Source: Acorus gramineus | Taxonomy: Eukaryota; Streptophyta; Magnoliopsida; Acorales; Acoraceae | Direction of reading: 5' to 3' | DNA length: 64,000 nucleotides | NCBI GenBank assembly: GCA_030737835.1 | Contig: CM060855.1 | Location: 15,009,438-15,073,437, forward strand | Shown here: piece after piece, positions 1 through 64,000 of the stretch | How the letters are laid out: the number at the start of each line of letters is the position of its first letter | Position numbering within the stretch: position 1 is the stretch's first letter | The notes under the pieces: generated by a model | What the model was told of the DNA's origin: nothing | The model's input: the letters and a program-made list of their open reading frames with translations, nothing else | Databases searched by the model: none | Position numbers and translations under genes: made by a program

Positions 1-16
1 TACAGTAAGTGAATAC

Positions 17-3000
17 CTTCCTAACTTTGATCAGTTCATTTTGCATCTGTGTCCTTGCTCGAGACTGCCGACGACGAATAATGCCATGGTACTGCTTAGC
101 ATTGACATAGATTGATCCATGTTCCGTCATATTCAGCGGTAACAACATTCGGCCATGCTTCATCATAGAAGAGGAAGGTATGGATCATAAAGCATACTTC
201 ATGAATTCAAATTAATCAGTACTATCTCAAAGACAAAGTTGAGTTCAAAACAATATCTAAACAAATTCTTTATACCTGGGTAATATTTGAGAATGGAAAC
301 AAATACTATATTTCTGATTTATGCTAATAATAAGTTACATAATATGTAATACAAAATTATCTTTGGTTGATAAACCTAACAACTCCTTTATGGTCCTGAA
401 TCAAAATATACGCGAGAGAGACTCAAATGAAAGTCCTGTAGCTCTGTGTTATATGCTCTCATTGATATACATTTCTGACTGGTGAACAAACAATCAGAAG
501 ATTTCTGAGAAGACTGATCCAACTACCACAGATAATTCATAAATTTATGTCCAACTCACATAACCACATTTTATACATCCAGTCATAAAAGCATACCGAT
601 ATATGCCTGTAAGAACATGCCTACATGTGCATACGGACAGATAGAGCAACAAGTTTATTTGCACAACAAAGAGGACTTGTAAGTAAATGCAATTTTTTGG
701 TAAAAATAAATAAAGAAAAAACATGCGCACAAGTCTAAAGCATACTACTAGAACATCTTACAAGCTATATTATTTGCAACATGCGAGAAAATAGGGAATG
801 TGGAAAAGATTTCAAAAAGTCACAATAGAACAGGGACACCATTGCTTTAGAGATCTGGACATATATGAAATGTTGGCATTGGAAGAGAGAAGGAAGACTA
901 ACCATCACATGAGGTCTATAAGTTGCAAACATGTCATGACATTGGTCACCACAAGGATAATTCACACAAATCTACAGTCATAAGCAGTGATTGATAAGAT
1001 ACAAGACAATATGAGCACCTGATCAAATTAGATGACCAATAATCATTCTAGTACAGTTAATTTGTTTTAAGGATTTAAAACTATACCATTGAATGACCAA
1101 GCACAGGATTAGAATGACCTTGGAATTCGTTGATTGAGGACAGCATAGCAATATTCGTAGCATGTTGCAAAGTCTTCTGCCCCTTGCTTGAATCCCTATG
1201 ATCTGAAACATGTCATTATTGTGTGGGTCTCTAACAGTTGATATCAAGACGTACATGCATATATTGACAGAAAGCGATCATCGTTGTACTAAACTCAACC
1301 CTAGTCTGAGAACATGTACAAAAAGTATCTCCAGGTACAATATCACTTAGTCCAGAAAAAAGATGGACATCAAGAAAACGATGATAACGGAATCCTTTAA
1401 TTCCATGTTCAGATCTATCCTTGATTGCAAAGAAGTGTAATAGAGTCTCAATGTCATCTCTGAAAAATTTCACATATTCATGTTTTTATAATTGCAACCT
1501 GCAAATGGATTTAACTCACTGGTTCATACACAATTAATTGACTTCAATAATGAGGTAAGATCAATATAGTAGTTTATTATTAAGTTGATTATATGTGAAA
1601 AATTCATAATCAGATTCCAAGGACTGGACCGAGGTTAACACTAGGATTCTTTGCAAAGTGATAGGAGAAGTTCAAATTTATGAATTTTAAAAACAATCCT
1701 AATATTCTACGTAATACATATATATATTTCAATGTCTGACAGCAAGTAAAAAATTCAAAAATAACAACCAATGACTGATTCACTGATAAAATTGAACACT
1801 GCATACTTGACATGGTATACCAAACATGATTATACTTTCATTTGTAATAATGTAATCACTGAAATGGAAAACCCGTTCAACAATTGAACTTCAATAAAGC
1901 ACATAACTTTCTCAAATACATATACAACCTACATCCAATTAGCATTCTCTTATTTATTTTACCAGGAGAAACAAGAATGAAAAAAGAATATTCTACCTAT
2001 AATGGATCGTTCAGAAGAGTTTCTTCAACCATTATACACCAAAGCTTATTAAAATGTTGGCACAAAGCATATGTTGGTGGCTTAAACAAATATACCATGC
2101 AAAATAAGCATGCCAAATGTTGCCATATGCCTTCAGTTTGCGACAAACAAATAATTTCATATCATAACAATCTGATAGTATATAGTATGAGTTACAACTT
2201 TAAATTTTCATCAGGAATAAAATTTATTATGTAAACAGATAATATGGTGTTATAGGAACACTTAAAAAGAGTTCTCTGAAACCTGGTGCACTTGTTAAAA
2301 ATCGGAAATATCTCCAGTGAAGGAGAGCTTCAGTTGGTGGAAAGACCTTCATCAGAAGGAACACTTGATGACCCTTAATATGCACCAAACATGATTGTGA
2401 TATGTTAAATGAATCAGCATTTGAAAAATTTTCTGAATAATGAACCAGAGTGCAGATTCACTCATAAAATCATATGGATGTGTTAGCAATCTTTGAACTG
2501 TAATTTGTCATTATTTCTCCTATTAAAGATCTATTGATCCACCTGCATAAGGATGTAATATAACCTCTTGATCATTATAACTACAACACCATACCCTATT
2601 ATACTCAAATGCCCGATTATATTATCGATTTCAATAAGACTTATTACTAATTTTCCCCCATAATAAAGAATTAGAACTTAAAAACAATATTACTCCCCAT
2701 GAAGGCATATAAATCTTGGCCAACTGTGATGATGACAGTCAGGGCACACAAGTACCATAATGTCAATGTAGAAATACAACTTATAAATGAACCCACTGGT
2801 TTGGTCATAAAGAACAAAGACATACTGTATTACTCCACATCCTTTTTTGCATTCTTGTTCTTCATGAACATATTAGTCATAGTTTTCCTTGTTTCATCAG
2901 GGGGAAAAAAAGAAAGAAGAAGAAAGCCATCAATATGTCAGATCACAAATAAAGCCTGGCATACTTGATCATTACAAATGATTTAAAAGAGGAAAAAATA

Positions 3001-3292
3001 GATCAATACCTGAGAAAGGGGAGAATTTAGTGGTCACTTGTCCATCTTTTTCGAGAATGGTTGACACTGGCCCTTGTTCAGTATCATGATGCATCTGCAA
3101 TGGAACATCCTTTAGTGTGCTCTTTCCACCAGATTTGTCCAAAGAGGAGGATTTGTACTGGCCAAGCGCACAATCATAGATAGTCTGAGAACCAAACACA
3201 CCCCAATGGGGCGTGAGAGGACCAGAAGTGGCCTCGGCGATGGAGTTCAGGACAATGCCTCTATGATCCTTAAAACACATGGTGGTTTGCAT
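17..3292 (-). CDS. NF-YA: NF-YA (HAP2/CBF-B) transcription factor subunit, 5' part
   Basis: This encodes the sequence-specific subunit of the nuclear CCAAT-binding complex, which acts with NF-YB and NF-YC. Coding exons are 3292..3010, 1202..1087, 971..903 and 157..17, all with GT/AG borders and matching phase, giving 203 residues. I chose the ATG at 3292 because the family starts MQT-x-x-FK(D/E)H. Further family marks are DSSKGQK, NYPCGDQC and GRMLLPLNM. The conserved core begins with YVNAKQYHGIIRRRQSRA, the NF-YB/NF-YC interaction helix. The last exon ends in VRK at a GT donor (16-15), so the DNA-contact part (normally PYLHESRH...) is off the window to the left. The helix reads ...RARTQMQNELIKVRK where plant paralogues usually have RAKAELENK, a diverged but open version. 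miR169 usually targets the 3' UTR of this family, which is not visible here. Confidence is high for the family and good for the exons. Confidence 0.92.
1203..3009 (-). other. NF-YA intron 2
   Basis: This 1.8-kb intron lies between donor CAG|GTATTG (3009) and acceptor TTTCAG (1203). I see no gene in it. Its sequence up to about 2826 is present again, inverted, at 46.2-48.2 kb. An apparent ORF at about 1231-1473 falls in this intron and does not match the family. Confidence 0.6.
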
Positions 3293-3739
3293 TGCGCTAC
3301 CCTGCGAATCCAACAATACAATAGCCAAAGAGATCTTGTGTATATGAGACCTAAAGTTAAAAAAAAATGAAGTAATGTGTTCTCAACTGATTGACGGTGC
3401 TGTTGATCATGAGATTAAAACCGTCGGAAGGCCATGCCTGCATCTAATTCCTAATGTTCAAAATCAATAGCCATTTAATGAAATTGAAATATACATCTCA
3501 GTAGGAAAATCAAATTAGAACAGAAAAAATGTGCAAATAAAAATCTAACTACCACTCAGTTACCCTCCAAAATTGCACCTATTCTTAACAAGAACACCAA
3601 AGTAGTGGTGGTTAAGTTAGTATATATTAACATATGAAGCAAGGATAATGTAGAATATTCTCCTTCTTTCCTCTTGCCTCTTTTCTATGTTCTCCCTGTT
3701 TTTATGACTCTTCGGACCAAATTGTAACTTCTGCTTATG

Positions 3740-4008
3740 TTATAAAAGGTCTATCATTTTCTCTCAAGAAAAAAAATGTAGGCGAACCGAGCTTTGGGAA
3801 AGTCAGCTAGCACCCCCCTCTCCGTAAAGGATGATCAAGATCAAATCCTTGGGGTACAAATTTTCTAAAAAAAAAAAAAAACTGTAGACTGACCTACATA
3901 GCTATATAATGGAGGCAAATTGTACTGAATTTTTATTGTAATGAGGCATCTAACCACACTTATCTCCAAACAAATGCCATTTCATAACCCCCCCCCCCCC
4001 CACCCCCC
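3740..4008. repeat. Low-complexity and retro-tail sequence in NF-YA leader intron
   Basis: This stretch ends one segment in a 14-base A run (about 3869-3882), followed by an interrupted poly-C run (about 3988-4008). The A run after a unique segment resembles the tail of a small retro-insert, but I found no clear target duplication. Confidence 0.3.
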
Positions 4009-4269
4009 GGTTCTATTCCTTTTTATTCCATCCAACCAACTTTAGAAGACAATTATCAGCAGACCAAAGTACCAACTTGGAAATCACACCAGAACCAAAA
4101 AAGAAAGAACCCCTTTAAAAGAAAAGAATAGAAAAAAATCACTCATAACCCATCTTGAGATGATCAATATGAAGAAGAAATTAACTGTTGGAATCACCAT
4201 AGTCTCTCCATCATAAAGACTGAAACAAAATAAAGAAAGAGAGAAGGGGGGAAGAGAGTGGGTACTTAC

Positions 4270-4375
4270 ATGTCACTCAGATGAGGAGCTCCGGGTCCTA
4301 TCTCTATCCATTATAGGGGAAGAGAAGCCATGTAAAGACAGGACATGAAACAAGAAGAGAGAGAGAAGAGGGGGG
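4270..4375 (-). other. NF-YA 5' leader exon with a short upstream ORF
   Basis: On the minus strand a leader exon ends at a strong donor, CAT|GTAAGT (exon end 4270). It is probably spliced to an acceptor just upstream of the NF-YA start near 3300. The leader holds an upstream ORF, 4311..4273, reading MDRDRTRSSSSE and stop. Such a uORF could damp translation of the main ORF. The donor and the uORF are seen; the transcript start near 4375 is inferred from the TATA-like box just upstream. Confidence 0.5.
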
Positions 4376-4380
4376 AATTT

Positions 4381-4431
4381 CCAATATGTAATATTATAAT
4401 GCAACAGCAGTGAGAGGCAGCAACAGCCAAT
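4381..4431 (-). promoter_or_regulatory. NF-YA core promoter with CCAAT box and TATA-like element
   Basis: A TATA-like stretch (ATTATAATAT on the minus strand, about 4391-4400) lies just upstream of the leader exon. A palindromic-looking CCAATGGG sits at 4427-4434, and another CCAAT at 4381-4385. CCAAT is the binding site of the NF-Y complex itself, so its place here raises possible autoregulation. The motifs are seen; their function is inferred. Confidence 0.4.
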
Positions 4432-4439
4432 GGGAGGAG

Positions 4440-7062
4440 GCTTTAATGCCTTTTATGGTCGCATTTTATCATTCCAATATCTTTGTCTACCTATGTTAGC
4501 CCCACTCAACTGTTTTGTTGTTTTTTTTTTATGACAACCCCTCCTCAAGAAGCTATTATTGGTTTCCCCCCACCATCCTTGTACTGGTGCAGGTTGCCTA
4601 GTTCATGTGATGTCCAATGTTTATCCACAATTGCATCCAAAACACGTGTATACTTTCGTACAGAAATGTAAGAAAACAAATAATACGATACACAGTTAAC
4701 TGTCCTGCCCCCATCATTGCAGTTGTTGGGCATTCATAAGGGAAAAGTCAACTTGCACAAGCTCAAACTGACCATCTTGTGATCTTGAATTTTATGTAGA
4801 GATGATGGGCTGTAATTGTTCTTTCTAGTTGTGCATCATTTTTTAGTAGTTTCTAACTGAACATTGGGATGATTTCCCTGTATAAGTGTTTGCAAAAAAA
4901 TACTCTGCAAGAATGGCAGCCTTGACTAATAGGACTTAGGCACCTGGTGTTTTCAGTGTTCATTGTTAAGAAGCCAGAAAAAACAGACTACAAAAATAAC
5001 GGGGACAATTTTTTTATAAAAAAGAAGCTATGTATATGTTTGCATGTGATGCCCAAGGTGGATTGATAGAAATGCATGCAAGAACTGGTGAGTCAACCAG
5101 AACTGATGGATACCGTTGTCTCTTGATGGCTATTATGGTGATGGAGATCATAATTACAGGAAATCCAAACACCTCCATTTCACATCCAACTTTTCAACTT
5201 CCAAGAAAAAAACATTAGAAGTGAGATTAATGAGTGGGTGTAAGGCTAGTGGTGAGCCCACCTTTTGGTTCAGTATAAACTAGCTTTCTTTTTATATGTT
5301 CTTTATTGGTTTAAGATTTTCATTTTCTTTGGCCAAGTTGTAAAGGAGAATGTTCTGTTATACTGGTTCAAGTGGAGTTATGTCACATGGCAAACAAATT
5401 GCGGCGGCCTGTTGGAGTTGGGATCCACATCACAAAGATCCTCTCCAGTGCTTGCTAACATGGACATTTAAAACCCACAAAATAAGAGGGGAGTTTGAGG
5501 TGTCCTTCAACAGGACTTCCTTTATAATGCATAAATAAAAAAGTCTTTTAATTGAATGGATTTAGTGGACATTGCAACTTTAGATGTTCCTTGTAGTGCA
5601 AAGTTAATTCCATTTAACCAGTATTCTCTCCAGTGATGTGGAAACCAATGTTTGAGGCCAAACTGATAAAATCTAGTGAGAGAGTGATGAGCTCTATCTA
5701 TGAAACCAACAGGAAGTTTAAAGAGAAGGAGAAAGAAAAAACTTTTAAAAGACTTGTGAAGGCTAAAGGTTGGGGGACCAACCAATTTTAAGTGCAGGGC
5801 TCCTATTATTGGTGGGTCAGAAGCCAGAAACTGAGATCCTATCATTGAGATCACTAAACATGTCAAGCCATCTCCTATTATTGGTGGGGCTCAATAGACA
5901 TTACCAAACCATCTCTAGGCCATAGAGGTACCTAAGCTTATCAATTATCCGAAACAATATCCGTATCTGATCCGAATATGAAAATTCAGAAAATATCCGA
6001 TATCTAAAAAATCTGTATCCGTATCCGAAAACATTATCTGTATCCAAAACAGATATGTCTGCATTCGATCCAAAAAATATTCGTATCCGAAAATATTATT
6101 ATATTATTATTTATTTAATTATATATTTATTTTTTTAAGATTGATATGAGTTTTTATTTTTATTTTTACTCTAAAGCATATAATATTTTATGTTTATATT
6201 TATAATTTTATTTTTTATACTAGATAATTATTAGATTTTTTTACATATTTCAAATATTATATATATGATTTTTATTTTTGGATATTAGATCTTTGGATAT
6301 TTTAATCGTTCCATATTCATTTTGAATTTTCGGATATTTCGGATGTTTATCTGTATCCGAATCCGGATTTTCGGATCGAATACGGATACTTACTGTCAAT
6401 ATCAATCGGATATCGGATACAAATATTTTTTCGGATATCTGATTCGGATACGAATACAGATATAAACCTATCCGATCCGTATCTGTCCGATTGACAGGCT
6501 TAAAATACCCCCCTCTTCTCTTAAGGATCCTAGGTTGGAGTATCCGGTTGATAGGTTGACATTCAACAAGGAAAAATAAATTAAAAACACTTACCAATAT
6601 ATTAATAAAAGGCTCGATTGACACTGCCTTCCACTTGGGGAAGTGTGGTTTATTTAGTACTTGATTAAGATTAGCAGAGTTGTTTGTGGTTAACTGCCAG
6701 TATCAGAATGGGCAGGAGCATTTCCTCTGTCTCCCATATTTTCTATGGTTATGTTATGTGGTTAGTCATATAATCATACTCTCATCATTGGCCTATTAGT
6801 TCATAATAGCCTGTATTAGATTCTAAAGAACGTGCTAACTGGTTACTAGTCACACAGATTAGCTCCAATAAAAAAGTTGAAGATCTCAGATTGTCATGAA
6901 AGAGTTCACATAGTTTTACAGTTGAAAAAAAAAAAACCTGTACAAAATAGAAAGAGCATTCACATATTTTAACAGTCGATAGGGGGAACCCCTCTTCAAT
7001 GAGGGGTCTCAGGTTTGAGTGATGTTTCTTAGGCACTGGAAAATCAGCCTGTCAATGATCAG
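4440..7062. other. Intergenic region between NF-YA and EXPP1-like genes
   Basis: No gene is supported here; open frames are short and unlike known proteins. A phrase CTCCTATTATTGGTGGG occurs twice (about 5800 and 5871). The stretch 5936-6505 is a degenerate ATCCGA-type repeat, listed separately. Confidence 0.6.
5936..6505. repeat. Degenerate ATCCGA/TCGGAT repeat element
   Basis: The block is filled with TATCCG(A/T) units on its left and CGGATA/TCGGAT units on its right around an AT-rich centre, so its two halves are roughly inverted. It ends in GATTGACAGGCTT. Related sequence ending in the same phrase lies at 22680-22815. It looks like an old dispersed repeat, and I cannot assign a class. 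Confidence 0.55.
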
Positions 7063-10000
7063 CTAGAAGAACTTGTTGTACTGGCCGGTTAGCGAATCTT
7101 TTAAGTTGGAATAAAGGCCATAGAGAGAGTATTGGCGGAGTTTGGACACCTCGTACCACGAGTTGAGGACAGCATCATTTTTGTCTGTGCCGGAGAAAGC
7201 AAGCTGTATGCCAAGGCTGCAATCAACTGTGCCCCCCTGGCTTATACAATTGGGCATCCTAATTGCACAGTCCTGGTTGTTGAGGCAAACAAAAGAAGAC
7301 TTCCCCGAACAAGAAGCACAAGCATCTCTTTTCCAATACAGGTTTTGCAGAGTGCCTTTCTTAAATTCAAGAACCTATATGTCAAAAGGCATACAAATTA
7401 TGAATGTATGTTTGCATGATGAAAGGGTAAAGCGGCAAGGGCATGCCAACCTGAACCTTACCAGAGTAAAGCTGGTTACAATGTAAGAGGTATTGCCGAC
7501 AAATGCAGGAATGGACCTTGCAGCATATTTCCTGCCTGCAAATGCTACCATGAATCCACCACTGGTAGCCTGAATAAAAAGAAACTAAAGTAATTCATCC
7601 AGTTGCAAGAACCAGAGAAGCCAAAAAGCAACAGATCCAAGAATAGCTTTCTGAGCATCTGATGAATATCAAGATTATCGAAACAATGGTGACCCAATCA
7701 ACAGTTCAACCCAATCAATCCTAACAATATACCGAATCACTGTATAAAAATAACTTTCACTAATAATCATATTTGCAATGATAAGAAACCAATTGCCACC
7801 CATAGGAACATGATGGATGCCATTGGACAGAACAAGCAGCGGAGCAGAAGTCAGGAGGTGGAAAATCCTACAAAAGGGAAAAACATGGAGGGATAGAAGA
7901 AAAACTTAGAAATTTAAAATGTGCCAAGAAGAGATCACAGTAAATAGAAAGCAGACATAATGACACAACAAACCATCTCAATATTACTCCTTCAAAATTT
8001 TTTTTTTTTTTCAAGCCCCCAGCACACTTGGAGGTAAAAGTTGAGTGATGTTGACACGTTTACTGGTTGCATGAGAAGGCATTAGCAATCCAAGGCATAA
8101 ATGAAATTAACAGTTGATTTAAAACTGTCTGGTCTTTTCAGGTCCTATTTTGTCACATCTTGCATGATTTTTTGTCTCTAGAATGATGGAACCAGACCCA
8201 CAGAAGCATTCTATCATATGTGCTTCCTACAGTGGGCTGTCCAATCATCGAATACATCACAGAGAATAGAACTTTGATGTTTCTTCATTTAAGCAACCAT
8301 TTGGATCACCAGGACTCAATGAAACACACTATCCCACTAAGCATACACACCATTCAACACGTGGATTTTCTCCATAGTTAAATATTGTTCAAAACCAGCT
8401 ATTCTAAAACATGTATAAAATCCCTGTAGTCACCAACTATTAGAAACATAGATGGATCCGAACTCAACAACAATGTCAGGAGATGTTGTGCAGCTACCAA
8501 GTAGCATCCCAATTCTAAAGCCATATATCCAGGTATCCAACTAACACACAGTGACATTATTGAGCAAAATCAATGTAACTGAAATTTTTATTTTTTTTAA
8601 ATCCGTTATGCATCCCCCTCTAATAGTTACACCTAGACGCTATGGTAACCAAATGTCAATCATTTTATTCAAGTTCTACAACAGGCACATTGCACTTAAT
8701 CTGAATGGATTTGACGGAATAAAGGAGTGACTGAATGTCAAAAGTTTTAAGCATCCAGAAGCTCATAAAAGATCCAAAAGTTCCAATGAATAATGCTTTG
8801 TAATAAATAGTGGCTGTTTAGAAACCTAGAAAATTCCATGGTTTGCTTTAAAGGAGAGCAATGCCAGTGCAGAGTAAATACATGAAAATGTGAGTGAATT
8901 TAGTATTGTCCTCCCTTTTGAATGTAAGCCAGGTAGTATAGTATGGTCATTCATTATATCATATACAGGCACATATACTGCATATATTTTAATATATTAA
9001 AAGGTGTTCATAAAAAATCTAGGGAAAAATCTATACAACCCCCTGAAAACACCTAGTAAATCCAAATAACCCCATGAATAAACTTTTTGTTTAAAGATGA
9101 TGAATATTTTGCACATATTTCGTTTAGTTAACCCTCACTGAAAACACAATATACTAAAAAACCACTACAATGGTTTAAAAATGCAAAAAATTATATGAAA
9201 ATGATGATTTTACCCTCTCTGGATATATTATAAAACTCTATCCGGAGGGGTAAAATCATCATTTATAGAAGATTTTTCACATTTTTAACACATTGTAGGT
9301 TTTTTGGTATACTGTGTTTTCTATCAAGGTTAACCAAACATAATATTCACAAAATATTCATCATCTGTAAACGTAAATTTTTTTCAGTAGATGGATTTTA
9401 AGAAAAGTCACGGGGTTATATAGATTTCAATCAGTTTACAGGGGGTTATATGGATTTTTCCCAAAAATCTAAAGTCACAACTGTTTACATTGTATTTCTC
9501 ATAATGCTGCATTAAAATCTACTTTGTTTACATAGTATTAATGCATTAACGACAAAGGAAGGATCATTATCATATTTCTGAACTTATTCACGCAGATCAA
9601 AATCCACATACATGCACAAGAATGAGGCATCATTTCAATTTTTTAGAAAATTGCAAACAACAGTATTGATCAATAATTTAAATTATGGATTTCTCTATTT
9701 TAAGGCTCTGGATCATATTCTTCAGGATTTATTCATCATAAGTCATATCCTCTTGCACCCAAGCCAAATGGGTTCACAAAGAGTTTGAAGAATTGGTTCA
9801 TGAAACAAAACCCCCCCATGGCTGTGAGAAGTGGATGATAAAAGTTGTTTCCATTAAGGATGATTCCACATCTCAGTCCAGCTAGTGAGCAAAATAAGGA
9901 TCAATATACAAGTAGACTCAAATTCAATTCATCTTCATTACGCTTCACGCTACAAGAAGAAGATAACATATTTAGAGAGAAAAATAGAGGGACCAATATT

Positions 10001-11704
10001 ATTTTTTTTTGAAAAATGGTGTTCCCCAGGATTTGATTCCTTGACCTCTTTCATAGAGGTGGGAGGTGCTTGTTGACTTAACCAAAAATTGGTTCGCAGA
10101 GGGACCAATATTCTGGACAAAGAATCTTGCAATGCATAAGCTAGAACTGTTTTATTATGTTCAATATCTGTCCAAAATGATTCTCTCTCATCCTTTAAAT
10201 GCTACCAACATATGCATGCAAGTGGGGCATCCAAAAAAACAGCATACAACAAGTTCCTTTGCATTGTACAAGAAAGACTAACCATGCAAGCAGGAACTCA
10301 CCCCTCAGGCACTTCAGAAGCAAAATTTTCAAACAAAATCAGCACAAGAAAGGAATATGAAAATTTGTTGTCGAAATGCTATGCATAAGGATCAGTAAAG
10401 AGAGGGGAAGAGAGAACGTGTTAGGTTGGTGGCTTGGTGCTCACGCCTTATATATGACAGTAAAAAGCTAAGTGGTTCATAAAGAGCATGATATAGGGAT
10501 AAATATAGTGTGCAGGTATTCATTCTACTTCCAACATTATCATTAAGTCTCCATAAATCCCCAACAGTGGATAAAAATTTCTCCAAGCCCTAACCTTCAC
10601 TCACATTACTAATATATAAATCATTAAAGGAATTGCATGATTATAGGATTTGCCATGAAGCGACACTAAATATATACTATATTCCGGCAAATTCCACAAC
10701 TTCTTTCTTCCTAGAAGCATGAAAACATATTTTTTTTTCCAGCAGTATCAGGTTGGCTTTATGGATGTTGCTTTCCATTCCATAAATGCAAAATATTCAT
10801 CTGACATTCAAATTTATTTATGTTTTATACAACCTAAACTCCCAAGGCCAAAACTCTTTCCTGATTTTCTATTTCTTTCAGAACCATTAACCTGGATATT
10901 TTTTAATAATCCTATAATTTGTTACTTAATATAAACTCCTTCCCTAAACCAACTTCCAATTAACCCATCTTTCTTCACTTTGTTCCATACTTCCATGTAA
11001 TCCCAACCTACTTAAACATGGTTGTCAAAGTGCATTAAAGTGATCACTTCTCATATCTCCATCACCAGCATTCCTCTATTGAATATACCCCTCACAAATT
11101 ACTTCAAAAAAAATATACCCCTCACAATTCACATGTAACACCAAAACAAACTAAAAGTGTCCATCTATCAAATTCAATCGCGGATTTTTTTTATTAATCA
11201 ATTCAACATTTTGAATGAAACCCCACATACCCAGAGACCCCCAACTGCACATACATCAACTCAGAATCCAGAACCCAACAAGAAACTCAAAAAACTAAAC
11301 CAACCCAACAAAAAAAATCTCACCTTTTTCACAAAAAATCAATCCATCCCATCCAAAGATCAAACAAAGACGAATTCCAAGCAAGGGAAGGGGGTCTAAA
11401 AACTTACAGAAGGGTAGAGGGTGGTGTTGATGGTGAGGAGGGAAATCTCGTCGACCTTGGGCCTGAAGAGGGCGAACTGAGCGGACGAGGAGAGGCTGAG
11501 GCGACTGTCGCAGGGGGAGAGCTGAACGTTGTTGCCGTCGAAGAACGACTGCTTCGTCGAGAAAGCTATGCCGAAGCTGAACCCGTCGTCCTTCTGTATC
11601 TTCGTGTCCGCGCACGGTTCGTACACGTGGTTCGTGTCGTCCCCCACCACCGCAACCGTCATCACCATCGCCGCCAACAGGAGAACCGCCGTAATCACAC
11701 CCAT
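7063..11704 (-). CDS. EXPP1 / At3g44150-like secreted protein of unknown function
   Basis: Exons are 11704..11408, 7569..7462 and 7374..7063, all joined in phase 0, giving 238 residues. The ATG at 11704 opens a hydrophobic signal-type leader (MGVITAVLLLAAMVMTVAVV). The body carries the family phrases FSFGIAFS, GGFMVAFAGRKYAARS, a Cys-rich CASCSGKSSFVCLNNQDC, and a C-terminus with SLYGLYSNLKDSLTGQYNKFF (key residues LKDSL and NKFF). This is a plant-wide family annotated as expp1 or as an uncharacterised protein. I recall its sequence pattern, but no biochemical role is known to me. The signal peptide and cysteines suggest a secreted or endomembrane protein. Intron 1 is 3.8 kb and holds a MITE. 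A short piece resembling exon 1 recurs at 46.2 kb. Confidence 0.9.
9022..9462. mobile_element. Mutator-type foldback MITE with 9-bp target duplication
   Basis: The 441-bp element starts GGGAAAAATC and ends GATTTTTCCC. Its two halves are extended inverted repeats (ACCCCCTG/CAGGGGGT, then matching inner stretches around TTTTACCCTC and GAGGGGTAAAA). It is flanked by perfect 9-bp direct repeats AAAAATCTA at 9013-9021 and 9463-9471. A 9-bp duplication with long terminal inverted repeats is the mark of Mutator-like transposition. It has no coding capacity, so it is non-autonomous. It sits in intron 1 of the EXPP1-like gene. A related element is at 19786-20286. Confidence 0.88.
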
Positions 11705-11939
11705 CGCCGGAAAGGATTTCGCTTTTCGTTAATGTAAAAACACAATTTTTTTTTTTTTGCTTAAAATGCGAAGGACAACCTATACTCGCTTTTTGCGCCT
11801 CGTTTGCGTCGTGAATCAAACCGACACGGAGAATCTCAACCGTCCAAATCTTCGAGTCGATGATCGGAAACAGGAAAGCGACCCCGTTTTGAACGCCAAG
11901 GCTCATTGGCTGGGCCTGAAACGTGTCGTCAGGTGATTA

Positions 11940-12330
11940 GATACATAAAAACACAAATTATTCGAGTGTTAAAAAAGACTATCATATGAAATGATAATTG
12001 TACAAGGGAATAAGTAATTTCTGTTTGATTATGTTTTTAGTTATTCTCATTTGAAAATATAATAATAAGATTTTTTATGCGAATAAGAATTTATAAAATG
12101 TGAAAAAATGATTTGATATATGAATAAATAAAAAAATGAAGACAATTGATTGAATAAAACAACATAATTACAAGAAAAACTTAAAATACAAATACTCACT
12201 TATTTTTACATTTTTTAGTTAGCTATATCGATCGATTTTTTTCCACTCAAACAACTTTTTAAACTTCCTATCCACGGATTCCCATTTATTCTTCGACTAT
12301 TCCTTTACTCAAAGATCCCCACAATGAGAA
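11940..12330. mobile_element. Diverged MITE-like sequence
   Basis: The sequence shares phrases with the 13.1-kb MITE (TTATAAAATGTGAAAAAATG, GATTTGA, GACAATTGATT), but its ends are not clear. It is probably a decayed relative. Confidence 0.4.
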
Positions 12331-13090
12331 TATTCTTTTTTAAAAAAACACTAATCCCACCCAATTAATTTTTTTTGTTTGTTTATGAAAGACATTAATC
12401 TCTCCTCCCTGGACCGACCCCTCTCCAACAAGTGTCTGGCAGTCATGCGAGGGCGGAGGTGGTTGTGGTGATGATTGTAGTGGTGACTGTAATGGTTTTG
12501 ATGTTGATAGAGATGATTGTGATGATAGTCCTGTTGGTTACTATGGTGGTGGCAACATGGGATCCTCCTCAGATGGGAGCCCTGGTTGGCCACCTCGCCC
12601 CTTATCTATCTATTTGTCTACTCTCCTAATGAGTGAAAAAGAAGGCTCATTTAGGCATTTATCATACTCTTTTTGTATGCTATATATTTTACACTATAAT
12701 TAGAAGTGTTTCATGCATTGTTATACATTGTCCTTTTTTTTCTATTTTTTTTTAATTTATAAGGTGTCGTAGGGCAATTACAAACTGACAAACCATGTAG
12801 GGTGATTACAACAACATGGACAGAGTTTATTGGAAAATACTCAACTCAATGGCTGGTCACACACATAGCTTGAGTTTATAGCCCAGGAGACTAGAGCCCA
12901 CCCTGGCTTAGTTGGAAGATCGTGTGAGTCAAGCCCAACATAAACATAGCCAACTAGGGCTGAGAACACCATTTTTTTCTCTTCTTGACATCACCAAGAA
13001 TTGAACTTGGGAAGTCCCCTTGAAAGGGGATGTCCATGTACATTGTCTTTAATTTCTCTCATATGTTTTGATTTTTTTTCAAATCCTTTA

Positions 13091-13541
13091 GCCCCCGTTT
13101 GAAACGAGAATAAGACTTATTATTGGGTATACATTTATTCTGGTATAAGTAAGTATAAATAAGGAAAAAGTGATTTTGTGTTTGGTTGTGTTTTGAATTA
13201 TTTCCGTTGGTAAACTAAGAATAAATGTTTTGTTGTTTGAGTAAAATATGAATAAAGTATGGATAAGATTTATAAAATGTGAAAAAATAATGATAGTTGA
13301 TTTGACATGTGATTTATAAGAGGTGATGACAATTGATTTGACAGTGGACAGACATATTCTTTGGCTGGAATAATTAAGGATAACTTTAATTCCAGGGATT
13401 AGTTGGAATCCATATACCTCTTTATACCAGTTTATTCTGACATACTTTATCCACAGTTATTCTATGTTTCTAAACACTCAAAATCCCTTATTCCCCTCTA
13501 TCCTAGGTTATCTATAGCTTTATTTCTGTTTCAAACGGGGC
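13091..13541. mobile_element. Tourist/PIF-Harbinger-like MITE
   Basis: The 451-bp element has terminal inverted repeats GCCCCCGTTTGAAAC and GTTTCAAACGGGGC, flanked by TTA on both sides (13088-13090 and 13542-13544). TTA duplications with G-starting inverted repeats fit PIF/Harbinger MITEs. It has no coding capacity. Related inner sequence (ATGTGAAAAAATGATTTGA type) appears at about 11940-12330 and 22860-23330. Confidence 0.75.
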
Positions 13542-15671
13542 TTAGTGTATACTTTAATATAATTGAATGTTTTTGTTTAGGTAAAAGACAAAAAAAAAAA
13601 AAAAAATTCATCCAACAAAGTATACATACCTCATAAAAAAAATTATACTACAGTTAGAAATGCATGTTTGTGCCGCAATCCTCAAAGGGTTAGATACCTC
13701 TTCTAACCATGAGATTGTAGGCACATTTGAGACTCATTTTTTTTGTTTTTTTTGTTTGTTCTAGAAGTTTTTTATTTACTCTTTCTACTCATCTCTCTTT
13801 GTCTAAAGCTGTACTACGAATTTAGAAATGAAAGCACAATACGAATTTTTTTTTTCTTTCAAAAAACATCATTCTTATAATTAACCAGGTCTTTCTCTCC
13901 ACAGTGTTATACTAGGATTCAATCACATATATTAGTAAGTCTATCCTTTGTTATTTACCTATTTCAAGAATGGATGAGTGTATTGATGGTAGCATTATAA
14001 GAAAGAAGAAATCATAGACATGTAGGCATGAACCGCAACAAAAGCCTCCCATTCGGGGGTGTAGATAAGAATTAGACACAGAGTGGAAAAAAAAAAAAAC
14101 TCATTTGGTTAGGAAGAACAGAATTTGATAACTATATTTGAATAAATTAGAATAAACTCTGATACTTATTTTGAAAAAAAGGTTGAAATAACTTACTCAT
14201 GCTTTATACAACCCAAGAAAACATTAAATATAAAAAAATGATGACATAATAATAAAAAAAACAACTAAACAAAAAACTGTCACAATAGTTATCAGCTCAG
14301 AGTTCAATCTATCTTGGACAAACCAATGTCACAACCCAAACATAGGCTAAAAAAACAGGCATCCTATGCTGCTGTGATGTCGTCCTCACAAACGCAATTG
14401 TTAAATCTACAGTCAAATTTTCAGTCAACTGCCCACATCTCCATTACCATTTGTGAATAATTTAGCAACAAATTCTTTATCAGCTGCAATAGATCTGGGC
14501 TGTGACTGAATTTTATATAGAATCTTGTCCAGACCAAATCTTCCCTCCATGTTTTTTCAAGTAATGAAAACCACATCTGTTTCCACTGCAATAGCTTTGA
14601 ATAATGAAACAAATCAAGTTGTTAATATGAGTGAGAGGCCAGTCCGTGACTTGCAATCAGGATTACTATTATGATTATTATACAGTGGTGTGAGTGAGGG
14701 ATATGAACAGCAAGCATGGGTAGTACAAACAAGCTCCATTTTCCAACACCATGGATAAGAAGACAATATTGGGATTCGGGAATTCTTGTCCAATTCAATT
14801 ACACCCACCCACCCACAACAAATCAGGCCCTCTTTTCATCAAAGAATGTCTCCCCACTCAGTTTTATTTTCCTGAGAATTGACATAGTTTATAAAATATG
14901 GCATACATACACCAAAAAATTCAATAGAATCATTTATTGAAAAGTGAAATTTTTTTAAAAAGTATATATATCTTATTTAAGTGAATAAAAGAGACTAACA
15001 AGATATATAAAAATGCATTTGATACTGAAAAAAGTCACGAATGCATTTTTCAAATCAACTTAATGAAATTTGAAAAGGCCCCACCTTAGGATTGAGACAT
15101 TAAGAACTCACACTAAATTATGCAGCAGAAGTCAAGCGAATCTATGAAAATCGCGACATCCATTTGCCCAGATTTGTTTAGTCCCACAACTAAATTGAAA
15201 GCCAAGCCATTTAAGAAATAAAAAACCATCAAAATTGGCCTTTGATTTTGCATACTTTTGCTTCTGTTTGGTGTGAACATTGGGTGGGGGCCAGCATTTC
15301 CAGTCCTGTGAGAAAATTCCAAACCACCCAAAGCCAAAAACATAGAGTGACAAAGCACAGGCACCGACACAGCAGTGATCATGACCTATTATTGTACGTT
15401 TTAGGGAGGGAAGGTCCGGGGAAGGAGAGGTTGAAAGTTTAACATGAGATTGAGATGTATAGAGAGATATGGAGAAGGGGAACAGTGATGAAAATTTCTC
15501 TATATAAAGTGAAAAAGCTCAACAAAGAGTGCCCACAAAAAAGCAATGCAGAAGCAAGCATCAGTGATAGAGATGAAGCAACAGAGAGAAGGGTAAATAA
15601 CTCAAACATAGGGAAATTTTAAAGAGTGGTAACTATTGCATTTCCAACCCATTTTGATTTTTTTTTAATGT

Positions 15672-16281
15672 ATATACTTTGCATAATGAAGTACATTCTT
15701 CCATAAAAGATGAAATATATAATCCGGTAATACTTTTTCACAAAAGAACTGAATGCATACCATCTTTCAGTTTTCCTAACCAAGTACAAACTCGATTAGG
15801 GAATTTCATACGCTCGTTTATGGCTGTGATTGAGTATTTGAGTGTATCAGCACCCAAAAAATTGCGAGGATAAGAGCAAGGAAAGGATAACAAACAGAGA
15901 AACTGCTTTGTAGTGCCTTTAAAAGTTCACTGCTTTCAGAACAAACTCACATTTAAACTAAAAAAAAAATGTTAGGGACAGTCACTCTTGTAGTAACTTT
16001 TGCAGTCACAACACATTTTAAAATTGAAACTTTTTTAAGGCACATGATTGTCTATATACTTTCATAAAGGATGAAGTATATAATCGAGTAATACTTCTTC
16101 ACAGATGAATTGAATGCATACCATCTTTCATTTTCCCCTGACCGAGTGTATGCTTGATTATCAGTTAGGACTGCCAAAATGGTTGTAGCAATGACTGAGT
16201 GTATCAGTGCCCAAAAAAGAACAAGAGGATGGCAAGAACAAGGAAAGGATAACATACAAAGCAACTGCTTTGTAGTGCCTT
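15672..16281. repeat. Diverged direct duplication of about 240 bp
   Basis: The stretch 15672-15920 is repeated at 16050-16281. Shared phrases in the same order include ATACTTT, GAATGCATACCATCTTTCA, GAGTGTATCAG, CAAGGAAAGGATAACA and AACTGCTTTGTAGTGCCTT. The copies differ by many substitutions and small indels and keep no common reading frame. Confidence 0.75.
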
Positions 16282-16875
16282 CATCAGCTCGCATCATCCA
16301 GAACACACACACACATTTACAAACACAAGGGCCTTATGAAAGAAGGCTTCCCCTCTTATGGGTGTCCCTCCTTTCAAATATTTACACAACACCCATTCAA
16401 AAGGCTTCTCACTCCATTTTATTCATCTCTCCCTCTCATTCTCTAGTTCTACCTCTTTATGTTTATATATACCTCCAAGTGCTGCTGCAGCTCTGACTCA
16501 CAAACTCTTCCTCCCATTACTTTACTTGTAGGGGCTTGAAAAATCCGCGACTTCATATATGGTTGGGCTCTAGTTTTCACCTGCAATTCACCATTACAAG
16601 ATGTCAATCCATCTGTGAAGGGCTACTACTTGAACTTAACAACACATTTCAGATACAATGGTGTCTATAATGGTAACCATTAACCCAAAAAAAATTTGAA
16701 CTAATTCAGCAATCACTAGCAATTCATATGATGTATAGCACAATTCATTGTGGATTACACCATGCAAATGTTACCCATTTGAGAATTCAAAGTCTACAAC
16801 AGGAAAAATTGCTCCTTTACCTCATCCGAATCAGCTCCCCTGGCATTCACAACCACCTTCAGTAAACCATTTCTT

Positions 16876-17943
16876 CTAGTCCCGAAAGATGACAGTATCC
16901 GCAATGGCCATCAAAGGCTCCAAAGTCTCCGGCGAGAACTTCCTCGCAAACAGATACGAATAAGTGGAATTCGACACCCTGAGCCTCCTCACGAGATCGG
17001 CTGAGATCTCATCAGAGCCGTACGTGTGCGGGTGCCCGCCAACACTATCCGTCCAATTTACCCTGGTGAGAGTGTAATGCGTGCACCCATTGGGGTCCTG
17101 CATCGAAAGCAGCGTCGGGAAGTAATGTTCCTCAGGGTAGCAAGAATCCTCCTTGGACTTCAAACAAGGCATCCTAAACTTCTTCCACAGCCTCCTCTCC
17201 CTCACCACCAGCAACGCGTGCCGCCTAGTAAGCACGAAGAACTGGGACCCAACACGGAAACTCGAGAACGGGACCTCGGGCATCATCACATCGTCCCCCC
17301 TCGCGATGTAGCGGTCATGGAGTCCGGGTTCTCTGTCGAGGATCTCGATGAAGCTCTTGTAGCGGAGGCGACGGTTGCGGGGGAAGGAAGAGTTGTAAGG
17401 GTCAGAGGCGAAAAGGGAGTGGTAGACGAAGCGGAAGGAGTGGAGGGGGATGCAGTGCTGGGAGAGGAGCGCGAAGTAGGCGTTGGAGGGGTCGTCGATG
17501 AGGGCCGCCGCGAGGAGGCGGCGCGCGGCGGAGATGAGAGTGGCGGAGGCGCGCGCGGTGCGCTTGTTGCGCGCGAGGAAGCGCGCGGCGGTGAAGACAC
17601 CGCCGGGGGGCGGGACGGGCTTGGTGGGGTCGGTGTGGACGTAGAGGTTGAAGAGGTTGTCGTGGCCGGCAAAGAAGCGGTCCCAGAGAGGGGAGAAGGT
17701 GAGGGGGGAGTTGGTGAGGAAGAGGAAGGCGATCTTGGGTCGGTTTTTTGGGGGGAGGGAGAAGTCGGAGGAGGAGAGGGTGGCGCGGCGGAAGAGGTTG
17801 AGGTCGTCGAGCTCGTCGGAAGTGGGGATGGCGGGGAGGGTCTTTGGGGGGAGTGTGTGAGGGGCCAAGATGAAGACGACGACGGGGAGAGAGAGAAGGA
17901 GCACAAATGAGAGGACAAATGGGCTTCCTGTTGTTGACAACAT
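16876..17943 (-). CDS. GT14 core-2/I-branching glycosyltransferase (BC10-like)
   Basis: This is a single-exon gene of 355 residues. I took the ATG at 17943 rather than upstream in-frame starts because MLSTTGSPFVLS leads directly into a membrane anchor (about residues 9-29), giving a type II Golgi topology. Family marks in order are KIAFLFLTNSP, LWDRFF, LYVHTDP, ALLSQHCIPLHSF, RYKSFIEIL, RVGSQFFVLTRRHA, CYPEEHYFPTLL, LTRVNWTD and GGHPHTY, then YLFARKFSP near the C-terminus. Members are Golgi glycosyltransferases of family GT14; rice BC10 affects cell-wall strength, but the acceptor here cannot be told. The length is slightly short but normal for the group. The coding part is far more GC-rich than its surroundings, so it throws long spurious frames on the other strand. 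Confidence 0.93.
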   Translation of the reverse strand: MLSTTGSPFVLSFVLLLSLPVVVFILAPHTLPPKTLPAIPTSDELDDLNLFRRATLSSSDFSLPPKNRPKIAFLFLTNSPLTFSPLWDRFFAGHDNLFNLYVHTDPTKPVPPPGGVFTAARFLARNKRTARASATLISAARRLLAAALIDDPSNAYFALLSQHCIPLHSFRFVYHSLFASDPYNSSFPRNRRLRYKSFIEILDREPGLHDRYIARGDDVMMPEVPFSSFRVGSQFFVLTRRHALLVVRERRLWKKFRMPCLKSKEDSCYPEEHYFPTLLSMQDPNGCTHYTLTRVNWTDSVGGHPHTYGSDEISADLVRRLRVSNSTYSYLFARKFSPETLEPLMAIADTVIFRD

Positions 17944-19404
17944 CTTTGAGAGATTGGGTTCTTCTTCTAATGCTGAAAAGATTGGATCTTTAATGAGGTT
18001 CTGATTTGGGTTTCTATTTCTTGTTGGAAAGATTGGATCTTTTGGGGAAGAGAGAGGTGTTTCTTCAAAGAAGAGCAAAAGACGCAATAAAAGGGGCTGA
18101 CTTTGTTTAATAAATGTTTTTTGCTTTTGATTTCACAGTTGGGGGAAGAATCAAAGAAAAGAATGAATGGACTGAAAAAACATCCACAAGTGGGTACTGA
18201 AAATGGGGATGTTGGGTTTGGAGGATTGGAGACAGAGAAGGTGGTGGTGATGGTGGTGGTGGTGGTGGTGGAAGAAGAAGAAGAACAAATTAGGGTTTCA
18301 ATTCAATTCTCAATAGGAGGCCATTATTTAAAAAAGCTCACAATTGTCTGAGAGAGGTAGGGTTTTGGATTGATTGAAAGAGAAAGAAAGAAAGAACGTA
18401 AACAAAAGGGTGGTGGGAGGGATTGGGTTTGTTGGAAGACACTCTCTTTTGCTGTCTCTTTCATTCCAATTTTCTTTTCTTTTTTTCTAAATCCATTTTT
18501 TTATTTTTTTATTAATACTTTAATTAGTTATTCATCTTTAAAATTTAGTGGAGTTTAATGAGTTGTTAATGGTTTAGTTGTTATCTTTTGAGAGACTTTT
18601 CTACGGTTCATCCGTTCATGATGAACGGGTACGATTAAGATGGATCCATCACGACCGTCCAATTATATACAGCTCATCCTATGCCTCCCACGTGTGTAAA
18701 TTTTTTATAATAAAAAAAAAGAGAAGACATAAATAAAAGAAATAAAAATAAATAAGTATTTGCATCGGATACGGACGTGCTCACGCTATGGATTCTGCCA
18801 AGCAGTGAATCCCGCATGTGATCACTTGCAGGTGAACGTAAGCCCACTAAGGACAAAACTGATTCTACTTGAATCTGGGTTTTAAAACTAATTCGATAGA
18901 AAGATCACTTTCCTTACCTTTTTGAAATCGCAGCTTTGAGACCTTTTTTTTTTTTAAAATCTGTGTGCAAGAAGCTACTACAGTAAAGCTGTTTGATTGC
19001 ACGATTGCAAACGTAGCTTTTTACAATCGCAAACGCTACGCAATCGCGCAATCAAACGCACCCTAAATGTCACCGCTTTATCCGTACGAGTTCACGTTTT
19101 GTGCCTGAATTTGGGTCCTCTGGCCCCACCCCCCATCATATAAGTTATTCTCAGACACATAAATATTATAGGGGAGATTGTTCAAATGTCCCTTGACCAA
19201 GGGTTTAATTTTTATTTTACCCCTGAATTTTTTTTTATTTTTTATTTAATTGTGTTTTTAATTATTTTTGTCGTATACGAAAAATCAAGAATATCTTATA
19301 TTTAAATATCAAGAGTGAGGATATCGATGCCAGTGTATCCGATCAAAAAAATATTTGTATCCCACATATATTACAAATATTTGTATTATATATTGTTCAT
19401 ATTT
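17944..19404. other. GT14 upstream region and intergenic sequence
   Basis: The GT14 leader and promoter lie here on the minus strand. There is a GGT/GTG microsatellite at about 18238-18270 and a GAAA-rich run at about 18375-18400. A palindrome around 18607-18630 (GTTCATGATGAAC) and a pair of inverted stretches at about 18990-19060 (GTTTGATTGCACGATTGC and GCAATCGCGCAATCAAAC, ending in GCACCCT) look like a decayed MITE end. No gene is seen. Confidence 0.5.
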
Positions 19405-19785
19405 GTTATTGTTAAAATTACGAATTGAAAAGAATGAACTTTTTATGTTATTAGGGTTTGTACTCAATATTTATAGTACAGAAAAAAAGACTTAAATGAC
19501 TAAATTATCCTTAATACATTTAACACCCGCTGTGTACAAAATAGAGACTATGTTTACATATGGATCCCTACGTCGCGTCGTTCCATTCCATTTAGGATTA
19601 GGAATGGGCGTAATCGGGCCTGCTTTTGACATATCTATCGTTATTTGGGTAACATATGCACTTCTTTGGGCTTCTATATGGAAAAAATCCATATAACCCC
19701 TGTAAGCACATCATAAATTATATGAAAAAAATCCATATAACCCATATATGAAAAAAATAGGTTTGATTGTACATCTTTTTTATAT

Positions 19786-20286
19786 GGAAAAAATCCATAT
19801 AACCCCCTGTAATCTTCCTGATATCCATATAACCCCCTGTAGTCCCAATAAATCCATATAACCCCCTGTAAGCACATCATAAATGCAAATAACCCCCCAC
19901 AGTTAAAAATTCTTTAACAAAGTTGAAATATTTTGAACATATTTCGTTATCTAAATCATGATTAACAAATATGTATTCTTTTAACCCTCTGAAAGCAGCC
20001 AATACTTCAAAAAAAAAACCCTAAAAGAGTGTAAAATTAGAAATATGAGGGGTTTTTTTTAAACCATTAACTGTTTTTCAGGGGTTAAAAGAATACATAT
20101 TTGCTAATCATAGTTTAGATAACAAAAAATTCTCGGACAGAATATTTTAACTCTGTTAAAGAATTTTTAACAGCAGGGATTATTTGTATTTATGGTGTGT
20201 TTATAGGGGGTTACATTGATATATTAAGATTACAGGGGATTATATGGATATCAGGAAGATTACAGGGGGTCATATGGATTTTTCCC
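19786..20286. mobile_element. Mutator-type foldback MITE nested in the LTR element
   Basis: This 501-bp foldback is related to the 9.0-kb MITE. It has inverted ends GGAAAAAATCC and GGATTTTTCCC, with matching arms holding CCCCCTGTAATCTTCCTGAT and CAAATATGTATTCTTTTAA (inverted on the right). It is flanked by perfect 9-bp duplications TTTTTATAT at 19777-19785 and 20287-20295. A partial extra copy of one end lies at about 19677-19740. It inserted after the host element was in place. Confidence 0.85.
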
Positions 20287-20413
20287 TTTTTATATATAAG
20301 ATATCCTCTGGATAGTTTAGTCATTTTAGTCTTTCATTTTTCTGTACTATAAATATTAGGTACAAACCGTAATAACATCAAAAGTTCATTCTCTTCGATT
20401 CTTAATTCTAACA

Positions 20414-22396
20414 TGGTATCAAAGCCTCTACCTCAAAAACCCTAGATCCACAAAAGCTTCTCTTTTTCTTCCCCCGCTCTAATTGAGGAGTCTTCAATCG
20501 GAGCGGTGGAGGACTTTTGTTCCCGAGATCTAGAAGTTCCACCGTCCGTCCGTTTGTCAGCGCCGCGACGCTCGTCCACGCGCCTCCTTTGCGCCACCGC
20601 ATGCCCTCTGTTGTTCCGCGCCCTCCGCACACCTCAACGTGTCTCAATGTGCCCTCCGTGCGTGTCAAACGCATCTCCACACGACTCTGTATATCTCCCA
20701 GCGCTTCCGCCCTCCTCCGTGCACCACCGCACGCATTCCCACACCTCCACCTTTCTCCAGGCACCTCTTGGTGCCTCTACGTGCCGTTGCGCGTCTCCCC
20801 AAGCCATCGTGCCCTTCCCGGGCCACCACGCATCTTCTTGTGCATTACCGCACCCGCGCCCTTGCGCCTGTGTGCCTTTGCGCTCATACCAGCCTCTGTG
20901 CGTCGTTGTGTGCCCGTGTGTCCGTGTGTCTGCACGCTCGTACCAGCCTCCGCCAGCGCACCGACGCGTGCCTCCAAGTCCGCTCGCGCAACCTTGTCAT
21001 GCACCCTGCCTGCGCACTGTCCCCTACCGCGCGCCCAGCTGCCACGCCCCCTACCCTACCCTCCCACGCCTCTACCCCACCGTGCACCCTGTTGCGCCAC
21101 ACCCTACCCATGCACGCCGTCTGCTCACACTCCCGTGCACATCGCCCTGCCCGCGCACTATCCCCTGCCACGTCGTGCGCCTGTCGAGCCACACCCTGCC
21201 TATTCATGCCATTTGCTCGCTTCTCGCGGCCGCCGCTTCCCAGCAGCCCTTTGTCCAGTCATCAGCTGCTCTCCGTCGCCATTGGCCGGCTTGGCTGCCT
21301 CCGATGATTCTCCAGCAGCCCTTCGGCCGCTCTTCGCTTGCCTTGGCCGCTTTTGGACGGTGATCCTTTGCCCTCGGTAGCCTCTGGCGATCAACCAGCA
21401 CCCTCCGCCACCTCTAGTGATCTTTCGGCCACCTTCCACCTCCCTCTGGCCACCCTCCGCCGCCCTCGACCGCTGGCCTCTCTCAGCTACCCTCGACCGG
21501 TCACTGTCGCTCTCCAGTAGCCCTCTAGCCACCCTCCGCCACCTCCGATGATCCTTTGACCACTCTCCGGCCGCCCTCTGCCGCCCTCCTCCGGCTCTGG
21601 CAGCCACCTCGGGATTTTATAACATTAAATTGGACTTTATTTCCTATCTGGAGGTTCGGTTAAGGTGTTCTAGATGTCCATTTCGGTTGATTTTTTGTTC
21701 TCTATGCATTCGTGCGTTTCTTTTCTTCATCCGAGATCTCTATGATCCTCCTCACATATTTGCACAATCTCGTGACTCCCCTTGTACAGCTCTGTGCATC
21801 TCCCTGTGAAACCAATCACCCTCTCGCAATCTTGCGACTCCCCTTACGCACCTCCGCGCAACTCCCTGCAGCACCGGGTGCCCTCTTGCGCTCTCCATGC
21901 AATCTCGCGACTCCCCACGTCACCTCCACGCACCTTGGCACCCTCCGCACACGTCTTCTTTTTGTGCGCTCTTTCTTTTTTTCACAGCATTCCTGTCTAT
22001 ACACACATCTTCCTCTATGTGCTCTCCTTTTTCCACAGCATTGCTGCCTCCGCACATGGCTTCTTTATATGCGCTCTTTCTCTTTTCGCAGCATTGTTGC
22101 CTCCACACATGTTTTCCTTTTGTTGTGTGCTCTTTGTTCCTCTCTTTGTTCTCCACATCCACATCCTCTCCTCGCACCTTTGAAAGCCCTCCGCGCGCCT
22201 CCACATCTCGTCCGCGTGCTATCTGATCTAGTGGACCACTGACTCTGACAGACTCTAGATGAGCAGGAACAAAACAATGGTTTCCAAAAGATAGACGACG
22301 ACTATCAATTCATACAATCAAGTTTTTCGATGATTGGAGGTGTTTGTTATTTTTGTACAAATTCTAAAGGTTCTACCATTTAGAGTTTGGAGGGGG
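20414..22396. other. GC-rich non-coding interior of the LTR element
   Basis: It starts at the primer-binding site and is strongly C-rich (CCTCCG, CCACC, GTGCC runs) for about 1.7 kb. Several frames stay open for 200 codons or more, but they give only Pro/Ser/His/Cys/Arg-rich strings with no domain, which is what a stop-poor C-rich strand produces. A short tandem array lies at 21950-22145. Confidence 0.7.
21950..22145. repeat. Tandem repeat, about 3.7 units of 49-54 bp
   Basis: Units begin at about 21950, 22004, 22053 and 22106. Each starts with CAC(A/G), then a TTCTTT-type tract, GTGCTCT or GCGCTCT, a T/C run, CACAGCATT or GCAGCATT, and TGCCTCC or similar. The fourth is partial. The array lies in the interior of the LTR element. 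Confidence 0.7.
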
Positions 22397-22514
22397 TGTT
22401 AAATGTATTAAGGGTAGTTTAATCATTTCAATCTTTTCCTTTCTATACTATAAATATTAGGTACAAACCCTAATAACATCAAATGTTTGTTCTCTTCAAT
22501 TCCTAATTCTAACA

Positions 22515-23838
22515 GTTATATTGTATGATTAATCACAATTATAATATATTATATTACTATTAAATTTTCAATGTATGATATGTAAAAGAGATAATAAACT
22601 TTAAAATCTCAATTTTAATTTTCTGATCTGTTTAATATATCATTTGATTATCTAATTTAATGTTAATACTTAAACATATTAATTATCCAAAAAATATTCG
22701 TATTCGATCTATATCCGAAAGTTTTGAATCCGAAAATTGATATCTGTATCTGAATGTGAAAGTTAGGATATAGATATTAATGTATCCGATCCATTTCCAT
22801 CTGATTGACAGGCTTGGCCTTATGTCATGGAATAACTCAATTCTAAATGAAGGTTAAAATATCAATATAAACTTATTCCTAACTATTTTGATATTGTTAT
22901 ACTCTATTATTCCATGCAAATAAACACTTATTCACCCCCATTTCATCCCATTCCAATCTATTACAGGATTATTTCTTTGCTCAAATGGATAAAGACATAA
23001 ACAATTCGTTTTATTACTATTTTAGAAATAGATAACTGTACCAGTGCAATTTGTGTTTTTAGTTATTCTCACTGAAAAAGATAAAAATAGAGTTTTTGTT
23101 GTTTGGCAAGTTGTAAATAAGATGTGAATAAAAATTTATAAAAGATAAAAAAGTGATTTGACATATAGATCAATAATTTATAAGAGATGATGAAAAATTG
23201 ATTTGACAATGAAACCCATTTATTTATGTCCGTGCAATGAATTGAGTGGAATAACAGAATTCCATGGAGACTTTAGAATACAAATACCAACTTATTTTCA
23301 TTTATCTTGACATAGCTATACTCATATATTCTTTTCAAACAAACAATTTTTTTTATTTAATTAACTCTGAACTCCCTCCTATTAACCCAAACAGACCAGA
23401 TAGTCTACAAGTGCGATTTTTTTTAAAAAAAATTTCTTTTCAGAGAATCATGTCCCTCCCTCCCTCTATGTATTCTAAAGCTCCTTTTTATTTTAAAAGC
23501 AAAAGAGATATTATAGTTGTCCCTTTTTAACAAATCATTTCATGAGCTTTGCTTTACACTTTTTTTTTATGTGACCTAACATTAAACAACAAATTGTATA
23601 GATTATCAGCAAATATATGGATCACACTTCTAACCATGTACATTTTGAAATATAATCATTGATAACAAAGAATTAAAACAAACACATTTAATGTGAAACA
23701 CATCAATTATTGCTTCCATATCCACCCCCACCCCAACTCAAATCTAGATCAGAACACGAGAGAATTGTCCTGACATTATTCTTTATTTAAATATGTAAAA
23801 GTGGTTGTGAGGTTAAGCTCCAAGGTAAAGCATTCTCC
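22515..23838. other. Intergenic repeats
   Basis: The stretch 22680-22815 is a shorter ATCCGA-type repeat ending in GATTGACAGGCTT, like 5936-6505. The stretch 22860-23330 resembles the MITE family at 11.9 and 13.1 kb. No gene is seen. Confidence 0.5.
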
Positions 23839-24246
23839 ATGGCTGTAACTCAGGTGGGTTGAGTTCAGGTTGAGGTATCCGAATTCTAAACTATTCAGTC
23901 TTAACTCGATCCAACCCGATTTTCAATCCGGATTAGACTAACCCAAACCCAACCCGTAATTAAATAACCCAACCCGACTCAACCCGTAAGATTAGTTAGA
24001 TTTACCTAAAATTTGAACTGCTCATATTAGAAACTACATAATGAACAGCCATGATCTTTTTTTTTTTTAACTATTAATTTATAGGTTCGGGTTAAATCGG
24101 GTTGTGAATGAGCAAACCCTAACCCAACCCGACTTGTGAGTCAACTCGAATTGGCCAACCTGAACCCGATTTAATCAACTCAACCCATGTAAAAATCCGG
24201 TTCAACCCGTCGGGTTCGGGTTCAACCAGACCCAAGTTACATCCCT
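23839..24246. mobile_element. hAT-type MITE rich in CAACCCG/CGGGTT
   Basis: The 408-bp element has ends ATGGCTGTAACTCAGGT and ACCCAAGTTACATCCCT, inverted repeats of one another with a few changes. It is flanked by 8-bp duplications CATTCTCC and AATTCTCC (one mismatch; 23831-23838 and 24247-24254), as in hAT elements. The body is packed with AACCCGA/TCGGGTT phrases. A one-ended relative lies at about 39725-39880. Confidence 0.75.
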
Positions 24247-24729
24247 AATTCTCCCCACATTTGGGGGAGTGGTTGTCAGGTTAGAATCACAGGCAACAAA
24301 CAAGGCAGGCGAACCTTAACTTCTCACAACCTACAACATAAAAAAAAGAGACTGGACTGATATCAACCCACAGTCCTTTAAATCTTCAAGGAATGTAACG
24401 AGAGCAGGGAATCTATAACACAAGTATATCAATAGATTTGATTCAGACTAGAAGAAAATTTGAATTATCTCACATGTCACGGACTCATTAATGATAACTG
24501 CTCATACTTAATCAACCCCTGGAACTACAGTATGTCAGCAAGCAGCACTCTTTTTTTTTTGCCCCTTCCTGGCTATCACAAAAGATAGCATGACTTTCTA
24601 TACCAAGATAAATATATGTACAGATACTGGAATCATGTCATTTCAACTTTCAACGACACCAAAGAGCTAGAAATTTATGGGCCACAGTTTTTAGCTCCAC
24701 GTTTGAGGTGTTTGTTTGTATTCATGCCT

Positions 24730-27700
24730 TCACTTCTGACTTGCGTTGGGCGTCCGGCTGACTGCAGTCCTGCTGTTCGAATGTCCCTTGGCCTGTGATC
24801 GGTTACCTGCTCGAGATTGGCATGCCAAACAGAGCAACTTAGACTCGTTCGAGAGAAGGGATGTCTAAAATGAGGAGAAATACATGGCAATGTAGAATGC
24901 AGAAAGCATGCAGAGCTCATATATGCATTCCGCTGACTAAAACAGGAGGGGATATTAAACACGACAGAACATGGATGCGACATATAAATAGCCAGTATTA
25001 AAACAGCAAAAATTCAGAATTATTTAATGATTGAAAGATTCCATTATTGGTCAGGCAGATAATCCATCAGACGATGGATATACAAGATCCCAACTCACCT
25101 AAAAGACTAAGTGAGCAACCATAGATAAATGACACTTTTTTTTCAAGATCTTGAAAGTGTCTGACACCTGGATCACTGTCCTGAACGCTAACGCTCTGGG
25201 GGCATTTCAATTCTGAAATAATGACGAACTCCATGTATTCTAAACGCGAGTTCAGTATTTATTATTAATGGCATTTCTAGCCTGTTTTGTGATTTACTGT
25301 ATGTCACCTTATTTAGATTACATTTTCATTCAGTTTCTTACTTATCATATCATAGTTAAGTGAATTGCAATGAAAGTCCCTCATGGCACAGTTAAGGGCT
25401 TTTTGACACATGACACTTTGTCATGGAAATACCATGATGAGAAACTACAACATTAAGGCAGCACAACATAAATTTCTTGTCAACTAGTTTCAAAGAATGA
25501 AATCAAAATATTAATTTAATGACACATGATCAGTTAAAGCAATAGACGATAAATTTAACAGAAAATCAATAGATATTCACAAAATCTCCATAAAATGGAT
25601 GCCATAAAACAAATTTGTGGTTGATAAAAGAACAGTGGAAAATTGCTATTCAACGAAAAAAGAGTTAGTACAGCAAGTAGGAAATTAGCATCATTTATAA
25701 ATGTTTTTTGTTACATGGATCACGTTCCTCACATGTATTTTAAAAAAAAAATAGAGAGACTGCTGGGAGAACACAGAAGATTCATAGCTTGTGCATGTTA
25801 GTTCACATATCATTAAAAATAGCTGATGGTTTTTCATCCTAGAGGAAATGCTGAACCTAGATGAAGAACTAGCAACCAATAAACATAAACTTAACCAATA
25901 AATGTAAACTTACCATTGCTTGGTAATGAGAGCCGTTTCTGGACCTGGGAATTATTCAGTTGAGACATCCTTTCTTTCGGATTACTGTAGGATCGAGCGC
26001 CCAGTCCGGAAGGCCTAGAGTTTGCTTCATCGGTCACAACTTCGAGGGTCAGCCTCAATTTTGACTTGCTTGACAATGCAGTAGATGAAGAACCACTTCC
26101 ATCTGAATGAGACGGACCATTTTTCTTAATTGTTACATTAGGATGAATGGCAGAAATGGGTTTCCTGCCGACTGGTTTGCTTGGAGTCTTCACACCGTCT
26201 TCCCCCCCTGCCAAACCATTCTCATGGATGTTCGCTCCATCTTTGATATTTGTGTCAAGGAATCGGTTTTCCCATGGACGAACAGCCATCCATCTCTCCA
26301 GCCAGTTCCAACCCCAGTTGTTTTTATCTAATTCAAAACCCACAGGAGCTGCTGCCTGTCTTGAACCTGCCTTCCACTGCAGCAAAAAAGAAATGATGAT
26401 ATTAGTATTTATGGAAATTCATTATATAGGTATGACACTGAAGTATAGATAGCAATCATAATCCGATATCTTCTACATGGTAATGGAGACAAGTACAAAA
26501 CAGATACAGGAGAAGATTATATATGAAAATGTTCATTTGTACACTTGCTTATATTTTTCAATGAGTGGGTGTTTGCAGTTGAGTTTCACAGCATATGAAT
26601 ATTAAAGGGTGGACTAGAGTAACATGAAATGAGTCGTTGAGTGCAAAAAGCTAAAATAAAAAGGTTCAAGAAGCAATGACAAAGACAAAGGGTAAATAAA
26701 GCATTTTGGAGCAACATTCCATGGGAGTAAAATGGAGGAGAACCATGCCGGCGAGGAGATAATAATGTTAATCCCGAAGCATTTGCTAAGAACCCCTTTC
26801 CTAGGTTGCACATGCACCACTTCATAGTCTTTCAGCAAAAAATTGTGCTCAATCAAATTCTTCTAACAAGGATTTACCTGATGAGAAATGGCATATGCCA
26901 TGGCTCTCTCACGCTTGGCAGCAGCTTCTTGCCTCTTAATCAATTTCGCTTGAATGTCCTCAACTGACCCAATGCTGTCACACCAACCTTCCTGCACAAA
27001 GAAACAAATTAGAGTGAGTACACTTGACATGTCAAGCAGGATGAGTTGACCATCAACAATATGCATAAGAAATAGAAACGTGGTCAAAACACAAGGACTG
27101 CATATGTCTTTTTTGTCATTGTTACTACAAGATGTACATGCACTTGTCAGCAGAAGAAATCAAAAGCAACTGTATGCATAGAAGAATCAAGTAAAGACCC
27201 AATCACAAAAATTATTCAAACATAGAATATGAAAGTGACACCATTTTTTACTGTGCCATAAAAATATGGCATGAAAATGTAAGCAGCTCATTAGATACAA
27301 AAAAATTCTTCTTTTTTTTTTTTTCATTTCAACAACTCTAGATTTTACATGATGATGGTGATGTCTGCCAGCTTGCGGAAATAAAAATTTTGTACCTCTG
27401 TTTCTCGAACATGAGCCTCATTCACAAGCTGTTGTTGAAGATTTTGCTGCTCCAGCTGGCTTTCCAATGCAATACGTACACGCCTTGCTCTGACACGAGC
27501 CTGTACCCTCACTAAAGCTTGCATGCAACGAAGAGTAACGGCGGCTTGCTTTCTGACAGCATGGCCTCTGACAAGAGCCTGAAGTCTAACCAGTCCTTTT
27601 AATGCCCGAAGTGCACGTTTTGCCTGAAAATCAACAACTTCGGATGACTCACAGCCATAAATTCTATCAATGGTGACATATTATTCATCTTGCTAAAAAT

Positions 27701-28953
27701 AAAATGCAGATCGTCCAAGACAGTAACAATTGTTGATTCCTGGAAATGCAGGTTTCATGGTTGTGAGAGATCATGACATTAACGTGTAAACAGCACACCA
27801 TCATTTCTATATATAAGGCCGCTTGATCCAATGCCCATAATTGTTATTCAATGCACTAACTCTATTCTATGAGCCTTCTTCATGAGGTAAGCAAATTAAA
27901 TTCTGGGCCTCAAGTAAGATCACCTCACTCAAGTTTGGGATAAACATGGAATTACATAATACTGAGAGAGAGAGATATCGATATATACCAGAAATCCTCT
28001 AAAAGCAGTTTGGATAACAGTAGCAGCCCATTCCTCTTTTACATTCCCTGGATTTTGAGCAGAAGGCTGTACGTGAAGCAAATTTGCGGTTGAGCATGCA
28101 GTATCAGAGCATGAATGGATGTCAGCATCTCCAGTTGATTGAGTGCCACCATGGGCATAGTCATCATCTGGGATAGTGCTCGCAACCTCAACAGAGTCCT
28201 TTTGCCGGTGCCAAAACCTACCGCCAGATGCCCTCTTCTGTTAATTTTGCAACAACAAATTCAGATGGGATCAGCAAACATTAAAGTGGAACCAAATATT
28301 GTGGTTGAACTTTCCATATAATTATCTTAGAGACAATTCAATAAAGGAGAACAACAATGCCTGTAAGCTGTAAACCAAAAAAAAGAAAAAGAAAAAATCC
28401 CGTAAGCATGTAAGAATAGAACAATGAAAATGGCAAGTTCAATGTGATTGAGTTCTCACTCCACGGTAAGATTTCCTACACTAAATGTCAAATTCTAGAT
28501 AACCCAAAAGCATTAATAGCTGCAATTCTTACCATACACTTTAATTAAAATTTTCCAACTTCTCAAATTTGCGACCAAAGAAGAAACTCACACAAAGTTA
28601 ACTTTCCAATTATTATTGACCAAATATTGAGCTACATATTTTGATAAGGACTTATTTTTCAGCAACAGCAAGATACCAATCAATTGCATTAAGCTTTTCT
28701 TATACCTTCTTAAACCCTTCATTATGGGGTACAACAAATATTACTGATGCAGCATCCAGTGAAATATTTTTTTTCTTAGCCATGCAATAGATGATGTGAA
28801 TAAGATTTGTATACTCCAATTAAAATGAGAAATAAATCTCCAATTCCATGGGAAGGAGGTCATACTCACATTCTCATTCTTTTCCAAATGCTGCAATTTC
28901 TCTGACTTCTTGAGACCAACCAATGTCTTCAGCCACTTCCCAGAAATACCCAT
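24730..28953 (-). CDS. IQD protein (IQ67-domain calmodulin-binding protein)
   Basis: Six coding exons: 28953..28870, 28237..27989, 27623..27396, 26991..26878, 26376..25914 and 24806..24730 (stop TGA 24732). Phases agree throughout, giving 404 residues. The start is [16 protein letters not shown], the typical IQD opening. The IQ67 region (about residues 98-164) has [14 protein letters not shown] across the exon 2/3 border, the hallmark intron site, then [14 protein letters not shown] and [14 protein letters not shown]. Next come [14 protein letters not shown], a [16 protein letters not shown] patch and a Ser-rich tail with SNPKER and KKRLSLP-like QKRLSLP. IQDs bind calmodulin, microtubules and the membrane or nucleus as scaffolds. 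The WLERWM patch fits the IQD5-8 group. A leader intron is likely (donor about 29350, acceptor AATCGCAG about 28981). Confidence 0.94.
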
Positions 28954-31508
28954 GACGCCAATCACGTCGATTCACTGCCTGCGATTCAAACAGTTGACCC
29001 AAACCAAAACAACAATGTCCATTATAATTATACATATAATACTAAAGAAATCACAGAACCAATGTCAAAATATCATTACAGAGGTGTTTCTCAATAACAA
29101 TCAGCATATGACACAAAGACAAAGTGTGAGCAATGTCAAATTGAATGCAGTGCAGTCCACTCACGGTGGTGAAAACTTAGAGAGAAAAATCTCAACTTTG
29201 ATACACCAAAACAAAATCAAACTCCAAATTTTGTAACCCCAAAAAAACAGCGACCAAAAAAAATTCAATTTTTTCAAGAGCACAGAGTCCGTTCATCAAA
29301 ACCCAAATGAAGAGACAAAGAGCAGATAGAGATTCCAAGAAACCCTAACCTCAACTTCAAAAAATGGTCGCATAAAGAAGTTCCCCAGAGTCTCCGATCC
29401 ACATCAAAAACCCTTTCAAAAAAATTCAATTCCTGCTTTTTCAAACCATGTCCCACTTCACTCTCTCTCTCTGTCTCTCTACAAAAAGATGACAACTTTA
29501 CGTTTGTCCTGTCGGAGCACCTGCCGCCGATTGCTATTCTCTAGCTAACCCCAGTGGCGCTCGATCTGGCCGTCCATTAAATCCATCAACGGTTCAGATC
29601 GTCAAGAAAACATTTATATATAGAACTATTTATAAGAAAAAAAAATGAAAAACGTTATATATACATAGTAGATGGAATCTATTGTGGACCAAAACAAAAG
29701 TGCATCAGCTTTCGATGACATGAAATTTGATTAGATACGATGTCATTGCCCAGGTTTTGTTGTTAAATTACTTGATGCCCACACTGACATCTGGAATATC
29801 AGATGCCATTCTCTTGCTATCTTTTATTTATAAAGTTTTTATTATTTAATTAATTAGATAGATGAGGGGTGACTAAACGTAAATAAAATTTATAAACGAC
29901 TGAAAATAATTTGGCATGGGAAAAATTTTTATATCAAAGAAATATATGAGATAGAATAATACAACTCTAGAAATATTTTAAATATCATGATACATTTTAT
30001 AAACAAATATTTTCTTAGGTTAACCTTTGGATTGCTCTATCCAAGTAGGGTTTTGGGACCTTTGGATTGTTTTGGTATTTGGCTGTTTACAATATTTTTT
30101 TTTTAATTTTTTAATTTTAAGTCTAAAAAAATTATAGGATTTAGTGATCGATCCTTCGCTTCTTTGTATTTTAGTTTTAATTCTCAGATTTAAAAAATAT
30201 ATTCTTTTTTAATCCCTTTGAGAAACTAAAAAAAAAATTAAATAATTTAAAGATAGGTCATTCTTAAAAACATATTTTTTAAATTTGAAGATTAAAATTA
30301 AAATATAAAGAAGTAAATGATTAATCATTAAATCTTATGATTCATGGAATCTTAAAAATAACAAATCTTTTTTTTTTAGATGTGTGTGTGTGTGTGTGTT
30401 TTTGGGGTGTTAGTGGTACCACCAAAAAGTGTGGCATGTAAAAGTTGTTGATATAACGTTGATGAGAAGAGACTGTGGTTTTGGATCCTTGGATTCCTTT
30501 TGCGTGTGAGAAAGATCAGAGAGAATCAAATAAGGGCAGGCATGGTTTGACTGAGTCTGCTTGGATTTATTCTGTACCATGTACTGATGCATGCAATGTG
30601 ATCCCATTATTATTATTATCATTATTAATTGTCTCTTCCATGGCACATCACATGCTTAGCTTCTCTCCGTCAGTCAGCAGGGCAACGTGATTCGTGTTTA
30701 ACAAACATATATATCTGATGGTTTTCTTCCTTACATGGTGAGTGGTGTGTTAATGCAGAGTAATAATGTATCATGAAAATATTATTTTAGAGCTAGTTCA
30801 ACAATGAATTAAATATTTTGAAGATAATTTATTTTAATTTAAAAAAAAAATTCATAAATTTTGTCTATATTTATATTTATTCAAATTAAAATAAAAAATT
30901 GGGATAATGCTATTCTAGCCTATCAATGGAATTAAAAATCTCCATTTTCTTTTCAAAATCAGAATAACCGTATCCACTTTATCTCATTTTTTTTTTATGT
31001 CAAACGAGATAAATTGTCATCTCCTTCACTTATTACTATAATTAACCTTTATCTCACTAATTATCTTCTTGTCAAACCATGCCTTAAAGCTTGCATATTA
31101 TGGTTGAATCGATGCCACGACCACCACGGTTCATTTATGTGCTTCTCTATTATACCCTTTCATCTCTAATTCTCTACCGCAAACTTTATGTTACTAAAAT
31201 CCCGTTGAAAATGGGTTAAATTGAGTTTTCGGGAAAAAACTAACGGCCAAAGTCTGTTTTGAACTGAGTTTTTGAGAAAAAGCTAACGGCTAAAATCGTT
31301 TTGAAGAGGATCTAAATCTATGTAGTGGGAGGCATCTTAAATAATACGTCTTTTTAGCCAAGGGACACTATTTTTATAGGGCTTTTATCTTTACCCTTCT
31401 TGAAAGCAAGGTAAAGAAAAATTGTCACAAGCTCTATTGAGCAGGTTTTAAGTGGGTGTTAATCTACAATATATTATAGGTTCATATTTGATGTTTATTT
31501 GCCTAAAT

Positions 31509-32045
31509 GCTTAAATGGAGGTTGTAAAAAAAAAACCCCACAAGATTGCAACCCCACACCCAAAAAAAAATTTGGGGGGTGGTTACAATCTGGAAGGGAA
31601 AACAAAAGAATAAAGAAAAGAGTAGGGGGGGGGGGGGAAGGTGAGGACGGTGGTGGACGTGGTGAGAGGAGGAGGGTGGCGATAGAGATAGTGGCGGTGG
31701 TGGTGATGGGAGGAGGGGGAGAGAGAGGAGAGAAAAAGAAAGATTGAAAGAGAGGAAGAGAAAGAGAGAGGGGGAGGACGGTGAGGAGGGGGAGGGCAGA
31801 GGCGGCTGGTGGAATTCACCGCCCTCTCTTTCTCTCTTCTCTCTCTCCTCCTCTCCCTCTCTTCCCGTCACCCTCCCCCCCACCCACCCCCCACTGACAT
31901 TGCCTTCCTCTGGCCACCACCTCATCCGTCGTCCACCGGCCCTCCTCCCACTCACTCTCTCTTTTTACCTTTTTTTCATGTTGCAACTCCATCCCCCCAA
32001 AAAAATTTCAGGTGGGGTAACAACATGGTGAGGTTGCTGTAGCCC
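31509..32045. repeat. Foldback element with purine left half and pyrimidine right half
   Basis: From about 31620 to 31800 the plus strand is nearly all G/A (GGAGGA, GAGAGAGG). From about 31820 to 31975 it is nearly all C/T (CTCTCC, CCCTCC), so the halves can pair. Outer parts are also roughly inverted: GATTGCAACCCCACACCC on the left and GTTGCAACTCCATCCCCCC on the right, each beside a long A run. No clear target duplication was found. Open frames here are compositional. Confidence 0.6.
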
Positions 32046-32134
32046 CCCTATAGCCCTACTTAATATCTCCCTTAAAGATGACTTTATACAAAGAAAGAAA
32101 AAAGAAAACAAAAAAGATATTTAACATTGTGCGG

Positions 32135-32840
32135 TATCGCATCCCCGTTTGAAAAGCACAACAAACAAATGGGTGGAGATTTGGAAAGTTAAAATCTCGT
32201 CAAAAGTAAAATTCTTTTTGTGGTTGATGTATAAAAAAAAGTTGCTCATAAAGGTCTATCAAGCAAAATGGGCTTATGGGACATACACGTTGTGTAGTTC
32301 GTGTGGAGAAAGAGAGGAGATTGTCCTACGTATCATGTTAGAATGCCTATTAGAATGCATGTTAGAATGTGGAGGAGACTCGCTAAGGGCCTAAGGCTAC
32401 AGACCTTGTGGATGGGTTTTCTATTTTAGAGAAGCTATGGAGCGCAAGGAGGTCTCTGTGTGCTCGGGGAGACAAGAGTGTCTCAGCCAAAGTCTCGCAG
32501 ATCTTGATTCTGACAATGGTTTGTGCCTTTTGGCTCTCTCGTAACCACCTTTTGTTTAGGGGAACCCGCGCTTATGAAGGGAACATTTTGGGAGTCAGTT
32601 GTACAATATATAAGTGTGGCTTGTGCAGGAGCAAGGATGATTGGCCTTATGAGGGGAAAGCTTTGTATTGAGTAGTCACTTTTTGATAGGTTTTCTTGTA
32701 TTCGAGATGTTATAGTAGATCTCTCATCTACTGAATGTCTTCAGATGAGTCTTCTACATTAACTTTCCATTTGGACATTACCTTTCTTTGAATAAAATTA
32801 AAACTAATGCCTATCGTTTTTATCAAAAAAAAAAAAAAAA
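32135..32840 (+). mobile_element. 5'-truncated LINE, zf-RVT end of ORF2
   Basis: Translation shows the reverse-transcriptase-associated zinc-binding region of plant LINEs: WVEIWKVKISSKVKFFLW, then CSSCGEREEIV, then FWLSRNHLLFRG, broken by stops and shifts. The insert ends in a 17-base A tail. Near-perfect duplications ATTGTGCGG and ATTGTGCAG lie at 32126-32134 and 32841-32849. The last ~80 bases before the tail (TTACCTTTCTTTGA phrase) recur in the inserts at 47.1 kb and 56.6 kb. Confidence 0.8.
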
Positions 32841-33722
32841 ATTGTGCAGAATCATTGGCACTTGATAGTATAAAAAATTTCAAAACATTGCAAAACAAAA
32901 TCCAAAGTTTATTATAAATCCACTCTAATAGAACGTTAGCATGCAATTTTTTTATATCAATTTTAAATCTCCTTAATAAATCCTAATTATATGTTAAGAA
33001 GTTGATCTCACAAATCATGGAGCAAAAACAAATCGTATAAGAAACATAAAGAATAAAAATCCTTATAAAAATCAATCAAGGTGTGCTTTAATTGTTAATC
33101 TTCTAAAATATTGTTGTTTTTTTTTTTATCTCCACTTAATTGTTGAAACTTTGCTGTTGCAAATCTTTCATCTTATTTATGTTGATTGAAGTTCTCGTCA
33201 ATATAAAAAGCGTTTTTTTAATGCGTTGAAAAAATAAGAAAAAATATACTTAAAACGGCAGGAGAAAAAACAAACGCAAAAACAAGTTTTTCCGTTTGGT
33301 TGCTCTACCGGTGTTCGCCACTATCAACACGAGTAGGATGTGGATCCAAAGAGACAATAAATAGAGTACCCTATATAAATTATTGATTTTCCATCTAACC
33401 TTAGCCAAAAAGGTTTTGATATTCTCAAATAATAATGATTTTAATAATATAGTATATAAAATTAATTAACCCATTATATAAGGTACCGTAAAAAAAAAAA
33501 ACATAAAAGATACATGCATTCAATAATATATATATATAATTTTATAAAAAATATATTTTATCAATTTTAAACATGTAAATCATACATAAAAATAAATAAA
33601 AAATAAAAAATTAAACCATACAAGAATAAAACTGGTCAAAGACAGCCAGCCAAGGGAGTCAAAGTTCCCCGGAAAAAGGAAAGTAACTAACAAAGGCCCA
33701 TCACGCACCATCCACGCGAGCG

Positions 33723-33799
33723 GAAGAGTCTAGAAGTGTGATCTCAGCCGTCCAAAAATGATTCCAGCCTGGAAAGCCGGAGTACCTTCTAGACCCTTC
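33723..33799 (+). promoter_or_regulatory. Two near-consensus heat-shock elements upstream of DnaJ
   Basis: GAAGAGTCTAGAA (33723-33735) matches GAANNTTCNNGAA with one mismatch, and TTCTAGACCCTTC (33787-33799) matches TTCNNGAANNTTC with one mismatch. They lie about 220-300 bases before the start codon of a J-domain protein, as expected for heat-shock-factor control of a chaperone gene. Confidence 0.6.
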
Positions 33800-34019
33800 T
33801 CCACACCTCCTTTCGTCCCACGCTAACCCTTCCTTCGAAAACAAAAATCCCAAAAATAAATATATAATAAAAAATGACCATATATTAAAAGCAAACTCAT
33901 ACAATCGTCGATCATCGACACGTTTTTGTGGTCTCTCTTTCGTCGACTCTTTTTCGAATCGTCCGATCTCATCGAGTTTTTTTTTTTTTTTTTGTGGATC
34001 TGATCGTGAGGAGGAGAAG

Positions 34020-36858
34020 ATGTTCGGGAGGGCGCCGAAGAAGAGCGACAACACGAGGTACTATGAGATCCTCGGAGTGTCGAAGAACGCGTCCCAGGAT
34101 GACCTCAAGAAGGCCTACCGGAAGGCCGCCATCAAGAACCATCCCGACAAGGGCGGTGACCCCGAAAAGGTATTCAATCGTCCTTTGATCGGTCGGTCTG
34201 ATGTGTTCTTCGATCTGTTGATTCTGAGCGCGATTTGCTTGATTTGCTTGTCCGTCGATCCGTGGATTCGTTGTTTATTATCGATTTTAGATTCTCTTTT
34301 TACAATATATCTTTATGATTGTTGAAATTGGTAACATCGAAAAATTGCTTCTTTAAGTGCCTTGTATTCGATGTGTCCCTTGATTTTTTATAAATTTTTT
34401 TTTTAATGATAAGAGGTTTTGCTTTTGATTAGTTTATTATAAGAGGTTAAATAATCATTATTCAATCGTCATTAATCATAATTCGTAATATCCACATAAA
34501 GAACGCTCGCTTTAAATTTTCAATGTCTGTACTATCTCAGCGTGTTTGATTCTTTAGGCAGCGTTTGCAACCGATTGATTGAAATTCAATTATTGGATTT
34601 TGTTTTAAAAAAAACCCCATTGTCATCATTTTTAGAGATTATAAAACAACAAAAATAGCATTCAGAATCAATCAATATGAAAGTCATCTTTTTTTAATTT
34701 TTTCAAATGCAAAATTAGTCTCTACTGCAGACCACAGTTGACATGGGTCATTTTCCTTTGAACTTTCTTGCTTGCCCTTCAAATCGAAATGGTAACTCTC
34801 ATTATGAGTTGGTTTGTACTTTGAATTATGCTGTATGTTTGTGGATAAACCTAGCCTTTCTCAATATCATGTTTTATATCTTAGTGATGATTGTCTTTTT
34901 TTACCCCTTTTAAATTGTATAAATATGTTTAGTTTGTCATCCAATCTTATCTTTGGCTCTTTGGTTTGCAGTTTTATCGGTAGTGTGGTTCCGTTCTGTT
35001 CTTATAATGGTTCTCTGATTTTTCCCCAATTATGTCCTTTTTTGCAGTTCAAGGAATTGGCTCAAGCTTATGAGGTCTTGAGTGACCCAGAGAAGCGTGA
35101 GATATATGACCAATATGGAGAGGATGCCCTCAAAGAGGGAATGGGCGGTGGAGGTGGCGGCCATGATCCTTTTGATATCTTCCAATCCTTCTTTGGTGGT
35201 AGTCCTTTTGGAGGTGGGTTTCATGTTTATGATTCAGCAATTCTGGTTTGTGACTCCTTTTTTGTTGTCCTAGGGAATTGATATTTTGCTTGGTTTGCAC
35301 ATACTCAGTGATAGTTGATTAATTTGTTTGTCCATCTCGAGGGTTTGACAGCTGCATGGGTCAGTGGCATTTTTGATATAGATAGATATAGATATGAATA
35401 TTCTGTGTTTGCTCTTTTTCTTATGAGTGTGATCTTTTTTTGCCTAACCATGTAAATGTCATTAAAAAATAATGTGTTCCACTGTTTAGATGAAGCAAGC
35501 TTAATCTTGAAATCTGGATTTATTTCATGTCAAGTTTTATTTTAGAATTAATTTAGTTTCTTGAAAAATAACACCTTGTAGACTTTAACGTTTGAAATGC
35601 TGTTGGTCGGCAGGTGGTGGTAGCAGCCGTGGAAGGAGGCAGAGAAGAGGAGAGGATGTTGTTCATCCACTTAAAGTTTCGCTGGAGGACCTGTATAGCG
35701 GTACATCAAAGAAGCTTTCACTTTCTCGGAATGTCCTCTGCCACAAGTGCAAAGGGTGAGTCAATTGTCATCTCTGAATGATCCATTTTTACTTGATCAA
35801 TTGATTGGTATGGCCTGATAATTTTAAGTGTTTATTTTTGTATTCTTGGATTGCAGAAAGGGATCAAAATCAGGTGCTTCAATGAAGTGTGCCGGTTGTC
35901 AAGGCTCAGGAATGAAGGTCTCCATCCGACAGTTGGGTCCTTCCATGATTCAACAGATGCAGCACCCTTGCAACGAATGCAAGGGGACTGGTGAGACCAT
36001 CAGTGACAGGGATCGCTGCCCTCAGTGCAAGGGTGAGAAAGTTGTTCAGGAGAAGAAGGTTCTTGAGGTCATTGTTGAGAAGGGAATGCAGAATAGCCAG
36101 AAGATCACCTTCCCTGGAGAAGCAGATGAGGCGGTGTGTGATCATCATCTCTCCTTTGTTTCCCCTCCTTTTGAATCTGTTTAGACACTCCCTACTGATC
36201 TTCCAGTATCTGGATTATTGTTTTTTTGCAGCCGGATTGCATTACGGGTGATATCGTGTTTGTCCTCCAACAAAAGGAGCACCCCAAATTTAAGAGAAAG
36301 GGAGATGATCTCTTCGTTGAGCACACGCTCTCTCTCACGGAAGCTCTCTGTGGTTTCCAGTTTGTGTTGACCCACCTTGATGGTAGGCAGTTGCTTATCA
36401 AGTCCAACCCTGGCGAAGTTGTGAAGCCTGGTAATGCTGTTATTCCTTTCTTTTAATCATTAGTTATGCAGATTGAATTCCAAATGATTCTTTGAGCTCA
36501 TCGAAGTTTTCAATTTTTTTTTTTTTTGACAGATCAATTCAAAGCCATCAATGATGAGGGGATGCCGATGTATCAGAGGCCATTCATGAGGGGGAAGCTA
36601 TACATCCACTTCACGGTAGAGTTTCCTGAATCGCTGCTGCCGGAGCAGTGCAAGGCTCTTGAGGTGGTGCTGCCCCCAAGGACTTCCAGCCAGCTAACGG
36701 ACATGGAACTGGACGAGTGCGAGGAGACGACCCTGCATGACGTGAACATCGAGGAGGAGATGCGGAGGAAACAGCAGGCTCAGGCCCAGGAAGCTTATGA
36801 TGAGGATGATGAAGACATGCATGGTGGTGCACAGAGGGTCCAATGTGCCCAGCAGTAG
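34020..36858 (+). CDS. DnaJ (ATJ2/ATJ3-like): Type-I (DNAJA) J-domain cochaperone, farnesylated
   Basis: Exons are 34020..34169, 35048..35213, 35614..35755, 35857..36133, 36232..36430 and 36533..36858, giving 419 residues, the usual ATJ2/ATJ3 size. The J domain (about 13-75) holds the HPD triad at 41-43, which triggers Hsp70 ATP hydrolysis. A Gly/Phe region with [12 protein letters not shown] follows. The zinc domain has four CxxC pairs (C148/C151, C164/C167, C191/C194, C207/C210). The client-binding C-terminal part has [17 protein letters not shown]. The protein ends VQCAQQ, a CaaX box farnesylated in the Arabidopsis relatives. It delivers unfolded clients to cytosolic or ER-surface Hsp70. 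The intact ORF, correct splice sites and upstream heat-shock elements indicate a working heat-responsive gene. Confidence 0.97.
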
Positions 36859-38823
36859 AGAAGGACAAGGAAGGGGTGGGTGTCTTAATGGCTTTAGTTT
36901 AAATTATGGTGGAAGATGCTCTGCCCTTTATTGCTCTGATGATGCTACTCTACTTAAAATCTAAAAATAGAGGCTTTGTTGTAATGGACTTTTGAAATGG
37001 ATGGTGTGGCTGGCTGATGAGGGTGGACTCCTGGTGTGGTTATGCAGGTCGTTAGATCTTGTGTTTATAAATTGTTAGTAAGTATAAAAATGCGACTTAA
37101 ATAGTTGGTCGAACTGATGGTTGAATAGTTTGGTTGAATCAACTTGTTTTGTTTACTTTTGGTTTTGGACAGATCAATGTGTTTCTTGTCAGAGGTTTGA
37201 TCATGTGTTTATCTTAACCCGTCAACTAAACAAGTTAATAATCTATTAATTCATTGAGTTCAGAAATCTTGTTAGTTAAAATTGAGTCTAAAACTGAGTT
37301 TATAGGACATCGTCTAAACACGCTCAGATCGTCATGTGAAATTATTAGGAAAATATATAAAATTTAGTATTTGATTAATGGTAATTTTGATGGTAATTAT
37401 GGGTCTTACTGAAATTAAAATCTATGCATGTGGAAAAATAGGGTGGAATCAGATTCTTACCTTCTGTGGTAGTAATATCAAATTCTATATGTAATATTAA
37501 ATTAGATTACTATTATATCATTTATAAATTAATAAAATTATTATATATATCCTTTTTAAAATAAATAACTTTTTTTTTTTTTATTTACCGACCACCCATA
37601 TAATAGGATTATATAGTCATTTTGATTTTTTAATTAAGATGTAAAAAATCTTAACTGTGTATTAGATATTAATATATGTTTTTAAATTCAGTTTTTATTT
37701 TTATATGTGATGGGTTTAGATATTATTATAATAGATATAATATTCAACTGATTTAAGAAAATTACTATTATTATATATTAAATTATATAATCACTTATTT
37801 TATTTATTTGCATCCATTAAATATTTATAAAAATATTTATAAAAAAATTATTCTTTTTTATTATTGTGATATTGGTAAAGAAATAAATTTTGTAAATATA
37901 TATAATAGTAAGGGTATTTTAGACATTTAAATCAAATTCCTTATCATTTTCCATGTATGAACTAAACACTAAAAATGATTATATGGAGAAATTCACTAGC
38001 GAACCAAACAGTCTGATGGAATCAGAATTTCTGGTAAAATAATTCATGTTAAACTGATTCCTGGTAAAGTAATTCCATAAAAAAAAATGACATGAACCAA
38101 ACGGGGCATTAAAATGGGGGATTCTGCTTTTAATTAAGCAGAAAGCTAAAAAGTGTTGTCAAACGCATCCTATTAATTTAATTAAAAAATTACTTTCAGC
38201 TTTTAGTGTAAAAAAGTTGATTTTTAAAAAACAAAAAAAATCCGTTTTCCATGAATCAAGTCTATTTAAGTCACTTTATTCAAAATTTTATTTTTCATAC
38301 GTGTTTCCAGAAATCAAGATAATGCATTTATCTTAACCTGTTAAAATCTTATTTTTCATACGTGTTTTCAAAAACGTTTGGTCATGCAGCTTTTAATTAG
38401 GTTGGAGTTTTTTTTTTTAGTTTTAATATGGGTGTGAAAAACTGTTTTTTTAGTAAACTCAAAAGCATTTCAAAACGGTTTTCAAATGAGGCTTATGGGT
38501 AAGATAATAATTGGATTCTTTACCGGTTGCAAAACGTTAAGTGTAGTCTTTTGTGAAAATAGTTGATTTTTCCTAAACTAAATTAGGTTAATTTTGAGGA
38601 ATTTGAATGTCATGTAAAATTCTATTAAAAACCTTATTTTTAAAGAAGGTAGAAATTTTACATGATAAAATCACATAAGATATGTTACTTGTCAAAAGAC
38701 ATAAAAGAATGCAAGATTTGCGAGTTACTGGATTTTTTTTTTAAAAAAATTATACTTTTATAATTTGATTAATTATTGATTAATAATTAAAACATCTATA
38801 ATATTATAATTGCTTCACTTATT
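36859..38823. other. DnaJ 3' flank and AT-rich intergenic DNA
   Basis: The DnaJ 3' UTR comes first. After it the sequence is AT-rich, with a MITE-like end phrase ACCAAACGGGGCATT near 38095 and a repeated TTATTTTTCATACGTG at about 38289 and 38349. No gene is seen. Confidence 0.5.
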
Positions 38824-39623
38824 TATTTTTTTACTGAAATGGTAGCATAATATTAAATTAAACAGACATGCCCAAATACAAATACAAACAAGACAAAGGG
38901 CTGGTAAAAGAGAGGTCTACTGACCATAGAAAAAACCTATGCTTGACTTACTATTCTACCATAATTTTGCCCCTAATATACAAGACTCTGCTTGTTTCTG
39001 CACAAGTTTGTCCCCATGATTTAATGCTATTAACAACGGAATCCCAAATATTCTCAAAATACACTGTGAAACCGCGGAATAGGGAGTGGTTACGGATAAG
39101 CCAGAGTGCCCAAACCACCGCGGGGATGAAAGATTGTGAGACCTTGGCTTTTGCGCTCTGATCTCCACGAGCCACTATTTTTCTCCCCTCCTCCCACATC
39201 TCCTATAACGAAAAAAAATTGATATCCAACCCCGTCGTTCCCTATAACAAACGCCAAATATGCTGAGCTAATGGGCAGAGAATCAAAAGATGAACCACTG
39301 TTTCATTGTCCGTAAGGCAAAAAGAGCATGAATGCTCTGCAAGAGGTAACCATCTCGCACGATAAATCTTTATAAGGATTTTCTCATAATATATCAACCA
39401 AGAGAAAGTGCGAACTTTTAAAAAAAAATTCGGTTTTCATATTTCCTTGAACTTTGAAGCCATTGGTTCACGTTGGGGTCGTTTTCTTCGCCACCAATCA
39501 TAGCACACACGAATGGTAAAAGGATGTCGGGGCTGGGGTCGCCACACCAAAGTGTCCTCTCCTACCGCGAGCACCACCGTGTTAAGTTTGCTAAGTAGGT
39601 CGGCATATAGAGCAGCTTCCGCA
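38824..39623 (-). mobile_element. 5'-truncated LINE with 19-bp target duplication
   Basis: On the minus strand it encodes the zf-RVT end of LINE ORF2: DTLVWRPQPRHPFTIRV, then a CSFCLTDNETVVH-type zinc stretch, then VVWALWLIRNHSLFRGF, with frame breaks. Perfect 19-bp direct repeats TATAATTGCTTCACTTATT flank it at 38805-38823 and 39624-39642. The short T run beside the left repeat is the poly-A tail. It is an 800-bp dead copy related to the 32.1-kb fragment. Confidence 0.9.
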
Positions 39624-39724
39624 TATAATTGCTTCACTTATTGATTCTAGTCTCACGGTTGAACCGGTATTTCTTTACCAGGTTAATGAATGGTTCAACC
39701 ATTAAAACAACATTCAACACTTAA

Positions 39725-39880
39725 TGGGATGAATAGGGCTGCAACTTGGATCGGGTTCAATCTGAATCCGACAAGTTGAACCCGATTTTTACATGGGTTG
39801 GGTTGTAAAAATCGGGTTTGGGTTAACCAATTCGAGTCAAGCCTAATGCCAACCTGATCCTGTAATACACACTCAAATGA
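39725..39880. mobile_element. Fragment of the CAACCCG-type hAT MITE
   Basis: It begins AGGGCTGCAACTTGGATCGG, matching the inner-facing end of the 23.8-kb element (AGGGATGTAACTTGGGT), and goes on with GGGTTGGGTT and AACCCGA phrases. The far end and the target duplication are not seen, so it is truncated or decayed. Confidence 0.55.
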
Positions 39881-40309
39881 CATTCTAAATAGGTTATGGG
39901 CTATTGATACTTGATTCTTTACTCTAAATCTCAACCTCTATATCACAATATATTTTTTTTTGGTGGATTTAGATTGTTTTAGTGGATGATTAAAATTTCT
40001 AGTCTTTAGTTCCCTATCTTTTAATTTTGTGCACATGTGCAAAGCTTTTATAACACTATTACCAAGAGAAGAGAGACAATCAACCTATTGGAAACATGCA
40101 TTGCACACCATTATCTTTCTTTTATATACATGTAATGTATTTATAAAGAAGAGCATTAATACATATAATTTATTTTGTTATCTTATTTGTAACTTGAAAT
40201 GCAATATATATTTCACTGACACGTGTAATTAATCGGAGATCTCGTCCCCATTCTGTTTCATCTAAAAAAATAATTTAAGAGACAAGGAGATTGGAGGGGA
40301 AGGGAACCG

Positions 40310-40752
40310 TTGACCCTTATTAAAGAACTTCCACTCAATTTAAGCATCTCTTCTTTATACATCCCAACGACTCCTATCATTCAGTCTCTTCCCCTTCCCT
40401 ACCCTTCCACCATAAACAACATTACTAAAATAATAATATTAAAAACAATCATATAAATATTTTCACTTATTTAGATTTTTTAAAATCCTTAAATCTCATT
40501 TAATAAAAAAATCTGTTTTAATGAAATGTACACACTCCATGTTGAATTGAATAGATTCATTTATAAAATGTTTGTTAAATTATTTTTAATAACATAAATA
40601 CATTATTGTTTAAAAAAATATATAACTACTTATAACAACGCTCGTAATAATAATCTCTCTCTCCCTCATGGTTAGCGTTGACCTCTGATTAAAGCAGCCT
40701 TGCTTGCATAGACAACAACCTCAAACAACCCAAATTCAATTAATGTTTGACC
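40310..40752 (+). promoter_or_regulatory. Three TTGACC W-box cores upstream of ATL gene
   Basis: TTGACC occurs at 40310-40315, 40678-40683 and 40747-40752, all in the sense direction, within about 560 bases of the ATL start. W boxes bind WRKY factors, and ATL genes are often rapidly induced by elicitors, so the cluster is plausible. The last one may lie in the leader. Confidence 0.4.
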
Positions 40753-40823
40753 AACCCATTCAAATTACAAGAACAACAACAACAACAACCCATGAAAGCT
40801 AGTTTTACACCTCCTCCACCCAT

Positions 40824-40826
<3 letters not shown>

Positions 40827-40862
<36 letters not shown>
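40827..40862 (+). repeat. GA microsatellite in ATL leader
   Basis: An uninterrupted (GA)n run ends immediately before the GCCATGA start context of the ATL gene. It is a likely length polymorphism in the 5' UTR. Confidence 0.85.
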
Positions 40863-40863
<1 letters not shown>

Positions 40864-41403
40864 ATGAATGGCACCGCCGCCGCCACCCCGACCACCGACA
40901 CCGGCATGTTGGGCACGGGAAAGCTCGACGGCTTCGGCTACGGCATCGGAGTCTCCATCGGGGTCCTCCTCCTCATCACCACCATCACCCTCACCTCCTA
41001 CTTCTGCACCCGCACCACCACCCCTCCTCCTCCTCCTCCACAGCCTCTCAGCGCGCGCGCGCACTACGACCCTTCATCGACGGACATCGAGACGGCCTTT
41101 TCGGGGGGAGTCGACGAAGAGGTCCTGAAGAGCTATCCGAAGCTGATGTACTCGCAAGCGAAGAAGGAGTACTCGACGATGGACTCGTGTTGCTCTGTTT
41201 GTTTGGGTGATTATAAGGACTCGGACTTGCTGAGGGTGCTCCCGGACTGCGGGCACTTGTTCCACGTGAAGTGCGTCGATTCTTGGCTGCGGTTGCGTCC
41301 GAGTTGCCCGATCTGTCGTCGCTGCTCGCCTTTGCCATCGCCGCTCTCTACGCCTCTCGCCCAGGTGGTGCCCCTCGCCAGGATTAGTATTCATGCCTCG
41401 TGA
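40864..41403 (+). CDS. ATL-type RING-H2 E3 ubiquitin ligase
   Basis: This intronless gene encodes 179 residues. The ATG at 40864 sits in a good context; the open frame upstream of it begins without ATG and runs through the GA repeat. A membrane segment spans about residues 26-48 (GIGVSIGVLLLITTI), followed by a Pro run. A GLD-like YPKLMYS stretch lies at 91-97. The RING-H2 finger is C110-x2-C113-x15-C129-x-H131-x2-H134-x2-C137-x10-C148-x2-C151, with the Pro and Trp typical of E2-binding ATLs (WLRLRPSCPIC). ATLs are membrane-anchored E3 ligases, many acting in defence or abiotic stress. The substrate is not deducible. Single-exon structure and GC-rich codon use fit the family. Confidence 0.95.
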   Translation: MNGTAAATPTTDTGMLGTGKLDGFGYGIGVSIGVLLLITTITLTSYFCTRTTTPPPPPPQPLSARAHYDPSSTDIETAFSGGVDEEVLKSYPKLMYSQAKKEYSTMDSCCSVCLGDYKDSDLLRVLPDCGHLFHVKCVDSWLRLRPSCPICRRCSPLPSPLSTPLAQVVPLARISIHAS

Positions 41404-42386
41404 CGTACGGTTTGATGGACATCATCGCACACAGTGTAAAGAAGGAATCAAAAAGATCTGAATGTGAAACTTTTTATTTATTTATTTGTTTGATTGATGG
41501 TTTGTAGAAATATACACTTCTTCAAAATTATGGCAACACATCCGATTTTTATTTTTATTTTTTATGATTCAGTGCTAGATTCTATCTGTTCGGTTTAACA
41601 TGTGAATTCTGTGATAATTTTTTTTTGTAGAAACCTTTTCGTTAATCCCTTAGCATAGGGGCACTCTTTCTCTTTTTGCATTTTATTGTTTTTATTCAGA
41701 CATTTTCTATTTTGAATCTTTTTTAAATAGATACAGTTAATTGAAAAGAGGGTTCCGTGCATGTAAATTTAATCACCAAAATACCTTGGAAGATTCAATG
41801 AAAAGCTTAAGAAAGTGGGAATTGATTTCATATACTGCGAATAGATCACATGATATGACTACAATAATGTCTAATACGGTTTGTATAGTCTCTCCTTTGC
41901 AGTGGGCCTTTTTTCTCTCATACAAAGATGTATTCATGATTTACAACCACCAATTTTGCTAACCCATATGAATAGTTTATACTAATTGATAACATACACT
42001 CTTGTCTTCACAGGTCGAAGAGATATCAAAAAATAAATCACACAACAATCAATAATAACAGAGGCTGTTTTATAATAGCAATTTCTGAATAACCTGTATG
42101 TCCCATGGATTGCCCAATTTTCAGATTCAACGCCAACCCACACATGCAGCCTCACATTTCACATATTATACTCATTATATGGAACAAACTATCTTCACTA
42201 AACGTGACATGTTTTAAGCATATGCAGAGAAAGCAAAAACTGATTCTCACAACATAAGGAAACTGATACATGACATTAACTTAAATAACCAACACTATTT
42301 CTTCACTGTGTCTTCAGTCTTTTATTAAAGATTGAAAATATTTGGTGAGATCCAACACTGATTAGATCCCCATCTCTAATAGATGA
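41404..42386. other. Intergenic region between ATL and phytocyanin genes
   Basis: It holds the 3' flanks of two convergent genes. I see no gene or clear repeat. The sequence is AT-rich with TTTATTTATTTG-type stretches. Confidence 0.5.
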
Positions 42387-42914
42387 TCATGGAGATGGTC
42401 TAGAAATGGGTGGAGAAGGTAAGGGAGGGGAAACCATAGTTGGCAAGCGATGGACGACAACGGAGACTTTCACGCCTAGCTCGCAATAGTTCCCCAAACT
42501 ACATATGAAGTAATACACACCCACCTGTTCTAGGCTCACCGTGGCCGGCCCGCCCGAGAATTCCCTGAACGGATTCCCACCCTCACACGCGTCGTAGTCC
42601 ATCCTTGACACCTGCATTACGTCATAGAACCCCGTCTCGAACCCGAAAACTGTGTAAAACAAACATCATCAATGACTGAATTCGTCATCTATTCAACAAC
42701 CATCTATGTCAATGAATATATAGTTAGGTTTTTTACATAGAGAGTCTCCAGTCATGAAAGTTAGATTGTTGGACCAGTTGGTGTAGAAATCATTGTTGGG
42801 AGGGATGGACCATATTGAATCTCCCACCGTGTGTTGGTGAGCGCGAACGCATCCTATGATCACTACCAATAACAATAACAAAATCAAAAACCAAAACATG
42901 TATCTACTCTTCAT
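42387..42914 (-). CDS. Early nodulin-like phytocyanin without copper ligands
   Basis: Exons are 42914..42737 and 42649..42387, joined in phase 1 at the position usual for phytocyanins, giving 146 residues. The start ATG at 42914 leads into a secretion signal (FWFLILLLLLVVIIGCVRA). The domain has TVGDSIWSIP, FYTNWSNN, a typical F-x-TGDSLFF, and YYFICSLGNYCELGVKVSV. The type-I copper ligands are not all kept. The first His, normally in H-(N/D)-V, is Tyr (GFYDVMQV), and the second, normally GHC, is Tyr (NYC). So it is early nodulin-like rather than a copper plastocyanin. The tail after HRLPTMVSPP is Pro/Ser-rich and short, with no hydrophobic GPI signal. It is likely apoplastic. A 53-base piece of exon 1 recurs at 49171-49223. 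Confidence 0.92.
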
Positions 42915-44580
42915 CACGTCTTCCAAATAGAGTTTTCATGTACTGTGACTTTAAAAAGAAAGAAGAGGAGGACAAACTGAACAACCGCTTCATTTCAAAC
43001 CGTTATTTCAACCGCCATAAAACAGAATCCGTATATCTTTATGGCCTACTTGGGTACAGGAATAACATTAGAATAGGTATGAATTGGAGTGAATAAACCT
43101 AAAACTAGTGTTTTTTTTATGGAACAGAGTAGTATAGCTATATCAGAATAGTTTGAAATAAATTGGTATAGTATTCCATCCTCCTCTTGGAATTAGGATA
43201 TTACATTCAATCTATTCTATTGTTATAATGTTATGATTTCGGATCTTGGGATGCAATCAATCAAAAGAAATAAACAAACAAATCGAAGCAAAGACACAAA
43301 AATTTTACCTACGTCCACGGAGCACACCAGAGATCAATCCACTATCAATAAGAAGTTTTTACAATGGTCACACCGAAGATAAAAACTCTAGAGATTAATG
43401 AAAAATATGAGATGCTCTTTTATACTGACATCTCATTAAAGACAAAAAAGTCAATACACGAAAGACACCCCACAATCCTCTGCGCACATCATCAGGCTCC
43501 ACAATATATAACATAATGTAAAATCATCTCTAATCACATTTTATCAACATATTTTTCTTATCAATCAAACAACTAAAAATTTATTATTACGATTTTTTTT
43601 ATAATAACTAAAAACACAACCAAACAAAAAAAAAAAAAATTATTTTATTGGTATTTATATCAATGCTAAAACAACTATCTATATTGGAAAAACTTATGCT
43701 GTTACCCAAACCGTTTGCATACCATTTCCATGCTTTTTAAAAAAACACATGCATGGATTTTTGGTGTGTTTTCAAAATCATTTGAATTTGCATAAAAAAA
43801 AATGTTTGAACGGCCTAGAAACCTGTCCACAGAGAGATTTCAGAACATTTACAATGGATTTTAAATATTTGGGTGTCTAATTTTTTTTGTTGGAGATATA
43901 TTGACCGAGTCTCAAAAATTTGTTCCAAAGGTCCCTAGAGAACAGGTCAGCAGTGCACGAGTCTGTTTAGCATAAATATTTTGACCAACTGATATATATA
44001 GATAATATAAATATTACGATTTGGTTTAAAAGGATTGATTTTTTTTAAAAAAAATGTGAGTGAAAGAAAACCACACACATGTGGAGGAAACTTAGTGCAA
44101 GGTAAGGATGTCAATATGGGTTGGATAAAAAGAACATTAATTAGAATTGCTAATTAAACACTAATTTTTCCTGTTGATGGTTGATTTCTAGATTAGGTTC
44201 TCTGTTTTTTTTTTTTTTTTTTTTTTTGTGTCTGTGAATGATGCATGCTTCTCATTGATTAATGATGGAGTTGATTTGTTGTTGGCTAGATTGATTGATT
44301 AAGGTAATTTTGAATTGAAAAACAAATCCGAACAACATTAATATCAGCTGATTTAGTGATCTAGAGACGCATACACTGCAAACTTTAATTATTTATGACA
44401 CCCTCTACTTTTGGGCAAATCTCAATGTCCTGAATTAGAATATAATTTGATGTATTCATATATTTTGCAATTCATATCTACATGTGTGTGGGAAGTTTGT
44501 ACATGATAACGGCTCAAACATTCTTTTTGTTGTTGTTGTTTGTGTAGTCTAAAAAAGCTCTTTTGATGGTCATCAAAACC
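42915..44580. other. Intergenic region before F-box gene
   Basis: The region is AT-rich. A stretch at about 43050-43230 (GGAATAACATTAGAATAGG and similar) resembles MITE-type sequence, but its ends are not clear. There is a 23-base T run at about 44204-44226. No gene is seen. Confidence 0.45.
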
Positions 44581-45666
44581 ATGGATCAAGAAGAAGATGC
44601 AAGGAATGTGAGGCCATGGCAGGACCTTCCAGATGTCCTGCTTCAGAGAATATGCAACCAATTGAGCCTTGTTGAATCCATCCAATTTGGAGCTGTCTGC
44701 AAGGCCTGGAACACAGTCTCACAATGCTACCAACATGTCCACAACCATCATCCATGGCTTCAAATACCCACCATTCCATTAATGAAACATCTCAGCTCGA
44801 CAAACCACGAACAAGTACGCGATGTTTTCTGGCCAAAGAATTGCTTCACCAACAGATGCATAGGTGCCTCTCAAGGGTGCCTGATAATGAGAACATCGTC
44901 CGTCGATGAAGCTCAGCACCTCTACTTGTGGAACCCTTTCTCCAAATCCCCAATTATCGATCTTCCACCCGATCGCCCATTCATACAGATCATTCTGTCA
45001 TCCCCACCAAGGCCAGGGCGTGGTGGTTGCGTAGTGTTTGGATATCGTTTTCGCACTCCCAGGATCCTTTTTTGCAATCTTGGGGATAAAAACTGGACAT
45101 GCCTTGACAAGGAGCCAAAAAAACTCTTGACTGCAGTTGCATTTAAAGGGAAGTTTTATGCCTTGGACTATAGAGCAGATCTTTATGAAATAGACGTAGA
45201 TAGGCGTACATTTAAAGTATTAGAGGTATCTGGATCAATGAAAAGTGTTCATGATAAACTAGACATCAGGAACGCGACGACATTGTACCTTGTCGAGTCA
45301 TGTGGGGAGATTCTTACAGTTATCACAAGGACAGGGAATCCTAAAAAGGTGAGTGACTTTGTGATCTTTAGGTTGGACCTCCCCAACTTGGAGTGGGTGA
45401 AAATGGATGACCTTGGTGGTAGAGTGTTGTACTTGGGAGATTATAGCGCGATCTCATCACCATCAGTGTGTTGTTGTCGCAATGAAGATCGCTGCTACAA
45501 AACTACTGATAATAGGATTTTCTTTTCTTCAATGTGGTCTATGGCGAAGGCTGCTTGGCAAGTTTTTAACATGAAGGATGGGACTGTCGAGCTTGGATCA
45601 GGTTCCAAAATTATTGCCATGGACAGCCGTATTCAAAGAAATTGGATTTTGCCCAACTTTGAGTGA
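44581..45666 (+). CDS. F-box protein with KIB1-4 (DUF295) beta-propeller domain
   Basis: This single exon encodes 361 residues from MDQEED (another in-frame ATG is at 44566). The F-box is at about 11-48 (WQDLPDVLLQRICNQLSLVE, then VCKAWNTV) and binds SKP1 in SCF ubiquitin ligases. The rest is the KIB1-4 repeat domain, with SQGCLIM, YLWNPFSKSPIIDLPP, FKGKFYALDYRADLYEID, YLVESCGEILTV and IFRLDLPNLEWVKMDDLGG. In F-box/DUF295 proteins this propeller takes the substrate; KIB1 itself acts on GSK3-type kinases, but the substrate here is unknown. The ORF is intact. Its 3' flank holds a long T run and, at about 45911-45930, a poly-G run. Confidence 0.95.
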   Translation: MDQEEDARNVRPWQDLPDVLLQRICNQLSLVESIQFGAVCKAWNTVSQCYQHVHNHHPWLQIPTIPLMKHLSSTNHEQVRDVFWPKNCFTNRCIGASQGCLIMRTSSVDEAQHLYLWNPFSKSPIIDLPPDRPFIQIILSSPPRPGRGGCVVFGYRFRTPRILFCNLGDKNWTCLDKEPKKLLTAVAFKGKFYALDYRADLYEIDVDRRTFKVLEVSGSMKSVHDKLDIRNATTLYLVESCGEILTVITRTGNPKKVSDFVIFRLDLPNLEWVKMDDLGGRVLYLGDYSAISSPSVCCCRNEDRCYKTTDNRIFFSSMWSMAKAAWQVFNMKDGTVELGSGSKIIAMDSRIQRNWILPNFE

Positions 45667-46191
45667 TCAATTACTTCCTTCTTGAGATTCAATAAACTTT
45701 TCTTTTTCACAACAATAATATATTCTTCTTTGATCAAGCTTGTGTTTGAAATGTTTTTTTTTTTTTTTTTCCCTTTCATCAGCTCTATTGTTGGCTATTT
45801 TGCATATTTCCATGTAATTCATATGACCAACATCAAATATTTATATATAAGTTGGTGTTTTGTCCAATATATTGATGAACAAGCAAACTAGCTATTTATG
45901 CTCAATTTGTTGGGGGGGGGGGGGGGGGGGATTCTCCGAAAATGTGACAAAGATAAATGGTAGCTTATCTTATCCATGTTGTCACTCAATTAAATAATGA
46001 TGCCTATCTCCCAACATAATAAAACAGAGCAATATAATATTATTATTATGATACTAAAACCAACTAGCTAGTTGTGTGCTAATTCATTATGGTTATCTTG
46101 ATAGAGATCTACCTAGATAAGATCCATCTATTTTATAGGGTGGGGTGGGTTGGGGAAGGTTTCCATAAATGGAAGAGTTTTTTTTATTTTC

Positions 46192-46234
46192 GTGTTCTTA
46201 TGGCGGTTCTCCTGGCGGCGGCGATGGTAATGAC
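46192..46234 (+). pseudogene. Probable fragment of EXPP1-like exon 1
   Basis: These 43 bases match the EXPP1-like signal-peptide coding region (11700..11658, minus) at 37 positions, counted by eye, including GGCGGTTCTCCTG and GGCGGCGATGGT at the same spacing. It stands just before the NF-YA copy, in the order and orientation of the source genes. It is short and codon-biased, so chance similarity is possible. Confidence 0.5.
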
Positions 46235-46810
46235 TTAACCACCAGTATGTCTTTGTTCTTTATGACCAAAACCAGTGGGTTCATTAAGTTGTATGTGGTA
46301 GGATATCTCCTATCTTCTGCATTGACATTATAGTACTTGTTGTGTGCCCTGCCTATCATCATCACAGTTGGCCATGATTTAGATGCCTTCATGGGAGAAT
46401 AATATTGTTTTTAAGTTTTAATTTCTTTATTATGAGGGAAAATTAGTAATAAGTCTTATTGAAATCGATAATAATCGGGCATTTGATAATAATAGGGTAT
46501 GGTGTTGTAGTTATAAAGATCAAGAGGCTATATTACATCCTTATGCAAGTGTGTCAATAGATCTTTGATAGGAGAAGAATGACAAATTACAGTTCAGAGA
46601 TTTCTAACACATCCATATGATTTTATGAGTGAATCTGCACTCTGGTTCATTATTCAGAAAACTTTTCAAATGCTGATTCATTTAACATATCATAATCATG
46701 TTTAGTGCATATTAAGGGTCAGCAACAGTTCCTTCCGATAAAGGTCTTTCCACCAATTGGAGCTCTCCTTCACTGGAGATATTTCCAACTTTAACAAGTG
46801 CACCAGGTTT

Positions 46811-46894
46811 TAATCTTGTCTTCAGAATTGTACTACGACACTTCTTAATGAAATTGTGGTAGAAGGTCTACCTTTGACTAAAAAAAAAAAAAAA
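46811..46894 (+). mobile_element. 84-bp retro-insert with 18-bp target duplication
   Basis: The insert ends in a 16-17 base A run and is flanked by perfect repeats AACAAGTGCACCAGGTTT (46793-46810 and 46895-46912). The original NF-YA intron has one copy of this site (around 2288-2305). It is a very short SINE-like or 5'-truncated retro-insert made by LINE machinery. Confidence 0.88.
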
Positions 46895-47138
46895 AACAAG
46901 TGCACCAGGTTTCAGTGAACTTTTTTTAATTGTTCATATCACAGCATATTATCTGTTTACATAATAAATTTTATTCTTGATGAAAAGTTGAAGTTGTAAC
47001 TCATACGATATACTATCAGATTATCATGATATGAAATTATTTATGTCACAAACTGAAGGCATCTGGAAATTTTTGGCATTCTTATTTTGCATGGTATATT
47101 TGTTTAAGCCACCAACATATGCTTTGTGCCAACATTTT

Positions 47139-47379
47139 TTTTTGAGAGAATGATTGGCACTGGCCTTAATTTTAATCAAAGAAAGGTAATGCCCAAAGGG
47201 AAAAGCAGTACAAAGAAAAATCCATCACAAGACATGTAATAGAGGAGGGGTCTACTACAAGATCCCGGATCCAAAAAACCTAAGCAAAATGTGTGACTGC
47301 TCGATAACAAAGTTTTCCCCTTAGAAAACCAATCTTCCTCAGCTGATGCGCATGCCACTCCCCAAGCTTTGATATTCTT
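47139..47379 (-). mobile_element. 5'-truncated LINE 3' end with 16-bp target duplication
   Basis: Flanked by TTTGTGCCAACATTTT at 47123-47138 and 47380-47395. The original intron has the single site near 2051-2068. It begins with the complement of the A tail on the plus strand, so it is inserted in minus orientation. AAAGAAAGGTAATGCCCAAA near its start matches the 3' end of the LINE at 32.8 kb. Confidence 0.85.
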
Positions 47380-49170
47380 TTTGTGCCAACATTTTAATAA
47401 GCTTTGGTGTATAATGGTTGAAGAAACTCTTCTGAACGATCCATTGTAGTTAGAATATTCTTTTTCATTCTTGTTTCTTTTGGTAAAATAAATAAGAGAA
47501 TGCTAATTGAATGTAGGCTGTACATGTGGTGTCTGAAGAAGTTATGCGCTCTATTGAACTTTAATTGGTGAATGGGTTTTCCATTTCAGTGATTACATTC
47601 TTACAAATGAAAGCATAATCAAGTTTGGTATACCATGTCAAGTATGCAGTGTTCCATTTTACAGTGAATCAGCCATTGGTTGTTATATTTTAATTCTTTT
47701 ACTTGCTGTGAGACATTGAAATATACGTATTACGTTGAATATTAGGATTGTTTTTAAAATTCATAAATTTGAACTTCTTCTATCACTTTGCAAAGAATCC
47801 TGTTATACTTTGGCATCTAGTGTTAAACTCGGTCCAGTCCTTGGAATCTGATTATGAATTTTTCACATATAATCAACTTAATAATAAACTACTATATTGA
47901 TCTTACCTCATCATTGAAGTCAATTAATTGTGTATGAACCAGTAAGTTAAATCTATTTGCACGTTGCAATTATAAACATGAATGCATGAAATTTTTCAGA
48001 GATAGACATTTGGAGTATATTACACTTCTTGGCAATCAAGGATAGATCTGAACATGGAATTAAACGATTTTCTTATCATCATCTTCGTGATGTCCATCTT
48101 TTTTCTGAACAAAGTGAAATTGTACCTGGAGATACCTTTTTACATTTTCTCATACCTGGGTTGAGTTGAGTAGAACGATGAATGATTTCTGTCAACATAT
48201 GCAAGTATTTCTTGATATCAACTGTTAGAGACCCACACAACAGTGACATGTTTCAGATCATAGGGGTTCAAGCAAGGGGCAGAAGACTTTGCAACATGCT
48301 ATGAATATTGTTATGCTGTCAAGGTCACTCCTAATCCTGTGCTTGGTGACCAATGTCATGGCCTGTTTGCATCTTATAGACCTCATGAGATGGTTAGACT
48401 TCCTTCTCTCTTCCAAAGCCAACATTTCGTATATGCCCAGATCCCTAAAGCAATGGTGTCATCATTCTATTGTGACTTTTTTTAAATCTTTTCCACATTC
48501 TCTAGTTTCTCGCATGTTGCAAATAATATAGCTTGTAAGTAGTATGCTTTAGACTTGTGCACAAGTTTTTTCTATATTTATTTCTACCAAAAAAATTGCA
48601 CTTACTTACGAGTCCTTTTTGTTATGCGAATAAATTTGTTGCTCTATCTGTTTGTGTGCATATGTAGGCATGTTTTTACAAGCATTTGTCGGTATGCTTT
48701 TATGACTGGATGTATAAAATGTGGTTACATAAGTTGGACATAAATTTATGAATTACCTGTGGTAGTTGGATCAGTCTTCTCAGAAATCTTCTGATTGTTT
48801 GTTCACCAGTCAGAAATGCATATTGATGAGAGCACATAACACAGAGCTACGAGACTTTCATTTGAGTCTATCTTGCGTATATTTTGATTCAGAGTACCTT
48901 ACAGGAGTCGTTACATTTGATCAATTTCATCAACCAAAGATAATTCTGTATTACATAGCAGGTAACTTATTTTTAGCATAAATCAGAAATATTAGTATTT
49001 GTTTCCTTTCACAAACACTACCCAGGTATAAAAGATTTGTTTAGATATTGTTTTGAACTCAACTTTGTCTTTGAGATAGTACTGATTAATTTGAATTCAT
49101 GAAGCATGCTTTATGATCCATACCTTCCTCTTCTATGATGAAGCATGGCCGAATGTTGTTACCGCACAAT

Positions 49171-49223
49171 GAAATCGTTGTTGGGAGGGATGGACCATAT
49201 TGAATCCCCCACCGTGTGTTGGT
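49171..49223. pseudogene. Fragment of phytocyanin exon 1
   Basis: These 53 bases match 42786-42838 of the early nodulin-like gene at 51 positions, counted by eye (TTGTTGGGAGGGATGGACC, ACCGTGTGTTGGT). It directly follows the NF-YA copy with a 5-base spacer and lies in the plus orientation, antisense to the phytocyanin reading direction. Confidence 0.88.
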
Positions 49224-49503
49224 TCACACGAATATACTTTTATGTAAAATAAATGAATAATGAAATGTTCTTTTGTTGTTTTGTTAAGTAAATGTGACAC
49301 AGAGAAAAAAAGAGAAGTGATTCTTTTTTACTCATAAAGAAAGACATGACAAACATCTCACTACAACAATCTCACACGACAAATATCTTATTAAAACAAC
49401 CTCACATACCTCACAAAATAACTAAAACAAAACTTGAACAACCGGGTAAGAGAAACCTCAATTAAAACAACATCACATAACTTGAACAACTAGATAACAG
49501 AAA

Positions 49504-50172
49504 CCTCAATCATCTTCATACCGCGACATCATTACACAATCTTCCATGACTCCAGAACCACGCAATGTTGCATACTTATCTAATCTTTTAAAATCGTGCA
49601 TAAGATAGAAATTTCTTGTGATACCTTTCCTCCTCATCATCATTACTAACATGTTTATATTGTCATTAGGATCCACCCAGACCCAAGGATCAGTCAATGC
49701 GTCTCATTCCCAATAATCAATGATCCTCACTCTGAACTGGGTATGAGGATCACGTGGGAGTTCTAGAAGCCTTACACTTAGCTCCGTTCTACATGCATAA
49801 GCTCTAATAAAATTTTCGCCTCTCATCTTGACGTTGTATGCAAAAAGGGACTGACGGAATACTGGCACACCTATCATATTTTCTATAATCCTTCCGAGAG
49901 AGGAGACAAAATCAAAAGGATGTACCTCAAACATATGCTCTGGATACCCTTCTGAAGTAACAGTGACGCGAATATTTTCTCCATGTGCAGGTGTCCGATG
50001 GAGCTCAATTGTGGAGTGGTCGATAATTCCGTGATTGAGAAGTGTCCTTCCATCCTCCATCAACAAGGTACCGTGGATTGTTTAAGGAAATTCATTCAAG
50101 CGTAATATCGTCGTGTATAACATAGCTCTGCCCAAGGTAGACCATACCGATCACCTCAACATCAAAGACCAT
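49504..50172 (-). pseudogene. Ubiquitin-like two-domain gene, broken copy A
   Basis: It starts MVFDVEVIGMVYLGQSYV (ATG 50172). A ubiquitin-type segment follows, MEDGRTLLNHGIIDHSTIEL, closely parallel to [20 protein letters not shown] of ubiquitin. A second ubiquitin-like unit follows (VTVTSEGYPEHMFEVHPFDF, then GVPVFRQSLF). Breaks: about 35 bases encoding the first helix are missing after DDITLE compared with copy B, causing a shift and stop near 50092. A single TGA (49706-49704) also interrupts DYWE*DALTDPWVW where copy B has TGG. The rest reads on to MSRYEDD. There is a TATATAA box at about 50257-50264. The function of the intact parent is unknown; no Gly-Gly end is seen. Confidence 0.75.
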
Positions 50173-52242
50173 GTTTAAAAAGAATTTAGAACAAAAAATC
50201 TCTATATGGGAAAAACTAGATGTGCTAGAGTGTTCTTCATCTATGGGGGGAGGGGGGTTTATATAAGGTTGTGTTCCACCATGTTTGGTGATCAACCTGC
50301 ATGAAGCAGGTCATTTGAAGCACATGAAAGAAAGTAATTGAGGTGTGATGTGTATGATAGGCTTATGATTTGCTGTTCCAAGAGGCGTGAGTGATATCTG
50401 TAGTCCGTATGTAGATGCTTAGACATTATTATTATTGTTATTATATTATCATGAGGAGATATTGGTATGGGTGCTGTTTTATTGATTGATGAAGACACAT
50501 TTTTAGACATTGTTTGTGTATATATATATATATACTCTATTACTATGAGGTTAGACTAGTCTATGAGTGTCACGGGGATGCATCCTAAAAAAAATAAATT
50601 CTTATGGATAAGATAATATTTTGTGTGTAATAATGGTCTCCTCTTGATATTTTCCAATTTTAGTTGCATGCCATCATGAGAGGAGTTAATTTTAGCCGAT
50701 AGTATAATCTTAAAAGAAAGTGCAGTCTTTTATGTGTTGATTCATTTTGGCTTATTAGTCCAATTGTGGCTTTCTTTTTATTTCTCTCTTATTGTGGCAT
50801 ATCAGGGGTTTGTTATATTTTTCCTAGGGAAAGTATCATTTATGTCTCTCTTATTGTGTTCTAATTTTAATTTTTTTGTGTTTGGGCAACATCATATCCA
50901 GTAGTGTGTACCAAACATGGAAAAGATAGCACAAGCCACACAAACAAACTTGTTGCGAATATGCATCTTTAAACAGTCTTCAATGCTTGAATATGTACAA
51001 CTCATGGAAATTAATCTTCAAAATAGTACAAGTCATGGGAATTAAAACAAACAAATACAAAGTCATGAACTTAAACTACTCTTGAAAACAGTACCAATTA
51101 TGGAAAAGAAAGCACAAACCACACAAACAAACCTAGTTGTGAATCTGCATCTTTAAACAGTTTTCAATGCTTCAATATGTACAACAGTACAAGTCATGGA
51201 AATTAATCTTGAAAACATTACAGGTCATGGAAATTAAAATAAACAATACAAAGTCATGTCATTTAGAACGTCAAATACTCAAACCGTATTGCCATGTGCA
51301 AGTCACTTAAATTAAAATGCCAAACCTGTTATTTATGTAAGTCTGTCTAATTATCCAAAAAATGTTTGTATCCATCTGCATCCAATTGCTGGATGGAATT
51401 TGAACAGTTGACATCAGTATCCAAAAATTTTAAAAATTATCTCATATCCAAAAAATCATATCCCTGATACATATATGATAATATCAAATAAAAAAAATGT
51501 GTATTTGAAATATTATATATATTATTATTATTTATATTAATATATTTATATTTTTTGTATTAATATGATTTTTTACTTAATGTTTTATATATATACTTAT
51601 AATTTTATATCTTATATTGAGTAATTAATGAATTTTTTTTATATATTTTAGATATAAGATATATGATTTTTTGTTTTCAAATATTAAAACTTCATATATT
51701 TCAATCATATTTATATTTAAATATAAATTAAAGTCCAACTGCCAGAATGCTTTTGTTAATGTTATATAGAATTTAAATAAATGTACAACATTAAAAAAAG
51801 AAAAGGTTAAAAAGAGAGATCATTGATCCGTCTGCGTTTGTCATAGTACGTTTGGATATGTCATTATTTGAAAGCTTTTTTCACACACAACTTTAAATGT
51901 GGGTGGGTGAGAAACCGGAGATGTACATCCATTAATAAAAAGCAAAAGTAAAAAAAAAACCAAAATTCAAATGTCAGGATGCTAAGATGCTTTTGTTAAT
52001 GTTATACAAGATTTAAATAGTTGATCAACCATTAAAAAAAAGTTAAATAACCAAATTCCAACTATCAGAATGCTTTTGTTAATATTATATAGGATTTAAA
52101 TATTTTGTATACAAATATTACGGATTTGAACACAGCACACATGAAATTTTAAAAAATAAAGATCTAGTTTCGTCAATCATAAATAAACGTAAGTAGGGGG
52201 TTCTAAACATGGTGGAACAAAACCTTATAAACCAACCCAACC
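50173..52242. other. Flank of copy A and AT-rich repeats
   Basis: The 5' flank of copy A (50640-50880) is repeated 5' of copy C (53700-53945), showing a segmental duplication. The stretch 51350-51480 has ATCCAAAAA/ATATCC phrases of the ATCCGA-repeat type. The stretch 51800-52190 is an inverted counterpart of 54090-54420. No gene is seen. Confidence 0.55.
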
Positions 52243-52904
52243 ATGGTCTTTGATGTTTATGTGATCCATATGATCTATCTTGGGCAGAGCTATGTTAACT
52301 TATACACAACGATATTACGCTTGTAATAGAGTTGAAGGAAGCTGTTAGGCGTTTAACATGAATAAATTTCTTGAAACATACATTCTAGTTAATTTGTTGA
52401 TGGAGGATAGAAGGACACTTCTCAATCACAAAATTATCGACCACTTCACAATTGAGCTCCAATCGGACGCATGCGTATGGAAAAAATATTCACTCACGGT
52501 TACTTCGGAAGGTTATCCAGTGCATATATTTAAGGTACATGCTTTTGATTTTGTATCCTCTCTTGAAAAAATTATAGATAGAATGATAAATGTGCCATTA
52601 TTCTGTCAGACCCTCTTCGAATGCAAAGTTGAGTTGAGAGATAAATTTTTTTATTAGATGTTATGCATGTAGAATGAAGTTAAGTGTAAGGCTTGTAGAA
52701 CTCCCACATGATTCTTCTTATCTATTTCAAAGTGTGAGGATCATTGATTATTACGAATGGGACACATTGGTTGATCCTTGGGTTTGGGTGGTTCCTAATG
52801 ATAATATAAACATGTTAGAAATGATGAGGAGGAGGAATGGTATCATAGATGGGAATTTTTTTATCTTACTCACAATTTTTAAAAATAAGATGGGTATTTT
52901 TTGA
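52243..52904 (+). pseudogene. Ubiquitin-like two-domain gene, broken copy B
   Basis: ATG 52243 reads MVFDVYVIHMIYLGQSYV. A four-base insertion relative to copy A then shifts the frame near 52292, where DITLVIELKEAVRRL is found in another frame. After a second shift the frame at about 52358 reads LLMEDRRTLLNHKIIDHFTI, SEGYPVHIFKVHAFDFVSSL and RDKFFY, then stops. KLSVRLVELPHDS through YYEWDTLVDPWVWV follows from 52674 in another frame. It keeps TGG where copy A has a stop. It is dead through several indels and is the left arm of an inverted pair with copy C. Confidence 0.75.
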
Positions 52905-53551
52905 AATACAACCTCAAATATTTTTGAAAATTGTGCGTCAAATAGAAATTTTCAGTGATGCCATTCCTACTCATCATCATTTCTTACATGTTAATATTAT
53001 CATTAGGATCCTACCAGACTCAAGCATCAACCAATGCGTCACATTCGAGATAATCAATAATCCTCACTCTGAACCGGGTGCGAGGATCACATGGGAGTTA
53101 TATGAGCCTTACACTTAACTTCATTTCACATGCATAAGATCTAATTAAAACTTTCGTCTCTCATCTCGACGTTATACGGAAAAAATGATTGAAAGAACAC
53201 TGGCACACCTATCATTTTATCTCTAATCCTTCCGAGAGAGGATACAAAATCAAAAGGATATACCTCAAATATATGCACCGGATAGCCTTCCGAAGTAACC
53301 GTGACGTGAATATTTTTTCCATACACGTCCGATTTGAAGCTCAATTGTGAAGTGGTCAGTAATTCTATGACTGAAAAATATTCTTCCATCCTTCATCAAA
53401 AAGTACACCGGGATAATAGAGACTGTTCCAGAAAATTCATTCCTGTTAAAAGCCTTATTTAAACTCTATTACATGTGTAATATCGTCGTGTATATATAAC
53501 ATAGCTCTGCCAAAGGTAGACCATATCGATCACCTCAACATCAAAGACCAT
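52905..53551 (-). pseudogene. Ubiquitin-like two-domain gene, broken copy C
   Basis: ATG 53551 reads MVFDVEVIDMVYLWQSYV, then the frame is lost at a TATATA-type insertion. The first ubiquitin-like unit is split between frames (TTTTTGATGAAGGATGG region). The second reads VTVTSEGYPVHIFEVYPFDF and GVPVFFQSFF. C-terminal sequence is degraded to about 52905. A conserved TATATAAACCCCCC promoter phrase (about 53662-53676) is shared with copy A. It lies tail to tail with copy B. Confidence 0.75.
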
Positions 53552-54220
53552 GTATTAGAAGATAATATGAAAAAATAAAAAAACAGAAAGAATTTAGAAC
53601 AAAAAACTCTACATGGGAAAAACTATGTGGTGGAGTGTTCTGCATCTATGGGAAGAGGGGGGTTTATATAAGGTTTTGTCCCACCATTTGTTTTTTTGCG
53701 TAATAATGGCCTTCTCTTTTATATTTTTCAATTTTAGTTGCATGCCATCATGATAGGATTTAATTTTAGCAGACAGTATTATTATATCTTATTAAAAGAA
53801 AGTCTAGTCTTTTCTGGGTTGATTCATTTTGGCTTATTAGTCCAATTGTGGCTTTCTTTTTATTTCTTTATCTTATTGGGGCATGTCAGGGGTTTGTTAT
53901 ATTTTTCTTAGGGAAGTACCATTTATGTCTGTCTGTGTTTTCTAATTTTGAATTTTCATAATTAATATTTATTGTAATGAACGGGTAAAAATATATTTAT
54001 TTTTTTTAAAAAATCGCATGGGATTCCAAGACCAGGCATATCACTTATCATAATAAAATAAATGTATTAGGTGAATTGATATCTCCAGTGACCCCCTACT
54101 TACTTTTATTTATGATTGATGAGACTGGATCGTTATTTTCAAAAATTTCATTTGTTGTGTTCAAATCAGTAATATCTGTGTACAAAATATTTAATTTTTT
54201 TAGTCTTTCCTTTTATTAAT

Positions 54221-56019
54221 GGTTATACATCCCTAATTTCTCAACCAACTACATTTAAAGTTGACTGTAAAAAATATTCAAATAATAGCCTGTCCAAACG
54301 TACAATGACAAACGACAGACTGATCAATAGTCTCTCTATTTAACTTTTTCTTTTATTTAAAAAATGATTGTAGATCTATTTAAATTTCACATAACATTAA
54401 CAAAAGCATCTTGACAATTGAAATTTTTCTTTTTAATGGTTGTACATCTTCAGTTCTCCACACACCCATATTTAAAGTTGAGTATGAAAAAAAACTTTTT
54501 AAATAATGACATGTTTACATACGCTGGCGAACACAAATGGATCGATCAATGGCCTCTTTTTTTTTTACTTCCAACCCAATTTTCAATAAGTATATTATGA
54601 CGAACACAGACTAACAGAGACTCTAACAACGCTCTATTCAAATTGGAGTTGTCATGTAACGTACTATAGAATCATCATTTTTTTTTCTTCTTTAAAGCTC
54701 GCTTTTCACCCTCTAAAAGAGCTTTTTTTTTTCCATGAAAATAAAATCTCATAAACTCTTTGTGCTTGTATTGCGTGGAATGGATGTATGATAATGGATC
54801 ACATGGGAAATCAGATTCTCTGTACAGAGAAAGATGCTTTTAATAAAGTGGTTGAGGAAGGTTAGGACTGGGCCATTTAAAAGATACGAGAGAGGACGCA
54901 TTCAATATACGGGACAGAATTGTGGAAATTGAAGACCTTCATTAACTCCATCTGCAATAACTCGAAGCATGCTATTCAAATACCACTATCTCATATGAAT
55001 CTGTTTGCAAAATATCAGAAATTATTCAACATTTAAATATATGGAGTGTAAATAAAAATATTAATGTATCTAATCTAAAAAAATATATATATTACACATA
55101 TATTATAAAATTATATATATTTGTATTATATATTGTTCATGTTCATTATCTTGTATGATTTACTCACAATTATGAAAAATTAAAGAACCGATACATGTTT
55201 TTTTGTATGATCTTAAATAAATCCTAAAAAAATTTAATTTTCGTATTATGTCATCTAACTACTCTAACTTCCAAACATGCCACTTATTTGAAATAAATGT
55301 ATTTCATTCCTAATATATTAATATTAGTCTTTTCTTTTATTAATTTCTCAACCAACTACATTTAAAGTTGACTGTAAAAAATATTCAAATAATAGCCTGT
55401 CCAAACGTACAATGACAAACGACAGACTGATCAATAGTCTCTCTATTTAACTTTTTCTTTTTTTTAAAAAATGATTGTAGATCTATTTAAATTTCACATA
55501 ACATTAACAAAAGCATCTTGACAATTGAAATTTTTCTTTTTAATGGTTGTACATCTTCAGTTCTCCACACATAACATTAACGCTCTATTCAAATTGGAGT
55601 TGTCATGTAACGTACTATAGAATCATCATTTTTTTTTTCTTCTTTAAAGCTCGCTTTTCACCCTCTATATGAGCTTTTTTTTTTCCATGAAAATAAAATC
55701 TCATAAACTCTTTGTGCTTGTATTGCGTGGAATGGATGTATGAATAATGGATCACATGGGAAATCAGATTCTCTGTACAGAGAAAGATGCTTTTAATAAA
55801 GTGGTTGAGGAAGGTTAAGACTGGGCCATTTAAAAGATACGAGAGAGGACGCATTCAATATAGGGGACAGAATTGTGGAAATTGAAGAACCTCATTAACT
55901 CCATCTGCAATAACTCGAAGCATGCTATTCAAATACCACTATCTCATATGAATCTGTTTGCAAAATATCAGAAATTATTCAACATTTAAATATGGAGTGT
56001 AAATAAATATATCAATGTA

Positions 56020-56063
<44 letters not shown>

Positions 56064-56232
56064 CACATATATTATAAAATTATATATCTTTGTATTACAT
56101 ATTATTCATGTTCATTATCTTGTATGATTATTCACGATTATTAAAAATTAAAGAACTAATACATGTTTTTTTGTATGATCTTAAATAAATCCTAAAAAAT
56201 TTTAATTTTCGTATTATGTCATCTGACTACTC
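54221..56232. repeat. Direct duplication of about 1 kb
   Basis: The stretch 54221-55240 is repeated at about 55338-56232 with very few changes (TCAACCAACTACATTTAAAG, GAGAAAGATGCTTTTAATAA and GGATCACATGGGAAATCAGA appear in both). The second copy lacks about 125 bases after CTCCACACA. The first part also matches 51800-52090 inverted. An (AT)n run at about 56023-56060 lies in copy 2. No coding sequence is seen. Confidence 0.85.
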
Positions 56233-56234
56233 TA

Positions 56235-56420
56235 AGAGAATATGAGATGATAGATTAAATTTGTCACCGGCCCAAATACATTTTTTTTCATATTTTATCA
56301 TAAATTCTTCTAATATTAATATATTCCTAATATATTAATATTAGAAGAATTTATGATAGAATATGAATATTAATGTATTTGGGCCGGTGACAAATTTAAT
56401 CTATCATCTCATATTCTCTT
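56235..56420. mobile_element. Nearly perfect 186-bp hairpin MITE
   Basis: The sequence folds on itself end to end. AAGAGAATATGAGATGATAG at the left is exactly complementary to the right end, and TTTGTCACCGGCCCAAATAC pairs inside, with a centre near TATTAATATATTC. The unoccupied counterpart in the first duplicate (about 55262) runs from CTACTCTAA into different sequence, so the hairpin is placed at that join. Confidence 0.75.
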
Positions 56421-59107
56421 CTATTAATAACAACTCTTTTCTCTTCCACATCTCACAAGTCACATATTCTATGTCCTCCTACTAACCACACGTACCCGTT
56501 CCCAAAAGATATGATTGTTGAGTCCCATCCTTTAAAACATTCAGATTTTTTTCTGTTAAATTGCCTAATATATAAATGCATGCAAAACATAAATTATGTA
56601 CATCATTTTTGTAATAAAATATATTTGATTAGTTGTTTTTTTTTTTTTTTAACAAGAGGATAGGCATTCATCTTAATTTTATTCTAAAAAAGAGATGCCC
56701 AAAAATATTTTATTTAATTAGTTAAATATATATTTTTAAAAAATAAAAAATGTGCGGGTTGCCGTTGATTTTGGAGATTATATAACACAATATATTTCCA
56801 CTAACGTCCCTAAGAAACCCCAAAAAAAAAAAAAACACTTCATACTTCTGAGCTTCTACATCAATCTCTTTCTTTTTCTTCTTTAAAGCTCCCTATTTCA
56901 CTTCTTTTTATGAGCTTTTCTTTTCAATGAAAAATGATATTGAACCCATTCTCATCTCCATTAATGGATCACATGGGTAATCAGATTACTTGTAGAGAGG
57001 TCGATGCTTTTAATAGAGTGATTGGGGAAGGTTAATTGGGGTTTAACTTTGGCTTATTTTTTAAAGAAAAGAGAAAGGACACGTTCAATGAGAGAGGGGA
57101 AAATTGAAGTTCTCTAACATCATCAATCTTGACTGATAAACCTGACAATTATCTATCTATATATATATCTTAAATATATATGATCTGAATTCATATATAA
57201 AATATCAGAAATTATTTGATATTTTCTTTTTAAATCTTACAAGTTTCATACCAAATACATTCAATAAATAACACTAAGACAATTAATCAATCCATTTTGT
57301 AACCTTATTTACAATCATTATACTACTAACGCATTGTATAAAATCGCATAACACAATATATAACATATTATCTTAACATATATTCTTTATTAAAAAAAAA
57401 AAAAAAATTTATGTATTCAATCTAGATTATTATTTACGTTATTTTATAATAAAAAATTATTAAATGCACTATGATCATAAAATCCTAAAGTGAAGTGTAT
57501 ATACTAACACGTACAATCTTTTTTAAAAAAATTGAGCGTGAAATATTGATTTCAGATGAACTATTTTACTAAGCCAACTTGATTTTAGATCAACCAGATG
57601 AGTACATGTCATGATTTTTAATTCTAGTACATTAACTCATACCAGTGGGATGGGCGCACCTCAGCGTATGCGTATGTATCCTTGCTTTTATTTTCATGCT
57701 TTAGACCATTGTAACTTTGAAATTTCAAGTTATAAATGGACTACTTTCAAGTTCAAAAATAATTATTTACCCTCATTTTCAATGGCAAATGAAATCCACA
57801 ATCACTGTTTGATATTTTTTTAAAAATAATATACATTGTATAATAATTAAGTATATAATTATATAAACAAAAATACATAAATTATAATAAATTGTATGGA
57901 TTTATTTGTAACAAAAAACTTATAATAATGATGTATATATCTCGTTACAATGAATGTAACTGGCTCACAAGGTAAATAGGACTGTAAAACGGGTTGAGCG
58001 TGACAACTCTCCAACCTTTTAACTACTGGATTATTCTTTTCTATTTTACATATATTCCGAAACACACAAATGCATGCAAGGCAACAAGTGCTTTTGTATC
58101 TTTTCTAATCTAGTTACCAGTCCCATTACATATTAATCTAATCTTAGATATATTATAATGAATTATATACATATTTTCTTTGATTTTTCTAATTAATATA
58201 TATTAATCTGATGTGTGTTACTACTTACAAAAGTGTCTCTCATGATAAATTATTATCTACCTAATTTCTCACATCTTTAAAAATTGTATTTTGAGATTGT
58301 AATGAAATCTTAATAACAATTTGTAACTTTCTTAAAAAAAAAAAAAAAAAAAAAATTGTTCATTGTTACATATGCAAACTTGGTCAAGCTGGAAGATGAA
58401 GGGGGGCAACCCCCGAAGGTAGACACAGTTGCAGAAAAAAGCCAATAAGAAAAAATAAACTAACTCTTTTTGGCATGGTATATAAATTGGACCTATTTTC
58501 GGAACTCTAAATTTATGGAGTGTATGGATTGGTGGTCATCCTCATCAAATCACCCAACACTCATCCCATCTGTTCTCCTTTTGATATTATGTATGAATCC
58601 AATCTGAATTGGGTCCTTAATCTTGCTCAACTACCAAAGCATTTCAATGCACAACTTGTATAAAAGATGGCTCCGACCATTAATAAGTCTATCCAGGTTT
58701 TTTGTTTACAAGTTTACAACAAACTGAGACTTGAGGCAGGTACAACAAACGGAGCGCGATTAATGCATATACATGTTGGGACGAGAATTGAAACTTGCAA
58801 CAATCTTCGGTTTGAGCTGAGAACCAATCTGGAGCTTGAGCTGATAGCCTGATACTTGGAAACAAGTTACACGATTTTATTAGGCCAAACAGAACAGTCA
58901 CATGGTTTATAACCGAAGTACATCAAGAATTAGAAGATCACATGTCAACATAGCTTAGGTAATAACATCAGTGCGTGGTTCCCTAGCAAACAAGGTTCAT
59001 TCATTTCTACAATAACAACAATAGGTACCAGAATTACTAAACAGTGATTCTGAGACATCTTGTTATCATTATAGACAAAAACTAAACTACTTAATAAAGA
59101 TTCTTCT
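56421..59107. other. AT-rich intergenic region with a LINE tail
   Basis: At 56637-56700 a T run followed by AGGCATTCATCTTAATTTTA and AGAGATGCCC is the complement of the LINE 3' end seen at 32.8 kb. The region 56840-57110 repeats phrases of the 54-56 kb duplication (TGGATCACATGGG, GATGCTTTTAATA) in diverged form. A 22-base A run lies at about 58335-58356. The last few hundred bases are MBD 3' UTR. No gene is seen. Confidence 0.5.
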
Positions 59108-60361
59108 TTAACAGCTGATGGTTGAGGACTTCGACGGATGCTGCAAGTCTTCATGATTTGCAGAGTGATTCTCTTCTGGTATTGCACTTGATTGATCATT
59201 TGACTCATTATTTTTCTCCTGTGATACCTCCTCAACCACGTCTTTCCGTTCTTCCTCTTTCCACTGCTCATCTGCCACCTTCTCTGCCTGTTCCTCTGTT
59301 TTTGACATTGAAGCGCCATCGCCTTTTGGCTGCTCTTCTGCCCCCTCCTCTTTCTGTTCCTCTGCCTTCTGCAATGGTGTGTCCCCTTTCTCCCCTTCCT
59401 TAACAGAAGACTCACCATTAACAGATTCTTCATGATTCTCGTGTTTACCAATGTCCTCAGTCTTCTCTTCTCTTTTCTCCTCGGTCTTCACGGTCTCATT
59501 GTCTGCTGCTGCTGCTGCCTCAGTGCCAACCTCTTGTTGAGTCTTGACAGTGTCTTCCACTGCATCTTTCTTCTCAGCATCAGCACTTAGCATAGAATCT
59601 TCTTCTTTAGTCTTCTTCTCTTCTTCACCTGATACAGGATCTTCTTCTTTAGTCTTCTTCCCCTCTTCACCTGATCCCTCTTTCATTTCTGCATCAACAC
59701 TTGCTATGGAGTCTACTTCCTTAGCCTTTTCCTCTTCCTCACCCCCTCCTCCCTCTTTCATTTCCACATCAGCACTTGTTGTGGAGTTCATTTCCTTTGT
59801 CTTTTCCCTTTCTTCACCTGCTCCCTCCTCTTTCATTTCTGCATCAGCACCTGCTGTAGCATCTGATTCCTTTGTCTGTACCTCTTCTTCGCCTGCTTCC
59901 TCTTTCATCTCAGCATCAGCACTTGCTTTGGAGTCTTCTCCCTCCTCATTGGCAACTTCACTTTCCATAGCCTTCTTCTTGGCACCCAACTTCCTTACAT
60001 GCTTCTTTTTTGGTGGCTCACCTTCTGGGACCTCTGTGGCCTTGGCCTTTTCACTAATCCTTGCGGAACGCCTCGGAGTGTCTCCTGCTTAAGAGCGATA
60101 CCAAGTAAAACAAAAGTAAATGCTGGTTAACTGTGGATTAGTGTGCAAGAATGAGTGCATGTTGGTGTGACTGATTTTCATTGAGAATGGAAATAATTAA
60201 TATAGAGTACCTGTGCTCCAATCAAATTCAGAAATAGGAGGATTTCCAGGGTGGGACTTCAGGTAACGCTCCAAAACACTTTTGCTTTTTATTTCATCCC
60301 CTGTGGGCGCTATGTAAACTATCTCATTTCTTCTAGGGGTCCCACCTTTCTTTGGCATAAA
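59108..60361 (-). CDS. MBD10/11-like methyl-CpG-binding-domain protein, 3' part
   Basis: Two exons are visible: 60361..60211 and 60084..59108, joined in phase 1, giving 375 residues. The first exon carries the second half of the MBD: FMPKKGGTPRRNEIVYIAPT, then GDEIKSKSVLERYLKSHPGN and PPISEFDWSTG. The next opens with GDTPRRSARISEKAK and a basic stretch PPKKKHVRKLGAKKK, a likely nuclear signal. A long Glu/Lys-rich acidic tail with about six imperfect repeats follows. Plant class-II MBD proteins of this group are nuclear chromatin proteins linked to rRNA gene silencing; their methyl-CpG binding is weak or absent. Exon 1 (usually ending PPGWKKK) was not found and should lie beyond 64000. Confidence 0.9.
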
Positions 60362-63300
60362 CTGCATTAGGTACCACTATAATTTAAAATTGCACAAGAT
60401 ACAATGCAAACCGAGACAAAAACAAACAGATCCATGTCACATTTTCATCTGTTACATAAATGGGAGAAACAACATTTAGAATATCACCGAATAATTACGA
60501 TGTAAAAAACCAGTTTTTGGGGTGACAATTAATTGTAGACACACAAAATAACCAATGGTAAATGATCTCAAAAAATAGTTGGAATAGTGTGCACAGCATA
60601 TTAAATATAGACAGTTGGGGGAAAAATGACAACCCAGATTGCTGCTTTAGAGCAATTGTTTCAAGGGCTGCTTTTGTGTTTTTCATTTTCACACTAAAGA
60701 AATATCATTTTGATAGCATATCGAAATATGTTATTACAGAAACACATCCTGCTGTTCCAAAATTGATGAATTAATATCTTGCTTTAACTAACAGAACATA
60801 TCACACTATATCAATGTCAAGTAGTTTAAATTTTCACAAAGGCTCTGAAATAATAATCCATATCAAGGGCTCAAATTGAAAATTAGTTAAATTACTAACA
60901 AGGATGATTGTGACATCAATGTCTGTTAAAATTATTTAAATCAGAGTCATAGGGAAAGACAAAAAAAGCCGATGCACAAACTAAGTTTCATGAAAAAAAG
61001 CCGATGCACAAAAATCAATAGCAAACTAAGTTTCATGAAAAAACTGATGTACATATTCACATATATTATCATAACAACAGATGATGATTGTGTTTATTTT
61101 TTCACCCAGCAAACCATGATAGATCGGCAACATTCTTAATAATATATTTCCATCAATTTGAAATTACTATACGCTAAAAATCTCATTATAGGTCATGATT
61201 GCAAATTGTCAAGGCATGCATCTGAAATGTGGGCAAACAAATCCTTTTCTGACCTGTTATGTAAGAATAATGAATAATTTCCTAATCCTGTAGTTTAATT
61301 TTGCACATTTCATTTTGTTGTAACTTATGACTTATGAGAACAATGAATTGGTTCAAATGTTGATTTTAATCATATCACTAGGCTCAGTATTTTTCTTTAA
61401 AATCTTATATCGACTAAGTTAGCATCTTCCAAGAAAAAGAACGTGGATACTTTTCCAGAGATTGTTCTGTCTATCGTCTACTAACCCTGGTCTATATGCA
61501 CAGCAGTTAAGCTATCGGCTAATGTTAAAAATATACTGAAATATTTTGGTTTAACCCTTGTTACTATTAGCCATGTGTTGGCAATATTTCCTCGAACATT
61601 AGAGACAAATCATTCCATATATATCAAATAGAAGGACAGAAATGCTGAATTTGCATGAGAATAATTCCAGCACACCTGTCTGCAAGAAGATTTTTTGTTA
61701 ATAACATGCAAGCAAGAAAAAATGACTGAAAGTCTCTCAATTAATTCTTTCAAAAAAAGAGAATCGCTACTTGACATCTAGTGAAAGGTGCATTGTAATA
61801 CCACAAAATAAATGTAAACTTACTGTAGTAGTGCATTCCATATATGTAAAAGCTGGACCTAACTTTAACACCCCCCCCCCCCCCCCCCCGGGCGGGGCGG
61901 AAAGCATATAAAAAGAAAACCCAATAACAAGGAATATATATATAAAAAAAAACTGACATTGGACCTAAATCAGGCTGAAACCATAGAAACATGTTTAAAA
62001 GGCTACAAGCATCCAACGGTGTCACCTAAAGAGATGGTTTTCGGAAAAATACACATGAAAGTGAAAATATGTTTCCAAGGCAGCATGAACTATATTTTCA
62101 CTTTTTACTAAGGAAAATGAATTCATTCATTACAAAGAACATCACAACTAACCAAATTTGGAAAAAAAAAAAATCAAAAGCCATTTACGAGTTTTAACAC
62201 TTGAATAAAAATTGGATATTCCACATGAAAACAAAGTCTTACACAAAAAAAAATGACAATTTTTAAAGTCCAATATTGTGGGATAAATTAGAGATGAATG
62301 GAATATGAACTTCATAGTGGCTTTTAAATAAATCAATAAATATTTGAAGGGGGAAAGTAACATGAGACAAAATGAAAGAGATGCAATGCCTCACCTTGGA
62401 AAAAAAAATGCATTAAAAACTTCATGGTAGAAAAGATATACTCAGAAGATTGTCACCAACTTCCATTGGAACAAAAAAACGCGATTAAAGAACACGATTT
62501 GATTCAAGATAAAACATACAACATCCACATGTATATTTGAATATGGACACACGTGGACATGTACAACTTTCAGTCTCACCAATAAGATTAACACAAAAAA
62601 CAGAGAAACATATATATTTGGATCCCATCAACGGATCATTCTCTACTCAAAAAATGTCAATGGATCATATTTCTTTTGGAGTTTGTTGAACTAAATTTCA
62701 GAGAAAGTGACAAAAATAAGGGAAAAACACAAGGAAAAACATAGGTAAAACCCTTGTTTACCTTCTCCTTCAAAAGAAAAAAAAAGTAGTCCGAATGTTG
62801 ATCAGGGTTATTGATGCGCAAAGCACAACCAAAGAACTAGGGGCCCTTGTGCCTGAGGAGCAAGGCACATAGCAAGGTGCAATGCGAGGTTCTGGTTCAA
62901 ACTTGAAGAAATATCTCCAAAACTCAACTATTATGTTGCCATATGTAAAAACACAATGTATTGTTAATATTATGAACTGATAAAAAATGAATCTCATCAA
63001 CAGTAAAAAAAAAAAAAAAAATGAAAAATGAAAAGAAGCAAAGTATGACACCAATACCGACTTATCGTAGATGAAACATTAAAGTGTCTACTTGAGGCTT
63101 CAAATGCTTGATTCTTTGTCTAAAATACTATGCAACCTTGTCCAACGATTTTTTTTTCTTTTTTAGCAGAATGTGAAGTTGTGAACTTCTCAGATGATAA
63201 AATTAAAACCCATTCATGAATTCTATGCTGTGCATACAAGTGTGAAGCAGAAAATGTAACACTAATCTTTTATGATGACCCAACAATACCATGACATCTC

Positions 63301-64000
63301 AGGACTAAAACAGAAATCTGGACACAAGGTGCACTGTCACCCATCAATCCTAGCACATTTAAAATCTGCCATCATATTATTTCAAAAAGAAATGTGCTAC
63401 ACATAAAAGACATGAAGAAGTACAAATATGAGAGTCATGCTACCAGTCTCAACTAATAGTGGTTTTGATTTTTCTTTAATCAAGAAAGAAAACAAATACA
63501 CAATATATAATGAGTCACAGCAGAAAGATAAGATATGAATGTACTGAGAGAGAGAAAAAAATCCAGCACTCTACAGTCATCCAAAGGACTCCTAATTTAA
63601 AGAACTCAATCAGCCAAAAAAAGAGGACACAAAATGCTCGCCATGGGAAATGAAATGAACCAAAGTAGTTAGCATGTTTTATAAAGAAACTGACTGATGC
63701 TGCATGGAGGAAAACACAGCAGTTCAAGGGGAAAAAAAGTGACACGCCTAAAATTTCAACCACAAATTCCATGTTTTAATCTAATCAATGGTCACCAAAA
63801 GGCAGTGCTTGAATACTATGCTCGGCATTCTAGTGAAGACATAATGCAAATGATACCACCCAAATTATTATCCCTCATATGTAGATTGATTTTTCACAGC
63901 CCATGGTGAACCATGCTAACACCAAGCCATTATATGACATAATTATAAATAAAATATCAGTTTCACTTACGCATGCTCACGAAATTCATCATTTTTAAAC
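60362..64000 (-). other. MBD first intron, no exon 1 recognised
   Basis: At least 3.6 kb lies upstream of the acceptor CTAATGCAG (60362-60370 on the minus strand). It holds a poly-C/G tract at about 61871-61896 (C run then GGGCGGGGCGG), A runs near 63005-63021, and repeated phrases at 60960-61040 (AAAAAAGCCGATGCACAAA twice). No GC-rich exon or MBD start is visible. A donor-like GCATGC|GTAAGT at the far right on the minus strand (about 63968-63973) is too weak alone to call an exon. Confidence 0.55.

What the first reader, a model, noticed from the sequence alone, without database searches (positions are those of the whole stretch)
46192..49223. Composite relic built from up to three genes of the same 50-kb locus
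On the plus strand a probable EXPP1 exon-1 piece (43 bases, 37 matching) is followed by 2.9 kb of NF-YA (intron 2 to exon 5) and, 5 bases later, 53 bases of phytocyanin exon 1 (51 matching). The sources lie at 11.7, 0.1-2.8 and 42.8 kb. EXPP1 and NF-YA keep their relative order and orientation, inverted as a block, with about 8.8 kb missing between them. This fits an inverted duplication that later lost its middle, or replication-template switching; the phytocyanin piece looks like filler DNA at the join. Gene-fragment capture by a Helitron or Pack-MULE is an alternative, but I saw no element ends.
Basis: partly seen in the sequence, partly recalled or inferred. Interest (0 to 1): 0.8.

Follow-up and report, generated by a model that had tools for sequence, protein, structure and literature searches.

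The report
Broken-DNA patch made from nearby genes
A three-kilobase stretch between two genes of a flowering-plant chromosome is a patchwork of dead copies of pieces of three genes lying within 50 kilobases, most simply explained as the scar of a chromosome break that was filled by copying neighbouring DNA.

Summary
On the plus strand, 46202-46234 copies EXPP1 exon 1 (30/33), 46243-49165 copies NF-YA from intron 2 to exon 5 (introns 180/2337 substituted), and 49171-49223 copies phytocyanin exon 1 (51/53). A mismatch-tolerant genome scan found the EXPP1 piece only in EXPP1 and the relic; no second composite was found. New here: paralogues of the target site on C7 and C1 show that the flanks once lay close together (about 115-126 bases, up to about 170 depending on the exact left edge), that those bases are gone, and that no target duplication or transposon ends mark the edges. 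A duplicated (probably whole-genome) block on C5 keeps NF-YA and EXPP1 in their present order and orientation, so the relic is the derived copy. Best reading: a double-strand break with a small deletion, filled by copying from three donors on the same chromosome (complex filler DNA). Helitron or Pack-MULE capture is not supported; inverted duplication with later loss of the middle is not excluded. A clean, unusually large example of a known process.

The parts
46094..46169 (+). left flank of the target site (3' of an F-box/KIB1-4 gene); paralogous to C7 from 16235805
   Evidence: 92% over 53 bases (46094-46146), continuing to GGTTTCCATA
46170..46201 (+). weakly placed bases: possibly more left flank (TGTTCTT run shared with C7) or, from 46192, EXPP1
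   Evidence: 46170-46199 alone scores no better against the C7 site than 84 of 2000 random stretches; 46192-46201 is 7/10 to either
46202..46234 (+). copy of EXPP1 exon 1 (start of the coding region), sense strand
   Evidence: 30/33 to reverse complement of 11658-11690; only two places in the genome
46235..46242 (+). 8 unassigned bases at the EXPP1/NF-YA junction
46243..49165 (+). copy of NF-YA, intron 2 to exon 5, sense strand
   Evidence: reverse complement of 2827-136
46811..46894 (+). A-tailed retroposon-like insert, later than the relic; target duplication ACAAGTGCACCAGGTTT; 27 of the 48 matches listed are to this insert
47139..47379 (-). second retroposon-like insert, reverse orientation; target duplication TTTGTGCCAACATTTT; 9 of the 48 matches listed
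49166..49170 (+). 5 unassigned bases (or decayed NF-YA) at the NF-YA/phytocyanin junction
49171..49223 (+). copy of phytocyanin exon 1, antisense to that gene
   Evidence: 51/53 to 42786-42838; the only other place found in the genome
49224..49230 (+). 7 unassigned bases before the right flank
49231..49415 (+). right flank of the target site (3' region of a degenerate ubiquitin-like gene); paralogous to C1 from 2869942 and C7:16235710-16235658
   Evidence: both paralogous matches begin at the same base, 49231
136..2827 (-). donor: NF-YA gene, intron 2 to exon 5
   Evidence: NF-YA domain in Pfam
42786..42838 (+). donor: phytocyanin exon 1 (gene on minus strand)
   Evidence: plastocyanin-like domain in exon 2

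Best explanation
The relic is complex filler DNA left by repair of one double-strand break in the spacer between an F-box gene and a ubiquitin-like pseudogene. At least about 115 bases were lost at the break. A free end then copied about 33 bases of EXPP1 exon 1, about 2.7 kb of NF-YA read in the same direction, and about 53 bases of phytocyanin exon 1, before joining the other end, with a few unassigned bases between the pieces. Shown: donor identity, order and orientation; the flanks' former nearness, by paralogues; no element ends or target duplication. Inferred: that it was one event, and that the enzymes were those of synthesis-dependent strand annealing (the kb-long copy) and/or polymerase-theta end joining (the short pieces).
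For: Both flanks match one C7 stretch where they lie about 126 bases apart once a small C7 inversion is read through, and C1 gives 115. C1 and C7 resemble each other beyond the right edge at which both leave the window. No direct repeat above chance at the edges: longest 5 bases, while 708 of 2000 random pairs reach 5 or more; no inverted repeat of 6 bases or more. All three donors lie within 50 kb on the same chromosome; two extra donors falling within 50 kb by chance is about 6e-8. Divergences are compatible with one age: EXPP1 3/33, phytocyanin 2/53, NF-YA exon parts 8/164, introns 180/2337; none of the six pairwise tests is significant, lowest p 0.22. EXPP1 and NF-YA are in the same order and orientation in the C5 homeologue. 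In print, filler DNA is copied from sites near the break and may be a mosaic (PMC2686159, passages). In Arabidopsis, theta-mediated joining gives deletions with insertions templated near the break or from another nearby molecule (PMC10923293, passages).
Against: The maize fillers quoted are 1-131 bp; 2.7 kb from one donor is far longer. The empty site is inferred from diverged paralogues and not from an orthologue; C7 carries its own inversion, and C1 keeps only the inner part of the left flank, so C1 is tied to the window's left side through C7 alone. The exact left edge is uncertain: 46170-46199 alone is no better against the C7 site than 84 of 2000 random stretches, and if the flank ends at 46169 the loss rises to about 170 bases. 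Neutral relic exons beside constrained donor exons should give more changes on the relic; the counts are 4 and 3, too few to tell. One event and several of similar age cannot be separated.
Confidence: 0.72

Rival explanations
1. Two steps: a contiguous 11.6-kb stretch (EXPP1 exon 1 to NF-YA exon 5) was copied in inverted orientation into the break, and 8.8 kb of it was deleted later.
For: EXPP1 and NF-YA pieces keep the order and relative orientation of the donor, which independent template switches would give only about one time in four (inference).
Against: No remnant of 2.8-11.6 kb shows at or beside the relic in the self-comparison. It needs two events. A polymerase re-invading the same donor strand also keeps the order.
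Confidence: 0.2
2. Gene-fragment capture by a transposon (Helitron, Pack-MULE or other terminal-inverted-repeat element).
For: Such elements do gather gene fragments (PMC3445842, passages).
Against: At the edges set by the paralogous site there is no TC start, no CTRR end, no inverted repeat of 6 bases or more, no target duplication above chance, and target bases are lost. No second copy of the composite among the scored matches (40 of 76 candidates; 4 of 4) and the left flank has one other genome match (2 of 2). Donors are all local.
Confidence: 0.03
3. RNA-templated patch: cDNA of unspliced NF-YA and EXPP1 transcripts joined by reverse-transcriptase switching was used to fill the break.
For: Both the EXPP1 and the NF-YA piece are sense on one strand, and the EXPP1 piece lies near the start of its coding region.
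Against: Introns are kept, the phytocyanin piece is antisense, there is no A-tail or target duplication at the outer edges, and locality of donors is not expected.
Confidence: 0.03
4. Assembly artefact.
For: None found; reads were not available.
Against: The relic differs from its donor at 180 of 2337 intron sites, carries two retroposon-like inserts with their own target duplications, and keeps short stretches that the donor lost and the C5 homeologue resembles.
Confidence: 0.02

Closest known systems
Complex filler DNA at end-joining deletions in maize (R-r, p2/p1; PMC2686159, passages read)
   Same: Deletion at the break plus an inserted mosaic copied from sites near the break; few unassigned bases.
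   Different: Quoted maize fillers are 1-131 bp, against about 2.8 kb here; donors here lie about 3-46 kb from the break and belong to three genes.
Gap patching in cereals by synthesis-dependent strand annealing (Wicker, Buchmann and Keller 2010, Genome Res. 20:1229; not held; seen only as a reference in PMC4423477, passages)
   Same: Foreign segments, genes included, copied into a break as filler, giving non-colinear relics.
   Different: From recall, those patches usually have a single donor, often elsewhere; here three local donors.
Polymerase-theta templated insertions in Arabidopsis (PMC10923293, passages read)
   Same: Deletion with insertion, serial templates, microhomology; donors in the flanks or nearby molecules.
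   Different: Often map to the immediate flank or to T-DNA; the kilobase-long NF-YA tract is not what those passages describe.
Pack-MULEs and Helitrons
   Same: Chimeras of gene fragments with introns (general knowledge).
   Different: No ends, no target duplication, no family found, target bases lost.

Membership tests
Filler DNA at a repaired double-strand break | loss of target bases at the insertion site | tested here: met
   115 bases (C1), 126 (C7) between the flanks, by paralogues; up to about 170 if the left flank ends at 46169; no orthologous empty site available
Filler DNA at a repaired double-strand break | insert copied from other, usually nearby, places that remain in place | tested here: met
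   three donors within 50 kb; EXPP1 and NF-YA in the same order in the C5 homeologue; phytocyanin lies beyond the colinear part
Filler DNA at a repaired double-strand break | no target-site duplication or element ends | tested here: met
Filler DNA at a repaired double-strand break | microhomology or short untemplated bases at junctions | tested here: inconclusive
   8, 5 and 7 unassigned bases at three junctions, and by eye two shared bases (TT) at the left edge; decay blurs the exact points
Helitron | 5' TC and 3' CTRR ends, insertion between A and T without target loss | tested here: not met
   insert starts near ATGGCGG and ends CACACG; target bases lost; ends recalled, left edge uncertain by about 30 bases
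Pack-MULE | terminal inverted repeats and 9-bp target duplication | tested here: not met
   no inverted repeat of 6 bases or more (46191-46215 against 49201-49240), longest direct match 5
Inverted duplication by staggered breaks at an inversion | segment between the two copies inverted against an outgroup | tested here: not met
   C5 homeologue is colinear with window 1-41.4 kb in one orientation

The most novel reading that the evidence does not exclude
One repair event in a plant switched templates serially among three genes up to about 46 kb from the break, mixing a 2.7-kb tract with 33- and 53-base tracts, so that short theta-like and long strand-annealing copying happened in the same joint.
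Probability: 0.45. Interest if true: 0.45.

Novelty: new member of a known kind. Interest (0 to 1): 0.33.

Why it matters
Repair patches of this sort are a proposed source of stray gene fragments in plant genomes, and they are most easily recognised when a sister genome is at hand. Here the donors, the edges and the lost target bases can be read from one genome through paralogues, and the mixture of very short and kilobase-long tracts bears on which repair pathway makes large fillers.

Tried and rejected
Helitron and Pack-MULE ends: absent. Staggered-break inversion: rejected, because the C5 homeologue is colinear across the donor. A transposon with the flanks as its ends: rejected, because the two C7 matches are explained by a small inversion in C7 against C1 and the window. 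Clean intron loss in the relic: rejected, the missing 144 bases take exon ends with them. EXPP1 match as chance: rejected (the pattern was made from the two known copies, so the test is that no third place fits). My own first claim that the first 10 bases of the EXPP1 match are flank was withdrawn: 7/10 to either. Genome-wide look with the 76-base left junction returned only itself, since the tool's first look does not see so short a match. The fetched C5 stretch (120 kb) shows no match to the flanks at E 1e-4; colinearity with the window ends at about 41.4 kb. I saw no collection of sister plant genomes among the tools (genome search says this genome has no relatives here), so an orthologous empty site was not sought.

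Full report
What is there. The window lies at C9:15009438-15073437 of a 398.6-Mb assembly, evidently a flowering plant from its genes: an NF-YA gene with its CBFB_NFYA domain, a phytocyanin with a plastocyanin-like domain, and an F-box/KIB1-4 gene. The species was not identified.

NF-YA part. 46243-49165 is the reverse complement of 2827-136, that is NF-YA from intron 2 into exon 5. Exon limits were read by hand from the sequence. Two inserts interrupt it, both absent from the donor. One is an A-tailed element at about 46811-46894 with the target duplication ACAAGTGCACCAGGTTT. The other is a reversed element at about 47139-47379 with TTTGTGCCAACATTTT. Of the 48 genome matches listed, 27 are to the first insert and 9 to the second (40 of 76 candidates were scored, so these are minima). 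They are retroposon-like insertions that came after the copy. The relic also lacks 144 donor bases that cross exon 3, intron 3 and exon 4.

EXPP1 part. Its first 10 bases match EXPP1 and the C7 paralogue of the left flank equally, 7/10 each; with the flank they share an unbroken TGTTCTT. The firm core is 46202-46234, 30/33. A pattern made from both copies and scanned with up to 3 mismatches over the genome hits these two places and no other; the reversed control gives 0. The chance expectation of a 33-base match with at most 3 mismatches in this genome is about 1.6e-6 under uniform composition.

Phytocyanin part. 49171-49223 matches 42786-42838 at 51/53, and the genome search finds no other copy (4 of 4 candidates scored).

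The empty site. Genome searches with the flanks alone gave the key result. The left flank (query 45640-46192) has one other match in the genome, C7:16235805-16235857 (2 of 2 candidates scored). The right flank (query 49166-49360) has two besides the phytocyanin donor: C1 from 2869942 and C7:16235658-16235710, both starting at window base 49231. That both flanks hit the same 200 bases of C7 is unlikely to be chance. C1 and C7 continue to resemble each other beyond base 49231: 180 aligned columns at 78%, and a further 62 columns at 82% in inverted orientation. In C7 the piece with the left flank is inverted relative to C1 and to the window, a C7 inversion of about 146 bases. Reading through it, the flanks lie about 126 bases apart in C7, and 115 in C1. 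So the site once held bases that the composite has replaced.

Limits of that result. C1 keeps only the inner part of the left flank and shows no direct match to the window's left side; it is tied to it through C7. The flank is firm to about 46169. Its extension to 46199 is gapped: 46152-46199 scores 23.9 and only 2 of 2000 random C7 stretches reach that (random starts may include the site itself), while 46170-46199 alone is reached by 84 of 2000. If the flank ends at 46169, the lost stretch is about 170 bases in C7 and 46170-46191 is unassigned. In either case the flanks were once close and bases were lost. The searches for further copies of the site (and its repeats) did not complete.

Which copy is derived. 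C5:97113-125979 is colinear with window 1-41.4 kb in one orientation, and C5:82.8-97 kb with the 10 kb to the left. I read this as a whole-genome-duplication homeologue (inference). NF-YA and EXPP1 are therefore in their old places. In the 120 kb of C5 fetched, the flanks have no match at E 1e-4 and the relic matches only at the NF-YA gene itself; colinearity ends before the phytocyanin gene.

Age. Relic and donor introns differ at 180 of 2337 aligned sites (K2P 0.082); with C5 as outgroup 70 changes fall on the relic and 58 on the donor branch (p 0.33). C5 introns are diverged (842 of 2195 sites differ from both), so this polarity is noisy. Exon parts differ at 8 of 164, with 4 changes on the relic and 3 on the donor branch, too few to show the constraint expected on the donor. 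EXPP1 (3/33) and phytocyanin (2/53) are compatible with the same age: six pairwise Fisher tests, lowest p 0.22; pieces so short could hide a twofold difference. In two places (about 46295-46315 and 47801-47818) the relic keeps 17-20 bases that the donor has lost and that C5 has in recognisable form (the second seen by eye, the aligner placed it otherwise). No absolute date is given, since the species and its rate are unknown.

Mechanism. No direct repeat at the edges exceeds chance, there is no inverted repeat at the ends and no second copy was found; the target lost bases; all donors are local. This is the signature of filler DNA at a repaired break. Published passages describe such fillers as copied from nearby and sometimes as mosaics, 1-131 bp in the maize cases quoted (PMC2686159). 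Strand-annealing repair is described as able to introduce foreign segments, genes included (PMC4423477; PMC3445842). Theta-mediated joining in Arabidopsis gives templated insertions, sometimes from other nearby molecules (PMC10923293). The NF-YA tract seems long for theta and suits strand annealing; the EXPP1 and phytocyanin tracts suit theta. Which enzymes acted is inference.

What remains open. One event against two cannot be decided. EXPP1 and NF-YA keep donor order and orientation, which a later deletion of an 8.8-kb middle would also give. The paper searches made were for precedents; they were not a test of whether this locus has been described.

Noticed in passing
window 1-41400 and C5:97113-125979: Homeologous, probably whole-genome-duplication, block; colinearity stops at about 41.4 kb, and sequence right of the window (L036:5784-7145) matches C5:80.0-81.7 kb out of order, suggesting a rearrangement or a gene family.
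   Followed up: partly
49707-50081 (-), 52391-52693 (+), 53117-53335 (-): At least three copies of a ubiquitin-like gene, two with stop codons inside; relatives with longer open frames lie on C4, C10, C121 and C6. Pfam's ubiquitin match (21.3 bits) is below its cut-off of 25.4.
   Followed up: partly
C7:16235801-16235946: Small (about 146 bases) inversion relative to C1 and to the window.
   Followed up: yes
54234-55267 and 55341-56235: Local direct duplication, 93-99.6% identical; a near-perfect palindrome lies at about 56236-56420 (seen by eye).
   Followed up: no
46295-46315 and 47801-47818: The relic keeps short stretches that the NF-YA donor has lost but the C5 homeologue resembles: a fossil of the older intron (partly by eye).
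   Followed up: partly
46811-46894: Short A-tailed repeat with 27 partial copies among the 48 matches listed; possibly a 5'-truncated SINE.
   Followed up: no
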